A stretch of 50,439 nucleotides of DNA from positions 1 to 50,439 of the forward strand of contig NZ_BKZP01000024.1 of assembly GCF_008974185.1 (NCBI RefSeq), read 5' to 3'. Shown here piece after piece: positions 1 to 50,439 of the stretch; the first letter of the stretch is position 1, and every line of letters starts with the position of its first letter. Made by a program: the position numbers and the translations under genes. The notes beneath the pieces were generated by a model, which was given only the letters and a program-made list of their open reading frames with translations, was not told where the DNA came from and ran no database searches. The stretch is from Weizmannia acidilactici. GTDB taxonomy: Bacteria > Bacillota > Bacilli > Bacillales > Bacillaceae_C.

Positions 1-71
1 GGTGTCTTGGAATGCCCGATATTTAAACAGTGTCGAGAAAAACTTGACACATACTAAACCCGTTCACCACA

Positions 72-100
72 TTGACATCATCTCATCCGGGCCGGATAAT
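72..100 (+). promoter_or_regulatory. SigA-type promoter for folT with internal palindrome
   Basis: A -35 TTGACA (72-77) and a -10 GATAAT (95-100) are separated by 17 bases and point at the ECF gene starting at 192. The spacer and -10 carry the palindrome ATCCGG-G-CCGGAT (85-97), placed where a repressor could block polymerase. I see no THF riboswitch in the roughly 85-base leader. The promoter is read directly; the operator role is inference. Confidence 0.5.
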
Positions 101-191
101 AAAGCTATAAAACTATTGTGAATCTTGGGTGCAAAATGAATATATTTTTCGATGCCTGCACATGATGGACATCCATAATGGAGGTTAAGCG

Positions 192-710
192 ATGAATGTC
201 AAAAAAATAGTACTTGCCGGCCTTTTTATTGCATTAGAAGTGATTTCAACACGATTTCTGTCCATACAAACGCCGGTCCTAAGAATTGGATTTACTTTTA
301 TTCCCACAGCATTGTCTGCTTGTATACTGGGGCCGTTATTTGCAGGCATTACTGCAGGATTGGCAGATGTCATAGGGATGATGTTATTTCCGGCAGAAGG
401 GGCTTATTTCCCGGGTTTTACACTCTCGGCATTTCTGGCAGGCGCCATTTACGGATTGTTTTTCTATAAAAAACCTGTGAGATTTTGGAGAGTATGTTTG
501 GCGGTGTTGATCATAACAATTTTTGTTAATCTTGGTCTAGATACGCTATGGCTATGGATGCTTACCGGAAAGGGGATACTCGGTTTATTACCGGCACGGA
601 TGATGAAATCCGCCATTATGTTCCCCATACAAGTCATCACCATTCAAGTAGTCTGGAAGTCCCTTGCCGCAAGTTTGAAGCATCGATTGTCTTTTGGCGG
701 GACCAATTAA
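192..710 (+). CDS. folT: ECF transporter S component, folate-type (FolT family)
   Basis: This 172-residue integral membrane protein is an energy-coupling factor substrate-binding (S) subunit of the folate family. It would capture folate at the membrane and work with a shared EcfA-EcfA'-EcfT module encoded elsewhere. The sequence shows several hydrophobic helices and the short N-terminal helix that docks on EcfT (around residues 1-20), then family-typical Gly/Pro-rich loops such as residues 74-85 (GAYFPGFTLSAF). The start is supported by GGAGG at 181-185, six bases upstream of ATG. It is monocistronic here; the next gene is convergent. No riboswitch precedes it. Thiamine or queuosine S-components are related alternatives, but the overall pattern fits FolT best. 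Confidence 0.8.
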   Translation: MNVKKIVLAGLFIALEVISTRFLSIQTPVLRIGFTFIPTALSACILGPLFAGITAGLADVIGMMLFPAEGAYFPGFTLSAFLAGAIYGLFFYKKPVRFWRVCLAVLIITIFVNLGLDTLWLWMLTGKGILGLLPARMMKSAIMFPIQVITIQVVWKSLAASLKHRLSFGGTN

Positions 711-1066
711 AGGTTTGGTGCCCGGCATTTTTCTCACAAACTGTCCGGCTATTAACTGGGCGCGGCGGATGGGATTAAACGGGTCAAAACAGTTAGAATG
801 TTTTTCCCCGGAAATTTTTTTGTTGTGGAACCATTGATGATGCCCCTTTCATTCTTTTGAAGAAAGCGCGTATTTGTTTTAAAGGGGCTTTACATGGTCA
901 TGTGTTATGACGGATAGAGCGCGAAAAAGCAAAAAGGAAATACCGGTGATGATGCAATGCACAGGGGAAACCGTGTCGGGAAAAAAAGCGTCGAAATTGC
1001 CCTCCCCCTTTAGGACAAGCTAATGTAAATTCTACCGTTACGCTTGGTACATACTAAAAGAACAAT
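711..1066. other. Noncoding gap between folT and the convergent operon
   Basis: I see no credible gene here. The stretch holds two weak folT terminator candidates: a 5-bp stem TTTCC/GGAAA (803-814) followed by a T run, and an 8-bp stem GCCCCTTT (842-849) / AAAGGGGC (881-888) with a long loop. Neither is a strong intrinsic terminator. Confidence 0.4.
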
Positions 1067-1112
1067 TAAAAAAAACCATCCACAAGGTGATTTTTCACCT
1101 TGTGGATGGTTT
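1067..1112 (-). terminator. Intrinsic terminator of the sigma-54 operon
   Basis: A perfect 18-bp inverted repeat (1073-1090 with 1095-1112, four-base loop) sits just after the stop codon of the last operon gene. Read on the minus strand it is followed by a run of T (1067-1072). It ends the five-gene operon that starts at 7812. Confidence 0.9.
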
Positions 1113-1122
1113 CATCCTTTTA

Positions 1123-2703
1123 TCATGCTAACTGCTCTTTATTGCTCCGTGCCAATTCTCCAGCTGCCTTTACGCGGATTCTAGTTGCGTTGCCTGGAAG
1201 GTATGCGAGTGGGATATCCTCTATATCAACAACAACAAGACTATCAGGATCTGCTCCGGCTTTAATCGCTTCGGACATAGCCTGGGATTTAGCAGATTCC
1301 AAGGCTTGTTCTCTACCTATTTCATCCAGCACATAAATTTTTTCAATTTGCCCGCTTACTTGCGAAATCGCCGACCCAATTGCGTTGGCAACACCTGAAT
1401 GTTCGGGGCGAATCACTGCTGATGCCCCTTTCAAGACATCCGGCAATAAAATGCTGCCGCCGCCAACTAGAATGACAGGTACGGGAGCTGGACTTGTTTT
1501 CATTTTATCAATGGCTTCTTCCACCATTTCTACCATTCTATCATAAACCTTATTTAAAATTTCCTTATTGAGGTGGGCAACTTTGGATGCATCCCCAAGT
1601 TTCACTTTCCCCAGCGCTACTGCCACATCTGTTGTTGTCAGTGTATCCCCTCCGAAAACTAATCCCTTTTCCGGAAGTCGGTAGCCGACGCTATCCGGAC
1701 CGATCGTAAATTGCCCATCTTCTTGTATTCGGACAATTGTTCCTCCGCCAAGGCCAATGGAAATAAGATCCGGCATACGGAAATTCGTACGCGCTCCGCC
1801 AATTTCAACAGCCAGTGAAGATTCCCGCGGGAAAGACTGGACAAGCACACCAACGTCTGATGTGGTGCCCCCGACATCCACGACAATCGCATCCGACAGG
1901 TTACTTAAATAGGAAGCACCGCGCAATGAATTTGTCGGGCCGCAAGCTACTGTAAAGATTGGGTATTTTACCGCATAATCAACAGACATCAAAGTACCGT
2001 CATTTTGCCCGAAAAATACATTGGCTTCGATTCCTTCGCTTTTCAGAGCTTTTATAAAACCATCCGCCGCTGTTTTGGCTACATTTACAACCGATGCATT
2101 CAAAATGGTGGCATTTTCCCGCTCCAGAAGACCAACTGAGCCGATTTCAGATGACAACGAAATGGAGACTTGATCTCCCAATACTTCCGTAAAAATCTCG
2201 CTCGCCTTATGCTCATGAGTTTGGGAAACGGGTGAAAATACAGATGTTATTGCAATAGAATCGACCTTCCCCTTAATCTCATTTGCGATTTTATAAAGGT
2301 AATCTGTATCTAATGCAGTAATTTCCCGCCCATCAAATTCATGACCGCCACGCACTAAATAAACGTGCTTACCTAATGCTTCCCTCAGATCTTTCGGAAC
2401 ACCGATAAGCGGCTTTACTGCCAGTGTCGCAGGTGCCCCGATTCGGACGACCGCTATTTTGTTTAATCTTTTTCTTTCTACAATTGCATTTGTGCAGTGC
2501 GTAGTACCAAGCATTGCGTATTTTATTTGATCCCGGGGCACGTTGGCATCTTTAATTATTTTATGCATAGCATTATAAATGCCAGTTGCAACATCTTCCG
2601 TCGTCGGTGATTTTGTTTCAGCTATTACTGTATTGTTTTCATCCAATAAAACCGCATCAGTATGTGTACCGCCAACATCAATACCTACCCGATAAATTCC
2701 CAT
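1123..2703 (-). CDS. Hydantoinase/oxoprolinase family protein (HyuA-like), copy 1
   Basis: A 526-residue protein of the hydantoinase A / oxoprolinase family, which uses an actin-like ATPase fold to hydrolyse five-membered cyclic amides. The N-terminal phosphate motif is GIDVGGTHTD (residues 7-16), the second is DVGGTTSDVG (276-285), and a glycine-rich VGGGS lies near residue 425, so the ATP site looks complete. The start is the ATG at 2703, which overlaps the upstream stop as TAATG and is preceded by GAGGGAG; a longer open frame reaching 2841 would overlap the DUF917 gene heavily and is rejected. It is the last gene of the sigma-54 operon and is translationally coupled to a DUF917 gene. The true substrate is unknown; the paired DUF917 and the permease suggest a hydantoin-like compound. 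Confidence 0.85.
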   Translation of the reverse strand: MGIYRVGIDVGGTHTDAVLLDENNTVIAETKSPTTEDVATGIYNAMHKIIKDANVPRDQIKYAMLGTTHCTNAIVERKRLNKIAVVRIGAPATLAVKPLIGVPKDLREALGKHVYLVRGGHEFDGREITALDTDYLYKIANEIKGKVDSIAITSVFSPVSQTHEHKASEIFTEVLGDQVSISLSSEIGSVGLLERENATILNASVVNVAKTAADGFIKALKSEGIEANVFFGQNDGTLMSVDYAVKYPIFTVACGPTNSLRGASYLSNLSDAIVVDVGGTTSDVGVLVQSFPRESSLAVEIGGARTNFRMPDLISIGLGGGTIVRIQEDGQFTIGPDSVGYRLPEKGLVFGGDTLTTTDVAVALGKVKLGDASKVAHLNKEILNKVYDRMVEMVEEAIDKMKTSPAPVPVILVGGGSILLPDVLKGASAVIRPEHSGVANAIGSAISQVSGQIEKIYVLDEIGREQALESAKSQAMSEAIKAGADPDSLVVVDIEDIPLAYLPGNATRIRVKAAGELARSNKEQLA

Positions 2704-3797
2704 TATGAACGCACTCCCTCTTTTACAAGTTTTTCTACCGGAACATAATCGACATGATAACCAAAATATTTTGGCCCGACTGTTGCAATCCCTTTTTCTG
2801 TTCTCCATTTTGGATGACAAGGTATCCCGATTACAATACATCTGGCCCCATATCGAATGCCCTCGGTTGTAATTGGAAGCCCCGTTTCCGCATCCAGAAC
2901 GGCAATTAAATCAGGCGTTACACATAATAAACGCTGTTCTGTTCGTGCCAACAGATGCTCGTTTTGGAACCGAAGTGTAAGTGTCTCACCTTTATTTTCC
3001 TGCATACCTTCAAACGTTGCTGTCCCCTTGGCGAAACCGGATTCTGTTTTGCGGTTAATATCATTCACTTTGCCATGGAATAATTGGTAACCTTTCACTT
3101 TTTTGATGACTTCCCGGACAGGATTAACGTTATTTTCCTTTGCCAGCCGGATGGTTCTCCCAATTTCCTCCTCTAATTTTAAAATGTTCTGTATTCCACT
3201 TTCTTTTAGATTTCGTCCCCTCATAGAATACATAGCTGTCATAGCAGATCCGCCCATTTGCACAGTTGCTGCACGAGCAATCCTTTCTGTCCACACGTTA
3301 TCAATGGTGGATAACAAGACTGTATTTCCTTTTTCATCGGCTAAAATCGCCGGTGTTGCCGGGATACCATCCAAATAAAACGTAACCATTTGCAGCTCCG
3401 GAAAAGCTCTGCCCATACCATCTGCATCTACAACCGGCAATCCAAGCCTCGCCGCAAGAGCAAATGGCAACATGGAATTGACACCTCCTGCTTCGATTGG
3501 AAAGGTGGCATAAATTTTTTCACCAAGATAAGCTTCTAAATTGCGAAAAGCGACTAGTGCTTCTTCCCCGCTCGGCGCTTTTTCAAGCATGACCGTCGGA
3601 GCCCCCATCATGGAAGAAGGAACAACCAAAGCATCATCCGGTACTTCATCTGCATCCAACAAAGTTATTTCCCCATATTCCTCAATTGCCTGGATTGCCA
3701 TCAATTTCCCGATATAAGGATCACCGCCGCCGCCCGTGCCCAGTAGAGCTGCTCCGACGGCAATATCTTCTATTTCTTGTACTCCTATTTTTCTCAT
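2703..3797 (-). CDS. DUF917 family protein, copy 1
   Basis: A 364-residue protein of the DUF917 family (PF06032), some members of which have been linked to desulfuration of S-methyl-thiohydantoins. Members commonly sit beside half-size hydantoinase A proteins. The N-terminus has the glycine-rich GTGGGGDP (about residues 21-28); the centre has GGVNSMLP and DADGMGRAFPE, both conserved with copy 2 of this operon. GGAGGT lies upstream of the ATG at 3797. The stop overlaps the start of the next gene by one base, pointing to translational coupling and perhaps a two-subunit enzyme. The exact reaction is not deducible from sequence. Confidence 0.8.
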   Translation of the reverse strand: MRKIGVQEIEDIAVGAALLGTGGGGDPYIGKLMAIQAIEEYGEITLLDADEVPDDALVVPSSMMGAPTVMLEKAPSGEEALVAFRNLEAYLGEKIYATFPIEAGGVNSMLPFALAARLGLPVVDADGMGRAFPELQMVTFYLDGIPATPAILADEKGNTVLLSTIDNVWTERIARAATVQMGGSAMTAMYSMRGRNLKESGIQNILKLEEEIGRTIRLAKENNVNPVREVIKKVKGYQLFHGKVNDINRKTESGFAKGTATFEGMQENKGETLTLRFQNEHLLARTEQRLLCVTPDLIAVLDAETGLPITTEGIRYGARCIVIGIPCHPKWRTEKGIATVGPKYFGYHVDYVPVEKLVKEGVRS

Positions 3798-3827
3798 TTT
3801 TGTCTAAACCTCCAATATTTCAATTAT

Positions 3828-5144
3828 TTAAGATGCAGCTTTTTCATCAACGGTGTTTTTCCTGGCTGCCTGCATAATAAGTACTCCTGCTAAATAAACC
3901 ACTGCACTTGCAAGCAGGGAATTGATAGATGGAATCCCGGCTTTCACAAAATATCCAACTGCAAACCCCGCTACCCAAGCAATCATGGTCACCGGATTTA
4001 TTTTCTCTTCACTTTCCGGCAAAGCTCCCTTTTTGCGGCTTTCATCCAATTCTTTTTTGTGTGTCTTCAACACGAAATAATCCATGACCATGATCCCTGC
4101 AACAGGAGGCACTAATACGCCAAGAAAGACAAGAAATTCAGTAAATCGGTTAAGGATTCCCATCACAGACAATATCGTTCCAATGGCACCGATCACGAGT
4201 GTAACCATCCCACGGTTGAGCTTAATATTGAAAATCGTATCGAAAATATTCGTAAAACCGAGAGAAGATGAATATAAATTCAAGTTATTAATTTTAACCG
4301 TTGAAAAGACAACCACCAACGCGCCAAGCCATCCCGAAGTTTGCATCATGATACTCGCAACATTACTTGTCCTTGCAGCAAGTGCCATTAATACCGCAAT
4401 CATATTGATGCCAAGTTCTCCGATGATGGTTCCAATCATTGTCATCCAAAATACATCTTTCCCGTTTCTTGCAAATCTGCTGAAATCCGGAGTGATAACG
4501 GCCCCAATGATAAATCCGCCCGCAACCATCGTTGTTGCGACTCCCATCGTCAAAGGTTTTCCAGCCGGAGAGCTGCCCATTAAATCCATGATGGAATGAT
4601 TGCTGAGAACTTGATAAATCCCAACAGCAACCGCCAATAAAAAAGCAGGCACAGCAATTGAAGCTGTCGCACTTAAAATCTTAAACCCAAATATCACTAA
4701 AATGGTTACGCCAAATCCTGTAATGGCAGCTGCAACAGGAAGACTGATAGCCCCGTTTGAAGATTGGACAATTCCTTGAGCAAAAACAGAGTTTTGCACG
4801 CCGAACCATCCGATTGTGGATATGGCAATGACCGCGCCTATAATACTTGATCCATATCTGCCAAAGCCCGTCCAACGGGATAATAAACTTGTTGACAAGC
4901 CTTCTTTTGCACCGGCATAGCCCAGCAGGAAGCTAATGATTTCCAAAATCACACTGCCAAACATGGTAGCCCAAAAGGCCTCCCAAAAAGTCATTCCGTA
5001 TCCCAATGAAGCCCCCAGGATAAACTGCGAAATGGTAGCCAAAGATCCGACACGTATAATGGTGATATTCCATAAAGACTGCCGGTCTGATTGCGGGACC
5101 CTGGACAAAGAATAGTCATCGCCGATATTTGTTTTCTTTTGCAT
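3828..5144 (-). CDS. NCS1 family permease (cytosine/purine permease-like)
   Basis: A 438-residue polytopic membrane protein of the nucleobase:cation symporter-1 family, closest in style to CodB-type permeases (about 12 hydrophobic segments; family-typical N-terminus with SLWNITIIRVGSLA at roughly residues 23-36). NCS1 carriers import cytosine, purines, allantoin and hydantoins. Its position between two DUF917/hydantoinase pairs implies it brings in the ring substrate that those enzymes open. GGAGG precedes the ATG at 5144. A gap of only 18 bases separates it from the upstream gene. Substrate assignment is inference from context. Confidence 0.85.
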   Translation of the reverse strand: MQKKTNIGDDYSLSRVPQSDRQSLWNITIIRVGSLATISQFILGASLGYGMTFWEAFWATMFGSVILEIISFLLGYAGAKEGLSTSLLSRWTGFGRYGSSIIGAVIAISTIGWFGVQNSVFAQGIVQSSNGAISLPVAAAITGFGVTILVIFGFKILSATASIAVPAFLLAVAVGIYQVLSNHSIMDLMGSSPAGKPLTMGVATTMVAGGFIIGAVITPDFSRFARNGKDVFWMTMIGTIIGELGINMIAVLMALAARTSNVASIMMQTSGWLGALVVVFSTVKINNLNLYSSSLGFTNIFDTIFNIKLNRGMVTLVIGAIGTILSVMGILNRFTEFLVFLGVLVPPVAGIMVMDYFVLKTHKKELDESRKKGALPESEEKINPVTMIAWVAGFAVGYFVKAGIPSINSLLASAVVYLAGVLIMQAARKNTVDEKAAS

Positions 5145-5162
5145 TTATTGCCAGCCTCCAAA

Positions 5163-6716
5163 TTATAAGATTTGTTCACCTACAGCTTTTACTTTCACTC
5201 TGAGAATTTCTCCCCTTAAATACTCGAAAGGATATTCTTGGATATACGACAACTTTACTGAATGGGGATCTGCTCCCTTTTTAACCACAGCTTGTTTGCA
5301 TGCTTCGGCCGCTTCTTTCACTACTTCTTCTTTTGAACGGTGATTTAACCAATAGACCTTGTCGATTACTTCACTAACAGAAGAGAAACACGCCCCTATT
5401 GCGCTGCTAAACGGATAACCGGCCGGGTTTATCACTTGCTGGTATTTACCAAACAGCTTCTGATTAAAAAGCGGGCTTCCTCCCCCCACAAGAACAATAG
5501 GCAGTTCCTTTTCATCATTTTGCAGCTGGTCTATCGCTTCTTTGATTTTTTGGGTGACATCGTATACAACTTTTTCACATTCACTTTCCGATAATGTTTC
5601 CAACTTTTCCGTATCAATATCAGGATCATAAAATGATTTTGGAAACAGTTTAAGGAAGCAATCGCTGACTGTCCATGTATCCCCTCCCCAAGCTGTGCCG
5701 ACTTTTTTAATATCATTGGAAATAAGCGGTAAAAACTCCACTTTTCCATCATGAATCAATGGTATATTTCCGGTACCAAAAGGCAGGGAAATTATCTCCG
5801 GCATTTCTAAACTTGCATCTATTCCGAATAGGTTGGTAGATGCTGTCATTTCCTTTAATTCTCCGTTGGCTACATGTCCGACATAAATTTTGCTTCCCCC
5901 AATGTCGATGGCAATCATTTCTTTTAACCCCGAGAGCCTTGAAGCGCCTTTTAAGCTATTCGCTGCACCCGAGGCAATGGTTAATATCGGAAATTTCATA
6001 GCCTGCTCAATCGTCATTAATGAACCATTGCTTTGCGTGAGCCAAAAAGGACATTGGAGGGAAAGAGAAGAAAAACAGGATGCCAGATTGAATAAAATTT
6101 TTCTAATGACTTTAGATAATAAGGTATTCAATAAAGCTACATTTTCTCTTTCAATAAACCCCATGCTGCCGAATTGATGGGAAACCGTTACAGATATGTC
6201 CGGAAATCTGTTATTGATTTCATTTTTTACTTGCATTTCTTCATTTTCATACATTGGAGAATAAGCACCCACAATGCAAACCGCATCAATTTTTTTCTCA
6301 GCTATCGATTTGTAAAGCGGCTTCAGCTGTTTTAGACAACTAATTTCATTGCCCGCTTGATTATAGCGATTATTGCTCTTTAGTTCATATATCTCTTTAA
6401 GGAAAGATCTTAATGATTCCGGCCAGTTCAAAGCCGGAATGATTTTCGAAGGCTGAAGCTCAATCCGGATCAGTGCCGTTTTCGCCAATGTCCTCTCTTC
6501 ATAGACGGCATTCAGTAATTCCGTTGTCCCAACAAAAATTCCTTTGATTTCATTTGGCTGGATGCTTGTTTTTTTTAACAAATTCCCTACAGAACTGCGG
6601 ACACCTGTAAAAATATCAGGAGTTGTGACGGAACTGGAGGCCATCCTGAGTTTTCCCTGATCGGTGACCAACACTGCATGTGTATTGGTACCGCCGATGT
6701 CAATACCAATTCTCAT
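5163..6716 (-). CDS. Hydantoinase/oxoprolinase family protein, divergent copy 2
   Basis: A 517-residue paralogue of the protein at 1123-2703. The first phosphate motif is intact (GIDIGGTNTH, residues 4-13), as is a late VGGGSP motif, but the second phosphate motif reads DIGGSKIYVG (271-280) where copy 1 has DVGGTTSDVG; the conserved Thr-Thr-Ser-Asp is gone. The nearby QNDG of copy 1 is QSNG here. It may bind but not turn over nucleotide, or act as a partner subunit. The chosen ATG (6716) has GAAGGGGG upstream and lies 17 bases inside the preceding gene; the open frame extends to 6797 but would overlap that gene far more. Confidence 0.8.
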   Translation of the reverse strand: MRIGIDIGGTNTHAVLVTDQGKLRMASSSVTTPDIFTGVRSSVGNLLKKTSIQPNEIKGIFVGTTELLNAVYEERTLAKTALIRIELQPSKIIPALNWPESLRSFLKEIYELKSNNRYNQAGNEISCLKQLKPLYKSIAEKKIDAVCIVGAYSPMYENEEMQVKNEINNRFPDISVTVSHQFGSMGFIERENVALLNTLLSKVIRKILFNLASCFSSLSLQCPFWLTQSNGSLMTIEQAMKFPILTIASGAANSLKGASRLSGLKEMIAIDIGGSKIYVGHVANGELKEMTASTNLFGIDASLEMPEIISLPFGTGNIPLIHDGKVEFLPLISNDIKKVGTAWGGDTWTVSDCFLKLFPKSFYDPDIDTEKLETLSESECEKVVYDVTQKIKEAIDQLQNDEKELPIVLVGGGSPLFNQKLFGKYQQVINPAGYPFSSAIGACFSSVSEVIDKVYWLNHRSKEEVVKEAAEACKQAVVKKGADPHSVKLSYIQEYPFEYLRGEILRVKVKAVGEQIL

Positions 6717-7812
6717 GAGGTAACCCCCTTCCGTTTGCATCCGTACTGTGACAAAAGCTCTCCGGTATCCTAAATGGCTCGGGGCCTGTTTGGTCAATCA
6801 TTTCTTTTGTATGAAAAAGGCTTGGGGCTTTTATGGCAAGAATCATAACAAGCATGCCTTCCCGAATCTCCGAGACAGATAAGGGCAGCCCTGTTTCATA
6901 ATTAAGCAAAATAATTAAATCAGGGGTCGTGCAAGCTGTTTCTTCGGGTATTGCAAAAGCAAGGAATTCATTTTGAAAATATAAATCGGCCTGCTTCTTA
7001 TGGTATTGCAGTTGCCCTGTCAATGTGGCTGATCCAACCAGCATTTTATTCACAAACCATCTGCGGATTGATCGAATTTTCCCTGTAAACACTATTTCCA
7101 TTTCCCCATATACAGAGTTCAAAAATGCGTGGCGAATATTTTTGGCTTTATCCCAAATGGATGCTTTCTGTGCAAGTACCTTTCCAATATCACGGGTCAG
7201 CTTTAATGTTCCTGGAATCATTGCTGCCTTCATATGATGGCCGTTTGCTCCGAAACAGGCAAAATGGCAATACCCGTAATCTTGAAATGTAAAATCTTTA
7301 AATGTATCGATAAGCTTCTTCGTGCTCGTGACCACCAGAGAATGTTCTTTTGAGACGGCCACTAATGGAACCGCCGAGATTTCTGAATGATAAAAACTCG
7401 TCATTTCCACTTCCGGAAAAGCCCTTCCCATGCCATCCCCATCAATCACCGGCAGATTGCATTCCAAAGCGGCAAGCAGTGGAATGAGCGCATTGACTCC
7501 TCCGATTTCCATTGAAATCAGTGCACCCGTTTTTCTCCCAGAGGCTGATTCGTAAAGTTTCAAGGCTTTGGAAATTTCCTGTCCGGAGGGAATGTCTTCA
7601 TTCATTAAAACCGTGGAACCTGCTACCGCCACAGGCACTATCCACTCATTTGACATTTCAACAGAGGATTTTACCACGATCCCATCATCTTCGTTCATGA
7701 TCGACAATAATAAACACTCAACAGACCTGGTCTCACCACCTCCTCCACAAGATAAAAATTTAGCACCGGTGCTAATGTAAGGAATGTCCTCTTTTGTTAT
7801 CGGCCAACCCAC
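6700..7812 (-). CDS. DUF917 family protein, copy 2 (first gene of operon)
   Basis: A 370-residue DUF917-family protein, paralogous to the one at 2703-3797. It keeps GGVNALIP and DGDGMGRAFPE but its N-terminal glycine loop is SCGGGGET rather than GTGGGGDP, so the two copies have diverged. Translation starts at a GTG (7812) with GAGGGG about eight bases upstream. The gene lies immediately downstream of the sigma-54 promoter and overlaps the next gene by 17 bases, so the pair is coupled. Probable role: with its hydantoinase-like partner, processing of a hydantoin- or thiohydantoin-like ring; the substrate is unknown. Confidence 0.8.
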   Translation of the reverse strand: MGWPITKEDIPYISTGAKFLSCGGGGETRSVECLLLSIMNEDDGIVVKSSVEMSNEWIVPVAVAGSTVLMNEDIPSGQEISKALKLYESASGRKTGALISMEIGGVNALIPLLAALECNLPVIDGDGMGRAFPEVEMTSFYHSEISAVPLVAVSKEHSLVVTSTKKLIDTFKDFTFQDYGYCHFACFGANGHHMKAAMIPGTLKLTRDIGKVLAQKASIWDKAKNIRHAFLNSVYGEMEIVFTGKIRSIRRWFVNKMLVGSATLTGQLQYHKKQADLYFQNEFLAFAIPEETACTTPDLIILLNYETGLPLSVSEIREGMLVMILAIKAPSLFHTKEMIDQTGPEPFRIPESFCHSTDANGRGLPHENWY

Positions 7813-7837
7813 GTTTTACACCCCTCATTTAAAACTT

Positions 7838-7854
7838 ATGCAATAATCATGCCA
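7838..7854 (-). promoter_or_regulatory. Sigma-54 (SigL) -24/-12 promoter
   Basis: On the minus strand TGGCATG (7854-7848), four bases, then TTGCAT (7843-7838) matches the sigma-54 consensus TGGCAC-N5-TTGCA with GG and GC at the required spacing. Transcription should begin near 7828, about 16 bases before the GTG of the first operon gene. A sigma-54 activator gene lies directly upstream, which makes the assignment strong. Confidence 0.9.
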
Positions 7855-7944
7855 ATTTAAAAAAACATAAAAAAACTCATTTCGCAATGGATTCTGAAGT
7901 TTTCAATTATATAAACAGCTGGAATTTTTGATCTTTTGTATTTA

Positions 7945-7962
7945 GAAGGTGAGAAAACCTTC
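7945..7962. promoter_or_regulatory. Candidate upstream activator site for the sigma-54 regulator
   Basis: GAAGGT (7945-7950), six bases, ACCTTC (7957-7962) form a perfect inverted repeat about 100 bp upstream of the sigma-54 promoter, the usual distance for an enhancer-binding protein. Additional repeated TTTCTCATG / ATGATTTCTC motifs lie at about 7999-8040. Which one the regulator binds is not known. Confidence 0.5.
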
Positions 7963-8049
7963 CACGTATTTCTTTATTTTTTGAAGGAAATATAGTTATT
8001 TCTCATGTTTTCTCTTTTTTTATCATGATTTCTCAAGTTTCTAATTTAA

Positions 8050-9711
8050 TTATATTTTCATTTTTTTCATATAGCGGTACAAAGTGGCCAGGCTGATGCC
8101 CAAATGTGCCGCCGCTTTTTTCTTTCCTTCTGTACTCCAACCATAGCGGTCTAAAAGATTTTGGATTTGTTTTTTATTCGGTTTTGAATGATTTTTGAAT
8201 GATTGTGCCTCAACAGTCAAAGGAGCTGTTTCTTCCTTCTTTCGCAAGGCCGAAGGCAAGCTTTTCACTGTCACCGTATCGCCAATTTCCAATTCTACAA
8301 AATGCCTTACAACATTTTGCAGTTCCCGGATATTCCCCGGCCAGTCATATTGAATGAGTTTCTGAAGGACTTCCGCTGATAATTTTTTCGGAGAACGTTG
8401 CATATCTCTTGAAAATCCGCTCATAAAATGCTCGATTAATATTGGCAAATCTTCTTTTCGTTCGCGAAGAGGGGGGATATAGATCGGGATGACACTAATC
8501 CGGTAATAAAGGTCCTCCCTGAATTCCCCCTTTCTAACCAGCTCCTCTAAATCCCGATGAGTCGCTGAGATAATGCGAACATCAATTTCTTTGCTTTTAT
8601 TTGATCCAATCCTTTCAAACGTTTTCTCTTGAATAACCCGAAGGATTTTTGCTTGCAGGTACAAGGACATGTCACCAATCTCATCCAAAAAAAGCGTCCC
8701 TTTATTTGCCAATTCAAGACGCCCCGGTTTGTCTTTCTCGGCACCGGTAAAAGCACCTTTTTCGTACCCAAACAATTCACTTTCTAACAAATTTTCAGGG
8801 ATTGCCGCACAATTAATTGCAATAAAAGGCTTGTCTTTCCGGTCGCTTTCATTATGGATAGACTGCGCAAACATTTCTTTTCCAGTGCCACTCTCGCCAC
8901 GCAACATAATGGTTACATCACTTTTTGAAACCCTTTTTGCCGACTGTATCGTATTCTTTAATACATCACTCACACCGATAATGTCCTCAAAGCGATAAAG
9001 ACGGCGGCGGTTTTGCTCCGTTTTTGTTATCAACTTTGATTTTAAAAGGATGATATAAGAGCAATAGCCGTTGTAATATACCGGTTGGATAACAGCTGTA
9101 AATTGTTCATTCTGTTTTCCCTGTAACTGCAAGGACATTTCAAATTTTTGTTTTTGCCTTCTTATTTTCTTCCAGTCATCATACGCTATTAGTTCAGTCA
9201 CTTTCCCCCCGATGAAAGCCGTTTTTCTTTTATGAAAAATAGAAGCCATATGTTCACTAATCTCCTGGATGATGCCTCCATGATCAACCAGGCAAAAAGG
9301 CTGGGTAATCGTTTGAAAGAACTTCTGCAGTTCCAGACTTGTGATCGTATATTTTTTTTGCCATTTTTCTTTTTCCAGTTTTTCGCTCACCCATTTACAA
9401 GCGAGTTCTGACACCATATTTAAATATTTAATATCTCGAATAAAGTCTTGCTCCTGCCGGGTTCTGGGCCGCAGCAATAGTATCGCGATGACTTTCATGT
9501 TCCGGATAATCGGGAAATAATTAATGAGGGACGAATTTTCTTTTTCCGCCTTTTCTATTCTCACACCCGATTGAAATATTTCTTTTATGTATTCCTGATC
9601 TAAATCCCGGCATTGCAAAAGATCATCTCTCTCTTTTATTTCGATATATCCCGGAGTGGAGGAAAAGATTTCCTGATTTAACATCTGCTCATATTCATTA
9701 AAAGAAGCCAT
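8050..9711 (-). CDS. Sigma-54-dependent transcriptional activator (GAF/PAS-AAA+-Fis)
   Basis: A 553-residue bacterial enhancer-binding protein. An N-terminal sensor region (roughly GAF-like 25-115, PAS-like 125-225) is followed by the AAA+ domain with Walker A GESGTGKE (272-279), the sigma-54-contacting GAFTGA (319-324), Walker B TLFLDE (339-344) and WPGNIRELQN (457-466), ending in a Fis-type helix-turn-helix (about 531-549). The start is set at 9711 because AAGGAGGGAG lies just upstream; a longer frame to 9747 would place the start before that site. It sits on the same strand immediately upstream of the sigma-54 promoter and presumably activates the DUF917/hydantoinase/permease operon when its sensor region detects substrate. 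Confidence 0.93.
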   Translation of the reverse strand: MASFNEYEQMLNQEIFSSTPGYIEIKERDDLLQCRDLDQEYIKEIFQSGVRIEKAEKENSSLINYFPIIRNMKVIAILLLRPRTRQEQDFIRDIKYLNMVSELACKWVSEKLEKEKWQKKYTITSLELQKFFQTITQPFCLVDHGGIIQEISEHMASIFHKRKTAFIGGKVTELIAYDDWKKIRRQKQKFEMSLQLQGKQNEQFTAVIQPVYYNGYCSYIILLKSKLITKTEQNRRRLYRFEDIIGVSDVLKNTIQSAKRVSKSDVTIMLRGESGTGKEMFAQSIHNESDRKDKPFIAINCAAIPENLLESELFGYEKGAFTGAEKDKPGRLELANKGTLFLDEIGDMSLYLQAKILRVIQEKTFERIGSNKSKEIDVRIISATHRDLEELVRKGEFREDLYYRISVIPIYIPPLRERKEDLPILIEHFMSGFSRDMQRSPKKLSAEVLQKLIQYDWPGNIRELQNVVRHFVELEIGDTVTVKSLPSALRKKEETAPLTVEAQSFKNHSKPNKKQIQNLLDRYGWSTEGKKKAAAHLGISLATLYRYMKKMKI

Positions 9712-9823
9712 ACGCAACTCCCTCCTTAAAAATTTATTGATGATCATTTCCCTCCCTATTTATACCTTCCATCATAACATTATTTTGCAAAGGGGATGAT
9801 GGCCGAGGTTTTAGGATTTGCTT

Positions 9824-10627
9824 ATGCCACCAAGACTTGAGAGAAAAATTCAAAATTTCAAGAAGAATGCATTTTACATTGGCACATTTTTTGCCATTGC
9901 CATGATACTGGGTGCCTGCAGCAACGATCAACCCCAAAAAAGATACGGGCAAAAAACTGCCGGTGAAGTGAAAGCTTCGGCCGTTTCCGGGGATACGATT
10001 TCTGAAAAAACGGACTGTATTCTGCAGATCAGGTTTGAAGCAGACAACAAAATTATTTTCCGGATAAACGCCATTGACCCGAATACAAATAAACAGGCCA
10101 AAAGCGCAAAGCTGCAAGTCCACTTGTCAACGGGGAAAGTGCTGGAAATGAAGCTCGACCGCAATCCGCCTACGGATAAATCCGGCCTGATGTTCTGGAC
10201 AGCGGCCTATCCGGTAACACAAGACACGCCGACAGGAATATTGAACTATTATGTAACCGCAACGGACGGAGATAAAAAAGGAGAGAATCATCCTTTTAAA
10301 GTTCAGCCGTCTTTGCTTACGATTGCCGGCAAAGATTCCGCCGATTTCAAAAAAACACATCTTTCCGCACTGCCTCCAGCCATAAAACCAGCCGAATTCT
10401 TAAATTCACTGCAAGCAATTTCCAATCCGGCAAAAAAAGTTTAATATGTCAAAGCCGGCCAGGAAGTGACGCTTACGTTTACTTCAAAAGCGAGCGTGCA
10501 TGGCATTGCCATCGATGAACTGAATGTAAATGTAAAAGCACCCGGCGGCACGGAAAAGTTTACGCCTGCAAAATCCGGCGATTATCAAATACACTGCAAT
10601 ACTTTTTGCGGGGAAGGCCACGGATAG
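9824..10627 (+). pseudogene. Lipoprotein with FixH/YtkA-like and CuA cupredoxin domains, two in-frame stops
   Basis: The frame starts at ATG 9824 (AGGA seven bases upstream; a TTG at 9818 is possible) with a lipoprotein signal ending at Cys32 (ILGAC). An extracellular FixH/YtkA-like domain follows. A TAA at 10442-10444 interrupts it, but the same frame continues with a cupredoxin that keeps copper-ligand candidates: a His in SVHGIA and CNTFCGEGH, the Cys-x3-Cys-x3-His pattern of the cytochrome oxidase subunit II CuA site. A second stop, TAG at 10625-10627, falls directly before the Met expected as the axial ligand. Each stop is one base from a sense codon (for example CAA and CAG). It is most likely a decayed electron-transfer or copper lipoprotein. 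A truncated 206-residue lipoprotein could still be made. Confidence 0.75.
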
Positions 10628-10801
10628 ATGACAGAACTCCGCGAAAACAGACGGCTGGTGGAAAATGATCTGATTCATTTCCTCCCTCATTGCTGTCTAC
10701 ATCACAGAGGATACTGTTTTATGGAATATAAACAGGAAGGAAATTTGATTAAAAAACAGAAGCCTTTTACAATAACTGCCCGGGATTTGTTTATAACTAT
10801 A

Positions 10802-10840
10802 AAAAAACCTAGCCGTCATGGTTTTCAGGCTAGATTTTTT
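10802..10840. terminator. Bidirectional intrinsic terminator
   Basis: CTAGCC (10809-10814) pairs with GGCTAG (10828-10833), flanked by A7 on the left and T6 on the right, so it can stop transcription from both sides. It lies between the cupredoxin pseudogene and the convergent permease pseudogene. The rest of 10628-10928 holds no gene I can support. Confidence 0.75.
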
Positions 10841-10928
10841 GTAAATGATGATCATTTGCATATTTATCAGATGAAAAATCGTAAGGTAGTGGCAGCGGTC
10901 TGCTTTCCCGCAGTTTTTAAAAGCAGGC

Positions 10929-12465
10929 TTACAAAATAACGTTTTCTTCCCCCTCCGGTTCTGCTGGAAGTTTTTTGGCGGTGATCCGTTCATGGACTGC
11001 ACGGTATGCGCCTAAGTTCGGTCCTTTGAATGTATGGCGCGCTTGATGCGTATAATAAATGATCAATAGAATGGCGACACAAGCAAATACTTTTCCGGTC
11101 GCATAGGTCAGTGTGAAATGCTTTGTGATCGCCACATCACTTGAAGAAATGTTAAACAATACGGTTACAAATACAATCCATAGTACCGAGATAAAGCTGA
11201 CAGGTTTGCTCCAATTCCCCAAAGTCCACGGGCCATTATCAGCTTCTGTCCAATATCCTCTCAGCTGTGCTCTTAATTTTAAGAAAATCGGAATTCCGTA
11301 TGAAGTGTACAGCCCAATGACGCTCAAGGAAGTCACGACAGCATATACATTATCCGCCAGGGCGCAAAGGAAAGCTAAGAAAACGCTGAGCAAAATGGCG
11401 TAAGCGGGTGTGCGGAATTTTGCCGATACTTTAGAGTTTTTAAACGGCAGACCGTTGTCGCGTGAAAAGGCATATAACATACTTGAAATAGAAGTAACAG
11501 ATGAAAGTCCGCAGAACCACATCGCGATTGTAACCATCCAAATGACCGCTCTGCCGAATGTTCAGCCCATAGCCTGTTCAACTGCAACAATAAACCCGTT
11601 GCTTCCCGCTTCTGCAACAGCTTGCGGATTGGTAATGGATATTGTAACCAAAGCAATCATAATAAATCCAAAGAGCCCGGATACTGCGACAGATAAATAA
11701 ACACCCCACGGAGAGCGAACCTTTACATCAATGGTTTCTTCACTCGTATGGGCAGATGCGTCATAACCTGTATATGTCCACTGGGCTTGTAGCAATCCGA
11801 TTAAAAATGCAAACCAATAAGGAGTAGTGCTGTTGGTTGCAGTTGAAAAACCTGTGTGGAACAAATAGCCGACATTGTGTTCAGGCCCAAAGTAAGCCAA
11901 TGCAGCAATAATGGTTCCAACACCGATAATATGGTAGATGGCCGAAACATCATTCAGTTTCGCAACGATCTTGATGCCGATATGGTTTAAAATCGCATGG
12001 CTTAAAAGAATGACTGCATAAACACTTAAGATTTCAGATTTTGTCGAATTGCCAAAAATTAAAGAAGAAGCAAAACCGACGCAACCGAAATCAATGCCGG
12101 CCACAATCGTCACCTGGCCGACCATATTAAACCATGCCGTAAACCAGCCCCATCCTTTGCCCCCAAAAATTGATGCCCAATGATAGAAGGCGCCTGATGT
12201 CGGAATGACCAAAGTCAGCTCAGCAAGAGAAGCAGCAATCAATAAAACAAAAATCGTAACGAGCGGCCAGCCGATGCCCATTACCGCCGAACCTCCCTGG
12301 CTGAAACCAAAGCCGTATAATGTCACAGCACCTGTTAAAACAGAAATAATAGAAAATGAGATCGCAAAGTTTGAAAAACCGCCCATATCCCGCAGAAGTT
12401 CCTGCTTATACCCGAAAGTGCGGAGATCATCGAAAGCGGAAAAACCATCTTCAACATGATTTCAT
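10929..12465 (-). pseudogene. APC-superfamily amino-acid permease, broken by TGA and a 5' frameshift
   Basis: Two adjacent open stretches in one frame (11562-12386 and 10929-11561) together encode an amino-acid/GABA-type permease: residues such as GGFSNFAISFSI near the N-terminus, many hydrophobic segments, and TGYDASAHTSEET in the middle are typical. A TGA at about 11559-11561 separates them; the homologous position is plausibly Arg (CGA), one transition away. The frame also runs upstream past 12386 as sensible sequence (DDLRTFGYKQELLRDMGGF) without a start codon; the nearest ATG (12465) is out of frame by one base. The gene therefore has at least two lesions and is probably inactive. Confidence 0.8.
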
Positions 12466-12674
12466 AAAGCAGTTATAACATAGAACATATTTTGATATTC
12501 GAAATAAGTTGTTAAAAATGTAAACTTTATATGTTCCAAGTGCAATTGTATAATTTTAAAAATAAAGACAAATGGATTAAAATTGAATATACATCGAAGC
12601 AGACCAGTACTTAGAAAAATTGTCTTAAATCTTTGCCCAATCATCAGAGGGAGCATGAGAAGGGAATGATCAGA

Positions 12675-13586
12675 ATGAGAAATGGGGCAAAAATCAAAAC
12701 TGCTTTTTACATCGCATATGTTGTCATCATCTGGGGAATGTGCTGGCCCGTATATAAGTACGCACTTGCCTATACGCCGCCGTTGCTTTTCGCCGGCATA
12801 CGCACGCTTCTGGGCGGGGTACTGCTCGCGCTTTTCCTTGTCCCGCAATGGCAAAAAATTGAATGGCGAAAAAATTGGAAAATCTACTGTATTGTCGGCT
12901 TCTTCAACACGGTTATTTTTAATGGGGTGCAGACTATCGGCCTAGAGTATATGGCATCCGGATTATTTTCCGTGATTGTTTACCTGCAGCCGGTACTGGT
13001 AAGTGTTTTTGCATGGTTATGGCTAAAAGAATCCATGTCGTTCTTGAAAATTGCCGGGCTTTTGATCGGATTTCTCGGTGTGGCTGCTGTTTGCAGGGAC
13101 GGATTTACCGGAAAAGTTTCAGCTATTGGTATCATTTTAGCGTTGATCACCAGTGTCGGCTGGGCTTTTGGAATTGTCTACATGAAAAAAACGAGCACGC
13201 AGGTACACGGATTATGGCTGGTGGCATTACAAAGCATTTTAGGAGGGCTATTCTTAACGGGAGCAGGATTTTTAAAAGAAAACATTTCAGACATTACTTG
13301 GAATTTGCCTTATATCGCCTGCCTTTTGTTCGGGGGTGTACTGGGCATGGCGGTTGCTACAACCCTATATTTTAAGCTGATGAACACCGGGGATGCCAGC
13401 AAGGTCGCTTCATTTACCTTTCTTGTCCCGCTGATTGCTGTTGGCATCGGCACCCTTTTCCTTGGCGAACCGTTCACTTTTTCGCTTCTGGAAGGTTTGG
13501 TTCTCATCCTGATAAGCATTTATTTAACCAATCATCCTTCCAAAAACTTCATTCGAAAAAAGAAAGTGCACGCAGAAATAAATTGA
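12675..13586 (+). CDS. DMT family transporter (EamA domains)
   Basis: A 303-residue membrane protein with ten predicted hydrophobic segments in two EamA repeats, typical of drug/metabolite transporters such as YdcZ/RhaT-like exporters. Family marks include IWGMCWPVYKYAL in the first helix, YLQPVLVSVFAWLWLKE in the first repeat and FTFLVPLIAVGIGTLFLGE in the second. The chosen ATG (12675) has AAGGGA nine bases upstream; the open frame reaches 12633 without a comparable site. It ends in a basic tail. Substrate unknown. It is monocistronic, downstream of a divergent decayed permease. Confidence 0.85.
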   Translation: MRNGAKIKTAFYIAYVVIIWGMCWPVYKYALAYTPPLLFAGIRTLLGGVLLALFLVPQWQKIEWRKNWKIYCIVGFFNTVIFNGVQTIGLEYMASGLFSVIVYLQPVLVSVFAWLWLKESMSFLKIAGLLIGFLGVAAVCRDGFTGKVSAIGIILALITSVGWAFGIVYMKKTSTQVHGLWLVALQSILGGLFLTGAGFLKENISDITWNLPYIACLLFGGVLGMAVATTLYFKLMNTGDASKVASFTFLVPLIAVGIGTLFLGEPFTFSLLEGLVLILISIYLTNHPSKNFIRKKKVHAEIN

Positions 13587-13612
13587 ATGGAACAGGGTTT
13601 TTATCATATACT
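13583..13612 (+). promoter_or_regulatory. Candidate promoter of antisense RNA to the toxin mRNA
   Basis: TTGAAT (13583-13588) and TATACT (13607-13612), spaced by 18 bases, overlap the end of the DMT gene and point toward the 3' end of the minus-strand toxin gene. An RNA starting near 13619 would run through the toxin transcript's 3' region and could end at the hairpin AACCCACC (13703-13710) / GGTGGGTT (13731-13738). This arrangement is the one used by txpA/ratA-type type I toxin-antitoxin pairs. The RNA itself is inferred. Confidence 0.45.
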
Positions 13613-13618
13613 AACGGT

Positions 13619-13745
13619 AGCGAACATTTAAGGGAACATTGGCCCCCCAGCCAATGTCCCCGGCACAGCATGCTGCGATCAGCAGCGGCCCGGTATAGGC
13701 GTAACCCACCCGAACCATGGCAGGGAGCAGGGTGGGTTATTTCCG
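13619..13745 (+). ncRNA. Candidate antisense antitoxin RNA
   Basis: This is the stretch that an RNA from the promoter at 13583-13612 would cover, complementary to the toxin mRNA 3' end and its last codons. It holds an 11-bp stem (13632-13642 with 13651-13660, one bulge) and the 8-bp stem AACCCACC/GGTGGGTT. The boundaries are guesses; only the geometry supports it. Confidence 0.4.
13632..13660 (-). terminator. Hairpin, possible 3' end of the toxin mRNA
   Basis: GGGAACATTGG (13632-13642) pairs with CCAATGTCCC (13651-13660) apart from one bulged A. On the minus strand the hairpin is followed by only a weak T/A stretch, so termination efficiency is uncertain. Confidence 0.4.
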
Positions 13746-13835
13746 TTTGATCAGGGAAATGACCAATTCGATCACGGCAATGAGCAAGCTTCCGAACATG
13801 ATCATCAGCGAAACCGCGTCGAAAACAGAGACCAT
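13737..13835 (-). CDS. Holin-like type I toxin peptide (32 aa)
   Basis: A 32-residue peptide beginning MVSVFDAVSLMIMFGS, with one hydrophobic membrane helix (about residues 8-28) and a basic end (IKRK). This is the pattern of the putative holin-like toxins of Bacillus and Lactobacillus (TxpA/BsrG class), which insert in the membrane when their antisense RNA is lost. An exceptionally strong site, AAAGGGGGTGAT, precedes the ATG. A TATAAT promoter lies 56 bases upstream of the start, and an opposing promoter at 13583-13612 could make the antitoxin RNA. The call rests on peptide pattern and gene layout; toxicity is inferred. Confidence 0.75.
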   Translation of the reverse strand: MVSVFDAVSLMIMFGSLLIAVIELVISLIKRK

Positions 13836-13897
13836 TTTGCAAATCACCCCCTTTCCCAGGGAGCGACCGCTGCCCACCCTGCAGCTGTGTCTACTCT

Positions 13898-13925
13898 ATT
13901 ATAGCACATACGTTCCCCCTTCAAA
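13898..13925 (-). promoter_or_regulatory. Strong promoter of the toxin gene
   Basis: On the minus strand TTTGAA (13925-13920) and TATAAT (13903-13898) with an extended TG element (TGCTATAAT) are spaced by 16 bases. Transcription would start near 13891, leaving a GC-rich leader of about 56 bases before the toxin ATG. Confidence 0.7.
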
Positions 13926-13994
13926 TCAATAAGTTCCTATGCAGCAGAAAAATGTGACTTTGTAACTATCGTGATTATTTTTTCAAAATATAAG

Positions 13995-14024
13995 TTGACA
14001 AGTCGGAATACTATTATTTATCAT
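13995..14024 (+). promoter_or_regulatory. Promoter of the SAM riboswitch-yezD transcript
   Basis: TTGACA (13995-14000) and TATCAT (14019-14024) with an 18-base spacer lie 40 bases upstream of the SAM-I aptamer. Confidence 0.65.
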
Positions 14025-14065
14025 TATTTTTAGAAACAACGTTTTTTGATCAATTGCATACCGGC

Positions 14066-14222
14066 TGCTTATCAAGAGAGGCGGAGGGACTGGCCCGAGG
14101 AAACCTCAGCAACAGATTCTTTTAAAGAAAACTGTGCTAATTCCAGCAAGCGACCAAAGCTTGGAAGATAAGTTAAGGAGAATGTGAAAGCCCTCTTCTT
14201 AACTTTTCGGAAGGGGGCTTTC
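14066..14222 (+). promoter_or_regulatory. SAM-I (S-box) riboswitch with terminator platform
   Basis: The aptamer (14066-14174) has the P1 strands GCTTATC and GATAAGT, the signature GGCGGAGGGACTGGCCC, AAACCTCAGCAAC and the GTGCTAATTCCAGC block of the S-box family. The expression platform is visible: AAGTTAAG (14170-14177) pairs with CTTAACTT (14198-14205) as the antiterminator, while AAAGCCC (14187-14193) pairs with GGGCTTT (14215-14221) as the terminator. SAM binding should favour termination, so yezD is expected to be on when methionine/SAM is scarce. Confidence 0.95.
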
Positions 14223-14350
14223 CATTTGCCGGAAGAGAAATTGATCAAACTGAACGGGGACCCGTTTCATAAAAGGATTTTCAACATCTGCATTTGCTGA
14301 TTGGACCACCAAAAGCATGTGTAAAATATTATTTTGGGGGTAGAAAAAGA

Positions 14351-14530
14351 TTGGCTTATATTGATGAATCAAGGTTGACTCACATTATTGAATCGCTGAA
14401 AAAACTCGAATTTGGAACGGTTATCATCTCGATCCACGAGGGGAGTATCACACAGATTGAAACAACAGAGAAAGTCCGGTTCGCATTGGAAAAGAAAAAA
14501 GCGCATATCGCCAAACAAAGGATGAGCTAA
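14351..14530 (+). CDS. yezD: YezD family small protein (DUF2292)
   Basis: A 59-residue soluble protein of the YezD/DUF2292 family, a small family often found with sulfur-assimilation genes in Bacilli; its biochemical role is not established. Features are RLTHIIESLKKLEFGTV and the beta-strand-rich IISIHEGSITQIETTEK. The start is taken as TTG (14351) because GGGGG lies nine bases upstream; the open frame extends 19 codons further but without a site. It is the only gene under the SAM riboswitch and faces the ssu operon tail to tail, fitting a shared sulfur-limitation theme. Confidence 0.8.
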   Translation: MAYIDESRLTHIIESLKKLEFGTVIISIHEGSITQIETTEKVRFALEKKKAHIAKQRMS

Positions 14531-14546
14531 TTGAGATTATTAGAGC

Positions 14547-14588
14547 ATTCCGGCATTTGGAGCATACTTCCAAATGCCGGAATTTTTT
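14547..14588 (+). terminator. Terminator of yezD, possibly shared with ssu operon
   Basis: ATTCCGGCATTTGGA (14547-14561) and TCCAAATGCCGGAAT (14569-14583) form a perfect 15-bp stem followed by T6 on the plus strand. The stem would also form in the convergent ssu transcript, but no T run follows there. Confidence 0.88.
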
Positions 14589-15143
14589 CTAAGATGAAGT
14601 AACTGAAATGCCGCCATTTGTGTAAACAGGAAGCAGAAATTTTAAAGAAGAATCCAGACGGCTCTTTGCCTGTTCATCCAATCGGTATTGGTGTTTTGCT
14701 GTTTTTTCAACCTGGCTGTCCAAAATAAATGCCCCTTTTTCGATGCTGGTTGCACCCAGTGCGGCCAGCACCGGTTTTAATGCGTAATCTAATGCCAATA
14801 GATGTCCGAATGTACCACCCATTGCGAGCGGTAAAATCTTTTTTCCGGCTAAACCGTTTTGCGGCAGGAAATCAAGAAAAATTTTAAGAAGCCCCGAAAA
14901 TGATGCTTTATATACCGGGGTTAAAATGATAACAGTCTCCGCTGCCTCTACCTTTCTTAAAGCTTCTGAAATTTCCCTTCCGCCAAACCTTGCTTGAATT
15001 AAATCAGCTGCCGGCAGTTCCCTGATATTAATGACATCCGGCTGAAGCCCGCCTCTTTGCAAATAGCCTTCCACATAATCCCGTATTCCGTTCAATCTTG
15101 TGAATTCTGAAGGGCTTCCTGTAAGTAAAACAACTTTTTCCAT
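14589..15143 (-). CDS. ssuE: NADPH-dependent FMN reductase SsuE
   Basis: A 184-residue flavodoxin-fold NAD(P)H:FMN oxidoreductase. It supplies FMNH2 to the alkanesulfonate monooxygenase SsuD encoded in the same operon, allowing release of sulfite from sulfonates in the cytoplasm. The N-terminus KVVLLTGSPSEFTRLN is the flavin phosphate-binding loop, and VIILTPVYKASFSGLLKIFLD and GKKILPLAMGG are typical of SsuE. Its ATG (15143) follows a GGAGAGGAG stretch. It is the last gene of the operon, 26 bases after ssuB. Confidence 0.9.
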   Translation of the reverse strand: MEKVVLLTGSPSEFTRLNGIRDYVEGYLQRGGLQPDVINIRELPAADLIQARFGGREISEALRKVEAAETVIILTPVYKASFSGLLKIFLDFLPQNGLAGKKILPLAMGGTFGHLLALDYALKPVLAALGATSIEKGAFILDSQVEKTAKHQYRLDEQAKSRLDSSLKFLLPVYTNGGISVTSS

Positions 15144-15169
15144 CAGAGCCGCTCCTCTCCCCTTAATGT

Positions 15170-15931
15170 TTAATTTTTGGCAGCCCGCAATCCGTGATGT
15201 CCGCCATCACCTAAGATCCGGTTTAGAATGTGGTTTACAGTTGAAGAAAAGAGTGCATGGTCCCTTTTTCTCGGATGCGGCAGTTTTACGGGATAGTTCA
15301 TTGCAATTTCACCATTTTCTATTAAAATAACTCTGTCGGCGAGTGCGACAGCCTCTTCTACATCATGCGTCACCAATATCGCTGTAAAGTTTTTCTCGAG
15401 CCACAGCGATTGGATCAGCTGATGCATCTCAATTCTTGTCAAAGCATCCAATGCGCCGAGCGGTTCATCCAGCAGCAGGATTTCGGGCTCGTGAACCAAA
15501 GCTCTCGCCAATGCAACCCTTTGTTTCTGGCCGCCCGATAATTCAGACGGCCAATCATTGGCGCGCCCGTCCAGGCCGACCTGTTTAAGCATCTGATTGG
15601 CACATTCTTTCCAATCACCCTGCAGCCCAAGGCCTACATTTTGGAGGATTTTTTTCCATGGAAGCAGGCGGCCATCTTGAAACATGATTTTTACCGAAGG
15701 GTTTTTGCCAGACAAAGGTTTTCCATTTATGAAAATTGTACCGCTGCTAGCTTTTTCAAGTCCTGCCAGCAGCCGCAGCAGTGTACTTTTGCCGCATCCG
15801 CTCCGGCCGACAATTGCGACAAATTCCCCTTTTTTCACTTTTAAATCAATTTTGCGCAGCACTTGATGGCTGCCAAATGATTTTTGCAAATCGTCAACCT
15901 CTAACACAATTTCCTTCTCTTTTGACGCCAT
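15170..15931 (-). CDS. ssuB: Aliphatic sulfonate ABC transporter ATPase SsuB
   Basis: A 253-residue ABC ATPase with Walker [11 protein letters not shown]-loop region [10 protein letters not shown], signature LSGGQKQRV, Walker [13 protein letters not shown] and the switch histidine in VTHDVEEA. The [12 protein letters not shown] segment is characteristic of the sulfonate/nitrate/taurine class. The start is the ATG at 15931, with AGAAGGAGAGG just upstream; a longer frame begins at 15970 and would overlap ssuC. It powers SsuC/SsuA-mediated import. Confidence 0.93.
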
Positions 15932-15945
15932 GGGTTCCTCTCCTT

Positions 15946-16704
15946 CTACTTTTGGTACGACGGATGCCATTTTAACAGCCTTTTTTCGGCGATCTTTGCC
16001 AACAAGTCGGATAACTTTCCGAGAAGCGCATACAGGATTATGCTTAATACAACGACATCCAGTTGCATAAACTCACGGGCATTCATCGCCATGTATCCAA
16101 TTCCGGAATTAGAAGCAATCGTTTCGGCAACAATCAGTGTAACCCACGTTACCCCCAATGCATAACGCACACCGACCAAAATGGATGGAAGCGACCCCGG
16201 CAGAATAATATGCCAAAAAAGCGCGGTCCCCTTCAGCCCGTAGACATCCCCCATTTCGATCAAGGCTTTGTCTACTGAACGGATACCGTGGAAAGTATTT
16301 AAATAAATAGGGAAAAAAGTGCCCAGCGCAACGAGAAACAACTTCGCTTCTTCTTCAATGCCAAACCATAAAATGACAATCGGAATTAAAGCCAGATGGG
16401 GAATATTCCGGATCATCTGCAAAGTACTATCGAGCAGACTCTCTGCAGTTTTAAACAAACCGTTGGACAGACCCAATGCAAAGCCGATGCCTCCTCCGAT
16501 TAAAAAACCAACGAGTGCCCGTTTACTGCTCGCGCCAATATAATCGAAAAGCTGGCCGGAGCGTGCCAATTCCACAGCGGATTCCACCACAGCAACAGGA
16601 TTTGGCAGCACCTTTGAAGATAACAATCCAAACTGGCTCGAGAGCTGCCAGGCTGCGAGCAAAATAACCGGCACGATCCAAGGCACAAAACGATTTTTAG
16701 CCAT
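15946..16704 (-). CDS. ssuC: Aliphatic sulfonate ABC transporter permease SsuC
   Basis: A 252-residue BPD-type inner-membrane permease with about six hydrophobic segments and the cytoplasmic EAA-like loop [29 protein letters not shown] that contacts SsuB (written here in parts: EMGDVYG and ILPGSLPSI). GGGGTG lies before the ATG at 16704. Gene order ssuA-ssuD-ssuC-ssuB-ssuE with 11-26 base gaps makes a single operon. Confidence 0.92.
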
Positions 16705-16716
16705 GCGAACACCCCT

Positions 16717-17853
16717 TTACTTTAATACTTTTGGATATTCATTATTGGCAACAATTTCCCCAAACGGGCTGATGATATTAGAATGTGTATCAGCAACCGG
16801 ACGCTCCAGCGGAAGAAGCGGGAATAATAATTCGGCTACCCGGTAAGCTTCTTCAAGATGGGGATATCCGGAAAGAATAAATGATTCAATGCCAAGTTCA
16901 GCATACTCTTTCATACGATGTGCCACCGTTTCCGGACTGCCAACCAGCGCTGTTCCGGCTCCTCCCCGTACCAGGCCGACCCCTGCCCAGAGATTCGGGC
17001 TGATTTCCAAATTTTCACGGCTTCCATTATGCAGTGCCGTCATTCTTTGTTGCCCAACTGAATCAAATCTAGAAAATATTTTTTGTGAAGATGCAATAAG
17101 TTCATCATCCACATACCGAATTAAATCATTAGCGGCAGCCCATGCTTCTTTTTCGGTTTCCCTGACAATGACATGCAGCCTGATGCCAAACCGCACCGTT
17201 CTTCCCTGTGCTTCCGCCAATTCTTTAACGCGATTAATTTTTTCTTCAACTTTTTCAGGCGGCTCCCCCCAAGTCAAGTAGACGTCCACATGTTTTGCCG
17301 CAATTTCCTGGCCAATTTCCGAAGACCCACCGAAATAAAGCGGAGGGTAAGGTTGCTGCACTGACGGATAAAGCAACTTGCCGCCTTTCACATTTAAATA
17401 CCTGCCCGAAAAATCAGCTTCCCCGTTTTCCAATAAATCCTTCCAAATCGTGAGAAATTCATCGGTCAGTTCATAACGCTCGCGGTGGCTTAAATGCAAC
17501 CCGTCCCCTGCCAGTTCCACCGGGTCGCCCCCGGTCACCACATTAATGAGGAGCCTCCCTTTCGATAAACGGTCAAAGGTTGCGGCCATTCTCGCTGCCT
17601 GTGATGGTGAGATAACCCCTGGCCTGACCGCCACCAAAAATTTCATTGTTGAGGTTACCTGAATCAGGCTGGACGCCACCACCCATGAATCTTCGCATGA
17701 TCTGCCGGTCGGTAGCAAAGCCCCGGTAAACCCGAGGTGGTCCACCGCCTGTGCCACTTGTTTTAAATAAGGAAAATTTACGGCCCTTCCGCCGGTCGTT
17801 ACCCCTAAATATCGTGAATCGCCATGTGTTGGTATAAACCAGAATGCCTTCAT
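16717..17853 (-). CDS. ssuD: FMNH2-dependent alkanesulfonate monooxygenase SsuD
   Basis: A 378-residue bacterial-luciferase-fold (TIM barrel) monooxygenase that cleaves aliphatic sulfonates to aldehyde and sulfite using FMNH2 and O2. The N-terminus [14 protein letters not shown], the block [13 protein letters not shown] (conserved Cys), [20 protein letters not shown] and [13 protein letters not shown] are diagnostic of SsuD rather than other luciferase-like enzymes. Length matches the family (about 376-381). GAGGAGA precedes the ATG at 17853. Confidence 0.95.
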
Positions 17854-17875
17854 CAGTCTTTCTCCTCTCCCCGGA

Positions 17876-18862
17876 TTAATTTGATAAAAATGCTTCGTGT
17901 ACTTTGATTGGTTTTGGAATCAATTTCAATTTGTAAAATTCATCCACGATTTGCTGCTGGTCATCAATCGTTTGGCTGTTGATCTTTTCCAGGCCGAAAT
18001 TTTTACGGCTGAGCGTCAACTCCAAAGATTTCTCACTCATTCCAATCTGCGGTGCCAAAAACTTAGCCGCTTGTTTAGGATTGTTCTTCACCCAGTGCTC
18101 CGTATTTTCAAGCTGTTTGTAAATCACATTCAATATATCCTGATGTTTTTTTGCAAACTGGCTCGTTACCAGGAAAAACTCACGGTTTTTCACAAGCCCG
18201 ATGCCGTCTGACAAAGTGCGGGCATGCGTTGCAAGCTGGGCATCCGCGAGAAATGGATCCCATATGGCCCATGCGTCTACGGCTCCTTGCTCAAACGCTG
18301 TACGGGCGTCTGCAGGCGCAAGAAAAACAGTTTGAATGTCACTGTAAGAAATGCCGGCTTTCTCTAATGCCTTTACTAGCAGATAATGGACATTGGAACC
18401 TTTATTCAGCGCAATCTTCTTTCCTTTTAAATCTTTCAAAGTTTTTATCTTTGAATCTTTTGGCACGATGATGGCCTCACCTTTTGGATTGGCGACAGAG
18501 TTGGCAAAGTATACAAGCGGCGCGCCTGCCGCCTGTGCAAAAATAGGCGGTGCTTCACCTGTATGGCCGAAGTCGAGGCTGCCAGCATTTAAAGCCTCCA
18601 GTAATTGCGGGCCGCCGGGGAATTCTGTCCACTTTACCGTGTAGCCGAGAGGCTTCAATTGTTTTTCCAAACTGCCTTTTGCTTTCAAAATATTTAAAGT
18701 CCCGAACTTCTGATAACCGATACGGATTACCTTATCATTCTTTTCCCCAAGTTTCGCTGCTGCCTTTTCTTTCTTCGAAACACCGCAGCCGCCAAACAAT
18801 AAAGAAACAATCATCAAAAGAATGAATGCTATCCACCTTCGCCGCTTCACTTTTTTTAACAC
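17876..18862 (-). CDS. ssuA: Aliphatic sulfonate ABC transporter substrate-binding lipoprotein SsuA
   Basis: A 328-residue solute-binding lipoprotein. The signal peptide ends at the lipobox LFGGC with Cys26, then [46 protein letters not shown] and the late [10 protein letters not shown] are the sulfonate/taurine SBP hallmarks (given here as separate short motifs). The start is taken as GTG 18862, six bases after AAGGGAGGT. The same frame is open to 18937 and an ATG within it (MEKSCTLKIKGG) could encode a short leader extension, but it has no properly spaced site. First gene of the operon, about 290 bases after the promoter. Confidence 0.92.
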
Positions 18863-18997
18863 GCTTAAACCTCCCTTAATTTTCAAGGTGCAGCTCTTTT
18901 CCATTTTGTGAACTACAAGATGGATCACCCCCTTCAATGGAATTGGTGAAAAGCACTATTACCAATAAATCCCATTTTTTTAGTGGGATTATAAGTA

Positions 18998-19157
18998 ACA
19001 AAAAAGGGCCCCTTATCTTTCATTCATAAAGATAGGAGCCCGCGGTTGACCGGTCGGCACTTATGAATCTGCTTAAAGAAAACAGACAGTTGGTTTATTT
19101 TTGTTTTAATCAATAAAAATATTTTTATAAATCATAACCTTTTAAATTGTTATGTTC
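18998..19157 (-). promoter_or_regulatory. Attenuator-type RNA leader of the ssu operon, class not recognised
   Basis: Between the promoter and ssuA the minus-strand leader folds into a GC-rich terminator: 14-15 base strands at 19028-19041 and 19006-19020, with one or two mismatches, followed by T6 (19005-19000). The terminator loop contains ATTCATAA-complementary sequence: bases 19022-19029 pair perfectly with 19061-19068, an alternative antiterminator pairing. Upstream are a CATAAC/GTTATG hairpin (19133-19154) and a short TCTG/CAGA stem. A CCG-CGG-TCAA-CCG-CGG element lies just before the terminator. S-box signatures and the T-box TGGN bulge are absent. It is probably a sulfur-responsive attenuator. 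Confidence 0.6.
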
Positions 19158-19186
19158 ATTTTAATTACATTATTTCGATCTGTCAA
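19158..19186 (-). promoter_or_regulatory. Promoter of the ssu operon
   Basis: On the minus strand TTGACA (19186-19181) and TAAAAT (19163-19158) are spaced by exactly 17 bases, a near-consensus SigA promoter. Transcription should start near 19151, at the head of the attenuator leader. Confidence 0.85.
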
Positions 19187-19263
19187 GTGAGTTTTATTTT
19201 ATTTATCATTTTCCAATCAATTTTTGGAACTCTACACTCTTTTTGCATTTTCCCTTAGATTCA

Positions 19264-20445
19264 TTAATAGATTAACCCGACAATGGTTGCCGACAGGAAG
19301 CTGACGAGCGTTGCACCGTATAACAGTTTGAGCCCGAATTTCGCAACAACATTGCCCTTCTTCTCATTCAAGCTTTTCACAGCACCCGCGATAATGCCGA
19401 TCGACGAGAAGTTTGCAAATGAAACAAGGAAAACGGAGATAATGGCCAATGTCCTTTGCGAAAAGGTAAAATGCCCTTGCGCCAGGTTGGTCATGGCAAC
19501 AAACTCATTGCTCACCAATTTTGTGGCCATAATGCTTCCGGCATCTACTGCACTGTGCCACGGAATGCCCATCAAAAAGGTGAACGGTGAAAAGATATAG
19601 CCGAGAAATTTCTGGAAAGTAATGCCAAAGATGCCGTTAAAAATCGCGTTAATCATGGAGATCAGCGCGACAAAGCCGATTAACATGGCCGCCACTGTAA
19701 CCGCTACCCGGAACCCGACCATAATATACTCACCGAGCATTTCAAAAAACGACTGCTTTTCTCCTGTTTCAAAAACGATAGCATCTTCTTCCGGGGAAAC
19801 GTCGTATGGATTAATCAATGAAACGATGATAAAGCCGCCGAATAAGTTCAGCACGATTGCAGTCACTACGTATTCCGGTTTAATTAATTCCATATAAGAC
19901 CCGACAATGGACATCGATACTGTGGACATTGCAGAAGTACAAAGTGTATAAAGGCGTTGCTCCGATAATGTTTCCAGCTGGTTTTTTACCGAAATAAAGA
20001 CTTCGGACTGTCCCAATATGGCGGAAGCTACCCCATTATATGACTCAAGTTTTCCCATTCCGTTCACTTTGCTTAAAGCATAGCCGATCCCTTTAATGAT
20101 TACCGGCAGTATGTTCCAATGCTGCAATATGCCGATCAACGCTGAAATAAAGACAATCGGCATCAAGACACTGAGAAAGAATGCCAATTGTTTGTTATTC
20201 ACCATTCCGCCAAATACGAAATTCACACCTGTATTCGCATATGTTAAAAGCTTCCCGAACCCCTCTGCAATTCCTGCGATCAGCCAATTGCCGGCGCTCG
20301 TATTCAGCAGTAAAAAACCAAACAGAAACTGAAGAAGAATCATGGTGAGAATGGGCCGATATTTAATATGCCTTTTATCGCTGCTGGCAAGCCAGGCCAG
20401 CCCAAGAATCAACATGATGCCCAATAGCCCGATGATATATTTCAC
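19264..20445 (-). CDS. NupC/NupG family nucleoside transporter
   Basis: A 393-residue concentrative nucleoside transporter (CNT family) that would import nucleosides with H+ or Na+. Its three-part family layout is visible: N-terminal Nucleos_tra2_N helices, a gate domain, and a C-terminal domain with IPWHSAVDAGSIMATKLVSNE and TFSQRTLAIISVFLVSFANFSSIG (segments of the substrate site, quoted partially). GQSEVFISVKN is another CNT mark. The start is GTG 20445 with AAGGAGG nine bases upstream; the frame extends to 20490 without better signals. It is divergent from guaC and shares the purine-related control region. Confidence 0.88.
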   Translation of the reverse strand: MKYIIGLLGIMLILGLAWLASSDKRHIKYRPILTMILLQFLFGFLLLNTSAGNWLIAGIAEGFGKLLTYANTGVNFVFGGMVNNKQLAFFLSVLMPIVFISALIGILQHWNILPVIIKGIGYALSKVNGMGKLESYNGVASAILGQSEVFISVKNQLETLSEQRLYTLCTSAMSTVSMSIVGSYMELIKPEYVVTAIVLNLFGGFIIVSLINPYDVSPEEDAIVFETGEKQSFFEMLGEYIMVGFRVAVTVAAMLIGFVALISMINAIFNGIFGITFQKFLGYIFSPFTFLMGIPWHSAVDAGSIMATKLVSNEFVAMTNLAQGHFTFSQRTLAIISVFLVSFANFSSIGIIAGAVKSLNEKKGNVVAKFGLKLLYGATLVSFLSATIVGLIY

Positions 20446-20499
20446 TGATTTTCCTCCTTGGCCTAAATATTGCCTGCCAATTGTAAACAAGCCTTATTC

Positions 20500-20528
20500 A
20501 TAGTAGTAAATACTTGGTTATTTTGCAA
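20500..20528 (-). promoter_or_regulatory. Promoter of the nucleoside transporter gene
   Basis: TTGCAA (20528-20523) and TACTAT (20505-20500) on the minus strand are separated by 17 bases and lie about 55 bases upstream of the GTG start. Confidence 0.6.
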
Positions 20529-20623
20529 ACTTCGTTATAGGAATGTCCTTTTTTGCAGCACTCCATTCCAGGAACATCCATTCTAATTGTCTGTAAAACT
20601 AAGAAAATTGTTTGTAAAAACCT

Positions 20624-20652
20624 TTGACAACCAGAAAAAAATAAGGTAAAGT
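20624..20652 (+). promoter_or_regulatory. Promoter of guaC
   Basis: TTGACA (20624-20629), 17 bases, TAAAGT (20647-20652). The PurBox pair begins immediately downstream, so repressor binding would cover the transcription start. Confidence 0.75.
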
Positions 20653-20655
20653 ACC

Positions 20656-20700
20656 AACGTACGAACATTTAACAAGTTATACCGAAATAACATTCGTTTT
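20656..20700 (+). promoter_or_regulatory. PurBox-like operator pair (PurR site)
   Basis: ACGAACATTT (20661-20670) and, in inverted orientation, AACATTCGTT (20689-20698) resemble the two Bacillus PurBoxes (core CGAACATT), separated by 18 bases. Position over the guaC start region, between a nucleoside transporter and GMP reductase, supports PurR control. PurR binding itself is inferred. Confidence 0.6.
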
Positions 20701-20715
20701 TGGGAGTGCAAAAAC

Positions 20716-21699
20716 ATGGATACAGTGTTTGATTATGAAGATGTGCAGCTAATTCCGGAAAAATGTATCGTGAACAGCCGTTCGGAATGTGATACAAGTG
20801 TTGTGTTAGGCGGGCGTAAGTTCAGACTGCCTGTAGTGCCTGCCAACATGCAAACCATTATTGATGAAAAAATCTCCGTATATTTGGCCGAAAATGGATA
20901 TTTTTATATAATGCACCGGTTTCAGCCGGAGAAGCGCCTGCAATTTGTGAAAGATATGATTGACCGGGGGCTTTATGCATCGGTCAGCGTCGGCGTCAAG
21001 CCGGAAGAATTTACTTTTATTGAAGAACTGGCTGCAGCAAACCTGAAGCCGGAATACATTACGATTGATATCGCACACGGCCATTCCGATGCGGTTATCA
21101 GAATGATCCATCATATTAAAAAGCACTTGCCGGAAACCTTTGTGATTGCCGGGAATGTCGGCACACCGGAAGCAGTAAGGGAACTGGAACATGCCGGTGC
21201 GGACGCGACAAAAGTCGGCATCGGGCCGGGGAAAGTGTGCATTACGAAAATTAAAACCGGATTCGGTACAGGCGGATGGCAGCTCGCGGCCCTGCGCTGG
21301 TGCGCGAAAGCCGCGAGCAAGCCAATTATTGCAGACGGCGGCATCCGCACGCATGGGGATATTGCCAAATCGGTCCGTTTCGGGGCAACGATGGTGATGA
21401 TCGGCTCCCTTTTCGCCGGCCACGAAGAATCGCCGGGTGAAACGATTGAAATTGACGGCAAACTTTATAAAGAATACTTCGGATCCGCATCCGAGTTTCA
21501 AAAAGGTGAACGGAAAAACGTGGAAGGCAAAAAAATGTATGTAGAATTCAGGGGCCCGCTGCAAGATACGCTGACGGAAATGGAAGAAGACCTGCAGTCA
21601 TCCATTTCTTATGCCGGCGGAAACAAACTGGCCGACATTCGGAAAGTGGACTATGTCATTGTGAAAAACTCCATTTTTAACGGGGATAGGGTATATTGA
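20716..21699 (+). CDS. guaC: GMP reductase GuaC
   Basis: A 327-residue TIM-barrel enzyme of the IMPDH/GMPR family. It reduces GMP to IMP and ammonia with NADPH, feeding guanine nucleotides back to the IMP branch point. The catalytic loop is [15 protein letters not shown] with Cys175, followed by GFGTGGW, and [15 protein letters not shown] and [14 protein letters not shown] match GuaC of Firmicutes; there are no CBS domains, which separates it from GuaB. GGGAGTG precedes the ATG. PurBox-like sites lie over its promoter. Confidence 0.96.
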
Positions 21700-21764
21700 T
21701 AAGAAGGTGGAATTTTGGTTTCTTGCGGCACGGCCGCTATCAATGTTTTTTCAAACAACGGACA

Positions 21765-22480
21765 AAAGGGGCTGTCCCAAAAGCCCCTTCTTAAACAAGA
21801 AAAACCGTTGAGAAAATAATTTTCTCGACGGTTTTTCTTCTTTCTGAAACAGGCGGTTCTTTTCCGCCTGTTTCAGAAGATTGTGGACGATGGCACCCAG
21901 CCCGAATTCGATATTTACTTTCTCAAGCCCCCGTAGAGAAAATCTGCGGAACGACCGATTGCCTTTGATATGACCGAACACGCTTTCTACCTCGATTTTC
22001 CTTCGAGCGTAGATTTGCTCGTCTTTTTCACGATATTCCCAGTTAGAAACATTTCGGATATCTTTTTTGTAAGCCCGCGTCTCTTCTTTCCTCATAGTAT
22101 TGTAAGGAATCAATGCTTCGAACTCTTCCTCATGCGCATACAAATAGTTGGCTTCCCCGCCATAACCTGCATCCGCAATGATCCGTTTTGGCTTAGGCAG
22201 GCCGGATGCTTTCAGCTTCTCCAAATGCGGCACAAAGCATCTTGTATCAGTTGGCCTCTGGTGTATAGTGTATCCAAGAATAAGCTGGTCTTCCGTTCCA
22301 ATTTGGACATTGTAACCCGGTTTCAGCTGGCCGTTTTTCATATGATCTTCTTTCATCCGCATAAAGGTGGCATCGTGATCTGTTTTGGAATAACTGTTCC
22401 GGTCTCCAAAAATTTCCAATTGGGCTTCATACTTCTTCAGCCGTGGTAAGTAGTCTTCTTTGAGTTTCTTGTAAATTTTT
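21765..22480 (-). mobile_element. IS1182-family transposase remnant (C-terminal part and one end)
   Basis: The minus-strand frame 21751-22656 carries, from about 22480 down, the C-terminal half of an IS1182-type (DDE, IS4-like) transposase: GDRNSYSKTDHDATFMRMKEDH, LKPGYNVQIGTEDQLILGY, IADAGYGGEANYLYA and RRKIEVESVFGHIKGNRSFR-type segments. The left end with GGGGCTGTCCCAAAA (about 21769-21783) is the family's terminal repeat type; the frame runs through it into flanking DNA. The N-terminal half and the other end are missing, so the element is immobile. The right edge is joined to unrelated sequence near 22480-22500. Confidence 0.8.
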
Positions 22481-22656
22481 CGTTTCGACCTTATCGCCTG
22501 TCTCAATATTGTAATAATAGACACCGATAATGCCCTTATGTTTTGTAATATAGTTATAGATTGATTTGCTGTCAATATGCCTCTCTGCCGCCCCGCGCTC
22601 CGGTTTGGGAAGGCAGCATACACAATTGCAAGGGCCAGTATAAAAAACTTTTTCAT
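22481..22656 (-). pseudogene. Fragment of a small secreted protein cut by the IS remnant
   Basis: An ATG at 22656 right after AAGGGGGG begins a signal-peptide-like stretch (MKKFFILALAIVYAAF). The frame then degenerates, while a second frame in the same region reads plausibly (GVYYYNIETGDKVETK) up to the junction with the transposase fragment. This looks like a secreted protein gene with a frameshift, truncated by the insertion. I do not recognise its family. Confidence 0.4.
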
Positions 22657-22781
22657 AACCCCCCTTATTTACTACTATTTTACGAGCTTCGCAGGGAAAA
22701 TGCACCCAGTTTTTGTTTGCATGAACATCAATCATTCTCGACAAACTTAGCGTACTGATTATTTACACAGGGAGCAATTCC

Positions 22782-23898
22782 ATGGACAACCGCGATTCAT
22801 ACTCAATCGATAAAAAAATCTGCAAGAACTAAGAAAAAGTTAGGGAAGATTTTCACGGAGCTGTTGTGCCGCTGTTTTTGGCAATACTTTATTTACTTTT
22901 AGTACGTTTGAGGAATTGACCGATACCAACAGCCATCCCGCCCATCATTATGTGTACCGGCGCGGCCCAAACCCGACTGTGAAAGTAGCTGAGGTAAAAC
23001 TCGCGGCTTTGTAGCGGGACGATGCATGCCGACTATTCAGTTCGGGGATGACAGCCATCAGCACGGCGTTTTTGAATAGTTTACAGCAGAGGGGACCATC
23101 TATTCATTGTAGGGCTTGTTTACTCCACTACGATCCAGCTTGTCGGTACATCGAAAAATTCGGCATATCTTGGTAAACCGATTATGGGCATTCCGGCAGA
23201 ATACCCGGGTGATCTATTTGGGAGAGCCCGACGAATTTGTTGCACCGGATCATTGATTTGAAAACAGCCACGGAAGTAACCCGGAAAAGGAATATCCGGA
23301 CAATGGTTGATAACACATGTGCGACCCGCTCTTTCAGAAGCCTTTGATAAAAGACATCGATATTGTCGTCCACTCCGCTTCAATTGATTGCTAATCAGGA
23401 AATAATAGGTTCTTTGTTTCATCAGGAACTGCTGCTGTTGGGGACGGCGCTTTCCTCTTATGGTGCCGCCCTATTAGCCCGGGGAATCCGGACGCTGCCG
23501 ATGCGGATGAAGGCCTTTGAAAAAATGCGTGTAAAATTGCAGCGTTTTTGGAAAAGCATCCCGCTGTCCGAACCGTGCACTATCCGGGGCTTGCTTCACA
23601 TCCCGACTATGAATGCGCAAAGCGGCAAATGTACGGATCTTCCGGCCTGCTTAGTTTTGAATTGAAGCAAAAAGGGTTGGAAAAGATCACAAAGTTTATG
23701 GACAGTTTGAAGGTTTTTAAAATTGGTGTTTCGCGGGGATCATTTGAAAGCCTGGCATGGTCTCCGTTTTACGGCACGAACGGAGACCAGCTTCAGCAGG
23801 AACACCTCAGCCAGGACCTGATCCGCCTTGCCGCAGGGCTTGAAGATACAGATGTTTTGCTGGAGGATTTGGATCGCGGGCTGAACCAGTTTGTTTAG
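22782..23898 (+). pseudogene. Cys/Met-metabolism PLP-dependent enzyme, heavily degraded
   Basis: Homology to cystathionine/methionine lyase-type enzymes is scattered over all three plus-strand frames. From ATG 22782 (GGGAG upstream): GAVVP near the start, YVYRRGPNPTVKVAEVKLAAL, SSGMTAIS, IWESPTNLLHRIIDL, TMVDNTCATRSF, DIDIVVHSAS (the block preceding the PLP lysine) and the long C-terminal part HPAVRTVHYPGLASHPDYEC...LAWSPFYGTN (23548-23898). Several stops and frameshifts interrupt it, and the PLP-lysine segment KYIGGHSD is not recognisable. It once acted in methionine or cysteine metabolism and is now dead. Confidence 0.8.
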
Positions 23899-23965
23899 TG
23901 GTGCAGTTGCTTCCCGATGTGTTTCGTGAATGGTTTAAATATTTGGATTGTGCCGGTGTGACTAC

Positions 23966-24037
23966 TGTGGCGCAAAGGCATGGAATTGTGGCGCAAACCC
24001 CGGAAAATGTGGCGCACCGCAAAATTTGTGGCGCAAA
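23966..24037 (+). repeat. Four direct repeats of TGTGGCGCAAA at about 21-base intervals
   Basis: Copies start at 23966, 23987, 24008 and 24027 (the third ends in CC instead of AA). The spacing is 21, 21 and 19 bases, roughly two helical turns, so all face one side of the DNA. The rest of 23899-24095 contains no gene. Such spaced repeats beginning TGT are typical of transposase-binding ends of some transposons (IS21-like or Tn7-like); an array of regulator sites is an alternative. Confidence 0.75.
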
Positions 24038-24095
24038 AGCTGCTCCCGAGCAAATTCCAAAAAAACTCCTCTTTTTATCCAGTAACCCAATTTAA

Positions 24096-24125
24096 AAGGG
24101 ATGCCCCGCTGCCAGGGCATCCCTT
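24096..24125 (-). terminator. Terminator of the bglP-bglH operon
   Basis: AAGGGATGCCC (24096-24106) pairs perfectly with GGGCATCCCTT (24115-24125), followed on the minus strand by TTAAATT. It lies seven bases after the bglH stop. Confidence 0.8.
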
Positions 24126-24131
24126 CATTTA

Positions 24132-25571
<1,440 letters not shown>

Positions 25572-25607
25572 TCACCCTTTTACTCAAGATTTTAATATTT
25601 CATTGGG

Positions 25608-25634
25608 ACTGCCACGGGGATGCCGCCGTGGCAG
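25608..25634 (-). other. Intercistronic stem-loop between bglP and bglH
   Basis: ACTGCCACGG (25608-25617) and CCGTGGCAGT (25625-25634) form a perfect 10-bp GC-rich stem with no T run on either side. It more likely stabilises or marks a processing point in the bglP-bglH mRNA than terminates it. Confidence 0.65.
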
Positions 25635-25640
25635 TGATGT

Positions 25641-27533
<1,893 letters not shown>

Positions 27534-27584
27534 TCATTATAATCACCTCATATTTTTTCAATTATATTAAACTTTTTTTCAAAT

Positions 27585-27673
27585 AAAAAACCTAAACCGA
27601 AAACACGCAGGAGACACGTCTGCCTCTATGTGTAAACGGTTTAGGTTTTGCCTGCTTTACCAGTAACAATCCT
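27585..27673 (-). promoter_or_regulatory. RAT antiterminator target and overlapping terminator before bglP
   Basis: On the minus strand the RAT sequence begins GGATTGTTACTG and ends GCAGGCAAAACC (27673-27644), matching the LicT/SacY ribonucleic antiterminator consensus. Its 3' part overlaps the first strand of the terminator: CGGTTTAGGTT (27637-27647) with AACCTAAACCG (27589-27599), then a T run (27590-27585). Binding of the antiterminator protein to the RAT would prevent the terminator from forming. Confidence 0.95.
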
Positions 27674-27705
27674 AATAGAAATCTTCATATGAAGTTTACG
27701 TTTAT

Positions 27706-27735
27706 AATATAGCGTGCGCTTTCATATTTTGTCAA
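27706..27735 (-). promoter_or_regulatory. bglP promoter with overlapping cre-like site
   Basis: TTGACA (27735-27730) and TATATT (27711-27706), spacer 18. Within it, minus strand TGAAAGCGCACGCT (27724-27711) resembles the CcpA cre consensus (TGWAARCGNTWNCW) with few mismatches, so glucose repression is likely. Confidence 0.75.
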
Positions 27736-27749
27736 CACTTTTCTTAAAA

Positions 27750-28602
27750 TTATTTTATTGTTTTATTCCGGTTTGTTACACGATGGATATGAACCGTTAA
27801 ATAAACTTTTTCGTCATTGGTGAGTGACCAATTAAAGTCATGCTCTAAATAGACAGCAATTTTTTCTGTGCAGGCATAGGCATCAGGATATTTACGCCTG
27901 ATTTGTTCAATGAAAAAGGGTTCCATCGTCTCTTCGAGTTTTTCTTTCTGAATAAACCGGATGGCGAAGTAGCGGAGATGGGTTAAAAACCGTTCATAAT
28001 TTACTGAACCCTCATCCAGTTCCATCTTAAAATGATATTTTACAATATTCAATATCGTATTGACCATCTCGGTAATTTGAACAGCGGATGACATATTTTC
28101 CCCTGACAGCTGGCTGTTGACCAGATGCAGTGCAATCGCCGCCGCCTCATCTTCCCCAAGCGCAACACCCGTATCTTCTTTGATAATTTGAAGCGCTTTT
28201 AATGCGACTTCAAACTCTTGTTTATAATATTTCCGGATTTCCCATAAAAGCGGATTTTTTAAATCAATCCCTTGTTTATGCCTGCTAATGGCAAAACTGA
28301 TATGGTCAGTCAAAGCGATATATAAATATTCATCTAACGAATACGGAAGTTGGGATTTGGCATACTCCAATATTTTTGCAGAGATATTTAAATATTGGGT
28401 CGGAATATCCTGCAACAATTTGGAGAGTTTTGCAGATATCGCATGGTTCTCCAGCACAAACGTTTTTTCAACTTTCTCATGGTTAATCGTGTCTCCCGCT
28501 TTTTTCTGAAAAGCCAATCCTCTCCCCATTACAACAACTTCCTGGTTTAATTCGTTAGTTGATACAACTACATTGTTATTTAATACTTTTTTTGATTTTC
28601 AT
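27750..28602 (-). pseudogene. licT: LicT/BglG-family antiterminator with frameshift in an A7 tract
   Basis: From 28529 down this is a clear antiterminator: the end of the CAT RNA-binding domain (MGRGLAFQKKAGD) and two PRD domains with their conserved histidines (DHISFAISRHKQGI, AIALHLVNSQ, LRYFAIRF, VHIHRV). The missing 24 N-terminal residues are encoded just upstream in another frame: ATG 28602 begins MKIKK, but the tract reads A7 (28588-28594) and leads to TAA; with six A the frame would continue as KKVLNNNVVVSTNELNQEVVV into MGRGLAF. It is either a true null allele, a slippage-regulated gene or a sequence error. The CAT domain is needed for RAT binding, so the shorter product alone should be inactive. 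Confidence 0.8.
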
Positions 28603-28784
28603 CGCAATCGCCCTTTAGATAGATATGCCACAATCAGGAACGGAAAAGAAATCCGCACCGGTACATTTTTACTAGCATCACATCTATTTTTATAATTTTA
28701 ATCCATCGCTGTCAACCAATAGAGAAATCAATTTGCCAGTACCATCTCTTTTCGATATGCACCATCTTAAAGCCTGACTGGCGC

Positions 28785-28858
28785 CGAAAAAAAGAAACCC
28801 GTAACATGGCGAGCTGGACGCACATGTCAGGGTTTCGCCTGCCGAACAGTCACGATCC
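28785..28858 (-). promoter_or_regulatory. Second RAT/terminator, in the licT leader
   Basis: Minus strand GGATCGTGACTG...GCAGGCGAAACC (28858-28831) is a RAT variant with a few changes from the one before bglP. Its 3' end merges into a terminator: GAAACCC (28836-28830 read on the minus strand) with GGGTTTC (28800-28794), followed by T7. The antiterminator gene would thus control its own transcription. A weaker promoter-like TTGACA near 28715 downstream of this terminator could give basal expression. Confidence 0.88.
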
Positions 28859-28900
28859 CATTGAATCAATCAGCGATTTCGGTAATCGATTACATTATAC

Positions 28901-28928
28901 ATTATAAATGATTTTGTGAAAGTGTCAA
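28901..28928 (-). promoter_or_regulatory. Promoter of the licT leader
   Basis: TTGACA (28928-28923) and TATAAT (28906-28901) with a 16-base spacer lead into the RAT-containing licT leader. Confidence 0.75.
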
Positions 28929-28930
28929 CA

Positions 28931-28960
28931 ATTTTAAAGCGGAAAGCCGCAGCCTTCCGC
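28931..28960 (-). terminator. Terminator of the 5-oxoproline operon after pcp
   Basis: GCGGAA (28939-28944) pairs with TTCCGC (28955-28960), with further inner GC pairing, and is followed on the minus strand by TTTAAAATT. It overlaps the upstream edge of the licT promoter. Confidence 0.6.
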
Positions 28961-28966
28961 CTCACA

Positions 28967-29614
28967 TCAATGCAGCGCCCCGCCGGTTTCCGCAATGTCT
29001 TTTTCTGTTGTGGCGGAGACCACCGCGACAATTTCCAAAGCTTTCACGATTGTATCAAGGGCCATGCTCGGATCTCCGTTTTCCGTCGTTTGTTCCGGGA
29101 TGTACGGGATATGGATGAAGCCTGCGCGAACCTTTTTTTTGTTTTTTTCTAAATAATGCAGGACACCGTAAAAAAGATGGTTGCACACAAACGTCCCGGC
29201 GGAATTTGAGACTGCTGAAGGTATCCCTGCTTCCCGCAGCCGGCTGACAATCATTTTAATCGGAAGGGTGGACCAGTATGCCGCCGGCCCGTCCGCTTCA
29301 ATCGGAACATCGACCGGCTGCTGCTGTTTGTTATCCGGGATACGGGCGTCATCGATATTAATTGCGACGCGCTCCGGCGTGATTTGCGCCCTCCCGCCTG
29401 CCTGCCCGACGCATATGACCACATCAGGCTGATGGCGGTCAATCGCTTCTGTTACAGTCCGAATCGATTCATAAAAAACAGTCGGCACCTGCTGCGTAAC
29501 AATCCGGATGCCTTCAATGTTTCTTCCGTCCAACTGTTTAATCGCTTCAAGCGCAGGGTTGAGTTTATCCCCCCCGAAAGGCTCAAAACCTGTTAAAAGC
29601 ACTTTTTTCCCCAT
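28967..29614 (-). CDS. pcp: Pyroglutamyl-peptidase I
   Basis: A 215-residue cysteine peptidase (C15) that removes N-terminal pyroglutamate (5-oxoproline) from peptides. The catalytic triad is visible as Glu81 (ITPERVAIN), Cys144 (AGTFVCNHLFYG) and His168 (FIHIPYIPEQ). GGAGGAGAGG precedes the ATG. It is the last gene of an operon whose other products hydrolyse free 5-oxoproline to glutamate, so together they recover pyroglutamate from peptides. Confidence 0.97.
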   Translation of the reverse strand: MGKKVLLTGFEPFGGDKLNPALEAIKQLDGRNIEGIRIVTQQVPTVFYESIRTVTEAIDRHQPDVVICVGQAGGRAQITPERVAINIDDARIPDNKQQQPVDVPIEADGPAAYWSTLPIKMIVSRLREAGIPSAVSNSAGTFVCNHLFYGVLHYLEKNKKKVRAGFIHIPYIPEQTTENGDPSMALDTIVKALEIVAVVSATTEKDIAETGGALH

Positions 29615-29626
29615 TTTCCTCTCCTC

Positions 29627-30580
29627 CTATCTGACTAAAAGATACATCAGGATAATATTAAACGCGAGCGTCATTAACGCGGTCGGGAGCTGCACACGAA
29701 TGACATGATTTTTATCTTTTAAATCAAGCAAAACAGCCGGCACGATATTGAAATTGGCTGCCATCGGGGTCATGAGCGTGCCGCAGTAGCCGGCAAACAT
29801 CGAAATCGCGGCAATCTGGTCCGCATTGGCACCAAACCGTTTAATCAAAAACGGGATGGCGATCCCCGCCGCCATCACCGGAAAAGCAGCAAACGCATTG
29901 CCCATGATCATCGTAAACAACGCCATGCCGACACAGAAAACGAACACGATCCAGAAAACCGAATTTTCTGGGGTTACTTTTGTAATAAGTTTCGAAACGA
30001 CTGTGCCGACCCCTGCTTTTGTAAAAATGGTACCGAGCGTTGCCAAAAGCTGCGGCAGGACAACAGCCCAGCCGATTGCTTCCAAAAGGCGCCGCGATTC
30101 TTTGAATGCGGTTTGAGGCCGGCTTTTCGTCAATAACATCGCCGTGAGGATCGCAATGATACATGCAACCCCAAGGGCAACAAGCGTAGGGTTTGAAGGG
30201 TCAAGCAGCAGCCGGGAACCGATTTTTACATTCACCAGCAGTTTTGAGCCCAGTACAGTTAGAATCGGGATCAATAATGCCGGCAGAAAAAGCCAGTTCC
30301 CTAAACGCTTGCGTCGGGCTTCAAGCTCATCCGGCGCCGTCTCACCGTATCCGCCTTTTTGCAGGCCACCGAATGCCACGATGACTACCATTGCCAGCAC
30401 CATTAGACCGATGTAAAATGGCGGGATGATTTTTCCAAACAGCAATGTAATGGCGTAAATAAAATAAAACAGGCCGGATAGGATGCGCCTTTTGTTCGTT
30501 TTGTCAAAAAACGTATAGAAAGAACAGAAGAGGCAAACGATCCCCATGGCGATGTAAATCCATTCCGTTGAAATGATCAT
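29627..30580 (-). CDS. DUF979 family membrane protein
   Basis: A 317-residue membrane protein with about nine hydrophobic segments, DUF979 family. It pairs with the DUF969 protein encoded upstream (4-base ATGA overlap, so translationally coupled). The FAGYCGTLMTPMAANFNIVPAVLLDLKDK region is the most conserved part (quoted partially). The pair resembles the two halves of an ion-transporter-like permease and is repeatedly found with pcp and pxp genes in Bacilli; I infer import or export of 5-oxoproline or a pyroglutamyl compound. Confidence 0.85.
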   Translation of the reverse strand: MIISTEWIYIAMGIVCLFCSFYTFFDKTNKRRILSGLFYFIYAITLLFGKIIPPFYIGLMVLAMVVIVAFGGLQKGGYGETAPDELEARRKRLGNWLFLPALLIPILTVLGSKLLVNVKIGSRLLLDPSNPTLVALGVACIIAILTAMLLTKSRPQTAFKESRRLLEAIGWAVVLPQLLATLGTIFTKAGVGTVVSKLITKVTPENSVFWIVFVFCVGMALFTMIMGNAFAAFPVMAAGIAIPFLIKRFGANADQIAAISMFAGYCGTLMTPMAANFNIVPAVLLDLKDKNHVIRVQLPTALMTLAFNIILMYLLVR

Positions 30581-31287
30581 TTTCTCACAACCTCACTATC
30601 CATTTTTCCTCTACCCGGGTTCCCAAGCTTGCGGTCCAGTTTCCGGTCAAACAGGCGGAGACGGATAGAATGGACGATAAACACAAAAATCGCTGTCGGA
30701 AGGCCCCAAAGCGCCATGAAAATCGGATCTGCTTTTATCCCATTCTGGTCAAAAAATCCTTTCATTAAAAGAATCGCACCAACTGCGACAAAAATGTCTT
30801 CACCGAAAAACAAGCCGATATTGTCAGCAGCAGCAGCCTGGGCACGGATCTCTTCCCGGTCTTTTTCCGGCACTTCACCGTATTTTGCCTCCGCCGCCCC
30901 TTCAGCCATCGGCGCAATGAGTGGGCGCACCGTCTGCGGATGGCCACCGAGGCTGTTTAACCCAAGGGCAGCGGCAATCTCACGGATCAGCAGATAAAAG
31001 GTCAATATTTTCCCAGCTGATGCCGCCTTGATTTTTGAAACAAGATGTTTTGACTGGTTTTGCAGCCCACTTCTTTCCAAAAGACCGATGACCGGCAGGG
31101 TAACAATTAAAATTGACATATAACGGTTAGTTGTAAAAGCTTCTCCGAACTGTGTGATCAGTTCTTTAAGCGGAAGACCCACGATCAGTCCGGTGGCAAG
31201 GCCGGAAACGGTTACCACGACAAGCGGATTGAATCTGAGCGCAAAACCAATGATAATGAGTGCGACACCGATTAAAGCCAAACCCAT
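30577..31287 (-). CDS. DUF969 family membrane protein
   Basis: A 236-residue hydrophobic protein (DUF969) with about six membrane segments and the motif SLGGHPQTVRPLIAPMAEGAAE near its centre. It partners the DUF979 protein encoded directly downstream with overlapping start and stop. It sits 19 bases after pxpA inside the 5-oxoproline operon, so a transport role for that metabolite is the simplest inference. Confidence 0.85.
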   Translation of the reverse strand: MGLALIGVALIIIGFALRFNPLVVVTVSGLATGLIVGLPLKELITQFGEAFTTNRYMSILIVTLPVIGLLERSGLQNQSKHLVSKIKAASAGKILTFYLLIREIAAALGLNSLGGHPQTVRPLIAPMAEGAAEAKYGEVPEKDREEIRAQAAAADNIGLFFGEDIFVAVGAILLMKGFFDQNGIKADPIFMALWGLPTAIFVFIVHSIRLRLFDRKLDRKLGNPGRGKMDSEVVRK

Positions 31288-31306
31288 TCACTCCTTTATA
31301 CACGCT

Positions 31307-32074
31307 TTATAAAAAATTGCTGATTTTTTCTATTTTGATTCCTTCGTGCTCCAGTGACTGCCGGATAAACTTCGCAAAAACAAGGGCCTGTTGGCCGTCG
31401 CCGTGGATGCAGATCGTATCGGCCTGGACACGGACATCCTCCCCTTGTACGGATGTGACGCTGCCTTCTTTGATCATCCGGATCACTTGGTCTGCGGCGG
31501 TTTCGCGGTTTTCGATCAACGCGCCGGGTTCACGCCTCGGCGTCAGCGAGCCGTCACGTTGATAGGTCCTGTCGGCAAACACTTCACTTGCTGTCTTCAG
31601 GCCGGTTTTCGTGCCGGCTTTCACGAGTTCCGATCCGGCCAGACCGAACAGGATGATTTCGGGATCAACGTCATATACTGCTTTGGCAATGGCTTGTGCG
31701 AGCTCCCGATCTTTTGCCGCCATGTTGTAAAGGGCGCCGTGCGGTTTGACGTGCTGGATTGTCCCGCCTTCCGCTTTCGCAAATGCAGCCAAGGCGCCGA
31801 TTTGATAGACGGTCATATCGTATGCTTCCTGCGCAGAAATCTGCATGTTTCTGCGCCCGAACCCGGCGAGGTCCGGAAGCCCGGGATGTGCGCCGATCCC
31901 AATTCCTTTTTCAAGCGCCATGCGGACGGTTTTCCGCATGACGGCAGGGTCACCGGCATGGAACCCACACGCAATGTTTGCCGATGTAATCAAATCAAGG
32001 ATTTCCTTATCGCATCCAATCGTATATGCGCCAAAACTTTCTCCCATATCGCAATTCAAATCAATGCTTGGCAT
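31307..32074 (-). CDS. pxpA: 5-oxoprolinase subunit PxpA (LamB/YcsF family)
   Basis: A 255-residue protein of the LamB/YcsF family, subunit A of the prokaryotic ATP-dependent 5-oxoprolinase PxpABC, which opens 5-oxoproline to glutamate. The N-terminus [12 protein letters not shown] and the block [12 protein letters not shown] and [15 protein letters not shown] are diagnostic. It overlaps pxpC by 14 bases, and the family's usual length of about 250 is matched. Confidence 0.96.
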
Positions 32075-33071
32075 GGGTGCCCCTCCTTTTTTCCTGATAG
32101 AAAATCGATTTTTTCAGCAGGCGGATTTGTTTTTCCCTATCTATATAAAGTGCCTGGGCTTCCTCCAGCGAAATTTCTTGAAATCTGACCTTGTCCCCCA
32201 GCTTCAGCTGCGCCATCAGCGGAAGGTCCACCGCTGCAATTTGTGCGATTTTCGAATACCCGCCGGTCGTTTGCCGGTCCGCCAATAGGACAATCGGCTG
32301 CCCGCCGGACGGCACTTGGACCGTACCGAAACAGACGCTTTCCGACAACATTTCCTGTGCCCTTTTGAACTCCAGCCCCGGCCCTTCCAACCGGTAGCCC
32401 ATCCGGTCGGAATCGCGGGAGATACGGTACGGCTTCCGGAAAAATTCCTGTATGCTTTCATCCGTAAATAATTCGGCATGCCGCCCTTTTATTACCCGGA
32501 TGGTTGGAAACGTGCCGTAATCCGGCATAATGGTTTTGGAAACTGACCAGCTTGCCTGCAGAGAACCATCTTCGAATAATGACTGGAGCTGTTTTGATAA
32601 TTCCCCTGGCATTCCGACTTGGATCTCGTCCCCCGCCTTCAGGGTCCGGCCTTGAAAACCGCCGATCCTGGCCCGCAAGTATGTCGATTTGCTTTTTAAC
32701 ACAGTTGGGACCGAAAAACCGCCGGCCACCGCCAAATAAGCCCGGCAGCCGGTTTCCGCCTGTTTGATCCGCAGTTCGCTTCCATTCTCAACCCTTACCG
32801 GACGCCAAAGCCCGATCGGTTTGCCGTTCAGATAGGCATGGAAACGGCCGCCGCAGATGGCGATCAGCGCATCTGTTTGGAACTCGAGAACCGGCCCCGT
32901 TACCGTGATTTCGATTGCAGCCTCGTTTTCCGGGTTACCGACGAGCAGGTTAGCGATGCGGTGTGCAAAAGGATCCATGGCACCGCTTTGCACAACCCCA
33001 AATTTTTGGTAACCCGTTCTCCCCAAGTCTTGTATCGTTGTCAGCATGCCCGGTTTGATGACCTTGATCAT
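32061..33071 (-). CDS. pxpC: 5-oxoprolinase subunit PxpC (KipA-like)
   Basis: A 336-residue protein of the carboxyltransferase-domain 2 family (PxpC/KipA). [15 protein letters not shown] at the start, [20 protein letters not shown], and the late [21 protein letters not shown] block are typical. With PxpB and PxpA it forms the 5-oxoprolinase complex. Its start overlaps the pxpB stop by four bases (ATGA). Confidence 0.95.
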
Positions 33072-33778
33072 GACGGCATCATCTCCAGCTCTTTATATTC
33101 CTCGGCACTGACCGGCTGAAAACGGATCTTATCCCCTGCATTGAGCAAGCTTGGGCTGTCTTTTTCCGGCAGGAATAATTTTAACGGGGTGCGCCCGATG
33201 ATCTGCCAGCCGCCCGGCGTTTCGATCGGGTAAATGCCGGTTTGTTTGCCAGCAATGCCAACGGATCTTTCCGGGATCCTCAAGCGCGGCGTCTTTTTTC
33301 TCGGGGCTGCGATCTCTTCCGGCATCCCCCCAATATAAGGAAAACCCGGTGCAAATCCAATCATATAAACCGTATAGTCGCCGGATGCATGGATGTGGAT
33401 GACTTCTTCAGGAGTGAGGCGGTTTACACGGGCAACATATTCCAGATCAGGCCCGAATTCGCCGCCGTAGCAGACCGGGATATCGATGACACGAGGTTTT
33501 CGGAGGGGCGCTGCAGACTCTTTCTCCAGCAGTTGTGTTAAATACCTTGAAACATATATGTACGGGTTTTCTGAGGTTTGCTTATAAATTTTGAACGGGT
33601 CATATAGGACGGTGACTGTTGTATAAGCGGGAATATATTCAATCATCCACTTGGGAAAATGGTTTTCCAATAATGAAACGATCGTTTGCACTTTCCTGTG
33701 GTTTTCAAGGCTGATTTCTTTTCCCGCTTCAATCAGGACTGCGCAGTCGCCTTCCGGGAATAACTGATAATCCAACAT
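33068..33778 (-). CDS. pxpB: 5-oxoprolinase subunit PxpB (KipI-like)
   Basis: A 236-residue protein of the carboxyltransferase-domain 1 family (PxpB/KipI); KipI in B. subtilis was first named as an inhibitor of KinA. GDCAVLIEAG, FAPGFPYIGGMPEEIAAPRKKTPR and GGWQIIGRTP are family marks. The start is ATG 33778 with GGAGGTGA just before it; a frame open to 33796 lacks this. First gene of the operon, in the order pxpB-pxpC-pxpA-DUF969-DUF979-pcp. Confidence 0.95.
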   Translation of the reverse strand: MLDYQLFPEGDCAVLIEAGKEISLENHRKVQTIVSLLENHFPKWMIEYIPAYTTVTVLYDPFKIYKQTSENPYIYVSRYLTQLLEKESAAPLRKPRVIDIPVCYGGEFGPDLEYVARVNRLTPEEVIHIHASGDYTVYMIGFAPGFPYIGGMPEEIAAPRKKTPRLRIPERSVGIAGKQTGIYPIETPGGWQIIGRTPLKLFLPEKDSPSLLNAGDKIRFQPVSAEEYKELEMMPS

Positions 33779-33838
33779 GGTCACCTCCATTTTCAAAAAG
33801 AATTATATTTATAAAAATTATTAATATATTATTATTTT

Positions 33839-33867
33839 ATAATAACAAAATTATTTCTGTTTTACAA
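33839..33867 (-). promoter_or_regulatory. Candidate promoter of the 5-oxoproline operon
   Basis: Minus strand TTGTAA (33867-33862), 17 bases, TATTAT (33844-33839), in a very AT-rich stretch about 60 bases upstream of pxpB. Confidence 0.55.
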
Positions 33868-33870
33868 TTT

Positions 33871-33898
33871 AAAAACCCCGGCAGGAATATGCTGCGGG
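33871..33898 (-). terminator. Terminator after the YkvA-like gene
   Basis: Minus strand CCCGCAG (33898-33892) pairs with CTGCCGGG (33884-33877) around one bulge, then T5. It lies directly after the stop of the YkvA-like gene and insulates the pxp operon. Confidence 0.75.
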
Positions 33899-33900
33899 AT

Positions 33901-34292
33901 TCATAACTTTTGGTCAATTTTCGATGTATGCACCAACTCTCCAAACCATTGTTTCAGTTTACCTTTTGCCTCGGCTTTCACATTGTCATCAATATACATA
34001 GCCACCTGGATCAGCGCAAGGCCGAGGGCGCCAAGGTCATCCGTGAACCCTGCCGGCAAAATATCCGGAAATAGATCGGTTGGCAGAATAAAATACCCGA
34101 GCGCGCCAATAATGGTCGCTTTTGCTTTTTTCGGGACGTCCGGTTTTTGCAGCGTATAATAAAGAAGTAGAACGGCACGTTTATGCCGGCTTTTTGGGCA
34201 AATTTCTTCAGTTTTTCCCAAAAACTTTGTTCCGAAAAATATTTCCTTGCTTTTTGCATGCGCGTTTCCATTTTTACCAGTAAATGTGCCAC
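33901..34292 (-). pseudogene. YkvA family protein (DUF1232), single frameshift
   Basis: The N-terminal third (GTG 34292, AGGGGG eight bases upstream; METRMQKARKYFSEQSFWEKLKKFAQKAGI) and the DUF1232 core (VLLLYYTLQKPDVP...GALGYFILPTDLFPDILPAGFTDDLGAL) are in different frames that switch near 34170-34178. Together they make the usual length of about 130 residues. DUF1232 proteins are small membrane-associated proteins of unknown role. A one-base indel is the simplest explanation; sequencing error cannot be excluded. Confidence 0.7.
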
Positions 34293-34607
34293 TCTATTTG
34301 CCCCCTATTTAAGTCTATTTTGCCTGGAAATGGTCCCGGGGGAAACAATGTTAAAACTGAAAAGGGTCGTTCATCGCTTGACGGCCTCGTCTTCTATTTC
34401 TTCCCTCAGAGTGGATCCTCTTTTTGTTAAATTCTTAGTATGAATTTTTTATTATTCAAAGTATAATCTGAGTGCCACAAGAGTCGCAACGATTGCACCC
34501 ATTATTTCTGGTATAGAAATGCATTGAATATTCTTTCGATGAAGCCTTATAATGGAATTACCGATTTTTGCACGATGGCAAACAGGAAAAGAGGGGATTT
34601 ACTTTTT

Positions 34608-35819
34608 ATGGACAAACCGAAATTGTGGACGAAAGACTTTATTATGGTTTCATCCACAAATTTTTTTACGCATGTCGTGTTTTATTTATTAATGACAAGC
34701 GTTGCTATGTATGTGACAACCGCCTATCACGCAAGCCAAAGCATGGCCGGGCTGGCAGCAGGAATATTCGTCCTGGCTTCGTTAGTCGCGAGATTATTTG
34801 CAGGAAAATATTTGGACAGAATTGGGCGTAAGCGGGTGCTTGTCGGATCTTTGATTGTGTTCTTCGTGGTCATGGTGCTCCATTTCCAAGCGGACAGCCT
34901 CGCATTTTTGATGGTGCTACGGTTTATCCAGGGGGCGATGCACGGCGCAATCACAACGGCGGCGGGCGCGATTGTTGCCGACATCATTCCGAATGAGCGC
35001 CGCGGCGAAGGCACCGGCTATTATGCGACGAGCATGAATTTGGCAATGGCAATCGGCCCATTTTTAGGCATGTTTATCATGAGAATCGCCGATTTTCATA
35101 TGATCATGTTGGCGGCAAGCATCATTGCACTGATCGATCTGATCTCTGCTGTATTTTTAACCGTTCCGAAAGCGGACTTGACCGAGCAGCAGTTAAAAGA
35201 AATGGCTCGTTTTCAAGTAAGAAATTTTTTCGAACCGGCCGCGCTGCCGGTTTCAGTAGCGGCTTTCGCGGTCACGCTCGCCTATTCCAGCCTCCTTTCT
35301 TTTTTGTCCCTTTATGCAAAAGACATCCACTTGGTGAATGCCGCCAGTTATTTCTTTATCGTCTATGCAGCAGCACTCATATTAACGCGGCCGTTTACAG
35401 GCAGATGGTTCGATGAGCACGGGGAAAATTTTGTTATTTACCCGCTTTTGATTTGTTTAACAACCGGTTTTCTCCTGCTCAGCCAGGCGCACAGCGGTTG
35501 GATGCTGCTTGCGGCAGGCGCACTGATCGGAATCGGTTACGGCACCGTGCAGTCGTGTTTCCAAGCCATTGCCATCAAACTTTCACCGCCGCACCAAAAA
35601 GCGCTGGCAACGTCGACATTTTTCATTTTTATTGATCTGGCAAGCGGCGCGGGGCCTTACCTGCTTGGGATCGCGGCCGGATTCATGAGTTTCCGCTTCC
35701 TTTATCTTGCGGTTGCAGGCTGGATTGTCGCGGGCATTTCCATTTATTATGCCGTGCACGGAAAAAAGGCGAAAATGGAAAGAAAAACGGCGGTTGCAGA
35801 AAGCATAAATAAATCATAA
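34608..35819 (+). CDS. MFS transporter
   Basis: A 403-residue major facilitator superfamily protein with 12 hydrophobic segments and the signature loop between helices 2 and 3, GKYLDRIGRKRVLVG. The GYYATSMNLAMAIGPFLGMFI stretch in helix 5 resembles motif C of drug:H+ antiporters, so efflux is likelier than uptake. The start is ATG 34608, eleven bases after GAGGGG; the frame is open to 34524 but without a site. Substrate unknown. Confidence 0.85.
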   Translation: MDKPKLWTKDFIMVSSTNFFTHVVFYLLMTSVAMYVTTAYHASQSMAGLAAGIFVLASLVARLFAGKYLDRIGRKRVLVGSLIVFFVVMVLHFQADSLAFLMVLRFIQGAMHGAITTAAGAIVADIIPNERRGEGTGYYATSMNLAMAIGPFLGMFIMRIADFHMIMLAASIIALIDLISAVFLTVPKADLTEQQLKEMARFQVRNFFEPAALPVSVAAFAVTLAYSSLLSFLSLYAKDIHLVNAASYFFIVYAAALILTRPFTGRWFDEHGENFVIYPLLICLTTGFLLLSQAHSGWMLLAAGALIGIGYGTVQSCFQAIAIKLSPPHQKALATSTFFIFIDLASGAGPYLLGIAAGFMSFRFLYLAVAGWIVAGISIYYAVHGKKAKMERKTAVAESINKS

Positions 35820-35885
35820 TGCCGGCCGCCGCCTTTTAAAAAAATGCCGGCAATTTTCATAGAAAATCGGTTGGAGGAATAGCAA

Positions 35886-36338
35886 ATGGCAGTACACCAC
35901 TTTCATTTAAAGGCAGACTGGCCCGGCCTGCGAAATGATGTGGGCACAATTGATTGTGGAAATTTGGTGGCGAAGATTTCTATACCCCCGGAGATGGACG
36001 GCCCCGGCGTCGGGACAAATCCTGATGAAATGCTCCTGGGGGCTGCGGCAACCTGCTATATCATTACGCTCGCGGCCATGATGGAGCGCAGCCACTTGGA
36101 GAAAGAACAGCTGACGATGGAATCGGAAGGCATTGTGGATGTAACCAATGGTGTATTTACGTATAAAAAAATGATCCACCGCCCTGAAATTGTGCTGAAA
36201 CCGGACGCAACCGACAAGGACATCCGGCTGGCGTACACTCTGGCCGAAAAAGCAGAAAAATCATGCATGATCAGCCGCGCCATTCAGGGGAATGTTGAGC
36301 TCGAATTACAGGCAGCTGTGAAAAGAGCCGCAAAATAG
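35886..36338 (+). CDS. OsmC family protein
   Basis: A 150-residue OsmC/Ohr-fold protein. Both redox cysteines of the family are present: Cys57 in GAAATCYIITLA and Cys127 in EKSCMISRAI. The subgroup resembles the SACOL1771-type peroxiredoxins of Firmicutes, which reduce organic hydroperoxides. GGAGGAAT lies before the ATG. It is separated from the MFS gene by a weak inverted repeat (TGCCGGC 35820-35826 / GCCGGCA 35846-35852) and may be read independently. Confidence 0.88.
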   Translation: MAVHHFHLKADWPGLRNDVGTIDCGNLVAKISIPPEMDGPGVGTNPDEMLLGAAATCYIITLAAMMERSHLEKEQLTMESEGIVDVTNGVFTYKKMIHRPEIVLKPDATDKDIRLAYTLAEKAEKSCMISRAIQGNVELELQAAVKRAAK

Positions 36339-36410
36339 TGATGCTGGCTTTCCGTGGCATTTACGATTAAAAGCACAATCACAGGACGAACTTGTTTCGC
36401 CTTGTTACTT

Positions 36411-36455
36411 ATGAAAGACACTTGTTTCAATATTTAATTGGCATTTGTCTTTCAT
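36411..36455. repeat. 10-bp perfect inverted repeat in the OsmC-ABC intergenic region
   Basis: ATGAAAGACA (36411-36420) and TGTCTTTCAT (36446-36455) are exact inverted copies 25 bases apart. No T run follows, so it is not an obvious terminator. A third partial copy (ATGAAAACAC) follows at about 36462. The function is unknown. Confidence 0.5.
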
Positions 36456-36525
36456 CGCATCAATGAAAACACTTATATCAAATCTCTGATTGGTTTTATC
36501 AAAGCAGAACTTAAGAGGAAGTGCT

Positions 36526-36563
36526 AAAAAAAGCAGCCGAGAAAAATAGCGGCTGCCTTTTTT
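36526..36563. terminator. Bidirectional terminator between osmC-like gene and ABC operon
   Basis: GCAGCCG (36533-36539) and CGGCTGC (36550-36556) with A7 on the left and T6 on the right form a terminator usable in both directions; it ends the minus-strand ABC transporter operon right at its stop codon. Confidence 0.88.
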
Positions 36564-37284
36564 ACAATACCTTATCCAAAAAGTCCTGTGCCCGGGTTGT
36601 CTTTGGATGGCTAAAAAATGCTTCAGGGGTGCCTTCTTCTAAAATTTTCCCGCCATCAATGAAAATAATGCGGTCGGCCACTTCTCGGGCAAAACCCATT
36701 TCGTGCGTGACGATCATCATGGTCATGCCGGTCTGGGCCAAGTCTTTCATCACGTTTAATACTTCTTTTACCATTTCCGGGTCAAGAGCGGAAGTCGGCT
36801 CGTCAAACAACATCAGCTTTGGCTCCATTGCCAGTGCGCGGGCAATTGCCACCCGCTGTTTCTGCCCCCCGGAAAGGTTATTTGGATACGCCCCTTCTTT
36901 TTCCGTCAGGCCGACTTTTGCCAAAAGTTCCCTTGCCTTGGCCTCTGCATCCTGGCGTTTCATTTTTTTGACTTTCATTGGAGCATAGGTCAGGTTTTCC
37001 AGAACCGTTTTATGTGGAAAAAGATAAAAATGTTGGAAAACCATACCAATTTCTGAGCGCACTTTCATAATATTGATTTTCTTATCTGTAATTTCTTCCC
37101 CGTCGATCCAAATCCTGCCTTTTGTCGGCTCTTCCAAAAAATTGAGGCACCGCAGAAAAGTGGATTTGCCGGATCCGGACGGGCCGATGACAGCAACAAC
37201 TTCCCCTTTGTCTACATGTGTGGAAATATCTTTCAGGACTTCGTTATGGCCGAATTGTTTATAGAGATGTTCCACTTTAATCAC
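36562..37284 (-). CDS. Polar amino-acid ABC transporter ATP-binding protein
   Basis: A 240-residue GlnQ/TcyN/ArtR-class ATPase: Walker [21 protein letters not shown], signature [15 protein letters not shown], Walker [13 protein letters not shown], and [14 protein letters not shown], all hallmarks of the polar amino-acid uptake (PAAT) family. It overlaps the permease gene by eight bases. The transported amino acid cannot be fixed from sequence; arginine, glutamine or a sulfur amino acid are all possible. Confidence 0.92.
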
Positions 37285-37936
37285 TGTATTTCATCTTCCT
37301 TTCCAGCTGTCTGCCGAGCACCGTCAAGATAAAGACAAGCACCCAATAAATGACGGCTACAAACAGGAGCGGTTCAAAGTTGCGGTAAATTTGTGCTCCG
37401 ACAACCTGGGCGCGGCGCATCAGGTCCAAATAACCAATAGTGGAAACAAGGGCAGACTCTTTTGTCAAGGAAATGAATTCATTCATCAGTGCAGGCAGAA
37501 TATTTTTCATCGCCTGCGGCAGGATCAAATCTTTCATCATTAAATAGTACGGAACCCCTAGCGCCTGGGCGGCTTCTGTCTGGCCCTTGTCCACTGCCTG
37601 GATCCCGGCACGGATGATTTCCGACACATAAGCAGCCGAGTTCAGGCCGAACGCCAAAATGGCCGAAAGAAACGGCTTGATATCATACCCGGTCAGCTGC
37701 GGGATTGCAAAATATATGAGCATCAATTGAACAATCAATGGCGTGCCGCGAAAAATCGATGTATAAATATCACCGATCCATTTTAATGTTTTGATACGGG
37801 ATATTTTAAACAATGCGAAAACCGTCCCGAGTACAAAACCGAAAAGAATCGCAAAGAAAACAAATTTTAATGTTACCCATATTCCTTTTAACATAAAAGG
37901 AATATAAGGCACAATTTGGCTGAAATCCAAATTCAT
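37277..37936 (-). CDS. Polar amino-acid ABC transporter permease
   Basis: A 219-residue permease of the HisM/ArtQ type with about five membrane helices. [31 protein letters not shown] and the coupling loop [22 protein letters not shown] are typical (fragments quoted). A strong stem-loop precedes it, so it may be made at a lower level than the binding protein. Confidence 0.92.
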
Positions 37937-37974
37937 GCCTTACACCTCACCTTGTTAGTTTAATGAACTTCTTG

Positions 37975-38006
37975 AAAAAACAGCGCCCTGCTCAGCAAGG
38001 CGCCTG
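37975..38006 (-). terminator. Intercistronic terminator/attenuator after the binding-protein gene
   Basis: Minus strand GCGCCTTGC (38003-37995) and GCAGGGCGC (37991-37983) pair over nine bases with one G-U, followed by TG then T6. Placed between the binding protein and the permease it would lower membrane-component expression, a usual arrangement in ABC uptake operons. Confidence 0.75.
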
Positions 38007-38013
38007 CATGCAA

Positions 38014-38781
38014 TTACTGTTGGTCAATTTTCCATTTCTTTTTCAATTCAGCAAGTTTACCGTTCTTTTCAGCTTTTGCCAACACTTTGTTGACTTTTGC
38101 CGTCAATTTGCTGCCTTTCGGGAAAGCAACAGCCATGCCCGGCGAACTGGAAGTCGGATCATCAAAGCCGGCCAGATTTTGCTTTTTAATATAACCTTCC
38201 GCAACGGATTTATCCAAATAGGCGACTTGAATGCGCTTAGAAAGCAGTTCTTCAACTAAGTTTGTCGAGTTATCGAGTTTTTTGACATTAAAATTGTACG
38301 TTTTCTTCAGCTTATCAGCGCCTTCTTCCTGGATGGTGCCCAATTGGACGCCGACGGTTTTGCCCTTAATATCTTCCAGCTTCTTGATGTTTGAACCTTT
38401 CAATGTCACGAACATTTCCCCTGAATGGTGGTACTGCGTGGAGAAATCAACGTTTTTGGCGCGTTCTTTCGTGGCGGACATCCCGGAAAGCACCATATCC
38501 ACCCGCTTCGATTGCAGGGCGCCAATTAAACCGTCAAATTTCATATCTTTAATTTCCAATTTATATCCTAATTCTTTTGCAATATAGTTAGCCAGATCAA
38601 TATCAAAACCGACAATTTTCCCGGAAGTATCCCTTGTTTCAAACGGGGCAAAGTCGGCTGATGTGCCCATGACCAATACCTTTTCTTTTTTGTTGGCGGT
38701 GTTTCCGCTGCTTGATTGGCCGCAAGCTGTCGTAATCACCATTGCAAATACAAGTGCGATGCCTAAAACGATCTTTTTCAC
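38014..38781 (-). CDS. Polar amino-acid ABC transporter substrate-binding lipoprotein
   Basis: A 255-residue SBP_bac_3 protein. The signal peptide ends at TTAC with Cys20. The ligand-binding fold shows VMGTSADFAPFE, GFDIDLANYIAKELG, FDGLIGALQSKRVDMVLSGM and GKTVGVQLGTIQE. The start is GTG 38781 behind GGGGGA; the frame extends to 38820 without a better site. It is encoded next to an M20 amidohydrolase, suggesting the ligand is an amino acid or an N-acyl amino acid released by that enzyme. Confidence 0.92.
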   Translation of the reverse strand: MKKIVLGIALVFAMVITTACGQSSSGNTANKKEKVLVMGTSADFAPFETRDTSGKIVGFDIDLANYIAKELGYKLEIKDMKFDGLIGALQSKRVDMVLSGMSATKERAKNVDFSTQYHHSGEMFVTLKGSNIKKLEDIKGKTVGVQLGTIQEEGADKLKKTYNFNVKKLDNSTNLVEELLSKRIQVAYLDKSVAEGYIKKQNLAGFDDPTSSSPGMAVAFPKGSKLTAKVNKVLAKAEKNGKLAELKKKWKIDQQ

Positions 38782-38910
38782 AATTTTTCCCCCTATGAAA
38801 GTATCAAACTTGCGAAGCATTTTTATTCAACAAAATGAATTTTAACACGATGTGGAATATTTGAGAAGATATTTATTCAAAAAAAATATTTTAAAATATT
38901 GTCAGTTTGG

Positions 38911-40095
38911 TCAGCTTTTCACTGGCATTTTGTTTTTGACCTTTTCTTCAAATTCACGCTTCATGTTTTCAAAGATTTCTTTGTCGGTAATCAGGTCATA
39001 ACCGGTCATCGCCAAGGCCAATGCCCCGCTCGATAAAACCTGGTGGGAATTGTCCGTAATCGTCGTATCGGCAAATTCCTTCGTATGGGCGACAAGGCCC
39101 GGGGAATCCAGGCCGATATACGGGTGAATGGCCGGCACGACATGGCTGACATTGCCCATATCGATCGAACCGTAAGATGACCTTGGTTTCTTTACTTCTT
39201 TTACCTTTGTTGTTAAAAGGTTTTTCGTGAACAAATTGGACAACGTTTCGTTTGTCACCATATTGTCGTAGCTTAATTCGTAGTTTGAAATATGCACTTT
39301 GGCGCCCGTCATCATAGCCGCACCTTTTGCAATATTTTTCACCTTTTCGACCACTTCGTTTAAATATACACGGTCTTTGGCGCGCACATAAAATTGGGCT
39401 ACCGCTTTATCCGGCACGATATTTGCGGCAATCCCGCCTTCTTTAATAATGCCATGGATGCGGACATCGGAAGTGACATGCTGGCGGAGCGCATTTACGC
39501 CGTTAAACAATTGGATCGCCGCATCAAGCGCGTTGATGCCGTCTTCCGGATTAGAAGCCGCGTGCGCCGATTTGCCGCGGAAATCAAACTGGATTGCATC
39601 CATGGCAAGCGATTCTCCGCTTTCATAGGACTCATCGGCCGGATGTAAGATCATGGCAGCGTCAATATCATTGAAAATACCCTGTTCCGCCATCGGGACT
39701 TTAGCACCGTTCGTTTCTTCGGCCGGCGTACCAAGGACAACCACGCGTCCGCCGATCTCATCGATCACTTTGCTTAAAAGTACGCCGGCGCCCGCGCTCA
39801 TCGTACCGATCATATTGTGGCCGCAGCCGTGACCGACACCGGGAAGCGCATCGTATTCCGACAGAAACGCAATTGCCGGCCCCTCTTTTTGGCTGTCATA
39901 TACCGCTTTGAATGCGGTCGGCCTGTCCACGATCCCTTTTTCTACCGTAAAACCATGGACTTCAAGGAAGTCTGTGAGCAGTTTCATTGAATTGTATTCC
40001 TGGTCGCCGAGTTCCGGATGGTGGTATAAGGTATCGCTCATTTCCCAAAGCTTCGACTCTATTTGTTTCAGATGCTGCCTGAGTTGTTCTTTCAT
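38911..40095 (-). CDS. M20 family metallopeptidase/amidohydrolase
   Basis: A 394-residue zinc amidohydrolase of the M20 family, closest in style to AbgB/amidohydrolase members that cleave N-acyl or p-aminobenzoyl amino acids. Metal-ligand motifs HGCGHN (residues 89-94) and PAEETNGAK (Glu126-Glu127) are intact, along with GKSAHAASNPEDGINALDA of the dimerisation lid. It precedes and is probably co-regulated with the polar amino-acid ABC genes, a pairing known from B. subtilis amidohydrolase/cystine-type transport operons. Substrate unknown. Confidence 0.88.
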   Translation of the reverse strand: MKEQLRQHLKQIESKLWEMSDTLYHHPELGDQEYNSMKLLTDFLEVHGFTVEKGIVDRPTAFKAVYDSQKEGPAIAFLSEYDALPGVGHGCGHNMIGTMSAGAGVLLSKVIDEIGGRVVVLGTPAEETNGAKVPMAEQGIFNDIDAAMILHPADESYESGESLAMDAIQFDFRGKSAHAASNPEDGINALDAAIQLFNGVNALRQHVTSDVRIHGIIKEGGIAANIVPDKAVAQFYVRAKDRVYLNEVVEKVKNIAKGAAMMTGAKVHISNYELSYDNMVTNETLSNLFTKNLLTTKVKEVKKPRSSYGSIDMGNVSHVVPAIHPYIGLDSPGLVAHTKEFADTTITDNSHQVLSSGALALAMTGYDLITDKEIFENMKREFEEKVKNKMPVKS

Positions 40096-40225
40096 TTGGA
40101 ATATCCCCCTGCTGTTCTATGCCGTGTTGTGCACATCGCAAAATTAATATTTATGAATAATATGTTATAAATATACAATAAATCATAAGGTTCGGCAAGT
40201 GTTTTTTCAAAAAATATCACGCAAA

Positions 40226-40266
40226 AATAAAAAGGCCCTACCCCCTGTATGGGATAAAGCCTTTTA
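40226..40266 (-). terminator. Terminator of htpG
   Basis: On the minus strand AAAAGGC...ATCCC pairs with GGGTA...GGCCTTTTT across a seven-base loop, ending in T5, directly after the htpG stop codon. Confidence 0.8.
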
Positions 40267-40271
40267 CAACT

Positions 40272-42149
40272 TTACACCATTAGTTTGCAAATATCATTCG
40301 TGAATGCGACCGGATCTTCAATATCGAGTCCTTCAATCAGCCGCGCCTGGTTGTACAGCAGGTTTGTATAAAGCGTGCATTTGTCTTTATCGTTTTCAAA
40401 TACTTCTTTTAAGGCGCGGAACACATCGTGGTGGACGTTGATTTCGAGCACTTTGTCGGCTTTAATGTTTTGCCCGTTCGGCATCGCGTTCAGCACTTTT
40501 TCCATTTCAATCGACACTTCGCCGTCCGTTGTGAAGCAGACCGGGTGCGATTTTAACCGGTGCGATGCGCGCACATCTTTCACCTTGCCGTTCAAAGCCT
40601 TTTTCATGAAATCAAAGAGATCTTTGTTTTCTTTTTCTTCCGCTTCCGTTTCTTTTTTGTCTTCCTCTTCAAAACCGAGGTCGCCGCTTGATACCGATCT
40701 GAATTCTTTTTCTTTGTAATTCATGAGCATTTTAATCGCAAACTCATCGATATCTTCCGTGAAATAGAGGATTTCATACCCTTTGTCGGCGACAAGTTCA
40801 GTCTGCGGCATTTTTTCAATCCGGTTAATCGATTCGCCGGTTGCATAATAAATGTATTTCTGGCCGTCCGGCATGCGGCTGACGTATTCATCGAGCGTCA
40901 CAAGTTTCTTTTCTTTTGACGAATAGAACATCAACAGATCCTGCAAATCTTCCTTATGGGCGCCAAATTCATTGTACACGCCGAACTTCAGCTGGCGGCC
41001 GAAAGATTTATAAAACGCTTCGTACTGTTCCCGGTTTTCCTTCAGGAGATTGGCCAGCTCGCGTTTGATCTTGTTTTTAATATTTTTCGCGATCAGTTTC
41101 AGCTGGCGGTCATGCTGCAGCATTTCCCGCGAAATATTCAGGGAAAGGTCTTCCGAATCGACCATCCCTTTGACAAAGCTGAAATAATCCGGCAGCAAAT
41201 CCGGGCATTTTTCCATAATCAAAACGCCGTTCGAATACAGTTCAAGGCCTTTTTCGTATTCCGGCGTATAGTAATCAAACGGAATTTTTTCCGGGATGTA
41301 AAGAATCGCGTTGTAACGCACAGCCCCGTCAACTTTAATATGGATATGTTTCACCGGTTTATCAAAGCCGTAATGCTTTTCCATGTAAAAATTCTCGTAA
41401 TCTTCGTCTGTCAGCTCGTTTTTGTTTTTGCGCCAAATCGGCACCATGCTGTTGAGAGTCTGTTCTTCTTTCACTTCCTCATACTCGTTGTCGCTGCCTT
41501 CTTTCAGGCGCCTTTCTGTCACATCCATTTTGATCGGGTAGCGGATGAAATCAGAATATTTTTTTACAAGCGCCTTCAGCCGATACTCTTCCAAAAACTG
41601 ATCGTAATCTTCGTCTTCCGTATTCTCTTTCAGTTTCAAAATAATATCGGTGCCGTAGCCGTCTTTTTCGCACGGCTCGATCGTATAGCCTTCCGCGCCT
41701 TTCGACTGCCATTTATAGGCCTGGCTACTTCCCACTGCTTTCGAAATGACCGTAATTTCATCGGCAACCATGAATGCGGAGTAGAAACCGACGCCGAATT
41801 GGCCGATCAAATCATACCCGTCTTTGCTTTCATTTTCATTTTTAAACGCGAGCGAACCGCTTTGTGCAATCGTGCCAAGGTTATTTTCGAGTTCTTCTTC
41901 TGTCATGCCGATCCCGGTATCGGAAACCGTCAAAGTCCGGTTTTCTTTGTCCGGGGTAATTTTAATATAATAGTTGTCTTTATCAAACGTTAAATTTTCA
42001 TCGGTCAGGGCTTTGTAATAAATTTTATCGATCGCGTCGCTGGCGTTTGAAATCAATTCCCGCAGGAAAATTTCTTTTTGTGTGTAAATCGAGTGGATCA
42101 TCATGTCCAAAAGCCTTTTCGATTCCGCTTTAAATTCTTTTACCGCCAC
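40272..42149 (-). CDS. htpG: Molecular chaperone HtpG (Hsp90)
   Basis: A 625-residue Hsp90 with the usual bacterial length. The GHKL ATP-binding domain shows [22 protein letters not shown] and [16 protein letters not shown]; the middle domain has the catalytic-arginine region [14 protein letters not shown]; the C-terminal dimerisation domain follows the acidic-rich stretch around residues 485-505. It refolds or stabilises client proteins in the cytoplasm with ATP. A perfect CIRCE element overlaps its promoter, so HrcA control is expected, unlike B. subtilis where htpG is not a CIRCE gene. Confidence 0.98.
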
Positions 42150-42194
42150 ATCGATCTCCCCTTTATATGTAAAAAATCGTTTCCGGTTCTGATT

Positions 42195-42221
42195 TTAGCA
42201 CTCAAAACACCAGAGTGCTAA
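42195..42221 (-). promoter_or_regulatory. CIRCE element (HrcA operator)
   Basis: TTAGCACTC, nine bases, GAGTGCTAA is a perfect match to the CIRCE consensus. It begins eight bases downstream of the -10 box of the htpG promoter, where HrcA binding would block transcription. Confidence 0.97.
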
Positions 42222-42229
42222 CATACTAT

Positions 42230-42258
42230 TATTTAGCACAGTGCCGGCCGTTTGTCAA
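42230..42258 (-). promoter_or_regulatory. Promoter of htpG
   Basis: TTGACA (42258-42253) and TAAATA (42235-42230) on the minus strand with a 17-base spacer, followed immediately by CIRCE. Confidence 0.8.
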
Positions 42259-42325
42259 TGAAACGGCAGCCGAAAATGTTCTTTCCAACAGTAAAATGAT
42301 GGCTTATAATTAGTAATTGACATTT

Positions 42326-42502
42326 AAATACGGGCTTGGGCGATGGAAATAGGTGAAAATCCTATACGGTCCCGCCACTGTGATGGAAAAACTTTTCCTA
42401 AGTCAGGTCTTTCTCCCAAGCTGTCGGTTTATTTGGAGCCTACGAGGTATAGGCGAAAAATTTTTTCTGCCCTTGTATACCTCTGCGTACAAGGGTTTTT
42501 TT
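42326..42502 (+). promoter_or_regulatory. Cobalamin riboswitch with terminator platform
   Basis: The aptamer (about 42331-42424) carries the conserved blocks AGGTGAAAATCC, CGGTCCCGCCACTGTGATG and AAGTCAGGTCTTTC, closed by GCTTGGG/CCCAAGC pairing. The platform has a terminator CCCTTGTA (42470-42477) / TACAAGGG (42488-42495) followed by T7. A competing antiterminator is visible: GAGGTATA (42444-42451) with TATACCTC (42476-42483). Cobalamin binding should terminate transcription of the three genes downstream. A TATAAT at 42305-42310 is the likely -10. Confidence 0.95.
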
Positions 42503-42521
42503 ATGGAAAGGAGAGAGTGAT

Positions 42522-43910
42522 ATGGTTGGAAAAAGGTTGAGGGGACTCATCTGGGGGATAGCCTTCGTTTTGGCCTTCGCGGTTCCGTCACATAGTTTTG
42601 CGGCTGTTTCGGTAAGCAAAGACATTGCGGATACAGCTTCATACTTTAAATCATCAGCATTAAATTCCGATTTTGTGGTGGCTGCATTGGCGAAGGAAAA
42701 TCTGCTGACAGCCAATGAAATCAAACAGTACCGCAGCGTTATAAAAGAAAGGGTTAATTCCAAAACATTAACCGGAACGGAACTCGACAAAACGATCATT
42801 GCTTTAAAAGCGATCGGCGAGGATCCGGCAAATTTTGAAGGCAAAAATCTCGTGAGAAGCGTGTTTGAAACAAAGGAAGAAAGCACTACGACCGGCTACG
42901 CCTACGATTTAATCGCCTTGAATACGGATAATTATTCGATTCCGGGCGATGCGCCGAATACGCCGGCAAAAATCGCAGCCAAACTTGTGGATTTAGAGCT
43001 TCCAGACGGCGGTTGGAGCTGGGGCCCGTCCGCAACGGCCTCGGATGTGGATTCAACCGGGATGGTGCTGACCGCTCTCGGGACGTATCAGGATAGGCAT
43101 GATGAGGATGTAAAAAATGCCATACAGGACGGCATTAAATACTTAAAAGCGGCGGAAAAGGACAATGCCGGCTTTGACAACTGGGGTATTAATTCATGCA
43201 GCACCGCCCAGGCCATTATAGGACTGACTTCCGTTGATGTTGACCCTACAACAGGGGATTTTGTAAAAAGCGGCACAAATCCGGTATCGATGCTCAGCAC
43301 TTTTAAGGATACAAAAAACGGGGGCTACAAATGGATGGCAACGAGCGATGCTTCCGACAGCTTTTCCACAGAACAGGTGCTTCAGGCACTCGTCGCCTAT
43401 GACCTTTTCCAAAAAGGAGATACGCTGTACGATTTTACGCAAAAAAGCAGTACGGGCAGCACAGCCGCAACGGAAAACGGAAACAGCAATCCGGATTCGG
43501 GCAATACGGCTTCAAAATCAGCCGGATCAGGAAACAGCAGTACGGATACCGCAAGCCAATCAAGTTCCAATACAGCATCCGGCAATTCTGCGGCTGCCAC
43601 GAATGTGATTGAAAAGAATACAAAAGAAGTGATCACCAAAACCAATACCATCACGAAAAACAACACCATTACCAAAAAGGCGGTGGACACAAAACAAACG
43701 CCGGCAAAAACGAAAAAAACTTCGAATGCCGATAAAAAAGCAGCCACTGCAAAGGCTTCAGCTGCACCGGCAGAAAAAGAGCAGCAGCCCCAAAAAGTGG
43801 TGACCACAAAAACAACGGGCGTCTCTCCTGTGCACGGTTGGGTCGGCTCCATTTCGACCGGTGTAGGCGTCATCCTGCTTGTCATTCGGAAAAGGCTGTT
43901 GGGGGTGTGA
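42522..43910 (+). CDS. Membrane-anchored prenyltransferase-like alpha/alpha-toroid protein, putative cobalamin-binding (intrinsic factor-like alpha domain)
   Basis: A 462-residue exported protein: signal peptide (residues 1-27, ending HSFAA), then a helical-repeat domain (about 35-305) of the prenyltransferase/squalene-cyclase-like toroid type, with LPDGGWSWGPSATASDVDSTGMVLTAL and SCSTAQAIIGL repeats (fragments at 160-186 and 225-235). Next come a Ser/Thr/Asn-rich linker (308-355), a Lys-rich stalk (355-425) and a C-terminal hydrophobic anchor with a basic end (about 436-462). Animal intrinsic factor and transcobalamin have this toroid as their alpha domain. GGAGAGAGTGAT precedes the ATG. Control by a cobalamin riboswitch and a DUF4430 partner next door argue for B12 capture at the cell surface; binding is inferred. 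Confidence 0.75.
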   Translation: MVGKRLRGLIWGIAFVLAFAVPSHSFAAVSVSKDIADTASYFKSSALNSDFVVAALAKENLLTANEIKQYRSVIKERVNSKTLTGTELDKTIIALKAIGEDPANFEGKNLVRSVFETKEESTTTGYAYDLIALNTDNYSIPGDAPNTPAKIAAKLVDLELPDGGWSWGPSATASDVDSTGMVLTALGTYQDRHDEDVKNAIQDGIKYLKAAEKDNAGFDNWGINSCSTAQAIIGLTSVDVDPTTGDFVKSGTNPVSMLSTFKDTKNGGYKWMATSDASDSFSTEQVLQALVAYDLFQKGDTLYDFTQKSSTGSTAATENGNSNPDSGNTASKSAGSGNSSTDTASQSSSNTASGNSAAATNVIEKNTKEVITKTNTITKNNTITKKAVDTKQTPAKTKKTSNADKKAATAKASAAPAEKEQQPQKVVTTKTTGVSPVHGWVGSISTGVGVILLVIRKRLLGV

Positions 43911-43916
43911 CCGGGA

Positions 43917-44639
43917 ATGAAATTAAAAAGTATCATCATTGACAGTGTTGCGGTGCTTTTGATCGCGTTCGGCGCCTGGTTTTTTATCGATGGTTTCCAT
44001 ACTGAAACAAAAACGGTCAAAACGTATTCTGCGGCCACACAAACTGCAAGCATCCCAGCCAAATCGGAGGATGCAGCGCAAACAAGCACCGCTGCCGGCA
44101 GCAGTGGCAGTAAAACCAAATCAGACAGCAACCCAAGTGCTGCAAACAGCAAATCCGGCAGCTCCAATGATACACTCAGCAAATCTTCTACTAAGAGCAA
44201 AACCGGGGAAACGCCGGCTTCAAAAACGGCTACAACGGTCAGCACAACCCAAAGTACGTCATCCGGCGCTTTTTCATCAGATTCTGGAAGCAGCATCGCA
44301 GGCAGCAGCCCCAATGCATCTTCCGAAAAAAAAGCCGAAACGGTTTCTTTAACGGTTAAAGGCTACAAAGGAACCATTTTTAGCGGCAAATATGCATACC
44401 ACAGCGGCGATACCGCCTTTACGCTGTTAAAAACCGCTGCTTCTGCGGAAGGTATCAGCCTCGATTACTCCGGATCTGGTGCAACCGCCTATGTGAAAGG
44501 CATTGACGGGCAGAATGAAGGGGATAAAGGCGGCATGAGCGGCTGGAAATATAAAGTGAACGGCAAGGAGCCGAATTATTCAGCGGGGACGTATAAACTG
44601 AAAGCCGGCGACCAGGTCGTATGGTACTATTCTGAATAG
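43917..44639 (+). CDS. Membrane-tethered DUF4430 protein (intrinsic factor-like beta domain)
   Basis: A 240-residue protein with an N-terminal uncleaved signal anchor (about 4-23), a long Ser/Thr/Ala-rich spacer (30-140) and a C-terminal DUF4430 domain (about 145-240): VSLTVKGYKGTIF, HSGDTAFTLLKTAAS, GGMSGWKYKVNGKEPN and LKAGDQVVWYYSE. DUF4430 corresponds to the beta domain that, with the alpha toroid, sandwiches cobalamin in intrinsic factor and transcobalamin. It starts six bases after the toroid gene's stop, so the two are likely made together. A cobalamin role is inferred from fold family and riboswitch control. Confidence 0.78.
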   Translation: MKLKSIIIDSVAVLLIAFGAWFFIDGFHTETKTVKTYSAATQTASIPAKSEDAAQTSTAAGSSGSKTKSDSNPSAANSKSGSSNDTLSKSSTKSKTGETPASKTATTVSTTQSTSSGAFSSDSGSSIAGSSPNASSEKKAETVSLTVKGYKGTIFSGKYAYHSGDTAFTLLKTAASAEGISLDYSGSGATAYVKGIDGQNEGDKGGMSGWKYKVNGKEPNYSAGTYKLKAGDQVVWYYSE

Positions 44640-44651
44640 GAGATGTTTCAA

Positions 44652-45215
44652 ATGGAAAAACAGCCGGTTGAAAACAGAAAATCGGCCAAAACGGCTTCAC
44701 AGGTAACGAGAAAGATTGCCCTCCTCGCTGTGCTGGCCGCACTGAGCATCGCCGGAAGAATTTTTATGGCTTCGATTCCGAATGTCCAGCCGTGCACCGT
44801 CATCATTATTTGCAGTTCATTCGTATTCGGGATCCGTTTCGGGCTGGCCCTTGCATTTTTAACCGTCTTCGGTTCCGACATGTTTCTCGGCATGGGTTTT
44901 TTTGCCATCATGCAGTTTATTGCCTGGGGAAGTGTCGCCGTGCTTTCCGGCCTGCTCGGCAAGAAACAGTTTTACAAAAAAGTCCCGCATATTGTGTTGT
45001 GTTTGTATGCTGGATTTACCGGCATTCTGTTCGGCTTTATGGTTTCATTGAATTATTTATTTATCGGCGGGCCGTATGCGTTTTGGACTTACTACCTTGC
45101 CGGCCTGCTTTTTGATGGCTACCATGCTGCAGGGAACTTTGTGATTTACTTGATTTTGGGCCCAATCCTGATCAAATTAATTGCAAAAGAAAAAGAACGG
45201 ATATACGGCGTTTAG
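44652..45215 (+). CDS. ECF transporter S component, putative cobalamin-specific
   Basis: A 187-residue S-component with about six membrane segments: RKIALLAVLAALSIAGRIFM (EcfT-docking helix), QPCTVIIICSSFVFGIRFG and FGSDMFLGMGFFAIMQFIAWG. It resembles the CblT/CbrT-type S-components found under B12 riboswitches. The start is taken as ATG 44652, nine bases after AGGAG; ATG 44643 abuts the site too closely. It should accept cobalamin from the two surface proteins and work with the genome's shared ECF module. No EcfA/T is encoded here. Confidence 0.85.
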   Translation: MEKQPVENRKSAKTASQVTRKIALLAVLAALSIAGRIFMASIPNVQPCTVIIICSSFVFGIRFGLALAFLTVFGSDMFLGMGFFAIMQFIAWGSVAVLSGLLGKKQFYKKVPHIVLCLYAGFTGILFGFMVSLNYLFIGGPYAFWTYYLAGLLFDGYHAAGNFVIYLILGPILIKLIAKEKERIYGV

Positions 45216-45216
45216 G

Positions 45217-45251
45217 AACAAGGCTGCCCCTTTGTTGCGGGCAGCCTTGTT
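45217..45251 (+). terminator. Terminator of the cobalamin operon
   Basis: AACAAGGCTGCCC (45217-45229) and GGGCAGCCTTGTT (45239-45251) form a perfect 13-bp stem directly after the ECF gene; the T run is short. Confidence 0.8.
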
Positions 45252-45302
45252 TGACTGTTCCCGCTAATGATTGCCGCAAAAAACCGCCATAAGGACAGCA
45301 AG

Positions 45303-45440
45303 ATGTTGCTGAGTTCAGAAGTGCATACCACCAGCCCCCAATTAAAAAAGAAAAAACTGACCGGAGCGAACGCAACCGCCTTCATGAATCAGAAAGCGCC
45401 GGAAATTGACGCACTCAAACAAAGCGGACAATCATTTTAA
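45303..45440 (+). CDS. Short open frame, unknown (45 aa)
   Basis: ATG 45303 is preceded by AAGGA at seven bases and opens 45 codons: Lys-rich in the middle (QLKKKKLTG) and ending in an amphipathic stretch (FMNQKAPEIDALKQSGQSF). The frame is open back to an ATG at 45267. I do not recognise a family; it may be a remnant of a longer gene. The rest of 45252-45600 holds no other gene. Confidence 0.25.
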   Translation: MLLSSEVHTTSPQLKKKKLTGANATAFMNQKAPEIDALKQSGQSF

Positions 45441-45468
45441 AACTGGCCCACTGATATAAAGAATGGAA

Positions 45469-45511
45469 AAGAACCGGAAAGACACCATCATGATGGATTT
45501 CTCCGGTTCTT
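45469..45511 (-). terminator. Terminator of the hsd operon
   Basis: AAGAACCGG (45469-45477) pairs with CCGGTTCTT (45503-45511); the inner ATCATGAT adds pairing. On the minus strand it is followed by TTCC, a poor T run, so termination may be partial. Confidence 0.5.
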
Positions 45512-45600
45512 GATCATCTATCTATAGGCGAAAAAGCAAAACGATTACTCTTCATGCTTTTTGGAACAGGTTTTTTCACCCTTTCCATCCGCCTATTTGC

Positions 45601-48600
45601 TCATGCCCCGGCGATTTCCTCCGCGTTCCGGTTGATGGTGTCAATGATGCCGATAATTTTCCTGGCATCATCCATATTGTCTTTAAAAATCTCGACAATG
45701 CTGCCGACGGTTTTGAACGGTTCCTGCTGCAACACTTTTTTATCAAGCGTACCGTTTTTCACAACATAATCAACGATCAGTTTGACAAAACGGACCTGGT
45801 TCAGATTCAGCCGCTCTTCAGAAAGGAATTCCGAAAATGCCGCATTGGCTGCTTTCGGGTCAAGCCCGACGATTTGGCGGACCAGTTTTGTAATTGGCGT
45901 ATTGCCGAAATCTTTCTCGTAATCTTCTTTCGTGCCGAGTTCTTTCCACAAGATGTTTTCGAGCGCCACCACATCAGCGGCGGTCAGCGGTTTATTATTG
46001 TTTAGTTTGTAAATCGCAATCTGGTCTTTATGCGCCTGCAAATAATGGTGCACCTTTTTCTTGTAGCTTTGCAAATCGTTCACTTCGTACATTGGGCCGT
46101 TTTCTTTCACTTCCAGCACTTCATCCTGGAAATTCGTATAATAGATTTTCTGCGTTTCTTTTTCGATAAATTTGATCAAATCGCGCAGTGCTTCACGGAC
46201 GGCATCGAGTTCAAACAGATCGGCGCTTTCCCAAAACTCCTCAGTCCGTACTTTGTCAATCACAGGCTTTTGTTCAAGCACTTGCGGAATCGTGCCGAGC
46301 TTCGACAATGCTTCCGCCGTTTTCACAACGCTGCGGATTGGTTTTGTGGCATTTTTCATTTGCAGCTTCGCGAGCTCAATCGTATACATGACCAGGTCGA
46401 ACCTTTTCGCAAACTCATCTTCCACAATCGGTATGACAATCGGCGAAATGTGTTCCTTGATTTCATTTGTATCAAGCACGGACAGTGATTGCCAGTTGCT
46501 GCGGTTCCGGAATTTTTCCACCTGTTGCAAATGATGGCGGACACGGAAATTTTCCTGGTCAAGCACGAGGATGCTTTTCACCGCTTCTTGCACCAAATCG
46601 TTGCGATGGCGAATATATGCTTCTTTTTGGTAATCGCTCCCCTGCAATTCACGGATGATGTCAACTTTTGCATTGAACAGTTTTTCGGTAAGGCTTTTGC
46701 CGACCTCCCCTTCCATGCCTTTCGGGTTTTCCCGGAAAAATTCGAAGTTCCCGCAGTAGTCAAAAATGAGGAAATGCGTTTTATCCTGGCCGATCCCGAA
46801 CAGGTCCGGGCAAAGTCTTGTCCCGCGGCCAATCATCTGCCAAAATTTCGATTTCGAGCGCACTTTTTTGAAAAAGACAAGATTGACCGCCTCCGGAATA
46901 TCGACACCGGTATCGAGCATATCAACAGACACGGCGATTTGTGGAAGCTTACGCCGGTCGGAAAAATCATCGATCAAACTTTGGACGTATTTCACGCTGT
47001 AATCAATGACTTTGGCAAAATGGCCGCCATACTCAGGAAAAAGATGATCAAACCGATCGACAATCACTTCGGCGTGGTGGTGGTTTTTTGCAAAAATAAT
47101 CGTCTTCCCGAGCTTATCCCCGCCTTCCACCTTAAGACCTTTTTCCATGAGATTTTTTAATACAGTATCAATCGTATTTTGATTAAACAACCATTCATTT
47201 AACGCCGCACTGTCAATGTCTTTTACATTTTCTTCATCTTCAAATGTTTCCTCAAACGCTTCTTTTTCCTCATCCGATAAATCATCGTAACGGATGCCTT
47301 CTTCAAGGAATTTCAGTTTCGTTTCAATTGTGCGGTAATCAACCAGGTACCCGTCTTTTACCGCCTGGTCGAGTTCATAGGCAAAAGTCGGCACACCGTT
47401 CTCAAGGCCGAATACTTCATATGTATTTTTGTCGATCTCGTCTTTCGGCGTCGCTGTCAGCCCGAGCAGGATTCCATCAAAATAGTCAAAAATGCTGCGG
47501 TACTTTTTGTAAATGCTCCGGTGCGATTCATCAATGATGATGAGATCGAAATGGCCGACCGTAAACAGCTTTTTACCGTCTTTCCTTCTTGCCTCGTCGA
47601 TCGCATTCATCATCGTCGGGTATGTAGAAAAGACCATCCGTGCTTCTTCCGGGTTATCTTTGTTATCGAGCAGGTTGCACAACGTCAGGCTCGGCAGCAA
47701 AGTATTAAAATTTTTATATGCCTGGTTGAGCAGCGTTTTCCGGTCCGCCAAAAACAGCACATTTTTCACCCAGTTATGCCGCGTAAGGACATCGACAACG
47801 GAAATCGCAGTTCTTGTCTTCCCGCTTCCTGTCGCCATAACAAGCAGGGCTTTGCGCTGGTTGCGGGAAAGCGCATTGCAAACAGCGAGAATCGCTTCTT
47901 TTTGATAATAGCGGTTTGTGATGTTGTCGTTCACCCGTATATTGTTAAGCTGCCGTTTCATCTCGCGGCGATTCAAAAGCAGGCTCAATTCCTCTTTATT
48001 GTAAAAGCCCGACACTTTCCGCGGCGGATAAGGCTCGTGCCAAATATACGTTTCAAATCCGTTCGTGTAAAAGATGACGGGGCGCGTGCCTGTCATCTTT
48101 TCTATGCAATCCGCATACAGCTTTGCCTGCTGACGGCCGATTTTCGCGTCTTTTGACGTCCGCTTTGCTTCAACCACTGCGAGCGGCTTGCCGTTTTCCC
48201 CGAATAAAACGTAATCGGCATAACCTTTTCCGGTCTGGTTCGGCATCCCGCTGACCGGATATTCACGTACAATGTCTTTGTTGAATTCCCAGCCGGCCAG
48301 TTTTAAGTCAAGATCAATGTATTTGAGCCGTGTTTCGAATTCCTTCAGCTCGTCGACATGGAAATCGTAATCCTGCGTGTTTTGCTCACGTTTTTCAGCG
48401 GTTTTTTGGCGCAATGCCTCGTTTTCTTTCATCAGTTCTTCAAGTTTTTTGTCTTTGGAGCTGAGTTGTTCATACAAATCTTTCAGCTCTTCCGGACGCA
48501 CCCGCTTCTCTTCGCCGACAGGCAGCAATGATTCGTCGAAATCACCAGCCGTAAAGGTGTCGGAGTAGCAATAATCAATCCAGGAAACAAACTGGTAGAG

Positions 48601-48939
48601 ATGATGCAGGGACAGCACCGCCTCATCACGGGTCACCGGCGCATTCGTATGGACGGACACATTGCCAAGTTTGACGACATATTTCATCATAGGGAGCAGT
48701 TCTTCATCGATAATCCCCAAAAAATTGGCGTCATGGATCAAACTGGAGAGATTATCCTGATACGGGATTTTTAGCGCCCCATCATACTGGTACACCCACT
48801 TCACCGCCAGTTCCAGCGCCCGCCGCGACTGGATCGCACTCACCGCCGGACTCACCACCAACGCCTTCTCCGCCTCCAAGCAAGCCTTTGCAAAACTCCG
48901 GTACTGCTTCTTCTCTTTCAAAAAATCAAAGTTCGACAC
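45601..48939 (-). CDS. hsdR: Type I restriction endonuclease subunit R
   Basis: A 1112-residue motor-nuclease subunit. In order: an N-terminal DUF4145-like domain (about 1-130), a charged coiled coil (150-190), the PD-(D/E)xK nuclease domain with Asp242, Glu257 and Lys259 (GYADYVL...VVEAKR), and an SF2 helicase with Walker A ATGSGKT (369-375), DESH box (470-473), VDMLDTGVDIPE and QMIGRGTRL of motif VI, then the C-terminal EcoEI_R_C-type domain. It translocates and cuts DNA lacking the host methylation pattern. It is 18 bases after hsdS, the last gene of hsdM-hsdS-hsdR. Confidence 0.95.
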   Translation of the reverse strand: MSNFDFLKEKKQYRSFAKACLEAEKALVVSPAVSAIQSRRALELAVKWVYQYDGALKIPYQDNLSSLIHDANFLGIIDEELLPMMKYVVKLGNVSVHTNAPVTRDEAVLSLHHLYQFVSWIDYCYSDTFTAGDFDESLLPVGEEKRVRPEELKDLYEQLSSKDKKLEELMKENEALRQKTAEKREQNTQDYDFHVDELKEFETRLKYIDLDLKLAGWEFNKDIVREYPVSGMPNQTGKGYADYVLFGENGKPLAVVEAKRTSKDAKIGRQQAKLYADCIEKMTGTRPVIFYTNGFETYIWHEPYPPRKVSGFYNKEELSLLLNRREMKRQLNNIRVNDNITNRYYQKEAILAVCNALSRNQRKALLVMATGSGKTRTAISVVDVLTRHNWVKNVLFLADRKTLLNQAYKNFNTLLPSLTLCNLLDNKDNPEEARMVFSTYPTMMNAIDEARRKDGKKLFTVGHFDLIIIDESHRSIYKKYRSIFDYFDGILLGLTATPKDEIDKNTYEVFGLENGVPTFAYELDQAVKDGYLVDYRTIETKLKFLEEGIRYDDLSDEEKEAFEETFEDEENVKDIDSAALNEWLFNQNTIDTVLKNLMEKGLKVEGGDKLGKTIIFAKNHHHAEVIVDRFDHLFPEYGGHFAKVIDYSVKYVQSLIDDFSDRRKLPQIAVSVDMLDTGVDIPEAVNLVFFKKVRSKSKFWQMIGRGTRLCPDLFGIGQDKTHFLIFDYCGNFEFFRENPKGMEGEVGKSLTEKLFNAKVDIIRELQGSDYQKEAYIRHRNDLVQEAVKSILVLDQENFRVRHHLQQVEKFRNRSNWQSLSVLDTNEIKEHISPIVIPIVEDEFAKRFDLVMYTIELAKLQMKNATKPIRSVVKTAEALSKLGTIPQVLEQKPVIDKVRTEEFWESADLFELDAVREALRDLIKFIEKETQKIYYTNFQDEVLEVKENGPMYEVNDLQSYKKKVHHYLQAHKDQIAIYKLNNNKPLTAADVVALENILWKELGTKEDYEKDFGNTPITKLVRQIVGLDPKAANAAFSEFLSEERLNLNQVRFVKLIVDYVVKNGTLDKKVLQQEPFKTVGSIVEIFKDNMDDARKIIGIIDTINRNAEEIAGA

Positions 48940-48957
48940 CCATATCCCCCCCTTGGA

Positions 48958-50151
48958 TTAGAGAGCTGACACTTCTTCCTTTTCGGTAAATAATTCGCCT
49001 TTGAAGGCACGTTGAAATATTGATTGTTGCATATCTTGCAATTTTAGAAGACTTTGTTTGAATACCTCTTTTTGTTTCTGTATATGGTATATAATTTGAA
49101 TAAAACTTTTTTGATCGTCTATTGTTGGTATCGTCGTTTTGTACTGGTCGAAGAATTGTTTAGGTACACGTTTTTGGCCGGCACTTCCCGTCATACTCAT
49201 CTCAGCAGCTGTTCTAAATTCAGGTAAAGAGGTTAAATAAAATAGCCATTCACTACTTATATTTTCTTTAGGCCTTAATACGTGAAATTCTGTCGATCCA
49301 AATCCAATTCCGTTTCTTAAATTTCGTGCGATTGCACCCTTCCCATTTTCCATACACGGGGTAATTTTTGCAAATAGTACGTCATTTTCTTTAAAATAAG
49401 TGAATCCCTTGTTTACTTCTTTTACTTTACGAGTTTCAGTTAAATCAATATCACCTTTTTCAGAGACCTTCGACATTGGAACAAATGATACTTCTAAATC
49501 ATCATTAATATCCCTTATTTCATTTTTGGTGGGGTTGATATCACAAATCTTACTCAATGGTACCTTTTCAGCTGCTTGATCCCCAAACATCTCCAAAAAC
49601 ACACTTTGCGTTAATTGGTCTAACGCTTCTATTTGTGCTTTTCGTTTGTCGATGAGTTCTTGGGCCTTGTCTAAAACGTCAACAACTTTGAGTTGATAAT
49701 CTATCGGAGGTATCTCAATTTGGAAGTCTGAAAATTGCCTTTTATTAATAATTGGAACTACAGGTGCATTTGCTATAAGCTGAAGTTTTTTTCTATCATT
49801 CCATATTTTATAAGCTAAGTACTTTTCATTGACTATATTTTTATTAGGGACAATAGCATTTAATTGTTGATTAAATGCAGCCATTTCTTGTTTTAGTATA
49901 CCAACTTTACCTATAATTCCAATACATGTAACTAACACACTGCCTTGTGGCAAAATGCGAGCATGTTCAGCACCTTTATTAGATAAGTACTCTTTCGATT
50001 CGTTTAACATTGTTATTCTATCTATATACAAATCATCGGGTTTGATAAACATAACATCCTTTGAATCATAAAACTCACTATTACTTTTACTAGGTGTATT
50101 TCCTGTAATTACTTCACCTATATCTTTTAACTTATATGTTCTAAAATTCAT
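48958..50151 (-). CDS. hsdS: Type I restriction-modification specificity subunit S
   Basis: A 397-residue specificity subunit with two target recognition domains (about 1-150 and 200-350), each followed by a helical spacer (IPPIDYQLKVVDVLDKAQELIDKRKAQIEAL and a matching QSFIQIIYHIQKQKEVF-type helix, quoted as fragments). The S subunit reads the two half-sites of the bipartite target and bridges two HsdM molecules. It begins 11 bases after the hsdM stop. Codon use is more AT-rich than in the flanking hsdM and hsdR, as is common for horizontally shuffled hsdS. Confidence 0.95.
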   Translation of the reverse strand: MNFRTYKLKDIGEVITGNTPSKSNSEFYDSKDVMFIKPDDLYIDRITMLNESKEYLSNKGAEHARILPQGSVLVTCIGIIGKVGILKQEMAAFNQQLNAIVPNKNIVNEKYLAYKIWNDRKKLQLIANAPVVPIINKRQFSDFQIEIPPIDYQLKVVDVLDKAQELIDKRKAQIEALDQLTQSVFLEMFGDQAAEKVPLSKICDINPTKNEIRDINDDLEVSFVPMSKVSEKGDIDLTETRKVKEVNKGFTYFKENDVLFAKITPCMENGKGAIARNLRNGIGFGSTEFHVLRPKENISSEWLFYLTSLPEFRTAAEMSMTGSAGQKRVPKQFFDQYKTTIPTIDDQKSFIQIIYHIQKQKEVFKQSLLKLQDMQQSIFQRAFKGELFTEKEEVSAL

Positions 50152-50162
50152 AGAACTTCACA

Positions 50163-50439
50163 CTACCCTCTAATCATTTGTTTCAACTCTTGTAATCCCT
50201 GCATAATCTCTTTTTCCAACGCTTCCACTCTTTCAAGTATCATACTCGGCGCTTCATACTGCACTTCTTCATACTCAATCTCTTTATACTTGTTAATCGA
50301 AAGGTCATAGTCGTTTTCACGAATTTCTTCCACCGGCACAAAGAACGATTGCTCTGTCCGTTTCCGATCTTTTTCTGCTTCACGGTTATGGAAGCGCGCA
50401 ATGATGCCCGGAATATCGTTTTCTTCAATCGGGGTGCGC
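50163..50439 (-). CDS. hsdM: Type I restriction-modification methyltransferase subunit M, C-terminal end only
   Basis: The last 91 codons of an HsdM: ending in frame with IPGIIARFHNREAEKDR, SFFVPVEEIREN DYDLSINKYKE-type sequence and a coiled-coil tail (ILERVEALEKEIMQGLQEL). NDYDLSINKYKEI is the well-conserved C-terminal block of type I N6-adenine methyltransferases. The catalytic NPPF motif lies beyond the window. It is directly followed by hsdS. Confidence 0.93.
   Translation of the reverse strand, partial: RTPIEENDIPGIIARFHNREAEKDRKRTEQSFFVPVEEIRENDYDLSINKYKEIEYEEVQYEAPSMILERVEALEKEIMQGLQELKQMIRG

Follow-up and report, generated by a model that had tools for sequence, protein, structure and literature searches.

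The window analyzed here, a stretch of 50,439 nucleotides of Weizmannia acidilactici (NZ_BKZP01000024.1), contains an AdoCbl riboswitch followed by a terminator and, on the plus strand, three ORFs of 462, 240 and 190 amino acids separated by gaps of 6 and 3 nt. In order, the ORFs encode a toroid protein (P1), a DUF4430 protein (P2) and an ECF S-component (P3) (Table 1). This confirms an earlier note on this DNA, which had described a riboswitch-controlled operon of this composition. The stalks, signal peptide and membrane segments of P1 and P2 were read directly from the sequence.

Table 1. Features of the riboswitch-controlled operon, in coordinates of the window.
Feature	Position	Strand	Evidence
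Sigma-70-like promoter, TTTCCA-17-TATAAT	42282..42310	+	consensus scan only
AdoCbl (cobalamin) riboswitch aptamer, RF01482	42318..42465	+	98 bits, E 1.7e-17
Putative antiterminator strand GAGGTATA, 3' side of aptamer	42444..42451	+	complement of 42476-42483 in terminator; read from sequence
Intrinsic terminator hairpin and T tail, between riboswitch and P1 gene	42469..42502	+	scan
P1: signal peptide, alpha/alpha toroid, stalk, C-terminal membrane segment	42522..43910	+	ORF, Pfam, model
P2: N-terminal membrane anchor, stalk, C-terminal DUF4430 (44406-44633)	43917..44639	+	Pfam, sequence reading
P3: ECF S-component, CbrT-like	44643..45215	+	family matches and solved-structure match
GC-rich hairpin after last stop codon, possible end-of-operon terminator	45217..45251	.	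by eye

The riboswitch matched RF01482 over its full length (positions 1-149 of 149), its 98 bits comparing with a gathering score of 50, and its place before the operon is as the earlier note had it. The promoter is weak by itself, since the region holds five sigma-70-like sites against 3.9 expected, which is near chance. The terminator forms 10 pairs followed by a T run, in a region with nine terminator-like sites against 4.7 expected; its stem is largely conserved across four members of the genus, and GAGGTATA and TATACCTC are both invariant in 4/4 aligned members. The antiterminator strand is paired in the minimum-energy fold, with a z of only -1.39. The hairpin is likely a transcriptional OFF switch. 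The terminator scan of the region did not list the second hairpin, downstream of P3.

The folded part of P1 (42585-43511) was modelled from an alignment of 61 sequences (P1 and 60 others) as an all-helical domain, with a mean pLDDT of 91.2. In a fold search the model matched alpha/alpha toroids, including transcobalamin (4zrp_A, 2bb5 and 7qbg_C; TMq 0.58-0.60) and intrinsic factor (3kq4 and 2pmv; TMq 0.54-0.56), with toroid identities of 12-18% to the listed B12-carrier chains. Terpene cyclases rank beside transcobalamin by E-value, and one of them (8pak_B) also by TM-score (TMq 0.61); overall, they match about as well as the carriers. The model supports P1 as a predicted toroid resembling the alpha domain of transcobalamin and intrinsic factor. 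Behind the toroid lie a stalk of ~120 aa, rich in Thr, Ala, Ser and Lys, a C-terminal membrane segment and an RKR tail. No LPXTG-like motif was found at this C-terminus, where TTGVSPVHGWVG leads into the membrane segment and RKR closes the protein; in many relatives from Bacillaceae, LPNTAT or a similar motif precedes the C-terminal membrane segment.

Residues 164-239 of P2 matched PF14478 (DUF4430) with an E-value of 3.7e-20 and 72.6 bits against a cut-off of 23.8, covering positions 1-71 of the 72 of the profile. The domain follows a membrane anchor at the N-terminus, where no lipobox was seen, and a stalk of ~110 aa rich in Ser, Thr, Ala and Lys. With the DUF4430 profile, haptocorrin (4kki) came up at no better than E 0.52 and after four unrelated chains; this sequence-profile link to the solved B12 carriers was dropped as too weak, and a fold search was therefore used. 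For this we have the model of a relative (L134) with toroid and DUF4430 fused, and the beta-fold match is that of L134, not of a P2 model. It matched the isolated human transcobalamin beta domain (5no0, and 5np4 with bound cyanocobalamin) with a TMt of 0.75 and 24% identity over 106 columns, and also transcobalamin itself over 303-342 columns, the part of L134 matching each structure being deduced from the match lengths. The domains of L134 are well folded; however, the model contains no closed clamp or defined domain docking, as judged from its pTM of 0.65, its unstructured linker and the rmsd of 8-12 in the longest matches to transcobalamin (332-342 columns). Of the claim that P1 and P2 are the two halves of intrinsic factor and transcobalamin, the fold resemblance is supported, in P1 and in the fused relative; the docked clamp is not seen.

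P3 matched ECF S-component families (E about 1e-7), as anticipated for the third gene. Its best and one strong solved match was 6fnp_A (E 1.7e-22, residues 23-177 on 10-167), which is ECF-CbrT, described as a proven B12 transporter (PMC5997447). This supports P3 as a CbrT-like S-component, with cobalamin transport predicted from homology. The genome has a single EcfT, which lies outside the operon and adjoins an EcfA, and on which the kit would have to rely. It also encodes MetH and IcmF; CbiC was not found in it, and full corrinoid synthesis is therefore not expected. BtuCDF was considered as an alternative importer. The partners of the FecCD matches in this genome had siderophore-type proteins as their best NCBIfam matches, but all of these lay under the curated cut-offs, and a BtuD model also matches one ATPase, again under cut-off. 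A B12-specific BtuFCD may therefore exist in this genome. A further weak FecCD match lies in an ORF of 285 aa that, to judge by the genes around it, is probably a zinc-type permease. The earlier note had P1 and P2 replacing BtuF; we prefer to see in them the surface front end of an ECF importer, because CbrT itself is reported to bind cobalamin with high affinity (PMC5997447).

To survey relatives, 76 loci were picked by toroid alone. All 76 contained DUF4430, 60/76 an S-component and 60/76 EcfT. A cobalamin riboswitch was present in 73/76, within 600 nt upstream in 72/76; among the 66 loci not already in the G-handle set, 62 had one within that distance. Toroid, DUF4430 and riboswitch occur together far more often than chance would give. 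The earlier note had named beforehand, as the outcome that would count against it, a prevalence of other regulators; since nearly every relative seen has the kit under a cobalamin riboswitch, this refutation did not hold. In a separate tally, one locus (L088) counted as a miss because an upstream sortase gene was taken as the first gene; its riboswitch follows that gene and precedes the toroid gene by 174 nt. In L089 the riboswitch lies ~11 kb upstream.

Many relatives have the toroid fused to DUF4430, an additional DUF4430 protein and their own EcfT/EcfA, and many are very large multidomain surface proteins. The kit of the window's genus is smaller, split and membrane-tethered, and EcfT/EcfA are absent from the cluster of the window and those of three other genus members. 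Toroid and DUF4430 share one ORF in 101/143 toroid proteins (92/132 without repeats), and nothing else speaks as strongly for their acting jointly. The split arrangement is not unique to the window: 25/122 toroid loci have no fused ORF (23/112 without repeats). Full clusters commonly hold a separate DUF4430 protein beside the fused one, and of 101 solo DUF4430 proteins of toroid loci, 63 show a lipobox-like motif close to their N-terminus. The CbrT-like motif N[VIM]QP occurs in only 12/102 S-components of toroid loci (six of the 12 being the window, its genus or repeats), and CbrT-like specificity is therefore not transferable to all of them.

DUF4430 was present in 141/398 sampled genomes of the class, and many loci have it without a toroid. 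Eighteen toroid-less loci combine it with an S-component, including two (L036 and L037) whose short solo domains were missed by the local profile and found by Pfam. No clear riboswitch was detected in 10/18 with our model R1, which was built from RF00174-type sequences of toroid/DUF4430 clusters and may miss other types; DUF4430 thus need not always mean B12. Some of the 18 do lie with B12 genes: in L035 these are a class II reductase gene and one for a cobalamin adenosyltransferase, and L034 has a riboswitch and an adenosyltransferase. A second DUF4430 place in one genome of the family (L033) had no toroid, S-component or riboswitch, and in another family genome (L023) the DUF4430 match was under cut-off.

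We propose, with a probability of about 0.8, that the operon is a kit for capture and import of vitamin B12 (corrinoid), whose two halves bind together and hand over to P3. Low intracellular AdoCbl would let transcription pass the terminator. P1 would hold out an intrinsic-factor-like toroid on its stalk, with the C-terminal membrane segment as tether, and P2 a transcobalamin-beta-like DUF4430 on a stalk tethered at its N-terminus. A corrinoid would be held between the two half-sites, as between the alpha and beta domains of transcobalamin, and passed to the CbrT-like P3, which would dock on the single EcfT/EcfA module of the cell for ATP-driven uptake. The imported corrinoid would serve MetH and IcmF in a cell seemingly unable to make corrinoids. 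The earlier interpretation as a split capture system is partly supported. Transcobalamin domains expressed separately are reported to assemble on cobalamin, the split lowering the affinity (PMC5599065), and the intrinsic factor fragments IF30 and IF20 to retain tight CNCbl binding (PMC6257451).

A relay from stalked receptor to DUF4430 to S-component, with no joint clamp, seems somewhat unlikely to us. It would suit the toroid-less DUF4430 loci, the separate and often lipobox-bearing DUF4430 protein beside the fused one, which a relay needs, and the lack of fixed docking in the fused model; however, the two domains share an ORF in most toroid proteins, and both folds resemble the halves described as sandwiching B12 in transcobalamin (PMC1796856). 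It is unlikely, too, that the ligand is another corrinoid such as cobinamide or pseudocobalamin: CbrT is reported to transport cobinamide as well (PMC5997447), the transcobalamin beta domain to bind it (PMC5599065), and the riboswitch senses the intracellular cofactor rather than the imported form, but with CbiC absent full corrinoid synthesis is not expected.

P1 as a terpene cyclase or prenyltransferase-like enzyme is already contradicted and hardly credible. P1 has a Pfam match to SQHop_cyclase_C (E 4.2e-5, weak and under the curated cut-off) and the toroid profile matches squalene-hopene cyclase (E 1.6e-20); yet the motif DxDD[TSA] was found in 0/180 toroid domains, DxDD being the catalytic acid motif of type II terpene cyclases of the squalene-hopene cyclase kind. 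P1, moreover, has a signal peptide and surface anchor and belongs to a kind of protein that goes together with DUF4430 and riboswitches. Long Ser/Thr-rich stalks and the size of many relatives would also fit B12-regulated surface proteins with a role other than uptake, such as adhesion, but the S-component and EcfT of most toroid loci and the fold match to B12 carriers make this very improbable.

The capture kit may also be read more broadly, though here we would give not quite even odds: as a natural split intrinsic factor, its half-sites, on separate flexible tethers, would close on B12 at the Gram-positive surface in a ligand-induced assembly, and the closed complex would dock on an S-component of the CbrT type. 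On this reading the riboswitch-controlled kit, tethered to wall or membrane, would serve ECF importers across Bacilli as a general B12 front end and would still show the condition in which animals acquired their B12 carriers. The locus offers a small, three-gene, riboswitch-controlled test case for B12 catching outside Gram-positive cells before ECF uptake. The window's genus is that of Heyndrickxia coagulans, with a predicted B12 receptor that shares both its domains with the human carriers. Should the two halves prove to act jointly, the ECF importer would be fed by a ligand-driven split receptor, DUF4430 would gain a likely role, and an acquisition of animal carriers from Gram-positive bacteria would be easier to test. 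We found no experimental test of bacterial toroid and DUF4430 proteins in the open-licence PMC literature.

The surface B12-binding lipoproteins of gut Bacteroides, BtuG and BtuH, have folds that differ from the toroid and DUF4430 and belong to a Gram-negative outer-membrane system. They capture B12 at the surface before import, as proposed here (PMC6143338). ECF-CbrT of Lactobacillus delbrueckii has an S-component homologous to P3 and an ECF module common to several S-components; its cluster is given as nrdJ-cbrS-cbrT-pduO, the relevant passages not mentioning a toroid (PMC5997447). The annotation "Additional lipoprotein component of putative cobalamin ECF transporter" appears in a table of another paper, which also mentions LGG_02295, a DUF4430 protein encoded next to rtpR (PMC9963975). 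Cobalamin ECF transport is thus already connected with a lipoprotein by annotation; there is no toroid there, and P2 of the window has no lipobox.

The closest precedent is the work of Burroughs, Balaji, Iyer and Aravind (2007), who predicted B12 scavenging by toroid and SLBB proteins beside CbiO/CbiQ genes and proposed that animals acquired their B12 carriers from Gram-positive bacteria (PMC1796856). Common to both are the surface toroid and the SLBB domain, whose transcobalamin-like clade we equate with DUF4430. Their operons, as described, have CbiO/CbiQ genes (of EcfA/EcfT kinds) and, in many cases, another SLBB paralogue; the hosts are Gram-positive and usually without key B12 synthesis enzymes. 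In the window, by contrast, the halves lie on two membrane-tethered proteins, EcfT/EcfA of its own and a sortase are lacking, the S-component is CbrT-like and the riboswitch is of the AdoCbl type; in the main text of that paper none of the terms BtuF, CbrT, lipoprotein, riboswitch, S-component and sortase is used. Human transcobalamin, intrinsic factor and haptocorrin likewise combine an alpha/alpha toroid with a beta-grasp domain of the DUF4430 kind, but in one chain, in contrast to the two tethered proteins from separate genes in the window. The role was thus predicted in 2007; the window's genus has a split, membrane-tethered form of the kit without an ECF module of its own.

Behind a cobalamin riboswitch the window encodes a toroid protein (P1), a DUF4430 protein (P2) and an ECF S-component (P3), whose coordinates are listed in the table. 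Sequence reading and gene order bear out the earlier note, which described toroid and DUF4430 as separate membrane-tethered proteins on long Ser/Thr/Lys-rich stalks, with the S-component third. P1 has a Thr/Ala/Ser/Lys-rich stalk of ~120 residues, and an RKR tail follows its C-terminal membrane segment. By eye, the operon's neighbours resemble htpG and a type I restriction system. The riboswitch claimed ahead of the operon was recovered as an AdoCbl aptamer. The fold pairing GAGGTATA with part of the downstream terminator has a z of only -1.39. Neither GAGGTATA nor TATACCTC, the stretch it pairs with, varies in an alignment of the window with three genus members, across which the terminator stem is mostly conserved. 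Aptamer, terminator and GAGGTATA/TATACCTC pairing likely constitute a transcriptional OFF switch.

Features of the operon, its leader and other riboswitch-associated or transporter sites in the genome
Feature	Coordinates	Strand	Description	Basis
AdoCbl riboswitch	42318-42465	+		cmscan, 98 bits
Candidate alternative pairing strand GAGGTATA	42444-42451		aptamer 3' side	pairs with part of terminator hairpin in computed fold
Terminator-like hairpin with T run	42469-42502		3' of aptamer	looks like a standard terminator (scan)
P1	42522-43910		signal peptide, folded region, stalk, C-terminal membrane segment	read from sequence
P2	43917-44639		N-terminal membrane segment, Ser/Thr/Ala/Lys stalk, C-terminal DUF4430	DUF4430 E 3.7e-20
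P3	44643-45215		ECF S-component	family match
Second cobalamin riboswitch	L180:5894-6092 (own genome, contig C7)	-	before ribonucleotide reductase alpha gene, 367-aa gene downstream	RF00174 search
FecCD-type permease	L185:2799-3701 (own genome, contig C3)	-	matches in three separate frames	
SAM riboswitch	14066-14174	+	followed by terminator-like hairpin (by eye)	91.6 bits
78-aa ORF	14294-14530	+	after SAM riboswitch; presumably a YezD-type small protein	

The animal carriers transcobalamin (TC) and intrinsic factor (IF) bind B12 with an alpha toroid and a beta domain, of which the earlier note took P1 and P2 to be split counterparts. The model of the P1 toroid, built from an alignment of 61 sequences (mean pLDDT 91.2, pTM 0.88), matched TC in the PDB with TMq 0.57-0.60 and IF with 0.54-0.56. 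Terpene cyclases ranked equal to the carriers by E-value and had lower TMq for most of those listed, with the exception of squalene-hopene cyclase 8pak_B (TMq 0.61). The DxDD motif is a mark of cyclases, and none of 180 toroid domains carries it. The DUF4430 fold was taken from L134, a Hazenella coriacea protein in which DUF4430 is naturally fused ahead of a toroid; its model (pLDDT 82.7, pTM 0.65) has a disordered linker. It matched the isolated human TC beta domain, apo (5no0) and cyanocobalamin-bound (5np4), at TMt 0.75 (106 columns, 24% identity), and also whole TC chains (Foldseek); from the match lengths, the former would reflect the DUF4430 part and the latter mainly the toroid. The P1 toroid and the beta-like domain of this relative resemble the carrier folds. 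The longest TC matches (332-342 columns) have rmsd 8-12, so the two domains of the fused model are not docked in the carrier manner and it shows no closed clamp. A Ruminococcus gnavus structural-genomics entry, "putative metal binding protein" (PDB 3u7z), aligned to the fused model over ~100 columns (TMt 0.72-0.73), and could represent a bacterial B12-binding domain that has gone unrecognised.

DUF4430 was present in 10 of 34 genomes of the family sample, and loci were fetched from the nine other than the window's. In three genus members the trio recurs behind RF01482. A larger cluster, behind RF00174, is found in six members of other genera and is ordered in five of them as riboswitch, two DUF4430 plus toroid with a wall-sorting signal, sortase (a call tested by PF04203 in L030), DUF4430 lipoprotein, EcfT, fused EcfA pair and S-component. 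The window's kit seems to be a reduced version, lacking LPXTG motif, sortase, ECF gene and lipobox in the operon. An extra DUF4430 place in one family genome (L033) has neither cluster genes nor riboswitch. Across the class sample, 141 of 398 genomes had DUF4430 and 275 RF00174; 58 stretches were taken from DUF4430-positive genomes, roughly one genome for each genus with listed places and some extras. Adding the family loci and the window brought the loci that hold toroid and DUF4430 together to 46. The riboswitch is directly upstream of the first cluster gene in 44; four of the 46 (L080-L083) had been picked on a riboswitch already seen. In L088 it lies between a sortase gene and the toroid gene, 174 nt ahead of the latter, and in L089 ~11 kb upstream.

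The co-occurrence survey proposed with the earlier note was also run from the toroid side, by scanning genome contigs with the toroid alignment alone, via one conserved peptide pattern. The best 80 of 143 confirmed stretches correspond to 76 distinct loci, 10 of them repeats of the first survey. Scoring contig-end cuts and distant genes as misses, DUF4430 was found in 76/76, an S-component in 60, EcfT in 60, an EcfA-like gene in 63 and, at a stricter cut, sortase-like genes in 7. A cobalamin riboswitch was present in 73, each on the toroid's strand, and no more than 600 nt ahead of a cluster gene in 72 (62 of 66 without repeats); it is 6.5 kb upstream in L106 and was not found in L114, which starts 76 nt before the gene, L131 or L142. 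Riboswitch-positive class-sample genomes have 1-6 each among the matches listed, six being the maximum scored, per ~1-8 Mb, and we estimate that chance would place only a few in the 1.35 Mb of these loci. Many loci come from Paenibacillus, so independent events are fewer than loci. In four Paenibacillus loci (L100, L118, L145 and L160), surface proteins 1,719-1,769 aa long combine two toroids with three or four DUF4430 domains and, by eye, end in SLH-like repeats.

DUF4430 accompanies the toroid in all 122 toroid loci of both surveys, the first chosen by DUF4430 and the second not. Since 101 of 143 toroid proteins also hold DUF4430 (92/132 without repeats) and 25 of 122 loci, the window included, have no fused ORF (23/112), most of the toroid proteins surveyed carry both domains, and several lineages keep them on separate proteins. 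Another 18 loci, including L036 and L037, have DUF4430 and an S-component without toroid or ECF module; a riboswitch is clear upstream of eight, weak in L037 (E 0.0011) and was not found in nine. In L034 the two genes adjoin an adenosyltransferase, and in L035 they are flanked by a class II ribonucleotide reductase on one side and a cobalamin adenosyltransferase on the other. This L035 row (8912-12749) is similar to the L. delbrueckii cluster nrdJ-cbrS-cbrT-pduO, and by this analogy CbrS might be a DUF4430 protein. L045 and L050 (7.5-10.4 kb) contain a row of DUF4430 protein, a protein of 223 aa (L045, no Pfam match) or 242 aa (L050), ABC-type ATPase and S-component; no cobalamin riboswitch was found in them, and they possibly serve another ligand.

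Among solved sequences, the sole match of P3 below E 0.001 was 6fnp_A (E 1.7e-22), from ECF-CbrT, a transporter of cobalamin and cobinamide (PMC5997447), in keeping with the proposed ECF S-component. P3 shares with CbrT an N[VIM]QP motif, which is carried by 12 of the 102 S-components in toroid loci versus 16 of 21 in toroid-less loci, and P3 is 30% identical to the S-component of L030. By sequence, P3 is of CbrT type, and the S-component of many full clusters is more distant. The genome's one EcfT sits close to an EcfA and outside the operon, which would leave P3 to share this single module. MetH and IcmF are present, and CbiC, the sole synthesis marker searched, was not found in the genome. 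The RF00174 search gave two riboswitches, the operon's own and one suggesting that a B12-dependent ribonucleotide reductase is also present. FecCD-type permeases lie near ATPases and a binding protein whose best matches are siderophore-type; these are all below cut-off, so the genome may still have a B12-specific BtuFCD. The permease in L185 looks broken, given its three frames.

Burroughs et al. 2007 (PMC1796856) described the superfamily, with toroids fused in either order, second paralogues encoded in the operon, neighbouring CbiO/CbiQ genes and hosts usually without key B12 synthesis enzymes, predicted B12 scavenging and proposed transfer to animals; its main text makes no use of the terms riboswitch, sortase, S-component, lipoprotein, CbrT and BtuF. 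A 2023 table carries the annotation "Additional lipoprotein component of putative cobalamin ECF transporter" (PMC9963975). Searches of open-licence papers gave us no binding or uptake experiment on bacterial toroid/DUF4430 proteins. The system is real and well supported in kind, and the window's kit adds a variant to a kind already predicted rather than a new category.

The best reading, plausible and easily tested, remains close to the clamp and ECF handover first suggested: two tethered half-sites, the P1 toroid and P2 DUF4430, would capture B12 and feed it to P3, working on the genome's one ECF module, and the long stalks would let the two membrane-bound halves meet. The main rival is a sequential relay instead of joint capture. 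Staphylococci have a wall-to-membrane heme relay, which such a scheme would resemble. The DUF4430 proteins that full clusters encode separately are consistent with a relay step; a lipobox-like motif is present in 63 of 101. Joint capture by split halves has a precedent in the animal carriers: separately expressed TC alpha and beta domains assemble on cobalamin, with affinity lowered by the separation (PMC5599065), and tight CNCbl binding persists in the IF30/IF20 fragments (PMC6257451).
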